Positions 1-64,000 of a stretch of DNA of 64,000 nucleotides are shown piece after piece. Below the pieces are notes generated by a model. It did no database searches. It saw nothing but the letters and a program-made list of their open reading frames with translations, and was not told the origin of the DNA. The translations under genes were made by a program, and so were the position numbers. Every line of letters starts with the position of its first letter. The stretch's first letter is position 1. The DNA comes from Ipomoea triloba (lineage: Eukaryota > Streptophyta > Magnoliopsida > Solanales > Convolvulaceae), in contig NC_044922.1 in the NCBI RefSeq assembly GCF_003576645.1, positions 16,823,839 through 16,887,838 of the forward strand. The letters are read 5' to 3'.

Positions 1-208
1 AGCATTCCTTATGATTATCAATCGTATAATGGCTACATTGCTCCTAGGCCTGGAATAATGGGCCCAAGGTATAAATGGATGCCTAAACTCACTAACCAAC
101 CAGGACCCAAAGTTTGGGTACCTAAATCTGCTTGATTTGCATGCAGAACACCAGGGACATATGGTTCATTGATAGTGGATGTTCAAGACATATGACGGGA
201 AATCTAAC
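1..208 (+). pseudogene. Sirevirus gag C-terminus / protease start, interrupted
   Basis: The plus strand reads a Sirevirus-type gag tail (KWMPKL...GPKVWVPKSA, then a stop near 133). In another frame it enters the retroviral protease active-site region WFIDSGCSRHMTGN at about 160-205. The D-S-G triad is the catalytic aspartate motif of copia proteases. The reading frame stops at the insertion that starts near 209 and resumes at 2789, where residues matching the next part of the same polyprotein (EGPLVTFGDN) appear. The rest of gag lies left of the window. Confidence 0.8.
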
Positions 209-2784
209 ACTGTAACACCCCAACTTTCACATCCAGGATTTATTACAAAATCCCTAATGGTATACATCACAGCGGAAGCTAATAATTCAAAAAGCAGAAA
301 ACTGGGTGTTACCGCCACGCTTAGGTATCTCTCCTATACCCAAACGCACAGGCTAAACTTACAACATCAAAATACATCCAAAGTCCAACTTAATACAAGT
401 GGACATAATTCTTCCAAGGTGGCTATTCTAGGATCTCAACCTCAACCTCCATCCTATTCGGAGCTCATCGGCTACCTGAGCATACCCACACTAGACTTCA
501 TCTGATAAGGTACACAATGAAGTGTAGTTAGCGCGACGGCTAAGTAAGGATATCCATGATCACTCGAAAATAAACAAAGGTTTTCAAAATAATTATTCAA
601 CAAGAACAAGGTAAGATAACATTACCCAACAATCGCAATCAACCTGCAAACATTTTTAACAACAAGTAATTTCACTTCATTTCAGTAAATCGAGCAAATA
701 ACTCAGTCATTAATTCACCCGATGGTTAGCTCTCACACATCGCCCATGGTACACAATTCTCGCCTTACTCATAAGTGGGGTACGAAACACATCCACTATT
801 AGATCTCGGTGGGGTACACAACACATCCACCTTCCAACTCTCACGTGGGGTATAAAACACATCCACGTTTAACTCACGGTGGGGTACGAAACACAAAAAC
901 ACATCCACGTTTAACTCACGGTGGGGTACGAAACACATCCACCTTTAATTCACGAGTGGGGTACGAAACACGTCCACTATTAGATCTCGGTGGGGTACAC
1001 AACACATCCACCTTTCCAACTCTCACGTGGGGTACGAAACACATCCACGTTTAACTCACGGTGGGGTACGAAACACATCCACCTTTAACTCACGAGTGGG
1101 GTACGAAACACATCCACTATTAATTCATCACACGACTCCATCACCAATAACTCACTCAGATATATTTTCCCAACCCGCATACTTAGGTTAGTATTAGTCA
1201 CGTCACAGAAAATCAAGTATAGAGTCATAATAATTTTCAAAATATAATTATTTTCCATGTTAATATAATGCACCAAAAATAATATTTGTCAAAATTGTTT
1301 CTAACCATTCTTTTTCAGAAAATTTCAGCTTGGCGCAGTCCGAAAGATTGAGCCGGTAAAAATAGTTCCCGAACTCTTTTTCACTTGAAATTTTTATGGT
1401 AGGACCTTAACTCATAGTACTTGATGTTCATAAACAGTTTTGGTCATCAAGGTTCACGAATTATCACAGAAAATTCCATTTTTGCCCTTGGCAGTGTGCT
1501 GTCCAGAATTTTTCCTCTCTGGACCAGTTTTGGAAAAAAAATCGAAAACCATACTTATACTACTCCAAAAATTATGAAATTTTATATGAAGCTTCTACAC
1601 TTATAGAACTACATGTATAAAAAAAATTGGATCAAAATACCTTACCGATTTTTCCCAGAAATTCACGGAAGTCACTGCCAGAGACTAACTTGATTTTACT
1701 TCAATATTTTCACAAGTATAAGCCTATATGGGCATAAATCCAACATATACATGCATAAAATAGCTATGAACATGCATAACAAATTTATCAAAAATCAAAG
1801 CAAGGATTTTTGAAGCCAATTTATAGATCCATAACATAACACATAATCATCACGTAAAAATTCCTAACCGTATAATTTCCTAGCAATTGTCTATATCCAA
1901 GTGATTGAGCCAACTTAAGGGATTCCTTACCTCAATAGAAGCTTTTAAACCAAAGTAGTTGCTAGCTCCTTTCTTGAATTCAAAGACCTTAAGAATATTA
2001 TCACAATAACAATATTTTCATGCACTAAACATCAACACATGAATTCTAGAGATGATTTAATCCAACAAGGTTCAAGATCTTACCTACACTTGTACACTTG
2101 GGTTGGAAAAGCTTGGGAGCTCTTAGATCACAAAGGAGGACTAAATCTATTTTTTTTTTCTTCTTCCTAAGGGTGTAGCCGAAATGAGAGAGGGAGATAG
2201 GAGAGAGATGAGTGTGATCTTGTTTGATATTGTTCTTGAAGACCAAGCAATCAAGTACAAAGCCTCCATACCTCATTAATGTTACATTAAATGGCCAAAT
2301 CTTAGTCTAGGATTGGATTTGCCACATGTCAACACCCCATGGAGTCCTTACAAGATCTCAAATCTAATTTGCCAGTTTATGCTTAAATCAGATGAATGTT
2401 CGGAGGACTATAACTTAATTCGGGAAAATTCTAATACCAAAATTATCGTAAAAATATTCCCGTCACAAATCACCAATTTTGGGAATTTTTCGGTGTCCCG
2501 CTAAATTTAGGTACAGAGTCCGTAACAATTTATCCCTTACAGTCCATTGGAAGTTTTTCTTGAACTAACTAGAAATTCAGGCTTAATCGCATGATATTTA
2601 ATAATCCCAATTCTAGAAAATTCGAACTGAATCTATATCCTTAAAGTTTTCTCGGTTCGTGACAGGTACGTAGTTCGCAGCTTATCGATAACTAATCCTT
2701 AAGAGAAAAATTATTTCGAGCACCGAACAGTCTTCTCTTAAATGTCATAGCCCAAAAAAATTTTATAACGATATCCTCGAATCT
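209..2784. mobile_element. 2.6 kb insertion inside Sirevirus pol
   Basis: This block separates two parts of one copia polyprotein. The flanks share TAAC (205-208 and 2785-2788), a possible short target duplication. Removing the block with one TAAC keeps the protease frame open across the joint, reading N-L-T-L-S-E-K. The left end starts near TGTAACACCCC, a common start of plant LTRs, but I see no matching right terminus, so the class is unsettled: solo or non-autonomous LTR element is my first guess. It has no convincing coding region. It contains the tandem array at 775-1127 and is otherwise AT-rich. Confidence 0.6.
775..1127. repeat. Tandem array with GTGGGGTACGAAACACATCC core
   Basis: About ten monomers of 32-42 bp share the core GTGGGGTACRAAACACATCCAC. 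The spacer variants recur in order (TATTAGATCTC, CTTCCAACTCTCAC, GTTTAACTCAC, CTTTAATTCACGA), so a higher-order unit of about five monomers is repeated roughly twice. The open frame across it (809-1054) is a by-product of the repeat. It lies wholly inside the 2.6 kb insertion. Confidence 0.85.
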
Positions 2785-2788
2785 TAAC

Positions 2789-5700
2789 TTTGTCGGAAAA
2801 ACCGAGGGGTTACAACGAAGGTCCCTTGGTGACATTCGGAGACAATGAGAAGAAAGGACGCACAAAGGCTGTTGGTGAGATCTATAAGAATGAGTTGGTG
2901 AACAAGGAGGTATCCTACGTTGAAGGACTCAAGTTCAACCTCCTTAGCACAAGCCAATTCTTTGACAAGGGCTACAAAGTTATCTTCACCAAAGGCAAGT
3001 GCCAGATCATACAAGAGGAATCTCTCGAAGTCGTCCTAGAAGCAGCAAGGAAAGGAAACATGTACATAGTGGATTGGAGATATGCCAAACCATCCCTATG
3101 TATGCTAGCAAGGAGCAAAGAGGACTTATGCTGGGATTGGCATAGTAAGCTCAGTCACCTGAACATCAAAACTATCAACAAGCTTACTAAGAGGAACCTT
3201 GTGGAAGGACTGCCCAAAGTTACGTTTCGAAAGGACAAGATTTGTGAGGCATGTCAACGTTGCAAACAGATCAAATCCTCTTTCAAAACCAAAGCCGAGA
3301 CATCATCTACTAGACCATTAAGTCTTCTTCATATGGACTTATTTGGCCCGGTGGATCCACCCAGCATGAGAGGAAGAAAGTATACTCTTGTGGTAGTAGA
3401 TGACTACACAAGATTCACCTGGACTGTGTTCTTAACCAAGAAAAGCGAGACAAAAGTTGCCCTACCAAACCTTTTGAAGCAAGTTCAAGTTGAAAAGGAT
3501 GTCTCGATACTCAAGATTCGGTCAGATCAAGGTGGAGAGTTCGTTAACCAAGTGATCGAGAGCTACTGCAGTGAGAACGGGATTCATCATCAGTTGTCAG
3601 CTGCTCGAACACCTCAACAGAACGGCGTTGCTGAAAGGAGGAACAGTACTCTCAAGGAAGCTGCAATGACCATGCTCTCACAAGCCAACATATCACAAGG
3701 ATTTTGGGCAGAAGCAGTAAACACAACGTGCTATACCCAAAATCGGTCCTTGATCGTGAAAGGAGTCGGAAAGACTCCATATGAGTTGTAGAATGGAAGG
3801 AAACCTAATGTAAGCTACTTTCATACATTCGGATGCAAATGCTATGTCCACAACAATGGAAAGACTCAGTTAAGAGCTTTTGACGAAAAGGCAGACGATG
3901 GAGTATTTCTGGGATACTCATCGTCAAGTAAAGCCTTCAGAGTCTTCAATAAGCGGAGATTGGTGGTTGAGGAATCTATACATGTCTCTTTTGATGACGA
4001 AGCATCAGCTAATCAACCATCAAAGTCAATAGAAGCAGCTGAAAGTTCTGAGGAAGCTCAGCTGGAAACGATTGAGAGATCAGACTTACCTCTCGATGGG
4101 AAACAGCCGATAGTTCGAGACGTAGCAGAACTCCAGTCAGAATCAGACGATGAAGAGACTACAAAGAAAAATGCTCCTGACTCAGTTAATCCAATCCAGA
4201 TCATGGATGATCAACCCACATCCCAACCAACACTCGAGGAGTCAACTGAGGAGCCACAAACCGATCTAAGATGGCTGAGAAGTCATCCCGCTGATCAAGT
4301 GATTGGAGATATACGTGACAAAGTTCGAACCAGATCAGCATACAGAGAAAGCATGCTTGCTTGCTTTCTATCGCAAATAGAGCCTAAGGTGATTGATGAG
4401 GCTCTAAGCGATCCTGATTGGGTACAAGCCATGCAAGAGGAACTTCATCAGTTTGAGAGGAATGACGTTTGGGAACTGGTTCCGAGACCTCATCATCAGA
4501 ATGTCATTGGTACAAAATGGGTTTTCAGAAACAAGATGAATGAGGATGGAGTTATTGTTAGGAACAAGGCCAAACTTGTTGCTAAAGGATATTGCCAGGA
4601 GGAAGGAATAGATTTTGATGAAACCTTCGCTCCGGTAGCACGTCTCAAAGCCATTCGCATCTTTCTCGCTTATGCCGCCTTCAAAGACTTCAAAGTGTAT
4701 CAAATGGATGTCAAGAGCGCTTTTCTGAACAGACTTCTTGAAGAAGAGGTGTACGTTGAACAACCTCTGGGTTTCTTGAAGGACGTGGGAGCTGACAAAG
4801 TATACAAGTTGAAGAAGGCACTTTACAGCTTGAAACAAGCTCCGAGAGCTTGGTATGACACTTTATCCTGTTTTCTACTTCAGTGTGGGTTCACCAAAGG
4901 CCTAGTGGACAAAACATTGTTTAGAATTAAGGATGGAGATCATATCTTATTGGTGCAAATCTATGTGGACGATATCATCTTTGGAAGCACCAATCCAGAC
5001 TTGTGCGAGAAGTTCTCCAGTTTGATGAAAGGAAAGTTCGAGATGAGCATGATGGGAGAACTCAACTACTTCCTCGGACTACAAGTAAGACAACTTAAGG
5101 AAGGTATCTTCATCAACCAGGAGAAATACACCAAGGATCTGCTTAGGAAATACAATATAGAAGGGAAATCTTCAGTCAAAGTGCCTATGGGAACCTCTCT
5201 ACGCATCGATGTTGACAGTGAAGGCCGAGAGGTTGATCAAACTACGTATCGAGGTATCATCGGATCTCTTCTTTATTTAACTACTAGTAGACCAGATATA
5301 TCCTTTGCAGTAGGTGTATGTGCTAGATTTCAGGCAAGTCCTAAGGAAAGTCACTTAAATGCATCTAAAAAGATTCTTAGATATCTCAAGGGTACGCAAA
5401 GTGTTGGACTTTGGTATTCGAGAGGTGGATCTTTCGAACTTATGGGATATTCAGATGCGGACTTTGCCGGTTGTAAAATTGATCGTAAGAGCACATCTGG
5501 GACATGTCAGTTTCTAGGTGGAAGACTTGTCTCATGGTTTAGCAAGAAACAGCATTCGATAGCTACAAGTACCGCTAAGGCAGAATATGTAGCAGCTGGA
5601 AGTTGTTGTGCTCAAATTTTATGGATGAAGCAACAATTACTGGATTATAGTGTTGAATGTAAAGAGGTTAAGATTATGTGTGACAACACTAGTGCCATAG

Positions 5701-5906
5701 CTATTACTCAGAATCCGGTGTTACATTCAAGGACAAAGCACATTGACATAAAATATCACTTCATCCGAGACCACGTTGAGAAAAAGGATATAACTTTGGA
5801 ATATGTTGCAACGGAGGAGCAACTAGCAGATATTTTCACAAAAGCGTTATGTGAAAATAGATTCTCTCAACTAAGGTTAGAATTGGGAATGATAGAATTG
5901 GGTTGA
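2789..5906 (+). pseudogene. pol: Sirevirus (Ty1/copia) pol: integrase, RT, RNase H
   Basis: One frame encodes, in order, the end of protease, the integrase zinc finger (HSKLSH...CEACQRC) and the integrase core (MDLFGPV, VVVDDYTRF, the DQGGEF block, then TPQQNGVAERRN). A linker is followed by reverse transcriptase ([17 protein letters not shown], catalytic YVDDIIFG near 4963) and RNase H ([30 protein letters not shown]) ending at 5906. The domain order and the ADIFTKAL ending are typical of copia elements, and the downstream ORF and LTR type point to the Sirevirus lineage. One in-frame TAG at 3789-3791, where relatives have Trp before N-G-R-K-P, splits integrase from RT. The 2.6 kb insertion removes the link to gag. 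Apart from these breaks the frame is well kept, so the element is fairly young. Confidence 0.95.
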
Positions 5907-7430
5907 ACGGTCAAATCTTATCTCCTTGTATTTAGTGCCATGAACTGTTTCGCATGTGAGGAGCGGTTTCATCAACTTTATGGCAGCTTTGGAGTTACAC
6001 AGCATTGAATGGTCATTCATTTAGCATCCCGTGACTCAACAGTGCTAAGTTTTTGGGCTATAAATAGAGGGGTTTTCTCAGCAATTCATGTCATCGACTT
6101 CATCATGGAGAAGAAGAAAGGAAAAGACGATGTACCATTCTGGTATAGAGGAAGGAAATCGGCAACCAAGTCCAAAGACTTTCAAGGAGAAAACTATCCA
6201 GAATCAACTAAGGGTGAACAGATTGCGGAGTTTCCTGATAATCCAAGCAAGCATCCTGTTTCCATCCAAGGTGAATGGATCCCCAAATGCGAGGAGATCC
6301 ACAACGGTGGGATACTGGAATCAGGAGAAGAGTCTCGTATAAGTGGGACTCTTACAGCTGCACATTCCGGAAAAGGATCTCCCTCAACCAAATGGAGAAC
6401 CAAGGAAAAGGGAGAAGGAGCCTGTGAGGAGTGCAGCAGCGGAGAGGTCGGGAAGAACAAGAAAAATTAACCTACCTCTAGTTCTATAACTAGAATAAAT
6501 AGGACTTTAGATGGTTAGTTCCTGCTCTGACGTTAGATTCCTATATGGCTATCCAAGGCCAAACTAAAGTTTCTAGGGAATCTAATAGTATATTGATTCA
6601 TATGTAATGTATCTGGAAATCACTAAATGAACTCAAGGAAATGTTCCTAGTGATATCTTTTGGATGAATCAATCTTGTTCTTTTTACAATCTGTGTTCGA
6701 AAGGTAGTTCGAGAGATACTCATTCAGTTTGCGTATATACGATATGTCTCGAAGAAGGGGAGTTCGAGAGATCACTTCGAAAGATAACAAACTGATTCTA
6801 TATGTATCTCAAAGACGGATGAATAAGGAGGGTTAGAGATCAATCACTCAGGGGGAAGATCCTTAACCACTTGAATATGTCGCCATAGGTTCAACCAAGT
6901 CAAGACGGAGGAATAAGGAGGTTTAGGGATCAATCACTCAGGGGGAAGATCCTTAAACTAGTACAACTAAGTGTTCACCTTCGAAAGGTGAAACTGATGT
7001 TTTCAACGGATATATGTGGAACGGCTAATTTGGAAATTAATGTTAGCCACGTGGTCTTCGGTTACTGACGATTTTTCCAAGTTTTAAGGGCGCTATCGTG
7101 TTTAGTGGGAGCATGCTTATAAAGTTATCTTATTTTATAACCCCACTTTCTCGCCCTAAACCGTCACACTCTTTCCAAAAAATACCCTCACCATATCATA
7201 AGCACATAACCGTTATAGAAGGGTCTTTCTGACCTTTCAATTCGTTTAAATCAACCGGGATCCTAATTCGGGTTACACTCTCAACCCTACCCATATATCC
7301 GACCCGAATCCACAAAATATAAAAGCCAAACCCATCTTCTTTACCCGGATTCAAGCTTAAAACTGAATACCCAAAATCCCCAAATTCCAAACACTGTACA
7401 CATTCCTTCCAAAACATCAAGCTTTCAACA
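5907..7430 (+). other. Sirevirus spacer between pol and env-like ORF
   Basis: Mostly non-coding. An open frame at 6009-6470 (153 codons, charged, Lys/Glu/Ser-rich) matches no family I recognise and has no domain, signal peptide or membrane segment. It may be a chance frame or a remnant of an env-like leader. Two diverged direct copies of a block of about 55 bp (AATAAGGAGG...ATCAATCACTCAGGGGGAAG) lie at 6813-6866 and 6903-6955. The motif TTCGAGAGAT occurs at 6711 and 6768, the first of a long series in this element. Confidence 0.5.
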
Positions 7431-10400
7431 ATGGCGTCCGAATCATCAACATCAACCATATCTTCCGATGCTTACCAGAGACAGTTGGCCCACATTCGAA
7501 CTCTCATCAAGCAGGTCAAGGCGGGGAGCATCCTTGACAGAGAAGGTTTCATCAACCACTCGCCGAACCCGAAGCTAGCAGAGAAAGTCCTAAAGAAGTT
7601 CGAGAAGGCCGGACTCATGAAATATATGACTCATGATTATCAAACCATCCACGACCTCGACTTCACCGAATGGTTCGCGAATGCTAAGGTCACAAAGGGC
7701 AAGATTGAGAGCCGATTCAATGAGATTGACATCACGACCTCCGTGGGTGACCTAAGGGCTGCATTCGACTTTACTACATCAGAGGAGGCAGTCAAGCCCA
7801 GGGGGAACCTCAGGCTACAATGGCCGCTGAGGTTGGGAAAATGCCTCCTACCAGGTCCATCTCGGGTGAAATTGTTGTTGATCTGAATATTGATGGTGCT
7901 GGTGATGCTGATGAACCTGTGGATATGTCTCGAGAGGAGACTCGAGAGTTTGAAGGCACTGGGATCAGTGATCCAGTGCAGAGAGATGTTGAGGAACCAC
8001 GAGAGGTGGTTCGAGAGATAGCAGTTCCAGCAGTTGAAGTCCAAGACAACACAGTGGTAACTGTTGCTGATGATCAGGGCACTGTGGTCAGGGACCCAGT
8101 GCAAAGTGCTCATAATGCGGAGTTGACACCCACTGAATCTACTCAAGTTGAAAGATCGATAGCTAGAGCCATAGCAGATGTTGGGTTGGATCATGATCTC
8201 TCGGAGCACAATCGAGAGATCGATGTGCAGACAGTGGAAGCTGCATCAGAGACAGAAATCCTATCTGATGAGCCTCATGATCTGAATGACGAAGTCACCT
8301 CTCAGTTGGATCAACGTGTTGAAGACGTGCCTAGTTTGGATGATTTCTTCAGGGTACTCCGATGGATCAACTGGAGAACAGGCCCCTTTGATCAACTGAT
8401 TGCACTAGCAGCAGTTATGGAGGCTGAGGAGATCTTTGCTTTGAACTGGTTAAACCTTACCGAGATTCCAACCAATGAACTTCGAGACCTAGCCCATGAA
8501 ATGCATGTGACCAAGAAGAATCTTGGCCGATCTGACAAAGGCAAGGGCATAGCTGCTGATGAATAAGAAGACGAGCCTGAAGTGGATCCTGAATTAGATG
8601 CACAATATCAAGAAGATCTCAGGCTCGCTACTGCTTTATCCTTGGGACATCAAGTAGAGGATACGAGAGGTCCAGGAGAGACCTCAGGAGTTGCGAGAGA
8701 TGATTCTGAAAATCCGATAGCAACAGCCGCAATTCCTCTGTCCCAAGTCAGTGACTCTGCTCTGGACGCACAGGTAGCCGCTTCGAGAGGTGAATCCGAG
8801 ACCTCTGAAGCACTTGAGGCAGAACCCAACTCAGTTTTACTTCTGCCAGCTCCTGAGTCCACACCCTCGGTTGACACCGACGAAGCACAGACAGTTCGAG
8901 AGGGTGAAATTCCGTTGCTCACACTGCCAGGCTTTCCAATTTACATGGAGCTGCCGTCACCATTCCTGCTACCAGATGACACCGCATCAACCTTTGCAGC
9001 CAGGATGGTTGATAGACAACGGTGGAGTGCACCAGCTGCTCCTGAAACCATCGTGATTCCTGATTCACCTGAGCAGACTAAAGTGCAGCCGGATGAGCAA
9101 CGAGAGCAGACAGTTTCAGGTCCTGCTGGTTCGAGAGGTACTAAGGGGGAAGATGTTCCCATCAATGGTCGAAACCGGGAAGCACCTATCGATGCACAAC
9201 CTCCTCCCTCAAATCCGATCCCTCCGGCAGATGATCAAGTTCCCAGCTCTGGTTCGAGAGGTACCACTGAGGAGGATCTTCAATTGGATGGAAACCGGGA
9301 AGCATCCAATACAGAAGTTCCTTCCTTAGCTGATCCAATCCCACCAGTTGCTGAAGCTGAGGTTCCAGGTTCGAGAGGTGATGAGCGCGAAGTGATCCAT
9401 CCCTTAGGTGGAAACCGGGAAGCGCCTGATATGGAGCTACCTTCAAGCTCTGATCCCAGTGTCCCTGCTGATCCTCAGACACACAATCGAGAAGTGGACT
9501 CACAGTTGCAAATCATGGGTGGAATTCTGGAAGCACCCAAGTCCCCTCCGACTAAAGGTACTACTCCTTCTTCTCCTCCTTCTGACTATGATCGACAGGC
9601 CGAAGAAGCTTTCGTTGGCGAGGTGCGCCAATTCATGGCCGATCAGTCTCAAAAGATGGCTCAAATTGAGCGCATACTCACTATTGTTCGCAACGCATCA
9701 ATGCCTGCTGCTGGTACAAGTGAATCCCAAGCCAGCCATGCAGAACTTCTCGAACAAGCGGTGTGGGCTGAAGATGCAGCACGACGAGCCGCAAATGAGG
9801 CTGCGGAAGCTCGAGCAGAAGCTGCAGGAGCAAAGGCTGAAGTGGCAGAACTAAGAGCTGAACTTCGAGCCTTCCAGAACTCCAGTGAACTTCGACAGGA
9901 CGTAATCAAAGCACTACTCGATGACCTGTCGAACCAAGTACCTGCCCAGCTTCAATCACTTTTCGAAGATATGTCCACTCTCCTTTCCCGTAAGGATGAT
10001 GCCAACAAGGGGGAAAATCAAGGGAATCAAGGGCCAAGAGGGACATCCACAAGCAAGAAAAGGGCAGCCAGTTAACCCTTAACCACTGGACCTCCTCCGA
10101 AAGTTCCAAAAACAATGAGCAAGGCAATGGAGGAAGCCAAGAGGAAGGAGGATCTAAGGGTTCAGCGCACACTGGAAATGGAGAAGAGGAGAGAAGAAGA
10201 CCGAGAAAGGAGAAGAAAGAGGCAAGAACAACAAACGGCCAAGGAGAAGAAAGATGAGCAATTTATGAAAAATTACAGAATGGGAATCAAGGAAGACTCT
10301 ACAGAATTTCTAAATGGAATCATCGTAAGTCTTCTCAACAAAACTGACTTATCTTCTCACAGTGGCCTCACTGCCAGCGAATGCATCGAATGGTGGAGAG

Positions 10401-10552
10401 ATGGGGTAATCGAAGGAAGTTTCATAGGTGAAGCCTTCATCAACTACCTTCACCTTGACGTATCAGATGAGTACCTGGATCTGGTAAACTCCAAAGACCC
10501 CATCAAGACACGAGCAGCTATCAACAAGAAAAGGAAAGCAGACAAGCAGTAA
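7431..10552 (+). pseudogene. Sirevirus env-like ORF (degenerate)
   Basis: A long frame downstream of RNase H and upstream of the PPT, where Sireviruses carry their so-called env-like ORF. It starts MASESSTSTISS at 7431, shifts frame near 7800, then continues in one frame to 10552 apart from stops at 8564-8566 (TAA) and 10073-10075 (TAA). The middle (9127-9540) has four repeats of about 40 residues with SRG and NREA motifs. Residues around 9740-9900 form an Ala/Glu/Arg-rich coiled coil (AEDAARRAANEAAEARAEA). A second charged helical stretch at 10115-10260 precedes a bipartite basic C-terminus. I see no clear signal peptide or transmembrane segment, so 'env-like' is a positional label and not a demonstrated function. 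The frame has one shift and two stops, so it is broken. Confidence 0.75.
9127..9540 (+). repeat. 120-bp coding repeats in env-like ORF
   Basis: GGTTCGAGAGGT recurs at about 9128, 9250 and 9368, and GGAAACCGGGAAGC or a close variant at about 9171, 9291, 9411 and 9521. This is a 120-bp (40-codon) tandem repeat that keeps frame. Each unit gives S-R-G, an acidic stretch, N-R-E-A, then a Pro-rich stretch. Confidence 0.8.
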
Positions 10553-10816
10553 GCTCTCGATGTCTACATGCATTCTCAATTATGTTGTTCTTTGCTTTTT
10601 GGTATTTTTTTTTCTGCTAAAGATCTTTTCTTTGTAAAACACTCATTTTATCTTAATATATATATATCTTTTACTGGGGGTGTTGCGTGAGTTTTTTACT
10701 TCATGCTTTAGCAGATTAGTTTCCATGTCAAACTTACCGTATGCGCTGAAAATAAAATCAAAGTCAATATTTTCTTACAAATCAGCCATATAAGTAAGTA
10801 TAATGTTGGCATCATC

Positions 10817-10830
10817 AAAAAGGGGGAAAT
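10817..10830 (+). other. Polypurine tract of the Sirevirus
   Basis: The purine run AAAAAGGGGGAAAT lies directly before the TGTTAGGAAC start of the LTR. This is where plus-strand DNA synthesis is primed. The sequence and its position next to a TGTT... LTR are typical of Sireviruses. Confidence 0.9.
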
Positions 10831-11049
10831 TGTTAGGAACATATTGTAATAGGTTTTGATGATACCAAATGTAATGTTCAATCCCCTAAGTCTCGATAGA
10901 TAGGAAATATATGTAAGTTCGACAAATAAACTAAGAGCGAAAATACAACCGGGTAATTGAGCTCAACTCGGAAAATATTTAAGCTTAAGGTGAACTTGTT
11001 TGAACATCTTAGAAGTTTCGTGTTGTAAGCTTATAGATAGATCAGAAGA

Positions 11050-11205
11050 AGGCACGAGACATCACTGGAGGAATAAGGGTCTGCGAGACATCAACTAAGT
11101 CTCGAGACATAAGCAGAGTTCGAGAGATGGAATCTCTCGAGACATCAATCTAGTTCGAGACATGGAAACGAGACATCAAGTAGTCGAGACATCAACATTG
11201 GTCTC
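11050..11205 (+). repeat. CGAGACATC motif cluster in LTR U3
   Basis: CGAGACAT occurs seven times in about 150 bp, with CGAGAGAT and TCTCGA variants, upstream of the TATA-like box at about 11441. The density suggests a repeated cis-element array in the LTR promoter, although no protein binding can be shown from sequence. Confidence 0.7.
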
Positions 11206-11567
11206 GATGAACTGGTACTTTTCCAAAGGTCTGAATGGCAGTCAACATGCATGGATAAAGTAATCTAAGTTTGGAGAAGAAAAATATCATGGAGATAAAA
11301 TATTAAGGAGGTGCTGACAGAGTATTATGGGAAAATAGAACAGCCGGAAGTGGATGCCACGTCAGAACTCCACAATCAACTGATAGAAGATGCACCAATC
11401 AGAGGTCGGTCTTATTCCCTAAAACGAGGATCAATGGGAATATAAAAAGAGTAACTTTTACCAAAAGAAGTAAGTGGAGTATGGACTCAAGATAGTGGAA
11501 TATGGGATATTCACTACAAGACAAAAGGTTCAAGTTACAAGACTACCACTCCATGAAACATGCTAAG

Positions 11568-11836
11568 AATATGCAAGTCCCATGATCGGCATGGGAGACA
11601 GATTTCAAAAATATGCAAGTCCCATGATCGGCATGGGAGACAGATTTCAAACATATGCAAGTCCCATGATCGGCATGGGAGACAGATTTCAAACGGAATA
11701 ATTTCCCATGATCGGCATGGGAGACAGATTTCAAACGGAATAATTTTCCCTGATCGGCATGGGAGACAGATTTCAAACGGAATAATTTTCCCTCATCGGC
11801 ATGGGAGACAGATTTCAAACGGAATAATTTTCCCTC
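11568..11836 (+). repeat. Six 42-bp tandem repeats in LTR
   Basis: CGGCATGGGAGACAGATTTC recurs six times at a period of about 42 bp. The first units carry AATATGCAAGTCCCATGAT and the later ones AACGGAATAATTTTCCCTGAT as the variable half. They lie downstream of the TATA-like box, so probably in the transcribed R/U5 part. Both strands are open across them because 42 is a multiple of three; these frames are not genes. Confidence 0.9.
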
Positions 11837-12767
11837 CAACGAAATTATTCCTCAACTCTCATATATAAGGACGTGAAGACACAAATTCAGAAGAGGTTCG
11901 AAAGAAAAAATTCAAGCTATCATAAGAGGTGTCTAGTTCAAACGTTCAAAGTGCAAGTGCTTAATCTGGAATATCATCCTTGATATTTAAAACAACGAGA
12001 AAACACATCTTAGTGTTTTGAGAGAGTTACAAAGCTTAAACTACTACATATCTAGAAGGTGACCGAAGCTGCTCTACAAGGAAGATTATCCAACGAAAGC
12101 TTTTGGTCAGATTGGAGATTGTTACACTCAACCTGTGACAACCGGAACAACCTTGCTTTGGAGAAGGCAAGAAGAGGCGGAGTAACCTGGGAGCTGTCTT
12201 GTGAAGATCCTGAGGCTTGAGGCGGGCTTGGTGATCAAAGCTCAAGTGCTCGAGAGGTGGAGTAACAAGAAGCGGGGCGAAAAACCTGAGGCTTGAGGCG
12301 GGCTTCGTGATCAAAGCTCAAGCGCTCGATATTGTACTAAAAAGGGAAGTTTTAGTGCAATCCTTCTAGGGAGTTTCTAGAAGAAGAGTGGACGTAGGCG
12401 GGTTGGCCGAACCACTTAAAAATCTCTCTCGCATTTACTTTCTGCTTTTATCTCTCGCTATCTATCTCTCGTTCTGCACTGCATATAATAACACCTCTCG
12501 AACTAACTCAAACTCGTGCTAATTAAAAAGGGGATAACTTTTCCGCTGCGCATAAAACTTTGTCTTCACCTTGTGAGGTATTAGACCTAAACATCCTAAG
12601 TCCAATACACACGAGAGGTCGAAAAAGATTTGCAAAATCTTATACAAGTCTATTCACCCCCCCTCTAGACTTGTACCCCATCCCCTTGGGACCAACAGCA
12701 ACCCCTCATAGAATGATGAGATGAAATCTCCTAGAGTCATCAGATTCTTAGGACACTACCTCCTCAA

Positions 12768-13640
12768 CTATTTGAACTGCTTCCAAGCCTCGTAGAAACT
12801 CTCATTGCCAAACTGCTGGAAATTCTGAATCTGTTTCTTGAGCTTAGCAGCCTTGGATAGAGGACAGTACTCCTGCATGAATGCCTTGTACAGCTGTTCC
12901 CAAGTAATGAAGTGATTGGCTAGAAAGGAATTCAGCCAACTCAAAGCTTGATATCTTAGGGAAAAAGGGAACAACCTCAGCTTGATGGCATCACTGGGAA
13001 TCCCATTCATCTTGATTGTTTGGCAGATCCTATCGAAGTGAACAACATGAGCCTTAGGATCATCAACCCGAGCACCTCCAAACTGATTAGCTTGGACCAT
13101 CCGAATCAGAGAAGTCTTCAGCTCGAAGTTATTCGCCTCCACTCCTAGATAAACAATGCAATCTTCCTCACCAAACTCAGGAGCTAAATGAGCTGCCATG
13201 GGTGGCTGACCACCCTGCTGGAACATAGGACGAACTCCCTGTGGAAACTGCTGGACAAAATGGTTGAACAGGTTGGGATTCATTTGGTAGAGAAGATTCT
13301 GCATCCCAACTCCCTGGCCCTGCTGCTGAAACGCAGGACGCTGCTGCATGTGAGGAACTCCCAATCCTTCCCCAACACAAGCATTCGGGTTCGGATTGGC
13401 TATGAAATTCTGTGCCTGATTCTGAACATTACGCATTGGAGGGTTGACACGAACTCCATGGTTTTCCCAAGTAACCTCTCTCTGCCTAGGATTTTGCTGT
13501 GTGTTGACATCATCATGAGCAAGCTACCCGGTGTTGCTATTGTCTCTGGTCTCCATGTCTACTTCGAAGTTCTGGAACTCTCGAAGCCACTCACGCAACA
13601 CCCTCATTTCCCTCCTTAAATTCCTCTAAAGGTCTCGATC
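12768..13640 (-). pseudogene. gag: Athila-like gypsy gag, element A (3'-truncated)
   Basis: The minus strand from 13436 down to 12768 encodes a Ty3/gypsy capsid domain. It has a Gln/Pro-rich N-terminus, EANNFELKTSLIRMVQ, then KAHVVHFDRICQTIKMNGIP, LRLFPFSLRYQALSWLNS and WEQLYKAFMQEYCP, the conserved core of plant retrotransposon gag. Upstream sequence to about 13640 carries the N-terminus in disturbed frames. The frame runs out at 12768, and about 70 bp of unassigned sequence separates it from the Sirevirus LTR. No zinc knuckle, protease or RT of this element is present, so its 3' part was lost. Confidence 0.85.
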
Positions 13641-13876
13641 GAAGGAATGAAGATTTTCACTCCCTTTGGATCTAGTGCGCATAAAAGGAGGGTAACCTAC
13701 TGCCAAACACAAACACAAACACTCTTGGAAGAAATTGGTTATGGGTTAGAGCAAATAAAGAATTCTTTTTTCTTTTTTTTTCGATTACTAAATAAAATAA
13801 ACACTTGATCTCCTAAAAATTCACTAACTCTAATGCAAAAAGTAAAATAATCACACAACAAAATCAAATAAACCAA

Positions 13877-13894
13877 TCCCCGACAACGGCGCCA
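13877..13894 (-). other. Primer binding site (tRNA-Asp type), element A
   Basis: On the minus strand this reads TGGCGCCGTTGTCGGGGA, the tRNA-Asp-type PBS common in Athila/Tat gypsy elements, with one change from the TGGCGCCGTTGCCGGGGA form. It lies four bases inside the LTR end at 13899. Confidence 0.9.
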
Positions 13895-13898
13895 AAAT

Positions 13899-15527
13899 TG
13901 TGATGAGTATAATTGTGAGTGTAAATAAGAGGGTGAAAATATCATTTCGCTGAGGATTGGGGCTATGGCACGTAATTGTGTAAATTAAGAAATCCTAAAC
14001 ACTAGAGTAGTTGAATAAACTAGAATCCAAGTAAATGATAACTGAATAGGGAAATTAAAGGAAAATAAATTGACTAATGAATAAATTGTATGATAAAGAA
14101 ATGGGCAGATTAGGGGTATTGCAATCTTGATGTTCTAACAACTCAGAATTAGGGAAAGAAGGATTAACCTAGGGATTTATGGGCAATGCACACAAGAATT
14201 CAATTCAGCTATCAAGAGTGCAGTTTTGCGTAGGGTTGAGGTGTCAAATAATGTAAATGTGATAAAACGAAGAGTGTATGACTCCTCGAGTGTCGGTCTC
14301 GAAGGAAGGACGTGGAGGTGTGTCAAGTGTTTGTGTGTTCAATTCATTGAGTCATGTGATGGATTTGAGTGTGGTTGTGGGCATGGTGAATAGAGATTTG
14401 AAGGTGCAGAGATTCATAAGGTTGTGCAAAGTGAAAGTAAAACAAATATGAGTAAATGAATTGTAAGAAAGTAAGGGATTGGATAGTGCTCATCTATGTT
14501 GCATCCTAGTGTGTCTAAAGCAATGGATAAACAGAGCAAAGATGTTGGCTATTCAGGAGTGTGTCTTCTTAGTTCTCTTCCACCTCTGTGTACTAGGGCT
14601 TCTTAGACTTAGGAGTGCCTTTAAGCAACCAAAGTCCTAAGAGACATTTCATCAAACACCTTAGTTACACACTGTCCTACTATTCTTAAAAAGTCCATAG
14701 GATCTATGATTGTCACAAAGCTTTCAATCTCAACTCTAATCAAAGACATGAAAGAGTCAAGAGCTCAATCTCTCATCTAGATTGGCCAAATCCAAACAAG
14801 ATATCATCAAAACAACAATCAATAGACAAGAATAGAAATTCTAACAATCCAAGCAATTAAATCCAAGATAAGACATAAGATCATCACACTAGCAACATAT
14901 CTTCACACAATCCAAACCCTAGATTAAACTAGCCACACATATTCAAGAATTCAAAGACTAGCTAATTTAATCCAAGAACAAGATAATGAAAATAAAATAG
15001 ATTAAGATGTAATAGAGATCACATTTCTTCAACCCAAGCTTGTTGTCTTTCTTTACAAGGTGAAATTACAAGACTAAACTATCCTAAAAACTAAGAAATG
15101 AAAATGGAACTTTCTCAAAAATGAAAGAAGGGAGGAACTCCCTTGAAATTCTATCAAGGTGCATTAAATAGTCTCTGAAATTTTGCCCTAGAATTATTTT
15201 CGCGCAGTGTTCCATCCACGCCTCCCACACGCGTAGTTGCGTGCGTGGTTGGCTACTGGAATGCTGCCACACCACCAATCACGCGTGTGGGCTTCATTCC
15301 GGGTCCATCGGGGCTCCTGACTTGCTCGGTTTGCTTGTTTAGCTCATTTTTTGTTCCTAATAGCTCTCGGGACCTCTATAATGTCTCAATTCATGCCAAA
15401 GGTAGCTTTGTGTGCGGTTAACGAATTTAAAGCACAAATTCTCTCAAAATTATCACTTAAGGATACTAAAAACGCTATAAAGCACCCTAGTTTATACTCA
15501 AATAATGTGTATCTTGGGAGCTTATCA
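13899..15527 (-). mobile_element. 5' LTR of element A
   Basis: In the sense direction (minus strand) it starts TGATAAGCTCCC at 15527 and ends CACA at 13899 next to the PBS. It shares termini and blocks (for example the GAGTGTCGGTCTCGAAGGA region near 14290) with LTRs B, C and D, but is more diverged. A GC-rich ACGCGT palindrome cassette (about 15195-15300) precedes a TATTTAA box near 15165. The open frames on it are by-products. Confidence 0.85.
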
Positions 15528-16780
15528 AGCTACTTTCATAATCAATAAATAGAATTAGGCTAGGATTGCCCCACTTTCGTGATGCATCAATCAATGTCTT
15601 CAACACCTAAGCATTGTAAGCCCCAAATTACCCCTATTCTCATAGTAGGAAAAATTAGGTTGAAATTGGTAAGGCTCGAGGTCTTCACCCAACTTTCGTT
15701 GTAATGAATCTCTCTCCTAAACTAGCAATCAATTGTGGCCACCAATTAATAACAAGTAGAAATTAATCCCCAATTCAACATAAACCCTAGGTAAATAATT
15801 CAATCCATTTATGCAATAATCACAAATTGAACATCAAGACTAGCAAAAGATCCCTAATCTAAACCCATCAATGAACTACTCACTCATTATTAAAGTAAAC
15901 AAAGCAAAGCAAGAATTAACTATTGAAGTCATAGCAATAAATCGGAGAAATTAAAGAATTAAAAGGAAGAACTTTACTAACAATCTCGAAGAGTAAATCC
16001 AATCCAAAATCACGATTCCAAGCTTGCAAACGTATTCAAGTATGTAAAACGGTGCTAATCTATGCTATGGAAAACTGTAAAGAGAAGAAAAATTGTGCTG
16101 AACTAAACCAGGGCTCGGAATACCCAAAAAAGACAGTTGAACTCGTTATTAAATACTGGACAGCAGTAGGGTCACGGGCACCCTCACGGCCGGAATCGGG
16201 GCCGTGAGGTGTAGTGGCCCACTGCTGTCCGTGTGGTGCCTCACAGGCAGCCTCACGGCTGTGAGGTCGGCCGTAAGGTGCCTCTTCTGGTTGTCTTCTG
16301 ACTCCTTTCGTGCTCCGTTGCTCCTTTCCGACCTTGGGTAGATTCCTATGCTTCGAAAACTTGTCCAAGATGATAAAAAATCCTTCCTTTGCTCCTCGTT
16401 CGTGAATAAACTAAGACTAAGCAAATGTAATGCACAAACGAGTCTCAAATTCATAAAGGTAAAGGAAATAAGCAACAAAACCAACTAAATTATGGGGCAA
16501 ATAATTTTATAAAATCATATGTAACACATAACACACAGGGGAAGCATTTAGATTAGAGGTTAACCCAGCTATGGACAAGAGACTGAATTAAACACAAGCT
16601 CAACCTTGTATCATCCCTAACAACCTAGGCTGCACAAGTACCACCAAAACAAACCACCAACCAGTAGAAAGGAAAGTGGTCACAACCACATCACATGGAA
16701 AATAAACTATTCTAAGCTATGCATTATTGAGTCCTCCAAGCAAAGTTCACCAAAAATTTCATTTTCAACCAGAAATAGCA
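15528..16780 (-). mobile_element. 3' LTR of element J (partial)
   Basis: The sense strand starts TGCTATTTCTGG at 16780, directly after a G-rich PPT, and runs down to the junction with LTR A at 15527, which truncates or interrupts it. A GC-rich inverted-repeat cassette built on CTCACGGCC/GGCCGTGAGG lies at about 16160-16290, just before TATTTAATAACG near 16152. The lower end is not defined. Confidence 0.65.
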
Positions 16781-16799
16781 CCCCCCCCCACACTTAAAC
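16781..16799 (-). other. Polypurine tract of element J
   Basis: The minus strand reads GTTTAAGTGTGGGGGGGGGG immediately before the TG start of the LTR. TTTAAGTGTGGGGG is a usual Athila-type PPT. It ties the env-like ORF upstream and the LTR downstream into one element. Confidence 0.85.
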
Positions 16800-17137
16800 T
16801 TGGACATCGTCCCTGATAGACAACCAAAGCCCTACTAACTAAAACAATAAAGATAAATCGAACTAGAAAGCAGGAAAACAAGTAGTAAATAGAAACATGA
16901 AAACAAGGTATAATAAACCAGCATCCGAATTAAGCATTATACAATCCAAAGAAATAACTAGAAATAAAGATAGCAATAGATAACAGAAATAACAAAAATA
17001 AAAAAGTAGAGTTCAGAAATTCCTCAAACGGCACATCATCCCATGAAGGAGGGATCAAATGGTGGGAATTGAGGGGCCCCCGGAGGTGGGTAGTGACCTC
17101 GCATCTAATCATAATAAGCTCGTGCCTCATCGCGGCT

Positions 17138-18202
17138 CTAGGCATTCGTTGCCTCCATAGCATCCATCCTGTTATAAATCTGGTCGACCTTCTTGTTCAT
17201 GGCCGCCAGCTGCGCTAGAACCTGTTGCTGGAAATCTCCAGAAGAAGAGCCCTCGCCCGCCCCAACATGGGCGGGATCAACAACATCACGATGAACATCA
17301 TATGCCTCCTCCTCCATCCTCACATCAGTCACAGCAACAGTGCGGGCTCTCATAGCCCCAATCTTGTCACACATCCTCCAACAACCTCAGTTGTCAGAGG
17401 CTGCATGCCCGGAGACTTGGGCCCAACCAAAATGATCTGCTGCGTAGCCCTAAGGAGCCGAGTAAGGTAAGGACCCAAGTACAGAGCCACTCCCCTCAGC
17501 TGATACTGATTCTTGAAGAAGCTCCAGATAACCACACCCATATATATTAACTCGCAAGTGCCTGATCATGCCATATAGACATAGCATGTCAGCGTTGTTG
17601 ACGGAGCTGGTGGCATCGTACCGCCCACAAACGGAGTGACTGAGAACATAGTGCATAAACCTATGCTCCCTCTTGATGCATGATATGGAACGGCTATGGG
17701 AGCTACTAAACTCCGATGTACCACCCGTGAGTTCCTCCCAAAATGCTTGGGTGTTCCCCACGTTTGTGTCCCGGTTCTCCCTTTCCTCCTCTGTGAGCTG
17801 CTGTATCGGCCCGAAGCCCATCAACTCACTGATCTCGTCTGGACTTAATCTGAACATGGTGTGGTCCACATAGAAGGTCATACAGGGGCTGCAAGTGAGC
17901 CCATCAAACTTGGGAAGCTTCATGGTCGTCATGACCTCCACTAGCACAGCGGGGTAGGTGTCCTCATTGAAATCCATCAATAAGTACCTCCACTCTGGGA
18001 GGGACACCAACTCCTCCACCTCCTCTCTAATGCCAAAGTGCTCCGCTACATCCAAGGAGATGATGTATGACTGAAAAACCCGTCTTTCTGAAAAGAACTT
18101 GAAACGGTCAAAATTCTTCGGGTCATGGAGTGGTGTGGTCACCGGCTGTGCAGCCAGAGCAGGCTTTTGTGCAATTGATTTCTTTCTAGGACGGGGAGGC
18201 AT
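17138..18202 (-). pseudogene. Athila env-like ORF, element J
   Basis: The minus strand starts MPPRPRKKS at 18202, directly after a TTTGTTTGTAG acceptor-like site. It encodes a protein of the Athila ORF1/env-like family: a basic N-terminus, an ERRVFQSYIISLD block, a FNEDTYPAVLVEVMTTMK block, then FRLSPDEISELMGFGPI and a C-terminal coiled coil (QQVLAQLAAMNKKVDQIYNRM). The frame shifts near 17545 (the native continuation LRGVALYLGPYLTRLL is in another frame) and again near 17365. No transmembrane helix is evident. The gene sits between an upstream leader (18203-18880) and the PPT. No gag, protease or pol of this element is seen to the right. Confidence 0.75.
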
Positions 18203-18880
18203 CTACAAACAAACTCAGAACAAGTATATTCACGGGGTGAGGGTTAGGCATAATGAAAGCACAGTGATATGGTGGTGTGGAGTAGAATAAAGAAACAAGT
18301 AAACTAATTGAATTGGTTTCAGATTATTCACTTTTTTTTTTGAATTTTTCAAAACCTAGACTAGATTGCGGCTCAAACATTGCAAAATTGCTCAGTAATC
18401 ATCGCCAAACAGTTAACAAACTACTCCACAACCTAAAACTATCAATAATCTCACCCAAAATCAACATTCAACCAAGCAACAAGTGGGTATTCAAAGTTTC
18501 ACTCAAATCTCAAGTGTGAACACCATTGGAGAATCAACAATAATAACCATAAGCATGCTCAATCTAACAATATTCAACCATAGAAGTAAAGATTCAAGCA
18601 AACCCATGAACATCTAACCATAAATTCGAAATTGAGATGTAGAAAGTAAAGCAATTGAAAACCAAACCTTGAATACTTGATGAAGACGAAGTAAGTGATG
18701 AGCAAGTGGCAAGAAATCACAAAGTAATGGAGGCAAATATGGTGCAGAAGGGTTGGGGGAGGAGAGAATTTGGGAGAGAAATAGCCTATGGTTGTGATTT
18801 GGGGAAAAAAAAGTTGGGAATCGCGGGTGGGGATTTATGTCCCGCACCGCGATCACAGCCAGGTGGGGTTTAAATTCCAT
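18203..18880 (-). promoter_or_regulatory. Leader of env-like ORF J: candidate internal promoter and intron
   Basis: Reading the minus strand: TTTAAACCCC near 18868, a GC-rich pair ATCGCGG/CCGCGAT with ACATAAATCCCC between them (about 18812-18855), an AAG|GTTTGG donor-like site near 18669, and TTTGTTTGTAG directly before the ATG at 18202. The arrangement resembles that of the LTR promoters in this window and of the region upstream of the env-like ORF of element E. Transcription and splicing are inferred only. Confidence 0.4.
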
Positions 18881-20021
18881 TGTGGGCTTAGACTTATTGA
18901 TTTGTCATTTAAAGCCATTGGAATATGGACTACTCAATTACTGTCTTTGGCTAAGATTAATGAAAATGGAATGGCAGACGTGTCAACTCTGAAAACTTAG
19001 TCATCATAGATAGTATTAAAGATAAGGAGTTGGTCATGTAAAATATTAGCATTTTGCTAATAGTTTCGAATCCTTACTTAAAGTATGCTTATAAGAATTT
19101 TAAGGATCATACAGGATACATGGAACTAATTATGTGACTATATTGTACGTACATACATTTTGTCACTTCTATGTAATATGGATGGTTCCTCATATGGTTA
19201 TGCGCATATTTATTTGAGAAACATCCTCAAGATTGGACCAAGAATAAACATAGGGTTTATTCATAAAGAACCTGAGTTTGAAATCAAATGCATGTGATGC
19301 ATTGTTGGTATTACTCACATTTTAATTTAGAGGACATACCACTATGATTCATGTTTTCATATTTTTAAATGAAGGTTGTGCCAATGCTTGCAACAAATGA
19401 AAAATTATAACATTTCCATTAATATTGTACAAATCAAGCGGTGTGAGTTTATAAGGCCAAAATTTAGCCATTGTGGCAGTAATTAGTTTTTGATAACTAA
19501 TTACATATCAAGAATGAACATAAGGTTTATTCATTAAGTTTTATACCATGTAAGGTACTTAGAGAACAAGTTACATTGCAATCATAAGTGGATACTACTC
19601 ACATTAAGAGAAACTATCTCTATGGTTCATGTTTCTTTTGTTTCTTTGAGTTTGCACCAAGTGGGAGAATGTAACATTTTCTATTAATGTCACTATTAAG
19701 TGTTGCAAATCAATAGGCCATTTATGGCCATTATGTTGTGGTATTAAAACAGAAATAACGGTTTCCGTTACTTAGCCTATAATGATGACACGTAGGCTAT
19801 TTTAAGCAACGGTCCTCCCACTACTCCTGGATAATTTTACAAACTACACCATCTAGTTCCTTAGGAGACAAGTGGTAGACAAAACACTCTGAATCTAAGT
19901 TTCAAGCAATGTAACAACTATGGCTGGAGATGCTCGATTTTATGATTTTCGCTATCAAGTTAAATCATTACAGTATATTATGATTTTATGTTTATTCTTA
20001 CAATAATAACCATTCACAATT
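18881..20021. other. Unassigned, degenerate repeat remnants
   Basis: No gene. Two diverged copies of one block (AAGAATRAACATARGGTTTATTCAT at about 19240 and 19510) each follow sequence of the same order, and CACCAAGTGGGAGAATGTAACA at about 19655 resembles a copia PPT plus LTR start (GTGGGAG then TGTAAC). It may be the end of a decayed copia element; no protein remains. Confidence 0.35.
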
Positions 20022-20492
20022 GTCCACGTGTCCAGATTAACGAATCAGATGTAATTTTAAAGAAACGACGCGGTGGCATTTTCGTAAAACTCGAATTTTG
20101 GTGCAATTAATTGTGTTATAAGTGCAAGTAGTTTGTGCACATTTGCAAGTAAAAAATGCAAGTAAAATCACTTACAAGTGCACCTATTTTTCCTTACAAG
20201 TGCGAGTAATTTACCTTGTTAATATTCGTGCACCTAGGTGCACCTGATTATAACATTAGGTGCAACTAGTTATAACGTTAAGTGCACTTAGTATTGATGC
20301 TTAGTGTACATTTACTTGTACATGTAATACATTTTACATGCATTTGTAATACACTTAGGTTCACTATATGAAACTGCTACTTGCACGCTTAATACATTTT
20401 ACTTGCACTTCAATGTTCAATTATTTACAAAAATACCACTGCATTTTTTTTAAAATCAGTGTTTCAGACCGGTTAGATCTGGACACGTGGAC
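20022..20492. mobile_element. Foldback element with about 20-bp inverted ends
   Basis: GTCCACGTGTCCAGATTAAC (20022-20041) is matched in inverted form by GTTAGATCTGGACACGTGGAC (20472-20492), differing by about one indel. The interior is filled with diverged short units around GTGCAMCTARGTGCA and TTGCAAGTA (20100-20410). No coding capacity. Typical of a small non-autonomous foldback or MITE-like element. Confidence 0.65.
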
Positions 20493-20565
20493 GGATGACA
20501 TGCGTTCTCACTTCTCTCCTAGGCGAGTAGTTCGCACCGAAACATGATCCTATATATATACATAC

Positions 20566-20602
<37 letters not shown>

Positions 20603-21564
20603 CAAAAAAATGAAATTTGATTTTTAGAAAATTAATTCCAACCATAGCTTGATACGAAACCAAAAATTTATTTATATAAATAAATACAAAAAAAAATGGT
20701 TTATAATTTTGAAATATAAACTCAACCAAAGAGATTTATAATCTTTCGAAAATAATCCCAACCAACAAGAAAAAGGGGAGAAGAAGAAATCTGAATCATG
20801 TGTAACACATACTTTCCTTAAAACCGATTCACTAGCTCCCGATGGTTCTAGGAGCGTTTTAGCATAGTCTCCCATGATTAAATGGATTACAGCTTATAGT
20901 TTGAGCACCTCAAACGATAAGCTCAGTGAACAAGAACAATATGTGAGCACTTCGACTTTTTCGAAAGTGTTGGCAGAGTTTTTTCGCATAAAAGAGTTGA
21001 GAGGCGAAGAGAGAAAAAAGTTTTCATGTAAAACCAGTTGCTAAATTTTGCCAACAACAAGGTTATTTATAGGAGAAAATAGATTTAATAGCATTAAACC
21101 ATGGCATTTACATCTGAAATAAATCAGATATGTAACCGCCATAACAGACAACTTTAATTTGGAGTTTAATTTTTGAAATTCAATTAAATTAGAATTAATT
21201 CCTATCAATCATAATTAGTACTGTTAGAATGGTACTCCGAAGAGTCGTAGTTCGAGTATTACCCACAATTTCCACGAATAGTAGTTCGAGCAGTACCCAC
21301 TTTGTTGATAGAATTGAAATATTGACAGTGTTGATGCGTTTATATTGGTTGGAATTTACCAGGGAAAAAACTATATTTTTTTCAAATTAATTATTTAAAA
21401 AATTAACAATAGGCGTCTATCTACAACACATGTTTAATATGCATACACAATAAAGCTCCATATGCCATGCACACACGCATTGTTAATTTTCCCAATTAAT
21501 CTCATCCGTAGATCTGTTTTTTTAATACACTAGATTAGTTAACATGTTCTTACGAGGGGAGATG

Positions 21565-21610
<46 letters not shown>
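20493..21610. other. AT-rich, no gene; microsatellites
   Basis: Contains a CATA/TA microsatellite at about 20551-20601 and a (TA)n run at about 21567-21610. Two copies of GTAGTTCGAG.AKTACCCAC lie near 21249 and 21286. The minus-strand open frame at 20672-20875 has no supporting features. Confidence 0.6.
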
Positions 21611-21613
<3 letters not shown>

Positions 21614-21960
21614 GCTCAAGTATGGACGCGTCTTAACGTGTGAACAGTGCGGACGCACCACTCAGTGTTATAAAATGCACCACTCAATGTTAGAAAATGC
21701 ACCATATGAAAATATACACAAAACACCAAAAAACACACCACACCCAAAATAATGCACCATAACTCCCCTGCCCTAATTTTGCATTTCCAAACACTGTGTG
21801 GTGTATATTTCCATACTTAGTGGTGTGTTTTTGGTGATGTGTACCTAACGGTGCATATTTGTGTGGTGCATTTTCTAACACTGAGTAGTGTATATATGTA
21901 TACATAGTGGCGAGGCCACACTATTCACACGTTAAGACGTGTCCACACTTGAACTCTACC
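21611..21960. mobile_element. MITE with about 40-bp terminal inverted repeats, in TA repeats
   Basis: TATGGACGCGTCTTAACGTG (from 21621) and its inverted partner CACGTTAAGACGTGTCCACA (21929-21948) define long imperfect terminal inverted repeats, 21615-21656 and 21915-21954. The interior is itself inverted (ATGTTAGAAAATGCACCA against TGGTGCATTTTCTAACACT). Both sides are (TA)n. This fits a non-autonomous DNA transposon inserted at TA. Confidence 0.75.
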
Positions 21961-23540
21961 CTATATATATATATAAGGTAGGGTTCAGTGAGACCACTTG
22001 CTTAGGTAAGATCGTGAGATCACATCTTGTACATCCATCTATCATTATTTAATGATCATGATTAATTAACAAATGTTAGGTAAAATGTATTTAAAGAAGG
22101 AGAAGGGGTAAATTAGTAATGTAGACAATATTCTTTATATGGTTTAAATTGTAATTAATATTGTGCCTATATTTGTTTGAGAAGAGACACACGTGAAACA
22201 AGTAATAGAGAAGATTGTAATTAGTTATTCTTTGGAAACATGGAGACCAGTGTAACAATAGAGTTACCATCTCCAATTGAGAACGCAAGTACGATTGCAC
22301 AATGTGATTGTTTCATTTTATTTTTTTATTTTATGTTTTTGTTTTGCTATTTAAAAATAGAAAATGATTGATGGTGGTGGGTGCATTCGGGTGTAAATCG
22401 TTTGCAAACGTATTGAAAAATAAGAGTAGTAGGGAGTGTAAGTGGTTGAAACTTGCGTTGAAGTTATGGTGTTTGTGAATGACAATGTAGGGTGTGTGCA
22501 AAATGGTTGATAAAAAAAATGGAAAAAATAATAGTGGTCGGGTTTGTGCAAACTGGGAGCTAAAAAAAAGAAAAAATAAGAGTGATAATGGGTGTAAGTG
22601 ATCCGAATTTGCATTGAGGCTATGGTGTGTGTGCAAGAAAGAGTGGGGATTGTGCAAACGGGTGGATGCAAAGGAGTGGAATAAATAAGAGTAGTTCGGT
22701 GTGTGCGGACGTTTGTGTGAAGTGTGCAAATTGATGAGGAAATAAAGGAACACGAGGTAAAAGAGCAAATTAACACCAGAATCATTTAGATGTACATTAA
22801 TATTCGTGTGTGCATCCTAGCGTAACGCGTATGCAAATTGATTGGAACATAAAAGAGGTTAGGTTGTAAAGGGGGGTGTTTGCAAAATGAGCAAAAGGTG
22901 TGTACATGTGTGAATAGAACATGTGCAAAGAGATTGGTAATAATTCATTTTGTATATATATACATGTAGGAGTTTTATTTTGTGAGAAGAGGGTAAGGTA
23001 TGGAGTTCAAGACTGCCACGTGGCAATCCGCCGGCGAATTGGGGATTGGGATGGTGTTGCTGGAGACGGTTTGTGCATGTTGGACTGTTTGGAATGCACA
23101 TGCATGGTTTACCATGGTTGGTGACAGTGTGTACAACGTTACCATTGTAGCTATGCACACGCGTAGTTCTGAATGCACACGCATGACTATTCTATGACTG
23201 CACACGCATGTAAGAAGATGGGTGCAGACTAATGGTACATGAAGATGGTGTATCCTAAGTCTTTTTTTGTTACAAAACTCAAACTATAGTTGGACTCGTG
23301 TTCTTTAACTATGTATTGGTTAGGTTGTTTTCTTGGCAATAACGTAACTACACTATAGGTGTCAAAATTGCACGAGTTAGTTACTAGAATGCACACACAT
23401 GGTTTACTGTGGTTAGTGATAGTGTGTGCAGCATGACCATTGTAATGGTGCACACGTGTAATTCTGAATGCACGCGTGAGACTATTCTACGACTACACAC
23501 GCGTGTATTAACAAGTGAATGCATTTGTTAAAATGGTGCA
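21961..23540. other. Unassigned; G/T-rich repeat blocks
   Basis: No supported gene. At 21978 AGGTAGGGTTCAGTGAGACC starts a block typical of plant non-autonomous elements. At 22400-22700 diverged units around GTGTAAGTGRTYSRAACTTGC and GTGTGCAA.A recur. Blocks at 23095-23220 and 23390-23515 are a direct duplication (about 297 bp apart) rich in CACACGCGTG. Several open frames on both strands are low-complexity by-products. Confidence 0.5.
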
Positions 23541-24840
23541 TGATAGGTGCTTATTTGTCTATATTTTTCCCATTTCACTAAGTCATTTTGCTTATTGATC
23601 ATTCCAAATTTAATGATAGTATGACTAAATTGTGTTGTTTTGCAAGGATTTTGGATTTGGAAGCAAAGATGAATATTTTCATGCATTTTGAAGGCAACTA
23701 GAGTCAAAATGAACATTTGGGATGCATTTGGAGTCAATGAGAGCCAAGGAGAAGCTATGGAGATGGGTGCAACACTTCGAAGGGAGCCTAAGAGTTGTAT
23801 TTTCAATGGTATTGGTCATTTGGGCAAACCAAAACCAAAGAATAGCAAAAGATCAAGGCATTGCAATTTTCGAGCATTTCGACCACTGTTCGGTTATTTC
23901 GTAATTCTGAACGGAAAATTGTGAAAAACAGACTAGAAGTCAAAGCATCTACACAGAGTTGGGAAATGCAATTTTAGAGAGGAGGCATCCGGCCTAGCAT
24001 CCAGCCGGATGGTAGGCCGGAGGTTTTAGGCCGAATTATAGTGTAAAATGCAGTTTCTGAAGAGGAGACATCCGGCCGGATGCTAGGCCGGATGGCACAT
24101 GCTTTGCTCACTATTTAAGCTCGTTTTGAGCATTTTTAACTCGGTTTTGACCCATGGTTGAACCCTAGACACTCCCATTCACTTCCTTTCATATTTTTAG
24201 GTTATATTAGGCTTAGATCAATGTTCTTTAACACTTTTGGAGATTGTAATCTTGGATTTGAAGCTTGGATTTCAAGATTCCACCACCCATTTCCATAGAG
24301 AAGCTTTCTTTCCCTTATCTCTTTTCTTTTGCAATATTTATGTTTATTACTTGTGCTTTTGTGTTCTTTATGCTATTTAATCATGAGTAGTTAGTTTATG
24401 GGCTTGAGTTAGGGTTGTATTATCTATTTTGATGCTTAAGTTGTGATTATTGTGAAAAAGGGGAAGAACTCCAACCTAGGGTTCTTGAGTTTGAGTTGGG
24501 TCTTTAATTTATCTTGCAATAGTTGATGCATAGCAATTATTGTTTGTGTTTGGAAAGTCTTTCATCTCAATGGAATTGGATGGAAGACTTGAGCCTTCCC
24601 ACTCTCGAATCCAATTTCCCTTATATGGAAATAAGGGTAGATTAGGGCTTAAATAGCTTTTGTTCGCTAAGAACTTGGGTTGATACACCATGGGAATGAG
24701 GCAACCTTTGTTCTAATCCTTGTGGAAACTTGGATTTATTAGTGTTAGCCTCTAGAACCTAGGTAAAATGTTCTTCCCCAAATGTAAGTGTTAAAGCATC
24801 TAGATGGTAATGCCCCTATGTTGAGTCATATTTCTTTATT
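23541..24840 (+). mobile_element. LTR of gypsy family H, plus orientation
   Basis: It begins TGATAGGTGCTTATTTGTC and matches, in inverted orientation, the minus-strand LTR ending at 44998 over several blocks (for example the AAGGGAGMCTAAGAGTTGTATTT region near 23778). A GC-rich cassette of CCGGATG/CATCCGG repeats (about 23985-24085) lies directly before CTATTTAAGCTCG at about 24111. The 3' end is not certain and no target duplication was found, so solo or truncated status is open. Confidence 0.65.
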
Positions 24841-25382
24841 TTATATTGGCTAAAGTGTCATCTAGCACCATGAACTATATTCGATTATTCATGCCGCACC
24901 TTAAACTTTCATATCGTATATATCGAGCCATAAACTAACAAAAAAATTTCGCCTAAAACTTTTAGCAGGTTTCCCTATCTTTCTGCTGACATGGCGTCTG
25001 ATGTGACATTTCTCTTAACCTTATATTGTCCATGTAAGCATTTACATATTTAAAATTAAAATAAAAAACAAAATTATTATATTAAAATAACCAAAATTTT
25101 CTTCTCTTTATTTTCATAATGTATACTTTTCAATTTTGCAATTCCAATGTTTCAAATTTTTTTTCAGAATTTATATTTTTTGACTAATTTTTTGTTTCAT
25201 TTAGCCTCATGTGACATGTGCGTGGAGTGGAAGAGAAAGACATGGGCAGAGACTATAGAGCGATGAAAATACCAAAATACCCCTATTTTGGACAGCCATT
25301 TGACATAAAATTTGACAATGGACTAAAAGTGACAAACGCTAAATAACAATGGTTTTAATGTGGCAAAAATTAATAAGGTGGA
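24841..25382. other. Unassigned AT-rich segment, left of solo LTR K
   Basis: No gene. It begins GGCTAAAGTGTCATCTAGCACC, resembling the edge of a non-autonomous repeat; related sequence (GGACTAAAATTGACAGTGCC) continues to the right of solo LTR K at 26574, so K appears to have inserted into this older repeat. Confidence 0.45.
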
Positions 25383-26571
25383 TGGCAAGTTGTTTGTTTA
25401 GGGTGAGGTGGATAAGTGGTAAAACGAGGAGAAATCCCCGAGTGTCGTGTCTCTCAAGGATGACAAATTGGAGCAAATTAGTGTTGGCATTTAGGAGGTT
25501 GAAGGAAAAGAGTTACGGGAATGGCTAAGGCTAGATGTCATTTGTACAAGGGTTATGAGATTTAAAATGGTTGGTTTGAAAAAAGGTAAAGTGGAGATTG
25601 GGGCTCGTGGCTAGCCTATGTGGTCTACTATCTAGTGGTTTTGCAAGCAAATGATTTGGATTCGACTAGGGAGTTCATGGCACTTCACCAAGTGGCGTCA
25701 CACTTGGACTCCAACATTCTTATTCAGTTGGGGCATTTTATCAAGCACCTTGTTTACTACCACTCCTCTCGGACCTCTTCCTTTCGGACTAAGGGCGGAG
25801 ATGTGGGTGAGTTGAACTCGTGAGTGGCCGCTATCGCGCACACACTCACTTTCACATTTTTAAGGCAATGTCTTTAGCAATTCAACCACATAGTTATTTC
25901 GGGGCCACCAATCCCCTATCTAATATAAGCTAGCATTAAAATAAAGAAACAAGAAGAAGAAATGGAAGTTTCAAAGAAAACAAACATGAAAGCAAAATAA
26001 ATATTGAAGACAAGAGTTACCATCAATGGTGAATGATTTCATTACATTTTGTCTTGAAAATTCTATCTTTCTAGCTTGTTCTTGAATCTATTCTAAGGGA
26101 AAGGAAGTTTTCCCCCAAGAGGGGAAAAACCCTAAGGAACTTCATATCTAAAACTATTTTCTAGCTGCCCCCCCCCCCCCCCNCCCCCCCCCCCCCTCAA
26201 TTTTCCGAAAAAGGGGTTTAAATAGGCATCCCGAAGCCAAAAATCCCGAAATGGCCCCTGTGGCCAGACCACGCCATCACCACGCATTGTGGTGGGCGTG
26301 GACAGCTACTAGAATTGATCCACGCCCATCCACACGCGTGTTGGCTGCGTGGGCGGTTCCTGCTTGGCGGCTTCTTTGCTTTTTGCTCTGTTTTGGCCTT
26401 GAATCCCTTTTTGATATATGGAAACACATCAAAACTTTTCCTAAAAATTGTGTTAGAGGTTTTTGATCACATCTGAGTTTAAAATGCATGAGATTGTTAT
26501 AAACGGGTGGCAAAACTTCGCATTCTATCCTACTTTTGACCCTTAATTTATACCATTCTTGATGTTTATTA
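25383..26571 (-). mobile_element. Solo LTR K (F-family relative) with 5-bp duplication
   Basis: Homologous to LTR F (38325-39610) across its length. It shares GAGTGTCGTGTCTCTCAAGGA and the CTCTCGGACCTCTTCC block. The flanks carry GTGGA at 25378-25382 and 26572-26576, a 5-bp target duplication, with no internal region between, which defines a solo LTR made by recombination. It contains a GC-rich CCACGC/GCGTGG cassette (26265-26365) before TATTTAAACCCC near 26213, and a poly-C run with one N at 26167-26196 that is probably unreliable sequence. Confidence 0.8.
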
Positions 26572-26832
26572 GTGGACTAAAATTGACAGTGCCCTAATAA
26601 CAGTAGGACCAAAAATGGAAATGACTCTTGTACAAAATACTATAAATATAATATATGTCTACATAAATGGATAAAAAGAGAAATTGATAAATTTTTTTAT
26701 TATATAGATACTGATAAATATTATACAATTTTTTTTCCTTGCATGAAAAAACTTTCTTATTTAAAAATTTTACATTGATATATATCAGAGTTTTGTTTCA
26801 AATTCTACTTTGGTGATATTTTAAACTTTGAG

Positions 26833-26993
26833 TAACACTTGTGTGAGACCGTCTCACGGGTCTCAATTCGTAAGACGGGTTAGATCTTTGATTAATAGAT
26901 CAAATATTTGATTAATGGGTCGGATCTTTGACCTCGTTAATTAAAGATCCGACCTGTCTCACAGATTTAGACCATGAGACGGTCACGTATATA
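26833..26993. mobile_element. Small MITE-like foldback
   Basis: GTGAGACCGTCTCACGG near the left end is matched by CCATGAGACGGTCAC in inverted form at the right end. The middle holds a hairpin of GGTCGGATCTTT with AAAGATCCGACC (26918-26953). About 160 bp, no coding capacity. Confidence 0.65.
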
Positions 26994-27839
26994 CAAATTT
27001 TTTCCTTAAACTTTTGTTTGTTATCATAAATAGTAATAGATGTTTGGAAATCATTTAGTTTTTTTTTCTAAATATTTTACAACCATAAATGTAATGCAAT
27101 CAAAACATCTCTAGATCATCATTTAAATAATATGTCAACAATATTTGTAGATCTATGATGTGTTTTTAACTAATTTATTGAAAGTTTATTTCTTTTAGTT
27201 CTATTATCTGATCTCTTATTGTTCTTCATTTTAAATTGATAGATCTCGAGATGATGCTTCATTATTAAATATGTGAATTTTAATTAATTTAATAACATTA
27301 TATTTAAATGTGATACTTTTTTTTCGAGTACTATTTAAATGTGATACATTTACCCAATAACATTATATTTTTTTCAAACTCCGCAAATGTAAGTTAGTTC
27401 AATTAGTTCATTTTTATGTTAGTTTTTATTCAGTTATGGTACTAACATAACTTTTTTTTTTTGGGCTGATAATATTTAAATAATAACTATTATTTTAGAT
27501 TTCTAAATTTTTATAATTTATGGTATTTTATTAAATTTGTGTACATCATTTGTACTACAAAACTATGCAATAATACTTATATGTGTTATTTATGTAGGAA
27601 AAATTTATATATAGTAGTAATAATATTATAGTTATTTTTAAAAGTTAGATGAAGTAAACAAATTGGCAAGCAGCAATTTTTTTTGAGTGAACTTTTGACA
27701 TGCAACAATGATTCAATATGTACATATGTATTATAGTTATTATTATGAATCAAATTAAATTATTTTAATTTTAACAATTTTAATTAAAATTCAAAAAATA
27801 AAACAAATGAAATTTCAGTTTTAGAAGATTTCATTTTGA

Positions 27840-27896
<57 letters not shown>

Positions 27897-28095
27897 TGCT
27901 AAAAACAAAACGAAAATAATAACTATAATACATATATACATATTGAATCATCTTTAATGACTCTAAAAAAAAATAGAGATCTATATATATATAGCAATAT
28001 AATTATTAAAAATAGAATTACAAATAGCAATGAGATTTATTTTTGTTTTATTTTGCACCAAAGCTTACTTTTATGCGCATGAAAAGTTTCAAAAA
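26994..28095. other. Very AT-rich, no gene
   Basis: No coding signal. Contains an (AT)n microsatellite at about 27843-27895. The stretch after it (27903-27990, ACGAAAATAATAACTATAATAC onward) is repeated almost exactly at 63863-63935 at the right edge of the window. Confidence 0.7.
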
Positions 28096-29255
28096 GAATA
28101 TTATCATGAGAGGAATTTAATTACGTACATTAACATAATATATTAATATTTTTTAATACTATAATATACATCATATAGTAATTTTATTGTGGAAATTTTT
28201 ATTTTTTTTTGAATATTATCATGAGAGGACTTTAATTACGTACATTAACATAATATAGTAATATATTTTTAATACTATAATATACATCGTATAGTAATTT
28301 GATTGTTGGAATTTTTATTTTTTTCAATATTATCATGAGAGAAATTTAATTACGTACATTAACATAATACAGTAATATTTTTTTGAATAATATAATATAC
28401 ATCATATAGTAATTTGATAGTTGGAATTTTTTTTGAATATTATCACGAGAGAAATTTAATTATGTACATTAACATAATATAGTAATTTTTTTGAATACTA
28501 TAATATACATTTTATAGTAATTTCATTGTTTGCGAATATAAAATAAAAAATACGCAAGATTAAAATATTTTGAACCATAATTGAATTGCATGATATATTA
28601 TCATGAGATGAGTTTAATTACGTACATTAACATAATATTGTAATATTTTTTAATACTATAATATACATCATATAGTAATTTGATTTTTGAAATTTTTATT
28701 TATTTTTTAATATTATCATGAGATGAATTTAATTACGTACATTAACATAATATACTAATATTTTTTTTTGAATACTATAATATACATCATATAGTAATTT
28801 GATTGTTGGAAGTTTTTTTTTAATATTATCATGAGAGGAATTTAATTATGTACATTAACATAATATAGTAATTTTTTTTAATACTATAATATACATCATA
28901 TCGTAATTTGATTGTATACGAATATAAAAAAAAATACGCAAGATTAAAATATTTTGAACCATAATTGAATTGCATGGTATATTATCATGAGAGGAATTTA
29001 ATTATGTACATTAACATAATATAGTAATATATTTTTTGAATACAATAATATACATCGTATAGTAATTTAATTGTTGGATTTTTTTTGAATATTATCATTT
29101 GAGGAATTTAATTACGTATATTAACATAATATAGTAGTATTTTTTTGGAATACTATAATATAGATCATATAGTAATTTGATTGTTGGAATTTTGTTTTTT
29201 GAATATTCTTATGAGAGGAAATTTAATTACGTACATTAACATAATATAGTAATAT
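28096..29255. repeat. Ten-unit tandem array directly upstream of peptide gene 1
   Basis: The block ATTATCATGAGAGGAATTTA plus ATTACGTACATTAACATAAT recurs ten times, starting near 28102, 28219, 28329, 28440, 28600, 28715, 28826, 28983, 29092 and 29207. Spacing is about 110-117 bp, except for two long units of about 160 bp (from 28440 and 28826) that carry an extra TACGCAAGATTAAAATATTT block. The long units are 386 bp apart, which suggests a three-monomer higher-order unit. The array stops about 20 bp before the TATA box of the first peptide gene. Confidence 0.9.
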
Positions 29256-29263
29256 TTTTTTTG

Positions 29264-29382
29264 ATCTTGTAGGCAGTTTAGTGCTATAAATAGGGAAAAA
29301 GTGTCCTATAATCTCATTCCATCTGATTTCTAATTAAAAGCAATTCATTCATCCCATCCAAAAAAAAAATCCTTTCTTCGAA
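29264..29382 (+). promoter_or_regulatory. Core promoter and 5' UTR, peptide gene 1
   Basis: CTTGTAGGCAGTTTAGTGC leads to TATAAATA at 29285-29292. The ATG at 29383 is about 90 bp downstream. The same block, with the same spacing, lies before copies 2, 3 and 5 and as a remnant at copy 4. Conservation starts at the CTTGTAG block; sequence further upstream differs from the other copies. Confidence 0.75.
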
Positions 29383-30027
29383 ATGGCATTCAAAATCTTG
29401 TGGTGTGCTCTCCTTCTTTCCCTAATTGCATTTTGTAAGTCCAATCCTTTTTTTTTTCTTTAGAATACTAACCTCTGCGTTGGAGTTTCAATTTTTTTAG
29501 GGAGTTTACGTAGTGTAAATGTAATGTATGAGTGAACGTGCACTCCTGTATGGAAAAACCAATATGTCCAGCACGTTGCCCCTTAATTAGGCTGGCTCAG
29601 TGCGAATGAGAATTAGTGTGAGTATAGTACGGGTTTAAAGGTGTCTTCTACAATTAAAGCATGCTCAGAACACCTCAGGACCAATAGTTATATTGTGGAC
29701 TACGGTCCACAGTAAAATTTGCTCCTCAGGACATCTCGTGGTCTAACCAAAATAAAATTACAAACTGTGATTGTATGCAACTCATTGTTCAGAGATAAAA
29801 AACTAATGATTAAAGGTTTGGCAGGCACATCACCCACGATGGTTGATGGGTGCAATTGCAAGCACAATTGGTGCTTGGATGATCACCAATGTGACCATTC
29901 ACAACCTTGCGGTTGTGACAAAATTGTACACATTTGCGCCTGTCCTGTTCAACCACACGCGAATAATCTCGGCTATAGTAGCGATAAAGATTGTAATCAT
30001 CCTCATCATCTTGGACTTACAAAGTAA
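29383..30027 (+). CDS. Secreted Cys/His-rich peptide, copy 1 (two exons)
   Basis: I do not recognise the family. Exon 1 (29383-29434) encodes MAFKILWCALLLSLIAF, a hydrophobic signal peptide. It ends T|GTAAGT (phase 1). Exon 2 (29825-30027) follows TTTTGGCAG-type sequence (here GGTTTGGCAG) and restores TGC (Cys) at the joint, then encodes about 67 residues ending LGLTK and TAA. The product is 84 residues. The mature part has cysteines in the order C-x-C-x4-C-x5-C-x5-C-x-C-x6-C-x-C-x16-C, plus the Cys at the exon joint, and eight His residues, several next to Asp (DDH, DH). The three C-x-C pairs recall metallothioneins, but the signal peptide argues for secretion. Other possibilities are an antimicrobial or signalling peptide. 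Splice sites are canonical and match copies 2 and 3. The intron (390 bp) carries a SINE relic. Confidence 0.8.
29500..29680 (+). repeat. tRNA-type SINE relic in intron of copy 1
   Basis: In the introns of copies 2, 3 and 5 this region contains GGTCGGGAGTTCGAATCC, a tRNA B-box-like sequence, after an A-box-like stretch, as expected of a tRNA-derived SINE. Copy 1 lacks about 40 bp including the B box; the gap falls between two CTTGT repeats. The shared position shows that the SINE predates the gene duplications. Confidence 0.55.
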
Positions 30028-30196
30028 ACCTACAACATCCAAAATAATTTTACATTAGCTACAATAGTAATCCCAAAAAATATCTAAGTTAGTTTCATAT
30101 ATATTGGGGATTTTCATTTTCTATGTAATTCATGGTGTTTGAATAAATATAATATGGATGTTACTGGTTAACGAGATATCTTGGGATTGTTGAATA

Positions 30197-30296
30197 AATA
30201 TAATATTGGATGTTACTGGTTAACGAGATGTCTTGGGGTTTGAACTCCCGATCTCTCTTAAGGAAGAAGAGTGCATGACCACTCACGCCAACCAAA
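30197..30296 (-). mobile_element. tRNA-derived SINE downstream of copy 1
   Basis: On the minus strand TTGGCGTGAGTGGTCATGCA is an A-box-like start and CGGGAGTTCAAACCCC a B-box-like stretch about 35 bp later. It lies in the conserved downstream part of the duplicated unit, so it was duplicated with the gene. Confidence 0.55.
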
Positions 30297-31027
30297 TTGG
30301 TTACTGGATGTTAATGATTTGATGATCAATATTTCATATAACAAATATTTCTCTCCCTTATTAATCGATGTTACTATATTCTATGAAAAATTATTTTAAT
30401 AGGAAATTAATTATCTCAATTACGTTCGGTAGAAATGGCATAAGATTTGGAAAAAAGTGATATAAATAGGTATTAAAAGAGAATTAATTATTTTTGACTG
30501 AAATCATTTAAATGCTTTGCAAAGTTGGATTGACGTAATTCAAAACCAATTCCGCCGAAAAATTTTTAACGATAGGACCAAATGTGACACAAATTGAATA
30601 GTCATGCATCTACTTTGAAGATGTTAATAGCCAAAGACCAAATGTGATATAAATTGAATAATCATGCACCTAATTTAAAAATCTTGATAGTCAATAACCA
30701 AAATTGATATATGTATAAAAATGATATTTTCTCTTTTTGAATCTATTCACTTGGGACAAACATGCCCTTTGGACTAAAATAAAATAATACTAGTTAAATT
30801 TAATGAGTTGTGTTCATATTTATATTTATATATCTTGTATTATTATTGATATTGTTATTGTTATTACTAGATAATTCAGGAATCAAAAGTGAAAATCTCT
30901 CTAATATCTTTTTTATAGAAAATAATTCAATGCTAATATAATAAGGTAAGCATAGTTTTGGAAAAAAACTATTTTGTTTAGAATTGAATTAGTGCTTACC
31001 ATATATACCAATTTGGGCTGTTAATCT
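30297..31027. other. Spacer between peptide genes 1 and 2
   Basis: No gene. Blocks such as CAATATTTCATATAACAAAT and GGAATCAAAAGTGAAAATCTC recur in the copy 3-4 spacer (33900-34440), and the latter also before copy 5 (63032). They form the ancestral upstream region that copy 1 lacks. Confidence 0.7.
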
Positions 31028-31140
31028 TGTAGATAGTTTAGTGCTATAAATAGGGAAAAAATGTCCTATAATCTCATTCCATCTGATCTCTAATTAAAAG
31101 CAATTCAGTGAACCCATCCAAAAAAAATCCTTTCTTCGAA
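31028..31140 (+). promoter_or_regulatory. Core promoter and 5' UTR, peptide gene 2
   Basis: TATAAATA at 31045-31052 in the same context as copy 1; ATG at 31141. Upstream sequence (from about 30860) is the ancestral type shared with copies 3, 4 and 5. Confidence 0.75.
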
Positions 31141-31822
31141 ATGGCGTTCAAAATCTTGTGGTGTGCTCTCCTTCTTTCCCTAATTGCATTTTGTAAGTCC
31201 AATCCTTTTTTTTTTCTTTAGAATACTGACCTCTACGTTGGTGTTTCAATTTTTTTAGGGAGTTTACGTAGTGTAAATGTAATGTATGAGTGAACGTGCA
31301 CTCTTGTCCCTAAAGAGAGGTCGGGAGTTCGAATCCTCTCTTGTATGGAAAAACTAATATGTCCAGCACGTTGCCCCTTAATTGGGCTGGCTCAGTGCGA
31401 ATGAGAATTAGTGTGAGTATAGTACGGGTTTAAAGGTGTCTTCTACAATTAAAGCATGCTCAGAACACCTCAGGACCAATAGTTATATTGTGGACTGCGG
31501 TCCACAGTAAAATTTGCTCCTCAGGACATCTCGTGGTCTAACCAAAATAAAATTACAAACTGTTATTGTATGTAACTCATTGTTCAGAGATAAAAAACTA
31601 ATGATTAAAGTTTTGGCAGGCACATCACCCACGATGGTTGATGGGTGCAATTGCAAGCACAATTGGTGCTTGGACGATCACCAATGTGACCATTCACAAC
31701 CTTGCGGTTGTGACAAAATTGTACACATTTGCGCCTGTCCTGTTCAACCACACGCGAATAATCTCGGCTGTAGTAGCGATAAGGATTGTAATCATCCTCA
31801 TCATCTTGGACTTACAAAGTAA
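31141..31822 (+). CDS. Secreted Cys/His-rich peptide, copy 2 (two exons)
   Basis: Exon 1 is 31141-31192 and exon 2 is 31620-31822, with the same phase-1 GTAAGT donor and TTTTGGCAG acceptor as copy 1. The 84-residue product differs from copy 1 at a single residue: Tyr to Cys in the NLG[C]SSDKDC stretch, adding one cysteine. The other coding differences I see are three silent changes (GCA/GCG, GAT/GAC, AAA/AAG). The intron keeps the full SINE-like B box near 31328. Intact by inspection and, with copy 1, the best candidate functional gene in the window. Function unknown; likely extracellular, disulphide-rich or metal-binding. Confidence 0.8.
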
Positions 31823-32031
31823 ACCTACAACATCCAAAATAATTTTACATTAGCTACAATAGTAATCACAAAAAATATCTAAGTTAGTTTCATATATATT
31901 GGGGATTTTCATTTTCTATGTAATTCATGGTTGTTGAATAAATATAATATTGGATGTTACTGGTTAACGAGATGTCTTGGGACTTGGGATTGTTGAATAA
32001 ATAATATTGGATGTTACTGGTTAACGAGATG

Positions 32032-32056
32032 NNNNNNNNNNNNNNNNNNNNNNNNN
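32032..32056. other. Assembly gap (25 N)
   Basis: The gap lies in the spacer between copies 2 and 3. The unit there is about 500 bp shorter than the copy 1-2 unit and lacks the downstream SINE and part of the upstream block, so sequence, and possibly whole copies, may be collapsed. Confidence 0.95.
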
Positions 32057-32381
32057 TATTTATATTTATATATCTTGTATTATTATTGATATTGTTATTG
32101 TTATTACTAGATAATTCAGGAATCAAAAGTGCAAATCTCTTGAATATCTTTTTTATAGAAAATAATCAAATGCTAATATAATAAGGTAAGCATAGTTTTG
32201 GAAAAAAACTATTTTGTTTAGAATTGAATTAGTGCTTACCAAATATACCTATTTGGGCTGTTAATCTTGTAGACAGTTTAGTGCTATAAATAGGGAAAAA
32301 GTGTCCTATAATCTCATTCCATCTGATCTCTAATTAAAAGCAATTCAGTCATCCCATCCAAAAAAAAATCCTTTCTTCGAA

Positions 32382-33031
32382 ATAGCGTTCAAAATCTTGT
32401 GGTGTGCTCTCCTTCTTTCCCCAATTGCATTTTGTAAGTCCAATCCTTTTTTTTTTCTTTAGAAAACTGACATCTGGGTTGGAGTTTCAATTTTTTTAGG
32501 GAGTTTATGTAGTGTAAATGTAATGTATGAGTGAACGTGCACTCTTGTCCCTAAAGAGAGGTCGGGAGTTCGAATCCTCTCTTGTATGGAAAAACCAATA
32601 TGTCCAGCACGTTGCCCCTTAATTGGGCTGGCTCAGTATGAATGAGAATTAGTGTGAGTATAGTACGGGTTTAAAGGTGTCTTCTACAATTAAAGCATGC
32701 TCAGAACACCTCAGGACCAATAGTTATATTGTGGACTGCGGTCCACAGTAAAATTTGCTCCTCAGGACATCTCGTGGTCTAACCAAAATAAAATTACAAA
32801 CTGTGATTGTATGTAACTCATTGTTCAGAGATAAAAAAACTAATGATTAAAGTTTTGGCAGGCACATCACCCACGATGGTTGATGGGTGCAATTGCAAGC
32901 ACAATTGGTGCTTGGACGATGACGATTGTGACCATTCACAACCTTGCAGTTGTAACAAAATTGTACACATTTGCGCCTATCCTGTTCAACCACACGCGAA
33001 TAATCTCGGCTATAGTAGCGATAAGGATTGA
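32382..33031 (+). pseudogene. Secreted Cys/His-rich peptide, copy 3 (dead)
   Basis: Homologous to copies 1 and 2 with TATAAATA at 32285-32292, exon 1 at 32382-32433 and exon 2 from 32862. The start codon is ATA (32382-32384) with no other ATG in exon 1. The signal peptide has Leu to Pro. Exon 2 has Cys to Tyr in the CAC motif and changes DDHQC to DDDDC. The frame ends at TGA (33029-33031), before the last cysteine. Splice sites are still present. Several independent lesions show a pseudogene; a translated form starting from an internal ATG in exon 2 would lack a signal peptide. Confidence 0.9.
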
Positions 33032-33068
33032 AATCATTCTCATCATCTTGGACTTACAAATTAAACCT

Positions 33069-33656
33069 AGGGATGGCAATTTCAATCCGCCTCGTGGATA
33101 TTCACCCGAATCTACTCCGCATGGATCGGGTTTTTTTGGTTGATAGTGGATGGTGGATCGGGGATGGGTCTTAAAAAAGTAAACTCGCGGTGGGTCGGGT
33201 TGGATTCGGCTTCTATGTACAAAACCCGCCTAGAACCCCACCCGACCCACCATGTGTGTGTATGTATATATATAATAGTAAAATAAGTACTAGTATGTAG
33301 TTTATTATCAAAGTTTCTATAACTTTTTAGATTTAAACAATTAAGTTTATTTTTAAAAATTAACAATTTAGTTATTATATTTGGATATTTTTATTATTTT
33401 TTGTTTTAGTATAACTAATGAATTTTTTTATTTTATTATGTGTAAGTAATTTAAATATTAATTATTAAAAAATATGAATAAGATGATAAGTGGTGGGTAC
33501 CCGAGTGGGCACCCGCACCCGGTGGGGGTGGGGATGAATTCTAAAAAAGTCCACCCGATGCGGGTTGAGGGTGGGGGTGGGTGGAGAAAATATAAGGTGG
33601 GTCGGGTGATGGATGTAGCCCTCCCCGACCCACACCCGACCCATTGCCATCCCTAA
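33069..33656. mobile_element. hAT-like MITE (588 bp) in 3' region of copy 3
   Basis: AGGGATGGCAAT at the left end is matched by ATTGCCATCCCT at the right end. The flanks carry TTAAACCT at 33061-33068 and 33657-33664, an 8-bp target duplication as made by hAT transposases. The interior is rich in GGGTGGGTCGGG-type repeats on both arms with an AT-rich centre. It sits a few bases after the ancestral stop codon of copy 3 and separates it from its old downstream region. No coding capacity. Confidence 0.88.
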
Positions 33657-34380
33657 TTAAACCTACAACATCAAAAATAATTTTACATTAGCTACAATAG
33701 TAATCATGGTTGTTGAATAAATATAATATTAGATGTTACTCGTTAACGAGATGTCTTGGGGTTGTTGAATAAATATAATATTGGATGTTACTGGTTAACG
33801 AGATGTCTTGGGGTTTGAACTCCCGATCTCTCTTAAGGAAGAAGAGTGCATGCCCACTCATGCTAACCAAATTTGGTACTGGATGTTAATGATTTGATGA
33901 TCAATATTTCATATAACAAATATTTCTCCCTTATCAATCGATGTTACTATATTCTATGAAAAATTATTTTAATAGGAAATTAATTATCTCAATTATGTTT
34001 TGTAGAAATGGCATAAGTTGGATTGACGTAATTCAAAACCAGTTCCGTCGAAAAAATTTTAACGATAGGACCAAATGTGATATAAATTGAATAGTCATGC
34101 ACCTAATTTAAAAATCTTGATATTCAATAACCAAAATTGATACATGTATAAAAATGATATTTTCTCTTTTTGAATCTATTCACTTGGGCCAAACATGCCC
34201 TTTGGATTAAAATAAAATAATACTAATTAAATTTAATGAGTTGTGTTCATATTTATATTTATATATCTTGTATTATTATTGATATTGTTATTGTTATTAC
34301 TTGATAATTCAGGAATCAAAAGTGAAAATCTCTCTAATATCTTTTTATAGAAAATAATTCAATGCTAATTTAATAAGGTA
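33657..34380. other. Spacer downstream of copy 3, with SINE
   Basis: Continues the gene-unit 3' region after the MITE. GTTTGAACTCCCGATCTCTC (33812 onward) is the same minus-strand SINE seen after copy 1. The rest repeats the copy 1-2 spacer. No gene. Confidence 0.7.
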
Positions 34381-34533
34381 AGCATAGTTTTGGAAAAAAA
34401 AATTATTTTGTTTAGAATTAAATTAGTGCTTACCAAATATACCAATTTGGACTATTAATCTTGTAGGCAGTTTAGTGCTATAACTAGGGAAAAAGTGTCC
34501 TATAATATTATTCCATCAGATCTCTAATTAAAA
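34381..34533 (+). pseudogene. Promoter remnant of a fourth peptide gene copy
   Basis: The upstream block and core promoter of the gene unit are present, but the TATA box reads TATAACTA (34479-34486). Homology stops in the 5' UTR near 34533, before any ATG. Both exons are missing, replaced by unrelated sequence. Confidence 0.8.
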
Positions 34534-35156
34534 ATTAAAAATTGGAATTAATTCGAAATTAATTCCGTAACAGATGAATCAAGACTCTGAAAGGTCACTA
34601 CCCGAATCGTATACGAGACGACGATGGGTTAAACCCGAGTTCATCAGATTATACGAGTGGACAACCATTCGACCAATGATTCGTGCTACCACCACGAGTT
34701 GATGAGCCAAAGGATGAACTGATAGGCCAGACTCGTGCTACCACCACGAGTTGATGAGCCAAAGGACGAATTGATAGGCCAGGCCGAACCATGAAGCACG
34801 AGTTTATGATTCACAAGGCCGAATCATTAATGGCTCTGTGTTGGAAAAATGGTACGAAAATGAACAACATTCATGCCCGCAGGTGTTAGCTTACACAAGT
34901 TATTTGATTTGCACCACCCTACACGCGAAAGAGAGTCTCTATGCTATATAATTCAATACACTTTAGAAAGGCTCTTGCATAAATACTGGTGCAAACCCAC
35001 TCCCCAAACCAATGTGGGACAAAAGCTTACTTTAAAGCTTTTCCCTCCATTTTTTCAACTCTAATGGGTCAACTTTGAGAACCAATTTCCCATTCACCTA
35101 TTATTGCACTTGACTTTCCGAGTTCTTGCACCGACTTTCCAAGCTCCCGCCCAACA
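34534..35156. other. Unassigned repeat DNA with 52-bp duplication
   Basis: No gene. GTGCTACCACCACGAGTTGA and following bases are duplicated head to tail at 34679-34730 and 34731-34782. CAATGTGGGACAAAAGCTTA near 35012 resembles copia LTR sequence. This block removes both the exons of peptide copy 4 and the last exons of the S28 pseudogene. Confidence 0.5.
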
Positions 35157-35223
35157 ACTTTAACATTAAAGTTTAATCTTCCCCAAATATAAGAGTAAGG
35201 CACTGTTTATGATATATACTTAC

Positions 35224-37450
35224 TTGCCAACTCCATCCCCAAATAGCATTACCGGTGGGAATACTGTAGCAAGATTGGTTTCCTTCACCAGCGAAGAATC
35301 CAGCAAAAATTCAGTCAAGAATATGAGTCCCTTTGGGCGCGCCATCTATGCCGCCGCACACCTCCGTCACTGGATATTCCGACGGTGTGTCATATTGAGT
35401 GGCGACGGAGTACCTCAAATCCAAGTAACCCTTTAGATCCCTCGACGAGTTTAAGTCCCTAAGCACCATCCAATAAAAGTTGTGTAACTATAATATTTAC
35501 AATAGTGATAAACACTTAATTTGACAAATTATATTTATGTATATATTTGAGGATAAGTACTTACTGGCAAAGCTTGAATTTGCGACTGAGAATGTAGAGG
35601 TTGTTTGGCTTGGAAGCAATTTTGTCAATAATAGACCATGATTTTCTTATAGTTTGATAACAACTCTCACTAACTTCTGCAACCAACAATCAAATTAAAA
35701 ATTCAAGCTTGTAAAAATCATCATATGATACAAAAAAAAAAGTTTGATTGCTTACTGACATTGCGGTTTTGTGTAGGGTCAGTGCCTCCCTGAGTGTCGG
35801 TCTCGAAGGAGGGACGTGGAGGTGTGTCAAGTGTTCGGGAGTTTACTTGATTGAGTCTTGCATGTGATTTGAGTGTGGTGAATGGTGGATTGTGAGTGAA
35901 AGGAGTTCATAAGGTTTGGTTTGAGTGCAAGGAAATAGTAAAGTAAAAGAGTTTGCAAATATGTAAAAGAGATAGGGATTGGATAGTGTTCATGTATGTT
36001 GCATTGTGGTGTGATTAAAGTAATGGATAGATGATGCAAAGATGCTGGCTATTCAAGAGTGTGTTGTCTTAGTCATTTTCCACCTTTGTGTACTAAGGCT
36101 TCTTTGACTTAGGAGTGCCTTCAAGCATCCAAAGCTCTAAGAGGAATTTTATCAAACACTTAAGCTACACACTATCCTACTATTCTTAAGAAGTCCATAG
36201 GAACTATGATTGTGTCAAGCTTCAAATCCTAACTCTAATCAAAGACATGAAAGAGTCAAGAGCTCAATCTCTCATCTAGATTGGCCAAATCCAAACAAGA
36301 TCTCATCAAAACAACAATCAATAGACAAGAATAGATAATCCAACAATCTAAGCATTTAGATCCAAAGTAGAGATAAGATCATCACACTAGCAACATTCAA
36401 TCACACAATACAAATCCCTAGATTAAACTAGCCACTCATGTTATGAAATTCAAGACAAAAGCTAATTTAATCCAAGAACAAGATAACTAAATATTATAGA
36501 AATGAAATAGAGATCACCTAGAGTGAAGTAATCCTTCAATCCAAGCTTGTTGTCTTGCTAGAATGGAGATTTATCTAATCTAAGAAATGAAAATCTAAGA
36601 AAATGGAGAAAGTTCTCCAAAGGAAAAACTAAGGAAAGGGAAAACTAAATTTCTGGGAACCTCCTCTGAAAATCTATCAAAGGGGTTTAAATAGTCTCCG
36701 AAAAAGCAACCCTAGTCTAATTTCGCGTAATGCAGTCTCCACGCCTGCTCACACGCGTGTGAGTGTGCGTGGGAGGCTACTGGATTGTTTCCACGCATGC
36801 TCACACGCGTGTGGCCATCTACTTGGGTCCTCCGGGGCTCCGATCTTGCCTGGTTCGTTCTTTAAGCTCAACTTTTGCTACTATTTGCTCCCGGGACTCC
36901 TGTTTTACCTCCTTTAGGCTAAAAGTAGCTTTTGTGTGTTGGTTAGTGATTTTCAAGCATTTATGAGCATAATTCATCATGTAAGGATGCTATAAACGTG
37001 ACAAAACACCCTAATATGTGCTTGATTTAAGGGTATCTCGGAGGCTTATCACTTACCCTAAAGTCTTTGGTCGGAATAATATCTATTTTGTGATGTGATA
37101 TTGTCAAAGTAGAGAATGGGAGCTGATGAAGCTAAGGCACCCAGAACAACGTGTGGATACTTCAAACGAAACCACGAAGCAAGTACTTCGCAACATAATA
37201 CAAATGTAATTTCAACCATTAATTCTTTTCAAAAATGTAACTCATCAAAATATTTGAAATTTAGAAAATAAAGATAGAAGTAATCTTGTACTTCCTCCGT
37301 ATGATCCTCTGACAACAATGATGGGATCGGAGAATCTTGAGCCGAGTATTTCTTCTTTATATACAATGGCACCTCTGCATAATCAGCTAAAGCTTGAGCC
37401 GAGTTAAAATACCCACGAAGGTTAAGAACTCCATGGCAAGGAATTGAAGA
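35224..37450 (-). pseudogene. Prolyl-carboxypeptidase-like (S28 peptidase) gene, decayed
   Basis: Four consecutive exons of a lysosomal Pro-X carboxypeptidase-type serine peptidase can be read on the minus strand. Exon a (37294-37450): [14 protein letters not shown]...KYSAQDSP, then in a shifted frame the nucleophile region GSYGG. Exon b (37057-37185): [20 protein letters not shown]. Exon c (35565-35676): [17 protein letters not shown]...[11 protein letters not shown]. Exon d (35224-35458): LKGYLDLRYSVATQYDTPSE, then YPVTEVCGGIDGAPKG and IWGWSWQ. Defects: a frameshift before GSYGG, a GT-to-GA change at the donor of exon a, a small deletion and stop at the end of exon b, and a TGA after GTHILD in exon d. 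The first exons and the C-terminal exons are missing. A solo LTR sits in the intron between exons b and c. The original enzyme would cleave C-terminal residues after proline in the vacuole or outside the cell. Confidence 0.85.
35756..37051 (-). mobile_element. Solo LTR B in an S28 intron, with 5-bp duplication
   Basis: It starts TGACATTGCGG at 35756 and ends GGCTTATCA at 37051 (sense TGATAAGCC on the minus strand). CTTAC at 35751-35755 and 37052-37056 is the target duplication. It is close to LTRs C and D of element E, and no internal sequence remains, so it is a solo LTR. It lies in the same orientation as the S28 gene, five bases after an exon end, so its left duplication copy rebuilds the GTAAG donor. 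An ACGCGTG cassette (36725-36830) precedes TATTTAAACCCC near 36690. Confidence 0.92.
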
Positions 37451-38324
37451 CTGAAATGGCATTAGGTTAGTTCAACCTAATGTTAGATATTTGCATTCAA
37501 ATATTTAATTTAATTTCTATAAAATCAAAGCCTTCAAAACAGATAAAACACTAGCGGCCAATCCTGCAATAGATGATCTATTTACGTAAACATATTAGTT
37601 ATTATTGTCTTTAACAAATGGTATTAAAATTTGATTAAACTATTAATCTATTTTAGTAAATAGTTATTAGTTTTGTTTTTTAAATTTTAGATTTAATTAA
37701 ATTTAAAATTTTAAGATTTTGATGGACCCACCATAGCACACAGGCCTAGGTGGGGTTAGCTAGCTTTTTCTAAGCTCGCTAAATTAGTAGACTTTGGCTA
37801 GTTTCAATTGACTTTGTCTTGCCGGTTCACTTTGACAATACTATATAAAACATATGAATAATTCATACCTACTTCTCTCATTAGTCATTACTATAAAAAC
37901 ATGTCTTTCTTTTTAAAATTCATATACCATAGTTGTCATTTGACCCATTTTGATTGATGTTTTAAATAACACAAATGCTATTTGCCAAAAAACATGCATA
38001 GAAATTTACATACGTTCGTTGCATTCATTGGTGTATAAGTTGCATCGACCATGACAATGCTAATGTTAATTAATTGCATTCTTTTTCACAATGAAGCTTA
38101 CCCTATAATGGTCTTCGGAATTTCTTGACAACATGGAGATGGGTGGTCTCGAGTTTACGTTTGCTTTCTTTTGTTATTTGTAGATTGTCATATTTTATCA
38201 TTTGGGAGTTATGGAAGCATACGAACGACTGCATGCGTGGTCGGGGGTCACCTAGCATCCCTAGGTGCGTAACCAGGGTGTGGCTTTTGTTATGGGGTTC
38301 CTTGCTCGGGGTCTGTGGTATAAT
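37451..38324. other. No gene; possible LINE tail fragment
   Basis: AT-rich. On the plus strand at about 38185-38320 the reading YFIIWELWKHTNDCMRGRGS resembles the WELWKHRN motif that follows LINE-type reverse transcriptases in plants (zf-RVT region). It is short and alone, so only a weak call. Confidence 0.35.
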
Positions 38325-39610
38325 TGAAGGTTGTAGTTTATGGTCAGGTGGATAAGTGGTAAAACGAGGAAAAGTTCCCGAGTGTCGTGTCTCTCAAGGA
38401 TGACATATTGGAGCGAATTAGTGTTGGCATTTAGGATGTTAAGAGGTAACAGTTGCAAGAACTAACTAGGAACAAGAGGATGATAAGGCATAGGTTTGTA
38501 CAAGGGTTTTGAGGTTTTAAAAGGTGGGTTTGGAAAAAGGTAAAGTGGAGATTGGGGTTCGTGGCTAGCCTATGTGGTCTATTATCTAATGGTGTTGCAA
38601 GTAAATGATTTGGATTCAACTAGGGAGTTCATGGCACTTCACCAAGTGGCGTCACACTTGGACTCCCACATCCTCATTCGGTTGGGGCATTTTATCAAAC
38701 ACCTTGTCTACCACTCCTCCCGGACCTCTTCCTTTCGGACTAAGGGCGGGGATGTGGATGAGTTGGACTCGTGAGTGGCCGCTATCGCGCACACACTCAC
38801 TTTCACGGAGTTTGCTACCTTATGTGGCCACACTCAGGCACAAAACATATCAAACATCAACCACACAAGTAAAGCAATATCTTCAACAATTCAACCACAT
38901 AGCTAGTTTCGGGGCCACCAATCCCCTATCTAATCTAAGCAAACATTAAAATAAGTAAACAAGAAAAAGCAATAGAAGATTCAAAGAAAGCAAAAAAGAA
39001 ATCAAAATAGATAATGAAAAGAAGAGTTACCATCCATGGAGAATGGGTTCCATTACATTTTTGCCTTCAATCTTCTACCCTCTCTCTAAAATTCCTACTC
39101 TAAACCTAATCTAAGAATGGAAAATGATTTCTAAATGTTCCCCTGAAAAATCCTATCAAGCCTCCTTAAATAGCCTTCGAATTTTTGCCCTAAACACATT
39201 TCCGCGCTGTGTTCCGTCCACGCGGCGTGGAGGCCGTGTGGAGGCTGCGTGGACACTTTCCAGTAGTTGTCCACACGTGCGACCACGCGCGTGGGCTGCG
39301 TGGACCCAAAATTTGCTTCTATTCTCTTCTTCCAAGTTGTAGCCCTCGACGATGCGGTTCCATATCAACTTGCTTCGCCTCATTCGGACATTCCTAGCTC
39401 CGGTTACGCCTGTTTTACTAAGATGTCACCGGAATGCCTTGCGAAAGTTTAGCTTCGCGCAAATTATATAAAAACACATATGATTAGTCCCTAGACCTAT
39501 ATGCGATGAAATTGTCCTATTATGACAAGTTTTAGGCCTAACAGGCATCTAATATACCATATTTCACACCTAAATTACCCCTCAAACACGACTACTTTTT
39601 GCACTTATCA
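38325..39610 (-). mobile_element. LTR of gypsy family F (left copy)
   Basis: It starts TGAAGGTTGTAG at 38325 and ends GCACTTATCA at 39610. The same block occurs at 46821-47355 (next to a PBS), 25383-26571 (solo) and inverted at 42651-43682. The sense strand contains a CCACGC/GCGTGG cassette (39205-39305) before TATTTAAGG near 39173. In element orientation it is the 3' LTR, since PPT-like GTGTGGAAACTT adjoins it at 39611. Confidence 0.85.
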
Positions 39611-41500
39611 AAGTTTCCACACTTTAATCTTGCTTGTCCTCAAGCAACTCACAATCAAACGCTAATCATTTAAGTGCCAAAAATGGCTGTGTTACTCAAT
39701 CAATTAACCGGTTTATCAACTCTAGTGTGTAGCCAACCGGAATGGGTGAAATCTCCCACATTATCTATAAAGAATGGTAACCACATGACATACACTCTAA
39801 GAATATACAAACGAAGCGAAACCCCTACGGTCTCGTTTGGACAATGCAACACACACACCCTTCATACAACCAAGCATGCAATCCAAGTTAGATTCACCTT
39901 AGATTTTACAAAGGCCTTTAAGCCGAGCCGCCTAGTGGGAACGATGTGCACACCTCAACCAATACTTTTCAACCAAACGCCAAAGCCCAACGAGTAAAAT
40001 AAGTGAGGGTAGGGACATGGACCACTCACCGCCAATGGCTTGGGCGGTCTCTCTTTCTTCTCAACCCCTTCGGATAACACCATCGGGCGACCTGACTTCA
40101 CATAGATCTCCATGCTTTTTCGAAGGTCAGTGCAATGGGTGCCCGAATCCAAGCAAGGCGGCTCACCTCCTCTCAATTTTCTCATCTCCTAGGATCTCTT
40201 TGGGACAACCGACTTCAAGTGGATCTCCACACTTGTTTGAAGACGGTGCTATGGTTGCCCCATATCTAGCAAGATGGCTATCCTCGAATCTTATCTCTAG
40301 GAGTGACCAAACATTTTTCTTAAGCCTCTTTTATTTTTCAAACTTCATTTCAACCCCTCATGCCTTTTACTTGGGAATCGGGATTTACTCACATTTCTCA
40401 CCATAGGCTCACCTTTTGCCCCATGCCCTACTAAGATTAGTTTAATTTTGGGCTTTGCTTTCACTTATCTTTCTAAAATTAAGGGGTGCACACTCCCAAT
40501 TCGAGAGATCATTGACTAAGGTCTAAGCAAAATAAGAGATAAATATCATGCAAGCATACAAGAATATAAAGCTTATTTGGTCTAAGCAATTGCTTGGTAA
40601 AGAAGGGGTGCTTCCCATGGATATTCAAAGAGAAAAATTTTTTATTTTTGGCATATGATTAACATTCTCCCTAGATAATGTGAACAATGACACACTCTCC
40701 AAAGATCAAACACACCCATAAGACAAGACCAATAAATCAATCAAGCAAACAAGACAATTTAAGAACAACGTGCGCCCTTTCCACACTTTAAAACAAACAT
40801 CGTCCTCAATGTTGCCTTGAGGATCAAGTGGAACAAAGGAGCATGGTCATTCAAAATCAATCAAACCCTTTCCACACTTTAGAAGTGTTTCCGGCGGTGT
40901 GGGGTATCAACAATATAACATTTTGTGGGTGCAACATAGTATGTGCTTGTCAAGTATGCAAGGAACATGTACAACAACTCAATTTCTACACTTTAGAATT
41001 GAAAAATGAGGCATGAAAAGGTAAAAGGGATAAGAGTTTTACAACTAAGTAAGCATGCCTTCATTTCCAGACCTTAAGCTACCAACATCTCTTTTGCCTC
41101 CGTTCTCCAAGCTACATGAAACAATGTTAGTACAAGAAGACAACCAATTGACGTGCAATGGCCTGACGGAACTCCTCTTTTATTCTTAATGAAAGAATTA
41201 AAGCATAAATCATAAAACAAGGTAAGTAACTAAAACAAAAGCAACAAGAAAGATATGTAAATCAAGATAGGAGAAGATTCTTGGCATGGTCAAACCTTGG
41301 AGACTCATAAAAATTGGATGAAAAAGAGAACAATGCACAAAAATTTGTCAGGACCTGTCCACGTGGACTTCATGCGTGGATGCCCGCATGGATCAGCATT
41401 AGAAAGGTTCCACGTTGACTCCACGCATGTGGGTAACGTGGACAGCAGTGCTGAACACTTTCTTCGTCTCCCGGCTTTTGCCTTCCACTTTTGATCCGGT
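39611..41500 (-). mobile_element. 3' internal region of family F element
   Basis: No protein. It is homologous to the non-coding stretch between the env-like ORF and 3' LTR of element E (51756-53200), with landmarks GTGGGAACGATGTGCAC, GGTAGGGACATGGACC and TCGTCCTCAATGTT. Purine motifs AAAGTGTGGAAAG (minus sense) occur at 39613, 40778 and 40868. A GC-rich CCACGTGG/GCGTGGA cassette lies at about 41355-41455. Two imperfect 120-bp units (CTCCAYGCTTTTTCGAAGGT and following) lie at 40100-40270. Confidence 0.7.
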
Positions 41501-41582
41501 TTAGCTCAATTCGTCATGGCTTAGCACCAAAATCACCTGCAATGTTAGCTCAAACAGGGCTATGTATAGAACCCTTTGAACA

Positions 41583-42650
41583 TATATCCTAATTCCTCCG
41601 TTCCTTATGGAAACATCGAGGACGATGTTTACTTTTAAGTGTGGAAAGGGTGTATGCTTCTCAAAATAGTTGATTGACCGAGTGATAGGGCATAGGAACT
41701 AGAGGGCGTGTCATTGCCAATACTATCTAGGAGGGCTTCTAACCTTGTGCCAAATCTGAATGTTCTAAATATGCTTTGGAAGTTACATTTTGCACCAATT
41801 TGCACAATTTGACCCAAATTGAAAATTTTTATGTGTGCTTGCATGTTCTTCACCTTGTATTTTGTTTGAACCTTAGTCAATGATCTCTCGAAGTGGGAGT
41901 ATGAATCCTTTAAGTTTTAGAAAGATAAAAACTGCGAAGACCGGAAATTGAATTAATCTTAGCAGGACATGGGGTAAAAGGAGAGCCTTAAAGTGAGCGT
42001 TGAGTGAAGAATCCCTATTCCCTAGAAAAAGGCATGAGGGGTTGATTTGGAGAAAAGTAAAAAGGCCTCAATATGGCCACTCCTTGAGATAAAATAAGAG
42101 GTAAGCCATCTTGCCAGGATACGGGGTAACCACTGCACCGATCTTCGAAAAAACATGGGGCTACATGTGAAGTCGGTTACCCCGAAAAGATCCTGGAAGA
42201 TGAGAAAATTGAGAGGAGGTGAGCCACCCCGCTTGGATTCGGGCACCCATTGCACTGACCTTCGAAAAAGCATAGAGATCCATGTGAAGTCGAGTCGCCC
42301 GAAAATGAGATCCAAGGGGTTGAGAAAATTGAGTGATCTCCCAAGCCATGGCGACGAGCGGTCCATGTCCCTGCCCTCACTTATATAACGCAAAGGGGCT
42401 TTGGCGTTGTGGTTGGCAATTGGCCGAGGGATGCACATTGTTCCCACTAGTCGGATAGGCTGGAGGCCCCTAGAAAATACAAGGTGAAACTCTTTTGTCA
42501 TTTGCATGCTTGAAAGGTGTGAACAAATTTTTCATGTTATATCCATCTCTTGAGACCTCACTTCTTTAGCATATTTCTTACATTTGGTTGGCATGAGCTT
42601 AGCGGTCTTGGTAGTAGTGTAGGGGATTTCACCCGCTCAACGCCGAACAC
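41583..42650 (+). mobile_element. Inverted copy of the F-family 3' internal region
   Basis: This is the reverse complement counterpart of 39700-40830. It runs from GGAAACATCGAGGACGATGT and TTAAGTGTGGAAAGGG at 41600-41650 to the GTGAAACTC region at 42480. With 38325-41500 it makes a tail-to-tail inverted pair. No coding capacity; frames at 42022-42507 are by-products. Confidence 0.7.
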
Positions 42651-43682
42651 CCACACATCACTTGAGCTTAGCGTGGAATCTTTCCAGTAACCATCCACGC
42701 CCACCACCACGCGTGGTGGCATGCGTGGTCGGGCCAAGGGCCATTTTGGGAAATTTGTTCCCTTTTGTCACCTATATAAATCCCTTTTGCCCTAAACCAA
42801 AAGGAGGAGAAAAAATTTTAGAGTAGGATAGATCTGAAAATTGTAGAGGGTTTTCTCCCCTCTTGGGTGAAAATTCCTTTTCTTCTAGGTTAGATTAGAT
42901 CCAAGGGCAAGGAGGAAGATTGGAATTTCAAGAACAAAAGTGTAAAGATCCCCTTCTTGAGGGTGGTAACTATTCTCTCCAATTCTTAATCTAATATTTG
43001 TTTCTTTGAGATTTCCTTTCTCTTTCTTGTTTCTTTAGCATGTTAGAGTAGATTAGATAGGGGATTGGTGGCCCCAAAGTTAATCTATGTGGATGCTTAA
43101 TATTATTGCTAGTAGAATTGTGAGTTCCTTGATTGTTAGATGATGAACTTGTGTGGATGATGTTCTTAAAGTTTTGTGCCTATTGTGGCCACATTAGGTA
43201 GCAAACTCAAAGGAAGTGAGTGTGTGCACGATAGCGGCCACTCACGAGTCTAACTCACCCACATCTCCGCTCTTAGTCCGAAAGGACGAGATCCGAGAGG
43301 AGTGGTAGACAAAGTGTTCGATGAAATGCCCAACCGAATGAGGATGTGGGAGTCCAAAGTGTGACGCCACTTGGTGAAGTGCCACGAACTCCCTAGTCTA
43401 TTCCACATCTTTTACTCGCAAACCTATCTATAGATAGATCACATAGAGAAACCTAAAGCCCCAATCTCCGCCTTTTCATTTATTTTACACAACCCTTTTA
43501 CCCCCTTCAAACCTTCCTACAAATGATATCCAATCCTAGCAAGTCCCGTAACTCTTTCTTTTCAACCTCTCAAATGCCAACACACTAATTCGGTTCCCAT
43601 TCGCCATCCTTGAGACACACGACACTCGGGGAGTCTTGACTCTTCATTTTAACATCCTCCATACCACTTATCCACCTCACCG
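42651..43682 (+). mobile_element. LTR of family F in inverted orientation (truncated)
   Basis: Reverse complement of LTR F with shared blocks (GCCACTCACGAGTC, TTGAGACACACGACACTCGG, ACCACTTATCCACCTCACC). The LTR start is missing, and it stops at CCTCACC (43682) short of the expected CTACAACCTTCA end, where the H-family LTR begins. It contains a CCACGCCCACCACCACGCGTGG cassette core at about 42697-42720. Confidence 0.75.
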
Positions 43683-44998
43683 CAAAATAAGTCACATCAC
43701 ATCTCATACGGCCATATGCATGGCCGTATGCTTTTGTGCAATTTACAGTGCGTTCCTCAAAATTCTGTGCAACTACTTTGGCTTAAATCTTCCATCCAAC
43801 TTCCATTGAAATGAAAGACTTTCCAAAGACAAGCAATAATTATTGATCACTAAACATTGAAAGATAGAAATAAATCCAATTCAAACTCAAGAACCCTAGG
43901 TGGGTTTCTTTCCCTTTTTCACAAAAATCACAAGCTAAGCATCAAAATAGATAATACAACCCTAACTCAAGCCCATAAACTAACTACTCATGATTAAATA
44001 GCATAAAGAACACAAAAGCACAAGTAATAAACATAAATCTTGATAAAGAAAAGAGATAAGGGAAAGAAAGCTTCTCTATTAAAATGGGTGGTGGAATCTT
44101 GAAATCCAAGATTACAAGCTCCAAAAGTGTTAAAATACATATATCTAAGCCTAATCTAACCTAAAAATATGAAATGGAGTGAATGGGAGTGTTTAGGGTT
44201 CAACCATAGGTCAAAACTGTGTTCAAAATGCTCAAAAAGAGCTTAAATACTAAACAGCGCAGGTGCCATACGGCCTCTCATACGGCCATATGCATGGCCG
44301 TATGCTTTTGTGCAATTTACAGTGCATTCCTCAAAATTTTGTGCAACTACTTTGCCGTCTAGGCTATTTTTCACCCTCAAAAACACTTCACTAGCCTTTC
44401 TGGTCTTCATCAAAGTTGTATCCTTTCAAGTTTTCTTTCCAATGGATTAAGAATTACCTCATTTGGAAATTCATAGGCTGAAATATGGTCAAAAAACCGA
44501 ACAGTGGCAGATTTGGACGAAATCTGTAAGTTTTGACGATTTTGACCCCTTTATATTCCTTTTAAAGCTTTAATGTCTTCACGAGAGTTATAGCCCTTTG
44601 AGTCTACGTTCTAATGGAACAAGAATCACTCAATATGAATATTTATAGGCCGAGATATCGTCCAAACACTAAGATGTCGACGTGCAGAAATTTCAACACC
44701 TTGACCTTTTGCTTCTCTTTTGTTTTAGTTTGCCCAAATGATCAAATACCATTGCAAATACAACTCTTAGTCTCCCTTGGAAGTGTTGCACCCATCTTTA
44801 TAGCTTCTCTTTGACTCCCATTGACTCCAAATTCATCCAAAATGCTTGAAAATCACCGCCTTTGCTTCCAATGCTTTCCAACTCATACTCCTTGCAAAAT
44901 AACACAAATAAGCACTAATTCTCATGAAATTTGGAATGATCTGAAAGCAAAGTGACTTAGTGAAAGGGAGAAAAATATAGACAAATGAGCACTTATCA
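43683..44998 (-). mobile_element. LTR of gypsy family H, minus orientation
   Basis: The sense (minus) strand starts TGATAAGTGCTCATTTGTC at 44998 and is homologous to the plus-strand LTR at 23541. The far end is truncated near 43790. CATACGGCCATATGCATGGC occurs twice (about 43705 and 44278) within a copied block of about 80 bp, so part of the U3 has been duplicated to the truncated end. A palindromic ATACGGCC/GGCCGTAT cassette precedes TATTTAAGCTC near 44248. It interrupts the Pro/Tyr-rich ORF of family F. Confidence 0.7.
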
Positions 44999-46008
44999 AT
45001 TAGCACAAGAAAGATTAAGAATGTTACCACATGTTGGTTCTTCATCTTCCCACACTATCTCAATGTCTTCATCTTCACTCTCCATCTCTACCTCCGTTTG
45101 ATTTTCCAATTCGAAAATTGGGACTTCTTCAAGAACCGGGGCATAACAATCTACTTTCTCTTCAACACTCACCTCTTTACTAGCATTTTCTTCTTTTTCA
45201 ACCTCTTGTACAATCCTTTGATTGGCTTCCAAAATTAGGAGATCATCTACAATGAGGTAGTTAACCCGTAGTGAGCTTGTCTTCACGAGCTCCTCCATCA
45301 TGGATAGCATTTTTTTTCAACCTCTTCTAATGGAAGCACTTCCTCCCAGAGGGTGGCAAGATAGTCTTTCAATTCGCTCTTGATTTCGGCTTTTAAATTA
45401 CCTGTGTCCTCCTTAGCCATCCTTGTGAATGCTTCTATCTTGTCTTTTAAAATCTCAATCTCGTCCTTGGCCGGTGGGATATAATCACAAAGATTGGGTC
45501 GGGTAAAATATGGATTTGAAGGTGGTGTTTCAAAGAAATGTGAAGCATTGTTTTTTTCGTGAATTTGTGATAGAGGTGGGTAGTAGGTGTTTGGGTGGGA
45601 ATTGGGGAATGAATATGGCTCGTGAGTATAGCTTGGGTCAATCTTTTTCATCATTTGTACAAGCTTACTCTCAATATTTTGGAATAAAGCTTTAGAGCTC
45701 AACGAGTCATCTTCATGAAAAATGGGGTATTGTGGAGGGAGTTCTTTTTTATAAGGTGGGGGTGGGCGTACGTATGGTGGTGGTGGATGATGGTTATGTG
45801 TATAAGATGGATAAGGATATGGAGGTGGTAAGTAGTGGTGTGGAAATGGGTAAAAATTTGGAGGTGGGTAGTGATAGGTTGGTGGAGGGTAAACATAGGT
45901 AGAATGGGGGTAATAGGGATATGGTTGGGGTGGAAAACCTCTCCAAGATTGTCCTCCATGGTGTGGATAACCATGGGGATTCATATGAGCACACATTAGG
46001 GCTGTCAA
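44999..46008 (-). pseudogene. Pro/Tyr-rich ORF of family F element
   Basis: On the minus strand, downstream of a PBS where gag is expected, is an unusual frame. From MNPHGYPHHGG it runs through about 90 residues of Pro/Tyr/His-rich low complexity (PPPTYHYPPPNFYPFPHH), then an acidic helical part (ESKLVQMMKKID), then KDEIEILKDKIEAFTRMAKE and LEEVEKK. The frame shifts at a run of eight T at 45311-45318 and continues as an acidic tail (ESEDEDIEIVWEDEE) until the H-family LTR at 44998. There is no capsid motif, zinc knuckle or protease. I do not know the function. The upstream start is disturbed by the MITE at 45998. Confidence 0.6.
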
Positions 46009-46558
46009 AGTGGGTCGAAGCCCGCAAGCCGGCCCGCACCCGCCCCGCGATGGGGCGGGATAGGGCTAAGAAAAAAGTGGCCCGCGTTAGGCTTGACCCG
46101 CTAAGGCCCGCGGCCCGCATGGATTGGCCCGCGCGGGCTGCAGGCTAGCCCGCGGGCCAATCCCTTTTTATAAAAAATAAAATTTTATATATATAAATAA
46201 ACTTGTGTACTGTGTTCGCATGTGAACACAGTACACTAAGATTATATATATTATATAAGATTATATATATAATCTTAGTGTACTGTGTTCGCATGCGAAC
46301 ACAGTACACTAATTTTTTACATATATAATTATATATTAATTTATTTATTTATTTATTTTTATTAATTTATATATTTAAAAGTATTTAAAATAATTTTTTT
46401 AAAAGCCCGCGGGGCTCGCCAACCCGCGTAGGGCGGGTTAGGGTTGCCTGAACCCTAGCCCGCGGGCCTAGCGGGCCGGCCCGCAATAGCCCGTTAAAAA
46501 TTAGGCCCGCGGTGGGGCGGGCCTAATGGGGCGGGCTGGCCCGCTTTGACAGTACTAG
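45998..46558. mobile_element. hAT-like MITE (561 bp), GC-rich ends
   Basis: AGGGCTGTCAAAGTGGG at the left is matched by CCCGCTTTGACAGTACTAG at the right. The flanks CACACATT (45990-45997) and CGCACATT (46559-46566) are an 8-bp target duplication with one mismatch. Both arms are rich in GCCCGCGGG repeats and the centre is AT-rich. It inserted next to the start of the Pro/Tyr-rich ORF of family F. Confidence 0.85.
46203..46310. repeat. Nested palindromes inside the MITE
   Basis: Two copies of a 34-bp palindrome whose half-site is GTGTACTGTGTTCGCATG lie at about 46203-46236 and 46277-46310. The second copy is perfect. The AT-rich sequence between them is itself inverted (AAGATTATATATA with TATATATAATCTT), so the whole 108 bp can fold into one long hairpin. 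Confidence 0.9.
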
Positions 46559-46799
46559 CGCACATTGGCAAGCTTTCAATTGATTTTCAACAAAAATTTC
46601 ATGCACAAAGCTCAGCCAACAATAAATTTTTGCAACTAAAAGTAGTTGCAAGTGAGCAACGAAATATGCAAGACAAATTAAGCTCACTTCTCCAATCAAG
46701 TAATCAAAAATAAGAAAACGAAATAAGAAAAAAGAAGCAATTCAAAAACTCTTAAAAATTAACTTCAAAAATGTCAACACAATTCAAAACCGTTTGCCA
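46559..46799 (-). other. Leader between PBS and Pro/Tyr-rich ORF of family F
   Basis: Non-coding; AT-rich, with AACTAAAAGTAGTTGC, a block also found in the leader of element O (60715). Confidence 0.6.
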
Positions 46800-46817
46800 T
46801 CCCCGGCAACGGCGCCA
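46800..46817 (-). other. Primer binding site, family F
   Basis: The minus strand reads TGGCGCCGTTGCCGGGGA, complementary to the tRNA-Asp 3' region, three bases inside the LTR that starts at 46821. Confidence 0.92.
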
Positions 46818-46820
46818 TTT

Positions 46821-47355
46821 TGAAGGTTGTAGTTTATGGTGAGGTGGATAAGTGGTAAAATGAGGAAAAGTCCCCGAGTGTCGTGTCTCTCAAGGATGAC
46901 AAATTGGAGCAAATTAGTGTTGGCATTTAGGATGTTAAGAGGTAAGAGTTGCAAGAACTAACTAGGAACAAGAGGATGATAAGGCATAGGTTTGTACAAG
47001 GGTTTTGAGGTTTTAAAAGGTGGGTTTGGAAAAAGGTAAAGTGGAGATTGGGGCTCGTGGCTAGCCTATGTGGTCTACTATCTAATGGTTTTGCAAGCAA
47101 ATAATTTGGATTCAACTAGGGAGTTCATGGCACTTCACCAAGTGGCGTCACACTTGGACTCCCACATCCTCATTCGGTTGGGGCATTTTATCAAACACCT
47201 TGTCTACCACTCCTCCTGGACCTCTTTCTTTCGGACTAAGGGCGGGGATGTGGATGAGTTGGACTCGTGAGTGGCCGCTATCGCGCACACACTCACTTTC
47301 ACGGGGTTTGCTACCTTATGTGGCCACACTTAGGCACAAAATATATCAAACATCA
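46821..47355 (-). mobile_element. 5' LTR of family F, truncated
   Basis: It begins TGAAGGTTGTAG next to the PBS and matches LTR F (38325) for about 535 bp, then stops at AAACATCA where the full LTR would continue. From 47356 the sequence is reverse transcriptase of element O, so this junction is a break or deletion and not a clean insertion. Confidence 0.8.
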
Positions 47356-49411
47356 ATATTTCCTCTTCAACCATGTAATAACACTTTTCCCAACTCAATG
47401 CAAGGTTTACTTCCTGACACCTAACCATTACCTTTTGTAGATTTTTAAGGCATTGCTCAAAAAGTTTCACCCCAAATGGTGAAGTCATCCATAAAGACCT
47501 CCATGAAGTCTCCTATGTAATCCGCAAAAATAGCTATCATACACCTCATGAAAGTGGCAGGTGCATTACACAAGCCAAATGGCATGCGTCTGTATGCAAA
47601 AGTCCCAAAAGGGCAGGTGAAAGTGGTATTTTCTTGATCTTCTAAAGCCACGGGGATTTGGAAATATCCACTCATCTCGTCTAGAAAGCAATAAAACCCA
47701 TGGCCACTAACCCTCTCTACCATTTGGTCAATGAAAGGTAGGGGAAAATGGTCTTTACGGGTGGCATCATTCAATCTCCTGTAGTCAATACAGACCCGCC
47801 AACCTGTGACCTTCCTAACGGGAATCAGTTCATTTTTTTCATTGGTCTCAACGGTGATCCCCCCTTTCTTTGGCACAACATGGGTCGGACTCACCCAAGC
47901 ACTATCAGAAATGGAATAAATCATCCTTACATCTAAGAGTCTGACTACCTCATTTTTCACAACCTTCTTCATATTGGGTTTAATCTTTTTTTTAGGTTGT
48001 GCTACAGGCTTAGCTTCGTCCTCTAAAAGGATCTTATGAGTACACAAAGCGGGACTAATCCCCTTCAAGTCACCTAATTTCCACCCAATTGCCCCTTTAT
48101 TCTTTTTCAACACCCCCACAAGTCTATTCTTTTGATCCTCCTCCAGTGAGGATGAAATCACCACTGGAAGTGTAGAATCCTCACCCAAAAATACATATTC
48201 TAAGTTCTCGGGTAAAGGTTTAAGCTCACTCTCCGCACCACTTTCTTCCATTCCTCCTTCTTGTTTTTCTTTCGCATTATCAGCCACTAATGCAACCCTT
48301 TTCAATCCAACCATTTCCTCCTCAACTTCACCATTCATATCACAACAAGCATTATCATTTTCAACAACAGAAATAGCATCATAAGCAAAAGGATCAACAT
48401 CATTCACCATACAAGAATCAACATTGTCAAACTCATCAACATCCAAAGATTCATCATTTACACAACTAAGAAGATCATTATCAACAAATTCATCATTCTT
48501 TTCACAACAAGCAATATTAGTGCCCCAACTAAACATATCAAACTGTTTTCTACTTTTCACATCTAAAATCAAATTAGGCACTACAGAATCAATGTGGTTA
48601 TGCAAGATGTCAACAAAATATAACAAGAATCATCAGCAGACATGGGGTATTTTGTCAATTTAGACACGTCAAAACTAGCACACTCGTCACCAACACGAAT
48701 GACTAGTTTCCCACTCCCAACATCAATAAGTGTCCTTGTAGTTGCCAAAAAATGGCCTACCAAGGATAAGTGGCACCTCAATGTCAGGATCCATGTCTAA
48801 AATGACAAAATCCACAAGAAAGATAAACTTATCTACTCTAACCAACACGTCCTCAACAATCCCCCTAGGATGCTTAATGGACCGATCAGCCAATTGAATG
48901 CAAATACGTGTTGGTTTAAGATTACCCAAATCTAACTTCTTAAACAGATAAAAATGCATAAGATTTATACTTGCACCTAAGTCGGCCAATGCCTTATGAA
49001 AATCAGTTTCACCTATTTGGCAAGGAATTGTGAAGTTCCCTGGATCCTTCAATTTTTGTGGCAAGTCCTTATGTACCATTGCTGAACACTCCTCACTAAG
49101 TACCACAGTGGTTGATTCCCCCAGTTTCTTTTTATTGGTGAGGAGGTCCTTCAAAAACTTTATCTTGGCATCTGGCCCAGAGCATCTACAAAAGGCATAT
49201 TAATATGCAATTGTTTCAAAAGGTGCAGAAACTTACCATACTGAGTTTTGTCTTCATTTTTCTTCAACCTCCCAGGATAGGGAAGTGGTGGCTTGTAAAC
49301 TGGAACATCCACCTTTTCCTTGCCTTTTTCTAAGGCTTTCTCAGCATGTAGACATGCGGGTGTAGCTGTGCTAGTGTTCTGTTCTGCATTCTCATCAACA
49401 TGGATTTTCAC
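47356..49411 (-). pseudogene. pol: Element O (gypsy): protease and partial RT
   Basis: Minus strand, reading from high to low. A linker (PPLPYPGRLKKNEDK...LHINMPFVDALGQMP) is followed by the aspartic protease with ALADLGASINLM and PLILGRPFF (49154-48723). A spacer leads into reverse transcriptase with WRVCIDYRRLND, DEMSGYFQI, FGLCNAPATFMRCM and catalytic VFMDDFTIWG. RT stops near 47356 after LALSWEKCYYMVEE, where the F-family LTR begins. Frames shift near 49157 and in the protease-RT spacer. The rest of RT, RNase H, integrase and the 3' LTR are absent. The protein type is Athila/Tat-like Ty3/gypsy. Confidence 0.9.
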
Positions 49412-49485
49412 ATTTTCTTCCTCAATTTGACTCTTTGAGGTGGAGCCCTTATGCAGTACATGATCAGGAAGCTCTTTGCCACTTC

Positions 49486-50401
49486 TTAAAGTAATGGCCT
49501 GAACCCTCTCCCGGGGGTTTTTTTTGTGGTACTAGGAAGTGCTCCCCGGGGTCTTTCTGTCATTGCTTTGGTAACCTGGGCCATTTGATTTTCCAGGTTG
49601 AGAATGGAAGAAGTGGACTCTTGCCTGTAATTTGAGATCTCCTGTCTCACAGTTGAAACTTCTTGTCTTATTTCCTGTTTCCACTCTTGCCTCATGTGCC
49701 CCATATCATGTTTCACAGTTGAAACTTCCTGCTTGATATCAGTCATCATTCTCAACATTTTTTGTTCAAAACTCTCCCTCGGTGGTTCATCTCTAGGAGG
49801 ATAACCCCCTACTCTCTGTGTAGGTGGTGGTCTATAAGGCCCATCTCTTTGAGGTGGAATCTGAGCGTTAGAGTTGCCCCGGTAAATGTTATATGAAGAG
49901 TTTCCACCCTGATTTCCTCCTTGCCTTTGATTTTTCCAACCTTGATTCTGATTTGGGTGTTGTTGCCACCCTTGACCTTGCCTCCAGTTTTGGTTGGTGT
50001 TACCATATGAGTTGAAATTTTGAGGCCTTATTCTCGTCAATAGCACGTCAAAGAACTAATGACATCCCACGGATGAAACACCTCTGGTGGGCATTGTCTT
50101 TTAAGTGCCTTGAATCTCCTCCAGGCTTCCCCTAATAACTCCATTGAACCCTGCTTGAAGTCCTGAACTTGCTTCCTGATTTTCAAGGTCTTTGTCAAGG
50201 GAAAGAACTCTTGCATGAATTCTTTGTGCAACTGTTCCTAGGACCTGAAGTGATTGTTGGCATGGGAATCCAACCAACTAGCAGCATCCCCTATCACTGA
50301 AAACGGGAATAACTTGAGTCGAACCACTTCTTTAGGCACTCCATTCTGTCTGTACATTCCACAGGACCTCACAAACCGAGTGATATAGCCTTGTGGATCC
50401 T
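49486..50401 (-). pseudogene. gag: Element O gag, downstream part
   Basis: Continues the gag that starts at 60666, after the 9.6 kb element E. It reads PQGYITRFVRSCGMYRQNG, LKLFPFSVIGDAASWLDSH, then a TAG (about 50233) in place of the usual Trp, LHKEFMQEFFPLTK and FHPWDVISS. After that a deletion near 50043 removes the zinc-knuckle part. The remainder is Asn/Gln-rich (NQNWRQGQGWQQHPNQNQGW) and ends in a coiled coil (IKQEVSTVKHDMGHMRQEW). Confidence 0.85.
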
Positions 50402-51739
50402 TAAAGAAGAAGTATTGTGTAGGGGTTGATTCGTCAAAAGATATTTGTATGTTAAAACGGAAAGTCAGTGACTCCCCGAGTGTCGGTCTCGAAGGAGGGA
50501 CGTGGAGGTGTGTCAAGTGTGCGGAAGTTTACTTGATTGAGTCATGCATGGGATTCGAGTGTGGTGAATGGTGGATCGTGAGTGAGATGAGTTCATAAGG
50601 TTTGGTTTGAGTGCAAGAGAGTAGTAAAGTAAAAGAGTTGCAAATATGTAAAAGGGGTAGGGATTGGATAGTGCTCATGGATGTTGCATTGTGGTGTGGC
50701 TAAGCTAATGGATAGATGATGCAAAGATGTTGGCTATTCGAGAGTGTGTTGTCTTAGTCATTTTCCACCTTTGTGTACTAAGGCTTCTTTGACTTAGGAG
50801 TGCCTTCAAGCATCCAAAGTTCTAAGAGGAATTTTATCAAACACTTAAGCTACACACTATCCTACTATTCTTAAGAAGTCCATAGGAACTACGATTGTGT
50901 CAAGCTTCAAATCCTAACTCTAATCAAAGACATGAAAGAGTCAAGAGCTCAATCTCTCATCTAGATTGCCCAAATCCAAACAAGATCTCATCAAAACAAC
51001 AATCAATAGACAAGAATAGATAACCCAACAATATAAGCATTTAGATCCAAAATATAGAGATAAGATCATCACGCTAGCAACATTCAATCACACAATCCAA
51101 ATCCCTAGATTAAACTAGCCACTCATGATATGAAATTCAAGACAAAAGCTAATTTAATCCAAGAACAAGTTAACTAAATATAATAGAAATGAAATAAAGA
51201 TCACCTAGAGTGATGTAATCCTTCAATCCAAGCTTGTTGTCTTGCTACAATGGAGATCTATCTAAACTAAGAAATGAAAAACTAAGAAAAATGGAGAAAG
51301 TTCTCCAAAGGAAAAACTAAGGAAAGGGAAAACTAAATTTCTGGGAACCTCCTTTGAAAATCCATCAAAGGGGTTTAAATAGTCTCCGAAAAAGCAACCC
51401 TAGTCAAAATTCGCGCAATGCAGTCTCCACGCCTGCTCACACGAGTGTGAGTGTGCATGGGAGGCTACTGGATTCTTTCCACGCATGCTCACACGCGTGT
51501 GGCCATCCTCTTGGGTCCTCCGGGGCTCCGATCTTGCCTGGTTCGTTCTTTAAGCTCATCTTTTGCTCCTATTTGCTCCCGGGGCTCCTGTTTCACCTCT
51601 TTTAGGCTAAAAGTAACTTTCGTGTGTTGGTTAGTGATTTTCAAGCATTTATGAGCATAATTCATCATGTAAGGATGCTATAAACGTGACAAAACACCCT
51701 AATATGAGCTTGATTTAAGGGTATCTCGGAGGCTTATCA
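50402..51739 (-). mobile_element. 3' LTR of element E
   Basis: The sense strand starts TGATAAGCCTCCGAG at 51739. The far end reads TAAAGAAGAAG on the plus strand, a change from the TGAAGAAGC of the other LTR. An ACGCGTGTG cassette (51420-51510) precedes TATTTAAACCCC near 51375. Confidence 0.92.
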
Positions 51740-51755
51740 AATTTTCCACACTTTT
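51740..51755 (-). other. Polypurine tract of element E
   Basis: The minus strand reads AAAAGTGTGGAAAATT directly before the LTR start TGATAAGCC. Confidence 0.8.
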
Positions 51756-53595
51756 ATTCTTGCTTGCCCTCAAGCAAGACAATTTACTTTCTAAGCTCAT
51801 AAGTCTCCGAGATACTTTCTCATGTAAAACAAAGCTTTTGGCAAGTCAAAATGATGGGTGTCTAAGACTATCGAAACGGGAGAAATCATTTGTGTTATCT
51901 ACAAAGGATTTTGGTCAAATGTCATCAACTCAAGAAATATTTTCGGGAAATAAAAACCTTTCGTAGATAAACAAGTAAAATAAAGGATCACACTCCTCGC
52001 ACCATACGCAAGCATGCATTTCCGAAGTTTTGGTTCACCTTCTATTTAAATAAGGCCTCTAGCCGATCCCGCTAGTGGGAACGATGTGCACTAGCTAATC
52101 AACTTTTCCAACCTTATACGCCAAAGCCCAATGTAAAAATAAATGAGGGTAGGGGCATGGACCACTCACCGCTTTTGGCTTAGCGCGGTCCCTCTTTTCT
52201 TCTCACTTCCTAGGATAACGTCATCGAGCCACCCGACTTCACATGGAGCTCCATGCTTTTTCGAAGACAGTGCAATGGGTACCCGAATCCTAGCGAAGCG
52301 GCTCACCTCATCTCTTATTTTCTCAATTCTTGGGATCTTTTTATGTGAACAACCGACTCCAGATAAAGCTTTTTGCTTACCGAAGACTATGGTTGAGCAC
52401 AACCCAACGAATTGGCTTCCCTCAATTTTTAAACTTGGTGATTGGCCTTTTGCCTTTTCGACTTCTCTCCATGTCAACCCCTCATGCCTTTTTCTATTTA
52501 TGATCAAGGGATTTTTTTTCTATTAAGCTTACCAACAGGCTCACCTTTTGCCCCATGCCCTACCAAAGTTAGTTCAATTCTGGGCCTTGCTAATTTTATC
52601 TTTCTCAAATTAAAAAGTGCACACTCCCACTGCGAGAGATCCTTGACTAAGGTCCTACGTAACTAAGAGGTGAACATCATGCAAGCAGGCAAGAATATAA
52701 AGTTATTTGGCTCTAAACACTCTCATGGGTGCGAAAAGTAACTTCCTCAAAGATATTTCGAGAGTAAAAATTTTTGGGCATCTAGTCAAAATTCTCTCTA
52801 GATAACACAAATAATAACTTTCTTTTCGAAACTGCAAATGCACCCGCTTATCATTCCCAAGAGCTTCAACTTCTTATTCTAAGCATATAAGCATATTAAA
52901 GCACAAAGTGCGTCCTTTCCACACTTTAAAACAAACACTGTCCTCGATGTTTCCATACGGTATAGGGTAAAGGAACGAAATAGGGATACTAAGGATTAAA
53001 CAATAAAGATCCCTTTCCACACTTTGGAAATTGCTCTGGGATATAGGGTATGCATCAAACGATCCTATTTAACATGGTAAGCTCTAACATAACACATACA
53101 CAAAGTTATATAAACAAATATTTCCATACATTAAAGATCAAAACGGGGCTTAAAATTAGAAAAGGGATAAAAGGATAAACCAAGTATGCATCCCTCTTTC
53201 CACACTTTAGCTTCCAGCATAGGCCTGCTCCCGTTATAGATGTTCTATAAGAAATGGAGACATAACATACAAAAGGGTTTTCGGAGTGCTATTGAATTAT
53301 TATAAAATATAAAAGCAGTAAAGCATAAACATAGATAATAAAGCATGTAAATAAGCAAAATTATTCTAATAGAAATGCGGATATTTAAAGTGCATAAAAG
53401 TAAAGCAGTTGGAATGTAAATAACATAAAGCGATAAAAATAAAGTAAAGCAAAGTAAAGTAAAAGAAATAAAGGTCGGAACCCCGCGCATAGGGAACCAA
53501 GTGTTCAGGTGGGACCAACAACCAAAGTAACCAATGCCAAGTGGACTTCAGAATCAAGTGTCAAATGTTAGGATTGAGAACGGACAAGGGAGGCA
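51756..53595 (-). other. 3' non-coding region of element E with repeated PPT-like motifs
   Basis: No protein. On the minus strand AAAGTGTGGAAAGG-type purine motifs recur at about 52914, 53011 and 53195, besides the real PPT at 51740. The block TCGTCATCGAGCC...GTGGGAACGATGTGCAC is shared with the F-family internal region. The conserved non-coding part between the env-like ORF and LTR is about 1.8 kb. Confidence 0.75.
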
Positions 53596-54834
53596 TCACT
53601 GATCACCGAAGGAGGGAGGGTGGAACTGGCTATCAAATCTAGCCTCAAGCTCTGCAATTCTTCTCTCATTTTCCTCCACTGCTCTTCTCATGCGATTAAG
53701 CTCTTCAGTGTGGACGTCTTGCCTCGCAGATATGGATGTAAAGTGGCCTTCCTGCCACGTGCGCTGCTCGTGCCAATAATTCATTTGTTCATTGTGGAGC
53801 TGCCTGTGGAAGGTCTGAGTCGTTTCCCAATCCATTGAAGCATGGCCTTGCTCCTTCGCAGCTTCGTCCTCCTCATTCTCTTCATTCTCGGTAGTATCAT
53901 CAGAAGCTTCTAAATCTGGCGCATCATCACCTCCCAGCCTCAAATTCATGGCAAAGAACTCACCAACGGAGAAAGCAATCATGGTACCTTCATCCTTTTC
54001 TCCCATCAGAAGGTCTGTAAGGCCCAACCCGTGGCACAATCTTGTAACAAAAGGTTCAATGAAACTAGTCTGAACCTTAGGCTTCAGTTGGGTTTGGAGC
54101 CATTTTCTTGCTTGCACGCCCATGTGGATTTCCACTTCATTCTCCATGCACCACATATAAAACAAATCTTGTTTATAGACCTTGTTGCGATTGGTGGTTC
54201 TGCCGGAGAGATTCACTGCAAAGGCTAATCTAATAGCCTTTAAAGCATTCCTGGTGATGAGATTTGCCTTGAGGTTTGATGAATTGTAAGGGGCATTGTT
54301 GGTGATGCTCCTCCAATACTGAATAGCAACAGCTTCTGAATCAAAATCTTCTTTAAACTCTCTGAAATACGGCATAGAGACGCTCACAGCATCATGGAAT
54401 CCAAGCATAACACCTAAAGTGTTAACTGACAAACTGTTGTGGTTGCCAAACAGTCGGAATGAAATGGACTCTCTCGCATTGTTAACTTCTTTTCGAATTT
54501 CTAGTGTCGCCAAAAATTCATATGTGACTGGCGCGAATATAGGTCTTCTCCACTCGAATAGACGGCGGAGCTGTCAGTGCCTTATAAGTCCATTCACCTC
54601 ATTTAAACAACCAAATTCTGCTAAAACATTGTCATCGAAGAAACGGCCGACTGATAGCTGCTTCCCCTTATAATTATCCACCGAGGTCAGCTGAATGGGT
54701 GTCAAGTGTCTTAGCGACCTTGAACCTCGCTCCTGGGGAGCTTGTTGAACGGCAGCCTGTGGTCGTGCTCGTGATCTGCTGGATTCACCGTGATCATATT
54801 TGGTTTTCTTTGCAATTTCTTTAGATCGTCCCAT
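53596..54834 (-). pseudogene. Athila env-like ORF, element E
   Basis: The minus strand starts MGRSKEIAKKTKYD at 54834, one base after a TTTGTAG acceptor-like site. It has a basic N-terminus, a VNGLIRH block then a TGA (about 54571-54573), and in the same frame PIFAPVTYEFLATLEIRKEV, ISFRLFGNHNSLSVNTLGVM and LGFHD. An acidic stretch (TTENEENEEDEAAKEQ) leads to a C-terminal coiled coil (ELNRMRRAVEENERRIAELE). The EFLATL and LG-F motifs place it in the Athila ORF1/env-like family with the ORF at 17138-18202. It is about 413 codons long. There is no clear signal peptide or membrane helix. The single stop makes it non-functional as read. Confidence 0.8.
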
Positions 54835-55860
54835 CCTACAAAGTTTAGAAATTAACATTCATGCTAATTGGTTTTGAATAATTATCTTTCAAATAATTCA
54901 CCATTGGATTCATGTAAAATTCTTTGTCAAGATAATGGACTTCAAACATATAGGGCTAAGAATTTTCAAAAATTTCGCCATAGTTTCCCCTATATTTTGA
55001 ACAATTCTATCATAAGAATATCAACAATATCATTCCATTATCTCACACATGCACAATATCATCGTAACATAATTCAATTTGATAGTCAAATAAGAAGTCA
55101 ACTACAAAAGTCAAGAATTTCAAAAAGTCAACTTCATCTTCTTCCCCAAATTCAAAAATTAGGGTTTGAAATTAAAAATTCAATTTCGGCAATGTAGCAT
55201 GTGGAAAGTCAAATTGATGGCATATAATAGTTCTACAACAAGTTTACACATCAATTCAAGCATCAATTTCATAATTTTGACAAGAAATTCAATAAACCCA
55301 TTTGCTCATCAATGGTGTTCATACTTGAAGCTCAAAAATAAATAGCAATCCATCAATGCAATCATCAATAATGAAAGAAAACATCAAAGGATAGTTCTAT
55401 GAAGCATTATAAACCAATTTAAACATTCAAATCATTCAAAATCATGCAAGGTAATGAAGAGGAAATTTTCACATTCAAGCTCTTCCAAACTCATGAATAT
55501 TCAAGGATAAATGGTTAAAGGATAAGAAATTACCTTGATGGTGATGTTTTAATCCTCTTTGAAGTAAAAATAGGATATATGTTCAAACCTTGAGTATGGA
55601 TTACACCTTGCGTGGAGAAGAGAAGAAAAATAGGGTTTGGAAGGCTAAAATGGCGTGGAAGGCCGAAGGGGGGGGTTTATATCTCGTGGGGGTGCCTTCA
55701 CGCCGACGACACGCGTGTGTGCGTGCGTGGGAGCTTACTGCCTCACTCCCACGCATGGCTACACGCGTGTGAGCGTGCGTGGGGGCTTACTGCCTCATTC
55801 CCACGCACGGCTACACACGTGTGATCCTGCGTGTCAACCCGGTGCACTGTTTTCTTCCGG
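54835..55860 (-). promoter_or_regulatory. Candidate internal promoter and intron of env-like ORF E
   Basis: Minus strand. A GC-rich cassette with CACACGCGTGT palindromes repeated in about 60-bp units (55690-55850) is followed by GATATAAACCCC (55674-55683). An AAG|GTAATTTC donor-like site lies near 55533, and TTTGTAG directly before the ATG at 54834. The cassette plus TATA arrangement copies that of the LTR promoters. It would allow an env-like mRNA independent of the LTR. No transcription evidence is available. Plus-strand frames at 55590-55979 are by-products of the repeat. Confidence 0.45.
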
Positions 55861-56103
55861 TTTTGGTCTTTCCCTGCATACCTACGCCCGAATTAGGCCT
55901 TTCCAAAGCAATTTTTAGTCTCAAATCCTACAAGTTAGTCCTCAAAACATGGTTCCATTGGATTGTAACAAATTATTAGAGCAAAAACAGTAAAACGGAA
56001 GCATAAAAACAATGTAAAAGCATATTATTAAAACCTTGGGTTGCCTCCCAAGCAGCGCCACAGTTTACGTCATTGGCTAGACGCATTATACCTTGTTCAG
56101 GAA

Positions 56104-56877
56104 TCAACCATACTCCTTGGTGGTGGGTAGGAAGCATTTTGGTACCCACGTATTCTTCCATGTAAGCCTATCATTCTTCCACTTCGGTTTTGGTTTCATT
56201 TTCGTTTTGACCATCGCCCTCACATCTTCATCAGTTCTTTCTTTCACTTTTTCCTTCTCATCATTTGTGGCTTGTCCATTAAATCTCAGGGTTATTTCAC
56301 CTGAACTCACATCTATGCGTGCGTGACATGTAGCCAAAAATGGTCTTCCAAGAATTAAGGATTCATGGGGCTCATTATCACCCATCTTGCAAACAACAAA
56401 ATCGACAGGCACAAGAAACTTTCCTATTCTTACCAGAACATCTTTCGCTAAGCCTTCAGGATACCGTGTGGTTCCGTCAGCTAAACGTAGAGTCAGCCTT
56501 GTCGGTTTCAAGCTTGGTAAGTTCAATTTATCAAAAAGATTTGAAGACATGACATTAATAGAAGCTCCAAGATCGGCAAGAGCATTTTGAGGTTCCATGT
56601 TCTGTATAGAACAAGGAATCAACAAAGCTCCAGGGTCGCCCTTCTTTCTAGGGTAACCCTCAGTTAAACAAGCCGAAGATTCTTGGCTTAAGCAAGTAAA
56701 ATTATCATCTTCAAATAACTCGCGACATTCTTTGTTTTTGAAAAATTTTTGGATAAAAGCATTAATTGTACCTTCTCGAGCCGCTTCTTTCTCTTTTGAA
56801 CTTTTGATTTTGTCTTGTGATAGCTCCTTTACTTTTGGGCGTACTTCCGAAGTGGTTTTCTCATTTCTTTCCTTCAT
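56104..56877 (-). pseudogene. Element E protease
   Basis: Minus strand. A charged linker is followed by an aspartic protease with NALADLGASINVMSSNLFDK, LTLRLADGTTRYPEG and ESLILGRPFLATCHARIDV. The frame then runs to WVPKCFLPTTKEYG and a stop. In autonomous relatives RT follows here; instead there is about 250 bp without coding and then the env-like leader. The protease frame itself is intact, but it is cut off from gag by a stop near 56965. Confidence 0.88.
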
Positions 56878-56879
56878 TG

Positions 56880-58689
56880 AGATTGTGCACGAACCGCTCG
56901 CATTCTTTAATTCGAGATTGGGACTACAAGAGGTAGTCTCGTTTCTCTTGTCTTCTACCTTACATTAGCATTTTCCGCAAATAGCGTCCATTGGATCACA
57001 CTTTTTATGTTTTTCTTCCTTGGCATCAATAGCATTGACTCTCTCTTTTGGATTGTTCTCAATGTTACTCGGGAGTTGTCCGTAGTGTCTCTCAGACATC
57101 ATCTTAAACATTTGAGAGATTTGATTCTCAATTGTCTTAAGTGTAGCCTTGGACTCTTGTCGAAGACTAGAAATCTCTTGTCGAATCTCTTGAGTAATCT
57201 CTTGTTTTAGATTTGCCCGATCATTTTTCAATTCCATAATCGTCCGTGTAAGTCTTTCATCTACTTCACGGATGTCATCCCTTCTCTGTTGAGTAAAGTC
57301 AAGTTGAGAGTTGTATTGTGGCCTATATTGAGTCATTTGACTTCCATTTCCTTGGTTTTGATTATACATCAGTCTGTTCTTATCATTTTGTCCCTATGCA
57401 AGCTTGTTTCCATAGTTGTATTGTCCTCGCGCTTGATATCCATCATTGTTGTTATTGTTCCAACCCTCTCCCTGTTTCCAATTGTTATTTGATCTTTGAT
57501 TTTGTCCATAAGCATTGAAGTTGGAGTTCCTTTGGTAATCTACCGCCTCAACTTGCTCGGATGCAGACGGAGAAGTGCAAATATTGGTATCATGAGGTTC
57601 TCCACAGATGTTACAGTAAAGTGCCAAAGCCATGCAAGGCTTGGGTTTTCCTTCCATTTTCTCTACCATGGCCTGTAGCTTTTTGATTTCGTGATTCATT
57701 GCCTCTATTTTTGCCTCGCTCGCCACACGATTATCAACTTCATATATGCCCCGTGATCTCCTCGTCGTTCATACCAATAAGAGGTATTCTTTGATATTCT
57801 CTCAATTAATTCTTCAGCTTCTGGCAAAGCTAGTGAGACAAAGGCACCGCTAGAGGATGAGTCAAGCAACATCTTTCCTTCGTCTGTCAGCCCTCCGTAG
57901 AATGAGCTAATCATGTCCCATGGGTGCATCAGATCTTGCGGGCATTGTCATTTAAGAACCTTGAATTGTCGCCAAGCCTCTCCCAAACTCTCAAGTCTTC
58001 CTTGCTTGAATTCCTGTATCAGCCTTCTAATCCTCATATATAGTTTTGTAATGGGAAAGATCTCATTCATGAATTCACGATGCAACTGCTGCCACGTTCT
58101 GAAATGTTTTTCGTCTTGGCTTTCCAACCATCGTGCTGCCTCTCCTATAACTGAAAATGGGAATAATTTAAGTCGAACTATCACCTCGCTAACGCCTTCC
58201 TGCCTGTACATCTCACATGCTCGTATGAACCTTGTGATGTGTGCATTGGGATCTTCAGATGGTAATCCCGAACATTGACTGTTCTGAACCAGTGTGAGAA
58301 TAGTTGGATGCACGTGAAAATTGACGTTTTCCATCGGCGGTACATAGATTGAATTATGCATATTAAAATCAGGGGTCATGTAATCTACAATTGATCTTTG
58401 CGATTCCTGAGGAATTCCATAGTATTCTTCTTCACGAATGTTCTCTTGATTGTTTGCTCTGTTAGCTTGTGGTTCTTCAAGAATTGGTTATTCATGATTA
58501 ATTGGTACTTGTGGAACTATTGAAACTGGGGGTGGATTTGGTACAGATGTTCCTCTTCCTTGTAGGTTTCTTGTTGCGCTTGATGAAGCCATTTGTGATC
58601 GATCCTTGGGTATTTTTCCTTCTAGTTGCTCTATTAATTTCTAGAATGTAGGGTAGTAAGCCTTGATTTCCTTTTGCTCGCGTGTGCAT
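56880..58689 (-). pseudogene. gag: Element E gag (three stops and a frameshift)
   Basis: Minus strand. The capsid core MHNSIYVPPMENVNFHVHP, RFIRACEMYRQEGVSE, LKLFPFSVIGEAARWLESQ and QQLHREFMNEIFP lies at 58379-57948. A stop follows (K-stop-Q-C-P near 57946), then HPWDMISSFYGGL, a frameshift near 57750, a zinc knuckle CNICGEPHDTNIC (C-x2-C-x3-H-x4-C, near 57600) and an Asn/Gln-rich stretch. Another stop occurs near 57394, then a coiled coil (EITQEIRQEISSLRQES) and a stop near 56965. The N-terminal part above 58379 is also disturbed. This gag could not act in its own transposition. Confidence 0.9.
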
Positions 58690-58865
58690 TCAACTAGTAA
58701 GATTACCAATGAAACAGAATTTCCACAATTGACTAGAAGTAGTCAATTGGGTAAGTAGCAAAAAAAAATAAAAATAAAACAAAATAAAGTGGAATGGATT
58801 AACAATGATCAAATCTAGCATTCATGCAATCAAAGTAAACAAAAACATATGACAACCTATTGCCC

Positions 58866-58883
58866 TCCCCGGCAACGGCGCCA
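58866..58883 (-). other. Primer binding site, element E
   Basis: The minus strand reads TGGCGCCGTTGCCGGGGA, three bases inside the LTR that starts at 58887. Confidence 0.93.
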
Positions 58884-58886
58884 TTT

Positions 58887-60006
58887 TGAAGAAGCAGTAT
58901 TGTGTAGGGGTTGATTCGTCAAAATATATTTGTATGTTAAAACGGAAAGTCAGTGACTCCCCGAGTGTCGGTCTCGAAGGAGGGACGTGGAGGTGTGTCA
59001 AGTGTGCGGAAGTTTACTTGATTGAGTCATGCATGGGATTCGAGTGTGGTGAATGGTGGATCGTGAGTGAGATGAGTTCATAAGGTTTGGTTTGAGTGCA
59101 AGAGAGTAGTAAAGTAAAAGAGTTGCAAATATGTAAAAGGGGTAGGGATTGGATAGTGCTCATGGATGTTGCATTATGGTGTGGCTAAGGTAATGGATAG
59201 ATGATGCAAAGATGTTGGCTATTCAAGAGTGTGTTGTCTTAGTCATTTTCCACCTTTGTGTACTAAGGCTTCTTTAACTTAGGAGTGCCTTCAAGCATCC
59301 AAAGTTCTAAGAGGAATTTTATCAAACACTTAAGCTACACACTATCCTACTATTCTTAAGAAGTCCATAGGAACTACGATTGTGTCAAGCTTCAAATCCT
59401 AACTCTAATCAAAGACATGAAAGAGTCAAGAGCTCAATCTCTCATCTAGATTGGCCAAATCCAAACAAGATCTCATCAAAACAATAATCAATAGAAAAGA
59501 ATAGATAACCCAACAATATAAGCATTTAGATCCAAAATATAGAGATAAGATCATCACACTAGCAACATTCAATCACACAATCCAAATCCCTAGATTAAAC
59601 TAGCCACTCATGATATGAAATTCAAGACAAAAGCTAATTTAATCCAAGAACAAGTTAACTAAATATAATAGAAATGAAATAGAGATCACCTAGAGTGAAG
59701 TAATCCTTCAATCCAAGCTTGTTGTCTTGCTACAATGGAGATCTATCTAAACTAAGAAATGAAAAACTAAGAAAAATGGAGAAAGTTCTCCAAAGGAAAA
59801 ACTAAGTAATCCTTCAATCCAAGCTTGTTTTGCTCCTATTTGCTCCCGGGGCTCCTGTTTCACCTCTTTTAGGCTAAAAGTAGCTTTCGTGTGTTGGTTA
59901 GTGATTTTCAAGCATTTATGAGCATAATTCATCATGTAAGGATGCTATGAACGTGACAAAACACCCTAATATGAGCTTGATTTAAGGGTATCTCGGAGGC
60001 TTATCA
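58887..60006 (-). mobile_element. 5' LTR of element E
   Basis: Nearly identical to 50402-51739 over the shared parts. It has lost about 230 bp around 59800-59830 (equivalent to about 51310-51545 in the other LTR), including the GC-rich cassette and TATTTAA box. A short CTAAGTAATCCTTCAATCCA duplication marks the deletion site. Without that core this LTR probably cannot drive transcription now. Confidence 0.92.
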
Positions 60007-60011
60007 ATCCT

Positions 60012-60666
60012 CTAAAGGCAAATCACTAAATAGAGCATTCTAAACCAGTGTTATAACTGAAGGCTTAATGTCAAAGTTGTTTGCTTCCACAGGTGGTATG
60101 TAGATTGAGTTATGCATACTGAACTCCGCGGTCATGAAATCTGCTATGGTTCTTCTTTCCTCTCTTCTTTCCTCTCTCATGTAACCCTGGTAGTTCTCCC
60201 GTGGAGCATTTCTCCTTCTCGGTTCATAATAATCATCCCTATGAACTTCTCTTCCTCTTTGCTCAAAGAAGTTATCTCTCGGTGCATTTCTCATCCTCGG
60301 CTCAAAATGTTCTTCCCTTTCATAGAATCCAGCTCTATCATTGGGTTGCTCATAGTAGGGATCCCTTTCCTGATACTGCCCAACATGGGGTGGTGGTATC
60401 AATGGTTGATCCCTTTCTCTCTGAAGAGGTTGTTCCTCATTTTCATCTACTTCTCTCAGTAGGGATCTGTTCTGAGGTGCACTTAATCCTACACTCCTTA
60501 ATGTTCCAGTAGTGACCCCGTCTGGATGTTCAACCCTACTTGGTGAAGCCATTTCTTCAATAATCCATTCTTGATTACGGGCTGCTCTGTTCCGTATTCT
60601 CACTATCGCGTTTATCTCGTGGTCAATTGCTAGCAATCCTTGCACACCTTTAGAACAGGTTTGCAT
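60012..60666 (-). pseudogene. gag: Element O gag, N-terminal part
   Basis: The minus strand starts near MQTCSKGVQGLLAIDHE. It has a charged Arg/Glu-rich region with repeated EPRxRNAPRxNxxEQR-like units, then AEFSMHNSIYIPPVEANNFD and KPSVITLV. A frame change follows, with the end of the segment (60012) continuing directly into PQGYITRF at 50401 once element E and one ATCCT are removed. Confidence 0.85.
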
Positions 60667-60888
60667 GCAACTAGCTATTCACCTGTAAGCACAAAAACAA
60701 CAACAACGCTTTTGCAACTAAAAGTAGTTGCTAATGAGAGTAGTAACTAATTTAAATGCTTAAAAGAAAAAAAAAAAGAACAAAGTGCTTTGCGAAAACA
60801 ATAAGCAAATAGTGATGGTTAGACTCTGTAACTTAGATGATGGCCCATATTAACCCAAATGGACTCATTACTCAAAAATCGATGTCAT
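60667..60888 (-). other. Leader of element O
   Basis: Non-coding region between PBS and gag, with ACTAAAAGTAGTTGC near 60718 and an A-rich run at about 60766-60779. Confidence 0.6.
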
Positions 60889-60906
60889 TCCCCAGCAACG
60901 GCGCCA
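60889..60906 (-). other. Primer binding site, element O
   Basis: The minus strand reads TGGCGCCGTTGCTGGGGA, a tRNA-Asp-type PBS with one change, two bases inside the LTR starting at 60909. Confidence 0.9.
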
Positions 60907-60908
60907 TT

Positions 60909-62040
60909 TGAAAGTTGTATTTTAGTGGTGATTAAAAATTAAGAGTATCGTCCTCAAGGAATGACTTAATGGGAGTTTGAGTAATAAGGGGTTAAGCACG
61001 GGTTCATGCAGTGTTTGAAAGCTAACCTAAAGATATTTGAGCAGTTCATGTTTAAGAAATCAATAATGAGAACAAGTAAGTAAATTAAAAGGTAATAAAT
61101 GAAATAGAGATTTGAACCAAACATCCTTGCACAAAATCCCTTGTGTCTAAAGATTATGTTATGTAAGTCTAGATGATGAACTTGGGGAAATGGTTTAAGT
61201 GCCAATGTAACTCTCGTGATCAAATGGACTATCAACTAATCCTAAGTCCCATTCTCATGGCAACTTGGCTAGAAGAGACAATTTAACAAACACTTTGTGT
61301 GCTTATTTCCTTCAAACTCGCTTTTCTCAAAGGTGAGTAAGAAATATGAGAGGTATGTATGGCTATGGTGTAGCCCTATTCGCATAGGTGGAACACCAAT
61401 TCCAAATATCTCTTGCATAATTTGGCCATAATTATGAAGAGTCAAATCAATTACACTCAATTCATAACCAAGTTCAACATTAAGACAATACAAACCTAAT
61501 TTATGCAATTTAATTCATATTGGGATTCATACTTCAAGGAAGTTCAATTCAAATATTAGGAATGTTTAACTACTCATGCTTCTAATGTAAAACTAAAAGC
61601 AATTGAAATAATAAACATAGAATTCAAACAAACTTTAAGAAATATAAATGCAAAAATAGGAAATAGAGAACTTAACTTGATGATTTGATTGAAAGAAATA
61701 ATTTGGAAATTGATGTAGATTGTGTAATTACAATGGATATTCTTCTACTAAATCTTCTAATAGATGGTAGATTACTAGTGTGGGAAGTGTTCTTAAAGTT
61801 TCCTAGAGAGAAAAACTAAAAGGGGTGTTTAGAAATTCAAAAGTGATTATAAAATAACCAACCAAGGGTATTTATAGTCTAATTTTTGCGCCATTTCGCA
61901 CCCTTCAGGACTAGAAGTCACGGTGGAACTCACGGTGTGAGTCCCACAATGAGTCTCAATGATCAGTTTCTGATCGGCACTCACGCTGAAACCTTTGGTG
62001 TAGGATTCACTTCCAACCTTATAATGAAATTTAAGATTCA
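60909..62040 (-). mobile_element. 5' LTR of element O (right boundary uncertain)
   Basis: It starts TGAAAGTTGTATTTTAGTGG on the plus strand next to the PBS. The sense strand carries a CTATAAATACCC TATA box near 61870, with a short CTCACGG/CCGTGAG pair upstream (61905-61990). There is no second copy in the window to fix the right end. A 31-bp block (GATTCACTTCCAACCTTWTA onward) is duplicated in tandem at about 62006-62067. Confidence 0.7.
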
Positions 62041-62067
62041 CTTCCAACCTTTTAATGAAATTTAAGA

Positions 62068-63156
62068 TTTTAGATATTATTTACAAAATTATAAATATTG
62101 TTAAACATTTAAAATTAGTAATAGTTATAAATTAGTATATTTTAAATAGCAGTATTTTAAATTAGGTAAAATATTATTGAGTGCTGCAACTGGATGTGCG
62201 TGTGTAATATTTATATTTATATTTATATAAAAATGCGATTACCAATAAATTACGTTATTACCGTGAGAATGGTATAATTTATGGCAACTGGGAGAATTAG
62301 GTATAATTTGTGAAATTGGAAACAATATTACCAATTAATAGATATTAATTAATTTCCATACAATATTTTCTTACCAATTAAACTTTATTAATTATTTTAC
62401 CAATAAATTATTAAAATTAAAGAGGAGGATTTTATTTTTATAGATAGATCGATTAATAATTAATAATTAATAATAAGATAATAGAATGTATAGATTAATT
62501 AATTTATTATTGTACACTAAATTTATTAAATATTAAATGTTATACGATTATTAAATATTAAATATATTTCCTCAAAATTAATTTTCATTCCTTATCCTAG
62601 TTTATTTATTGATGTTTTTAATAGACACCATTTAAGAATGAATATATTCTATATTTATTGTTCATATATCAATTACTTGGTAGAATGGTAATGATCTCCT
62701 AGCATATTTTTAAAATATTATAATTATTACGCATAATAATTTATAGGAACTGGATGTGCGTGTGTTAATAACGTACTATTGATGTTATTAACGTGATTTT
62801 GTAAAGAATAAAATAAATGATTATTTCCTTATTGGTGTAAACTTATTGGAAACAATATTACCAATTAATAGATATTATTTAATTTTCAAATAATTTTTTT
62901 TAAATTAAACTTTATTAATTATTTTACCAATAAATTATGTAATTAATATTAACAAAATTTTGAGCGGAAAAATTTGTGAGGAAGATTTTACTTGTATATA
63001 TAGTATAGATATAGATTACTAGTTAATTTAGGAATCAAAAGTGCAAATCTCTCTAATATCTTTTTTATATAATAAGGTAAGCATAGTTTTGGAAAAAAAT
63101 TATTTTGTATAGAATTGAATCTGTGCTTACCAAATATACCAATTTTGGTTGTTAAT
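62068..63156. other. AT-rich, direct duplication; upstream of copy 5
   Basis: No gene. A block starting CAACTGGATGTGCGTGTG (about 62187) recurs at about 62750, with GGAAACAATATTACCAATTA and TTTACCAATAAATTA following in the same order. This is a diverged direct duplication about 564 bp apart. From about 63028 the sequence is the ancestral upstream region of the peptide gene unit. Confidence 0.65.
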
Positions 63157-63853
63157 CTTGTAGGCAGTTTAATGCTATAAATAGGAAAAAAGTGTCCTAT
63201 AATCTCATTCTATCTGATCTCTAATTAAAAGCAATTCAGTCATCCCGTCCAAAAAAAAATCCTTTCTTCGAAATGGCATTCAAAATCATGTGGTGCGCTC
63301 TCCTTCTTTCCCTAATTGCATTTTGTAAGTCCAGTCCATTTATTTTCTTTAGAATACTATCCTCTGCGTTGGAGTTTCAATATTTTTAGGGAGTTTACGT
63401 AGTGTAAATGTAATGTATGAGTGAACGTGCACTCTTGTCCCTAAAGAGAGGTCGGGAGTTCGAATCCTCTCTTGTATGAAAAAACCAATATGTCTAGCAC
63501 ATTGCCCTTTTTTTTTCTGAGTACTACTGACTCTGTTACAATGTATTATCTGTTCGTAGCTACTTTCTTAACCTACTGAAGCACAAAGAGTCACCAGTCG
63601 CCTACACTGAGGCTCGAACCCACTCCCCTCCATGTGGGAGTGTAAACCGGGTGCCACTAATTGGGTTGGCATAGTGCGAATGAGAATTAGTGTGAGTATA
63701 GTACGGGTTTAAAGGCATGCTCAGAACACCTCAGCACCAATAGTTATATCGTGGACTGCGGTCCACAGTAAAATTTGCGCCTTAGGACATCTCGTGGTCT
63801 AACCCAAAATAAAATTACAAACTGTGATGGTATGTAACTCATTGTTCGGAGAT
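63157..63853 (+). pseudogene. Secreted Cys/His-rich peptide, copy 5 (exon 1 and partial intron)
   Basis: The core promoter has TATAAATA at 63176-63183. Exon 1 (63273-63324) is open, encodes MAFKIMWCALLLSLIAF (one change, Leu to Met, from copy 1) and keeps the T|GTAAGT donor. The intron is homologous to the others until about 63853, where it switches to the AT-rich sequence found upstream of copy 1. Exon 2 is not in the window: either it lies beyond 64000 after an insertion, or it was lost. A SINE is inserted in the intron. Confidence 0.75.
63507..63655 (-). mobile_element. SINE inserted in intron of copy 5
   Basis: About 150 bp are present here and absent from the introns of copies 1-3. On the minus strand it begins AGTGGCACCCGGTTTACACT (A-box-like), has GTGGGTTCGAGCCTC (B-box-like) and ends in an A run (plus-strand TTTTTTTTT at 63509-63517). 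This is the structure of a tRNA-derived SINE. Confidence 0.75.
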
Positions 63854-63931
63854 GAAAAGAGAACGAAAATAATAACTATAATACATATCTACATATTGAA
63901 TCATCTTTAATGACTCTAAAAAGAATAGAGA

Positions 63932-64000
<69 letters not shown>
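63854..64000. repeat. Copy of the sequence upstream of peptide gene 1, ending in (AT)n
   Basis: ACGAAAATAATAACTATAAT and about 70 further bases match 27909-27990 with few differences, then an (AT)n run reaches the window edge. Confidence 0.85.

Follow-up and report, generated by a model that had tools for sequence, protein, structure and literature searches.

What kind of gene is repeated in tandem at this locus of Ipomoea triloba, does its product belong to any known peptide family, and is the cluster a working set of genes or the remains of one? We examined the whole stretch of 64,000 nucleotides (hereafter the 64-kb window), and we consider it probable, at roughly 65%, that the locus represents a tandem cluster, young and already decayed in part, of a two-exon gene for a small defensin-like, cysteine-rich peptide (CRP), whose family turned up only in Ipomoea in this analysis.

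As read from the DNA, units 1 and 2 are each an intact two-exon gene spliced to 84 codons plus a stop (Table 1), in agreement with the two-exon, phase 1 intron structure proposed in an earlier, sequence-only reading of the locus. Their introns begin with GTAAGT donors and end in GGCAG acceptors, with a CTAAT stretch lying some 20 bases 5' of the latter. The signal peptide would come mostly from exon 1, and the mature peptide from exon 2. The part from Cys27 onwards (58 residues) holds nine cysteines in unit 1 and ten in unit 2, three C-x-C pairs and eight histidines, as had been counted before; residue 68 is Tyr in unit 1, and Cys in unit 2 and in the two relatives described below. The computed charge at pH 7 is about −1.6, with a pI of 6.4. 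In both relatives, as in the window peptides, Cys27 directly follows a V-x-G tripeptide (VDG, VVG or VAG), which suits the −3/−1 rule for signal cleavage. A cut after this tripeptide, next to Cys27, may fit as an alternative to the 18-residue signal peptide proposed earlier, which stands as one possible cut.

The arrangement is that described for plant CRP genes, in which the leader is encoded by exon 1 and the mature peptide by exon 2, and the leader and cysteine layout are kept within a sub-class (PMC3924332); the units follow this plan with a single intron, by the splicing read from their DNA and by the joined reading of their relatives. Small two-exon genes of this kind often escape gene prediction (PMC3924332), and tandem copies are described as common among clustered CRP genes (PMC5557327), a habit that the window cluster shares. 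As for flanking signals, the long homology between units 1 and 2 has its upstream limit at about 29261. Among the five upstream stretches scanned, the GCC box is absent from all, and the W-box has one match, on the reverse strand of unit 2; these promoter elements are uninformative. There is no tRNA or Rfam match within the 64-kb window.

Table 1. Coordinates in the window (counted from its first letter) of the repeated units and an adjoining element.
Feature	Position	Strand	Remark
Unit 1 gene	29383-30027	+	84-residue predicted secreted Cys-rich peptide
Unit 1 TATA box	29285..29292	+	
Unit 1 exon 1	29383..29434	+	most of signal peptide (predicted)
Unit 1 exon 2 with stop	29825..30027	+	9 Cys counted from Cys27
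Unit 2 upstream region and 5' leader	30636..31140	+	partly common to units 3, 4 and 5
Unit 2 TATA box	31045	+	
Unit 2 gene	31141-31822	+	84-residue predicted secreted Cys-rich peptide
Unit 2 exon 1	31141..31192	+	most of signal peptide (predicted)
Unit 2 exon 2 with stop	31620..31822	+	10 Cys counted from Cys27
Unit 2 full six-Cys module (Cys34-Cys57)	31667-31738	+	
Unit 3 exon 1	32382..32433	+	start codon lost
Unit 3 exon 2	32862..33064	+	premature stop at codon 74, ends 33031
TIR element, AGGGATGGCAAT ends	33069..33654	.	about 586 bp
Unit 4	34069..34533	+	upstream DNA and partial 5' leader only
Unit 5 upstream DNA and 5' leader	63015..63272	+	
Unit 5 TATA box	63176	+	
Unit 5 exon 1	63273..63324	+	intact, MAFKIMWCALLLSLIAF, GTAAGT donor
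Unit 5 intron	63325..63858	+	partial, insertion of about 150 bases

The sequence-only reading had described four like units, and this stands for units 1 and 2. However, unit 3 is a pseudogene (ATG changed to ATA, L14P, C57Y and the stop at codon 74), and unit 4 is a promoter fragment, for which tblastn found no coding part in the 64-kb window. The TATA box is not the same in all four units as had been stated, since unit 4 has TATAACTA at 34479 in place of TATAAATA. A fifth unit had been overlooked; it comprises upstream DNA, a TATA box, exon 1 and a partial intron (63015-63858), and its homology ends just short of the expected exon 2, which falls outside the window. The TIR element begins four bases after what used to be the stop codon in unit 3. 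An AT-rich repeat array lies 5' of unit 1, at the place where the other units have common DNA, many of the ORFs around the cluster are those of retrotransposons, in which the locus is rich, and a TA repeat forms the end of the window after unit 5.

The differences among the copies were compared with regard to constraint on the protein. Units 1 and 2 differ by four coding changes, as reported earlier, namely three silent changes and the Tyr68/Cys replacement (P = 0.04, expected silent share 0.231), and the excess of silent changes had been taken as a hint of constraint. Between units 2 and 3, by contrast, none of 11 changes is silent (12 changes, with that of the start codon left out; P = 0.056 in the opposite direction), and neither pair shows a significant difference in divergence between coding and intron DNA (Fisher P 0.58 and 0.12). 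Therefore, the argument for constraint fails once unit 3 is counted, and we reject it. The similar divergence of coding and intron DNA would also suit a set of dying relics without function, whose tandem copies multiplied through unequal exchange in a region of transposon activity, as would the broken units 3 and 4, the missing Cys68 of unit 1, the AT-rich array and the surrounding retrotransposon ORFs. However, unit 2 is whole and retains all ten cysteines, units 1, 2 and 3 have undamaged splice sites, and the first 22 residues encoded by units 1 and 2 are those of the sweet potato proteins, in contrast to the differing remainder. Such preservation of the leader would be surprising in relics, and we regard this explanation as unlikely. 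Within the preferred reading of a young, partly decayed cluster, the cluster may nevertheless be dying, with only one or two intact copies and Tyr68 in unit 1.

A search of 5.8 billion proteins at E up to 10 returned as the only relatives two hypothetical proteins of Ipomoea batatas, P0001 (Iba_chr07bCG10490) and P0002 (Iba_chr07aCG9780), whose names imply sweet potato chromosome 7. The search required shared 5-residue words and yielded few candidates (3, 5 and 2 in its three runs), so relatives that share the cysteine frame alone would escape it. The two proteins align with unit 2 on both sides of the exon junction, with E 4.9e-17 and 3.0e-12, and residues 19-73 of P0001, the exon-2 part, are 45% identical to unit 2 (E 1.8e-14 for the 64-kb window, searched with neither filters nor composition correction). 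Viral contigs were scanned as well and gave 30 pattern matches, none of them a relative. The first 22 residues are identical in units 1 and 2, P0001 and P0002, and the remainder differs. These two relatives, together with the lack of any match in Pfam or the PDB for the window peptide, support the earlier proposal of a secreted, unnamed and possibly lineage-restricted cysteine-rich family.

The relatives also offer a reading of the odd cysteine spacing of the window peptide. Unit 2, P0001 and P0002 all contain a full copy of the module C-x5-C-x5-C-x-C-x6-C-x-C, with gaps of 5, 5, 1, 6 and 1 between its cysteines. P0001 has two whole modules of identical spacing, which share 11 of 25 residues, and 32 of 20000 shuffles attained their non-cysteine identity. 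One full module and a C-x5-C stump are present in both unit 2 and P0002; the exact spacing arose in 3 of 200000 shuffles of the mature residues of unit 2. In the window peptide, the whole module is preceded by seven extra residues with a C-x-C and followed by the stump of the second module, half of which is missing, whereas in P0002 (83 residues, eight cysteines from Cys27) it is half of module 1 that is missing. The spacing, for which the earlier reading named no matching plant peptide family, is unmatched in Pfam and resolves into one full module, an extra C-x-C and a stump. Apart from the cysteines, the window module resembles the P0001 modules no better than shuffles do (2544 and 1541 of 20000 reach the likeness) and the P0002 module somewhat (613 of 20000). 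The relatives and the window peptide have in common the leader MAFKILWCALLLSLIAFCTSPT, the six-cysteine module and a QPHA linker, which set them together as a two-module family of Ipomoea, and P0002 and the window peptide also share an HLGLT tail. The cysteines are even in number and share a fixed spacing in the relatives and unit 2 (10 in unit 2, 12 in P0001 and 8 in P0002), with the nine of unit 1 as the exception. Taken together, the family plan appears, from these few sequences, to comprise a signal peptide and, after it, two six-cysteine modules, and we infer that the two-module form is ancestral.

It was suggested that the abundant histidines and cysteines might bind metal, and the window copies do have eight histidines and nine or ten cysteines within 58 mature residues. 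However, only three histidines are present in P0001 and four in P0002, while the six-cysteine module is present in unit 2 and both of these proteins, and three of the eight histidines of the window copies belong to an NHPHH stretch at the site of the missing second module. Therefore, metal binding appears not to be a trait of the family as a whole; we set it aside as the family function, and a secreted metal-binding Cys/His peptide is a distinctly improbable explanation. Nor do units 1 and 2 match metallothioneins, or any other Pfam family, at E up to 10, and classical plant defensins (gamma-thionins), snakins, heveins and metallothioneins were rejected on this basis.

For the relatives, the Pfam matches all lie below cut-off, with Phospholip_A2_1 (E 0.021, 15.8 bits against a cut-off of 32.1), Nodulin_late (E 1.1) and EGF_3 (E 4.8) for P0002, and Nodulin_late (E 9) for P0001. 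The Nodulin_late matches raise the question of whether the peptide belongs to the late nodulin/NCR family (PF07127). NCRs start with C-x5-C and end with C-x-C, as the window module does, and their middle cysteine spacing differs from that of the module. They are described as having a relatively conserved signal, a divergent mature part and few fixed cysteines (PMC6056668), which is also in keeping with the family here. However, the scores of P0001 and P0002 (7.2 and 10.1 bits) fall below the cut-off of 30.4 and come partly from the signal peptide, units 1 and 2 have no match, and the relatives are from Ipomoea, none from a legume. Membership of this family is thus highly improbable. The module gaps likewise differ from the 3, 5, 5, 2 and 6-13 residues between six cysteines given for knottin-like peptides (PMC8198727), and we do not place the peptide among them.

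Other resources gave little further resemblance. NCBIfam had no match for unit 2 or P0001 and three below-cut-off matches for P0002, and the PDB held no chain matching unit 2 and one chance match to P0001 (E 0.78). The structure prediction proposed earlier was carried out with AlphaFold2 on four-row alignments, and both models have short paired strands at the C-x-C...C-x-C stretches, at low confidence (pLDDT 54.9 and 50.4). In the literature, the leader start MAFKILW, the accession and the locus names matched no paper, and spellings of the six-cysteine motif or its first part occurred in no plant paper among those searched, the sole match being a crustacean venom table. Xibalbin 1, a cystine-knot venom peptide of a remipede, also ends in C-x-C-x6-C-x-C, but it has an adjacent CC, a different first part and an animal origin (PMC5577568), and the likeness is at most convergence.

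A further candidate comes from the genus itself. The anther-expressed AB2 group at the Ipomoea self-incompatibility locus, described in Ipomoea trifida, consists of small, secreted, cysteine-rich proteins of 70-80 residues with eight conserved cysteines, polymorphic among S haplotypes (PMC13033167). The window peptide might be a member of this group or a similar pollen-side recognition ligand: the only relatives found come from the same genus, P0002 has 83 residues and eight cysteines from Cys27, and the locus is retrotransposon-rich. However, the eight cysteines are unmatched by the window copies, with nine and ten, and by P0001, with 12, in a comparison made from the description of AB2, and the protein search to E 10 gave no AB2-named protein, within the reach allowed by its 5-residue-word filter. 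We consider this identity improbable.

The window peptide is therefore best filed, on its sequence, with the plant defensin-like, two-exon CRPs as an unnamed family; it resembles the classes treated in the SPADA paper in exon plan and in a leader and cysteine layout kept among its relatives (PMC3924332), and differs from them in a cysteine spacing that matches no Pfam family. We infer a secreted, disulphide-folded peptide of defence or recognition, with defence as the most likely use, at somewhat less than even odds, and reproduction as the second, at clearly longer odds. A target-binding peptide, such as an inhibitor or ligand, accords better than a membrane-breaking one with the unchanging leader, the variable, cysteine-framed mature part and the slight negative charge. 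In such a model, the peptide would be secreted, folded through disulphides into one small hairpin-bearing module, and would act outside the cell, bound to a protein target of a microbe, an insect or a mating partner. It is also conceivable, although rather doubtful, that this is an Ipomoea-specific recognition family in which new forms arise by a short cysteine-bearing insert and by in-frame loss of half of either module behind a fixed leader. If so, variation would extend beyond the loops to the cysteine frame itself, perhaps in the recognition of mates or pathogens.

The locus supplies the plan of a two-module family and a testable pair of sweet potato relatives. If expressed in anthers or upon attack, the gene would provide a new Ipomoea peptide for the study of pollination or defence; if silent, it would be a clear example of the decay of such cysteine-rich peptide genes.

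Units 1 and 2, the first two copies of the Cys-rich peptide gene, are intact two-exon genes with introns of 390 and 427 bases, respectively, both starting with GTAAGT and ending with GGCAG; CTAAT occurs in each some 20 bases before the acceptor. The sequence-only reading had credited four units with this structure, which is correct for these two. Unit 3 has the same layout, yet its ATG is changed to ATA, Leu14 to Pro and Cys57 to Tyr, and a stop occurs at codon 74, while unit 4 consists only of upstream DNA and a portion of the 5' leader, with TATAACTA replacing TATAAATA. The set of four therefore comes down to two genes, a pseudogene and a fragment of a promoter. A TIR element, hAT-like in appearance, begins four bases past the old stop codon of unit 3. 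The long homology between units 1 and 2 begins only at about 29261 on the unit 1 side. A repeat array precedes unit 1, in the place of the DNA that the other units have in common, and the junction of units 2 and 3 is an assembly gap.

A fifth unit, previously overlooked, was found when the window was searched with unit 2 by Blast. It contains upstream DNA with a TATA (63176) and an intact exon 1 (MAFKIMWCALLLSLIAF), donor site included, followed by an intron that carries an insertion; the homology ends just short of the expected exon 2, and a TA repeat closes the window. Unit 5 is older than units 1–3: its intron divergence from them is 9–10% (38/371, 38/408 and 40/408), compared with 2–3% within units 1–3 (10/390, 12/390 and 10/427). 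The introns of units 2, 3 and 5, but not unit 1, share a tRNA-like stretch, a possible SINE remnant, which tRNA and Rfam scans of the window did not pick up.

Features of the window and their positions
Feature	Position	Remarks
AT-rich repeat array	28098-29261	spacing ~108-159 bases
Unit 1 exons	29383-29434 and 29825-30027	splices to 84 codons plus stop
Unit 2 exons	31141-31192 and 31620-31822	splices to 84 codons plus stop
tRNA-like intron stretch	e.g., ~31317-31340, 63448-63471	GAGGTCGGGAGTTCGAATCCTCTC
Assembly gap	32032-32056	25 N
TIR element	33069-33654	~586 bp; ends AGGGATGGCAAT/ATTGCCATCCCT; ATTAAACC repeated at both edges
Unit 5	63015-63858	
Unit 5 intron insertion	~63511-63657	~150 bases; absent in units 1-3
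Retrotransposon-type ORFs (integrase, reverse transcriptase, gag, ATHILA)	2769-5906, 12768-13523, 17450-18202, 47457-48629, 53596-54573	Pfam

For the surroundings, 10 of the 31 window ORFs with 120 or more codons were scanned. Retrotransposon-type families (integrase, reverse transcriptase of two kinds, gag, and ATHILA twice) account for six of them with scores over the Pfam cut-offs, three have no match and one a sub-threshold match; no ordinary gene was recognised among the ten.

The sequence-only reading knew of no plant family with this Cys spacing; Pfam (E up to 10) gave no family for units 1 and 2, and NCBIfam no family and PDB no chain for unit 2. The six-Cys motif, or its first part, written in five ways, occurs in no plant paper of the literature searched, the sole match being a crustacean venom table. 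Some 5.8 billion proteins were searched with three queries (unit 2; an alignment of units 1, 2, P0001 and P0002; P0001 alone), which had 3, 5 and 2 candidates, respectively, among which the only relatives were P0001 (Iba_chr07bCG10490) and P0002 (Iba_chr07aCG9780), both annotated "hypothetical protein" in Ipomoea batatas under chromosome 7 names. The source plant is therefore probably an Ipomoea or something closely related. The suggested lineage restriction agrees with these searches, but as the method requires shared five-residue words, it would hold only within that reach and is not proven.

P0001 can be read as a leader (the signal peptide part) and two modules of identical spacing, C-x5-C-x5-C-x-C-x6-C-x-C, alike at 11 of 25 positions; non-Cys identity was equally high in 32 of 20000 shuffles. 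In the window peptide, the 84-residue product of units 1 and 2, the same module spans Cys34–Cys57, a spacing reached in 3 of 200000 shuffles of unit 2's 58 residues from Cys27 on. It is preceded by seven extra residues bearing C-x-C and followed by a linker QPHA, then C-x5-C, and a tail PHHLGLTK. P0002 is the mirror case, with a first module lacking the C-x-C half, a whole second module and a tail PRHLGLTN, although this gap could be an annotation fault, P0002 being a gene model. Taken together, a count of 9 or 10 Cys reads as a two-module plan minus one half-module plus one extra C-x-C, the direction of change being one that we infer. Outside Cys, the window module is no more identical to the two P0001 modules than shuffles are (2544 and 1541 of 20000 do as well), and its identity with P0002 is reached by 613 of 20000; the homology rests on leader, linker, tail, flanking G-C-N and spacing.

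Three of the four coding changes between units 1 and 2 are silent (P = 0.04; expected silent share 0.231 at ts/tv 2), as had been noted earlier. However, the hint of constraint drawn from this is not matched between units 2 and 3, where 0/12 are silent, or 0/11 with the start codon omitted (P = 0.056), and 0/8 with the stop also omitted and the codon 38–39 changes merged to one (P = 0.12). Divergence in the coding part is not significantly different from that in the intron for units 1 and 2 (4/255 against 10/390, P = 0.58) or units 2 and 3 (12/255 against 10/427, P = 0.12). Since unit 3 shares D39 (before Cys) and N49 (after C-x-C) with P0001 at matching places, and N84 with P0002 as its last residue, part of the divergence may date from the lineage leading to units 1 and 2. 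No firm statement on selection is possible from these divergence data. Tyr68 of units 1 and 3 stands opposite a Cys in unit 2, P0001 and P0002, and unit 1 therefore has an odd Cys number.

Residues 1–22 are identical across units 1, 2, P0001 and P0002, and the remainder is highly divergent. Cleavage before Cys27, after VDG, VVG or VAG, would agree with the -3/-1 rule for signal peptides. Typical antimicrobial peptides are cationic, whereas from Cys27 on these four carry a slightly negative net charge (about -1.6, pI 6.4, in units 1 and 2; -1.1 in P0001; -1.0 in P0002). Structure prediction, proposed earlier as a check, gave two weak AlphaFold2 models (pLDDT 54.9 and 50.4), which suggest only a short hairpin at C-x-C...C-x-C.

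Plant Cys-rich peptide genes are described as encoding the leader in exon 1 and the mature part in exon 2, with leader and Cys layout conserved within a sub-class and gene prediction often failing (PMC3924332). NCR peptides likewise have a relatively conserved leader and a divergent mature part (PMC6056668); membership was rejected, P0001 and P0002 scoring below the cut-off of the NCR model in Pfam. AB2, an Ipomoea S-locus protein, is small and secreted with eight Cys (PMC13033167). We assign the peptide to a new family that has no name, within the known kind of plant Cys-rich peptides. Beyond the gene structure in the DNA, the module layout and the leader conservation, which are shown, the transcript would be spliced in the plant and the peptide secreted, folded through disulphides and engaged in binding outside the cell, for which defence would be our first choice of role and pollination the second.
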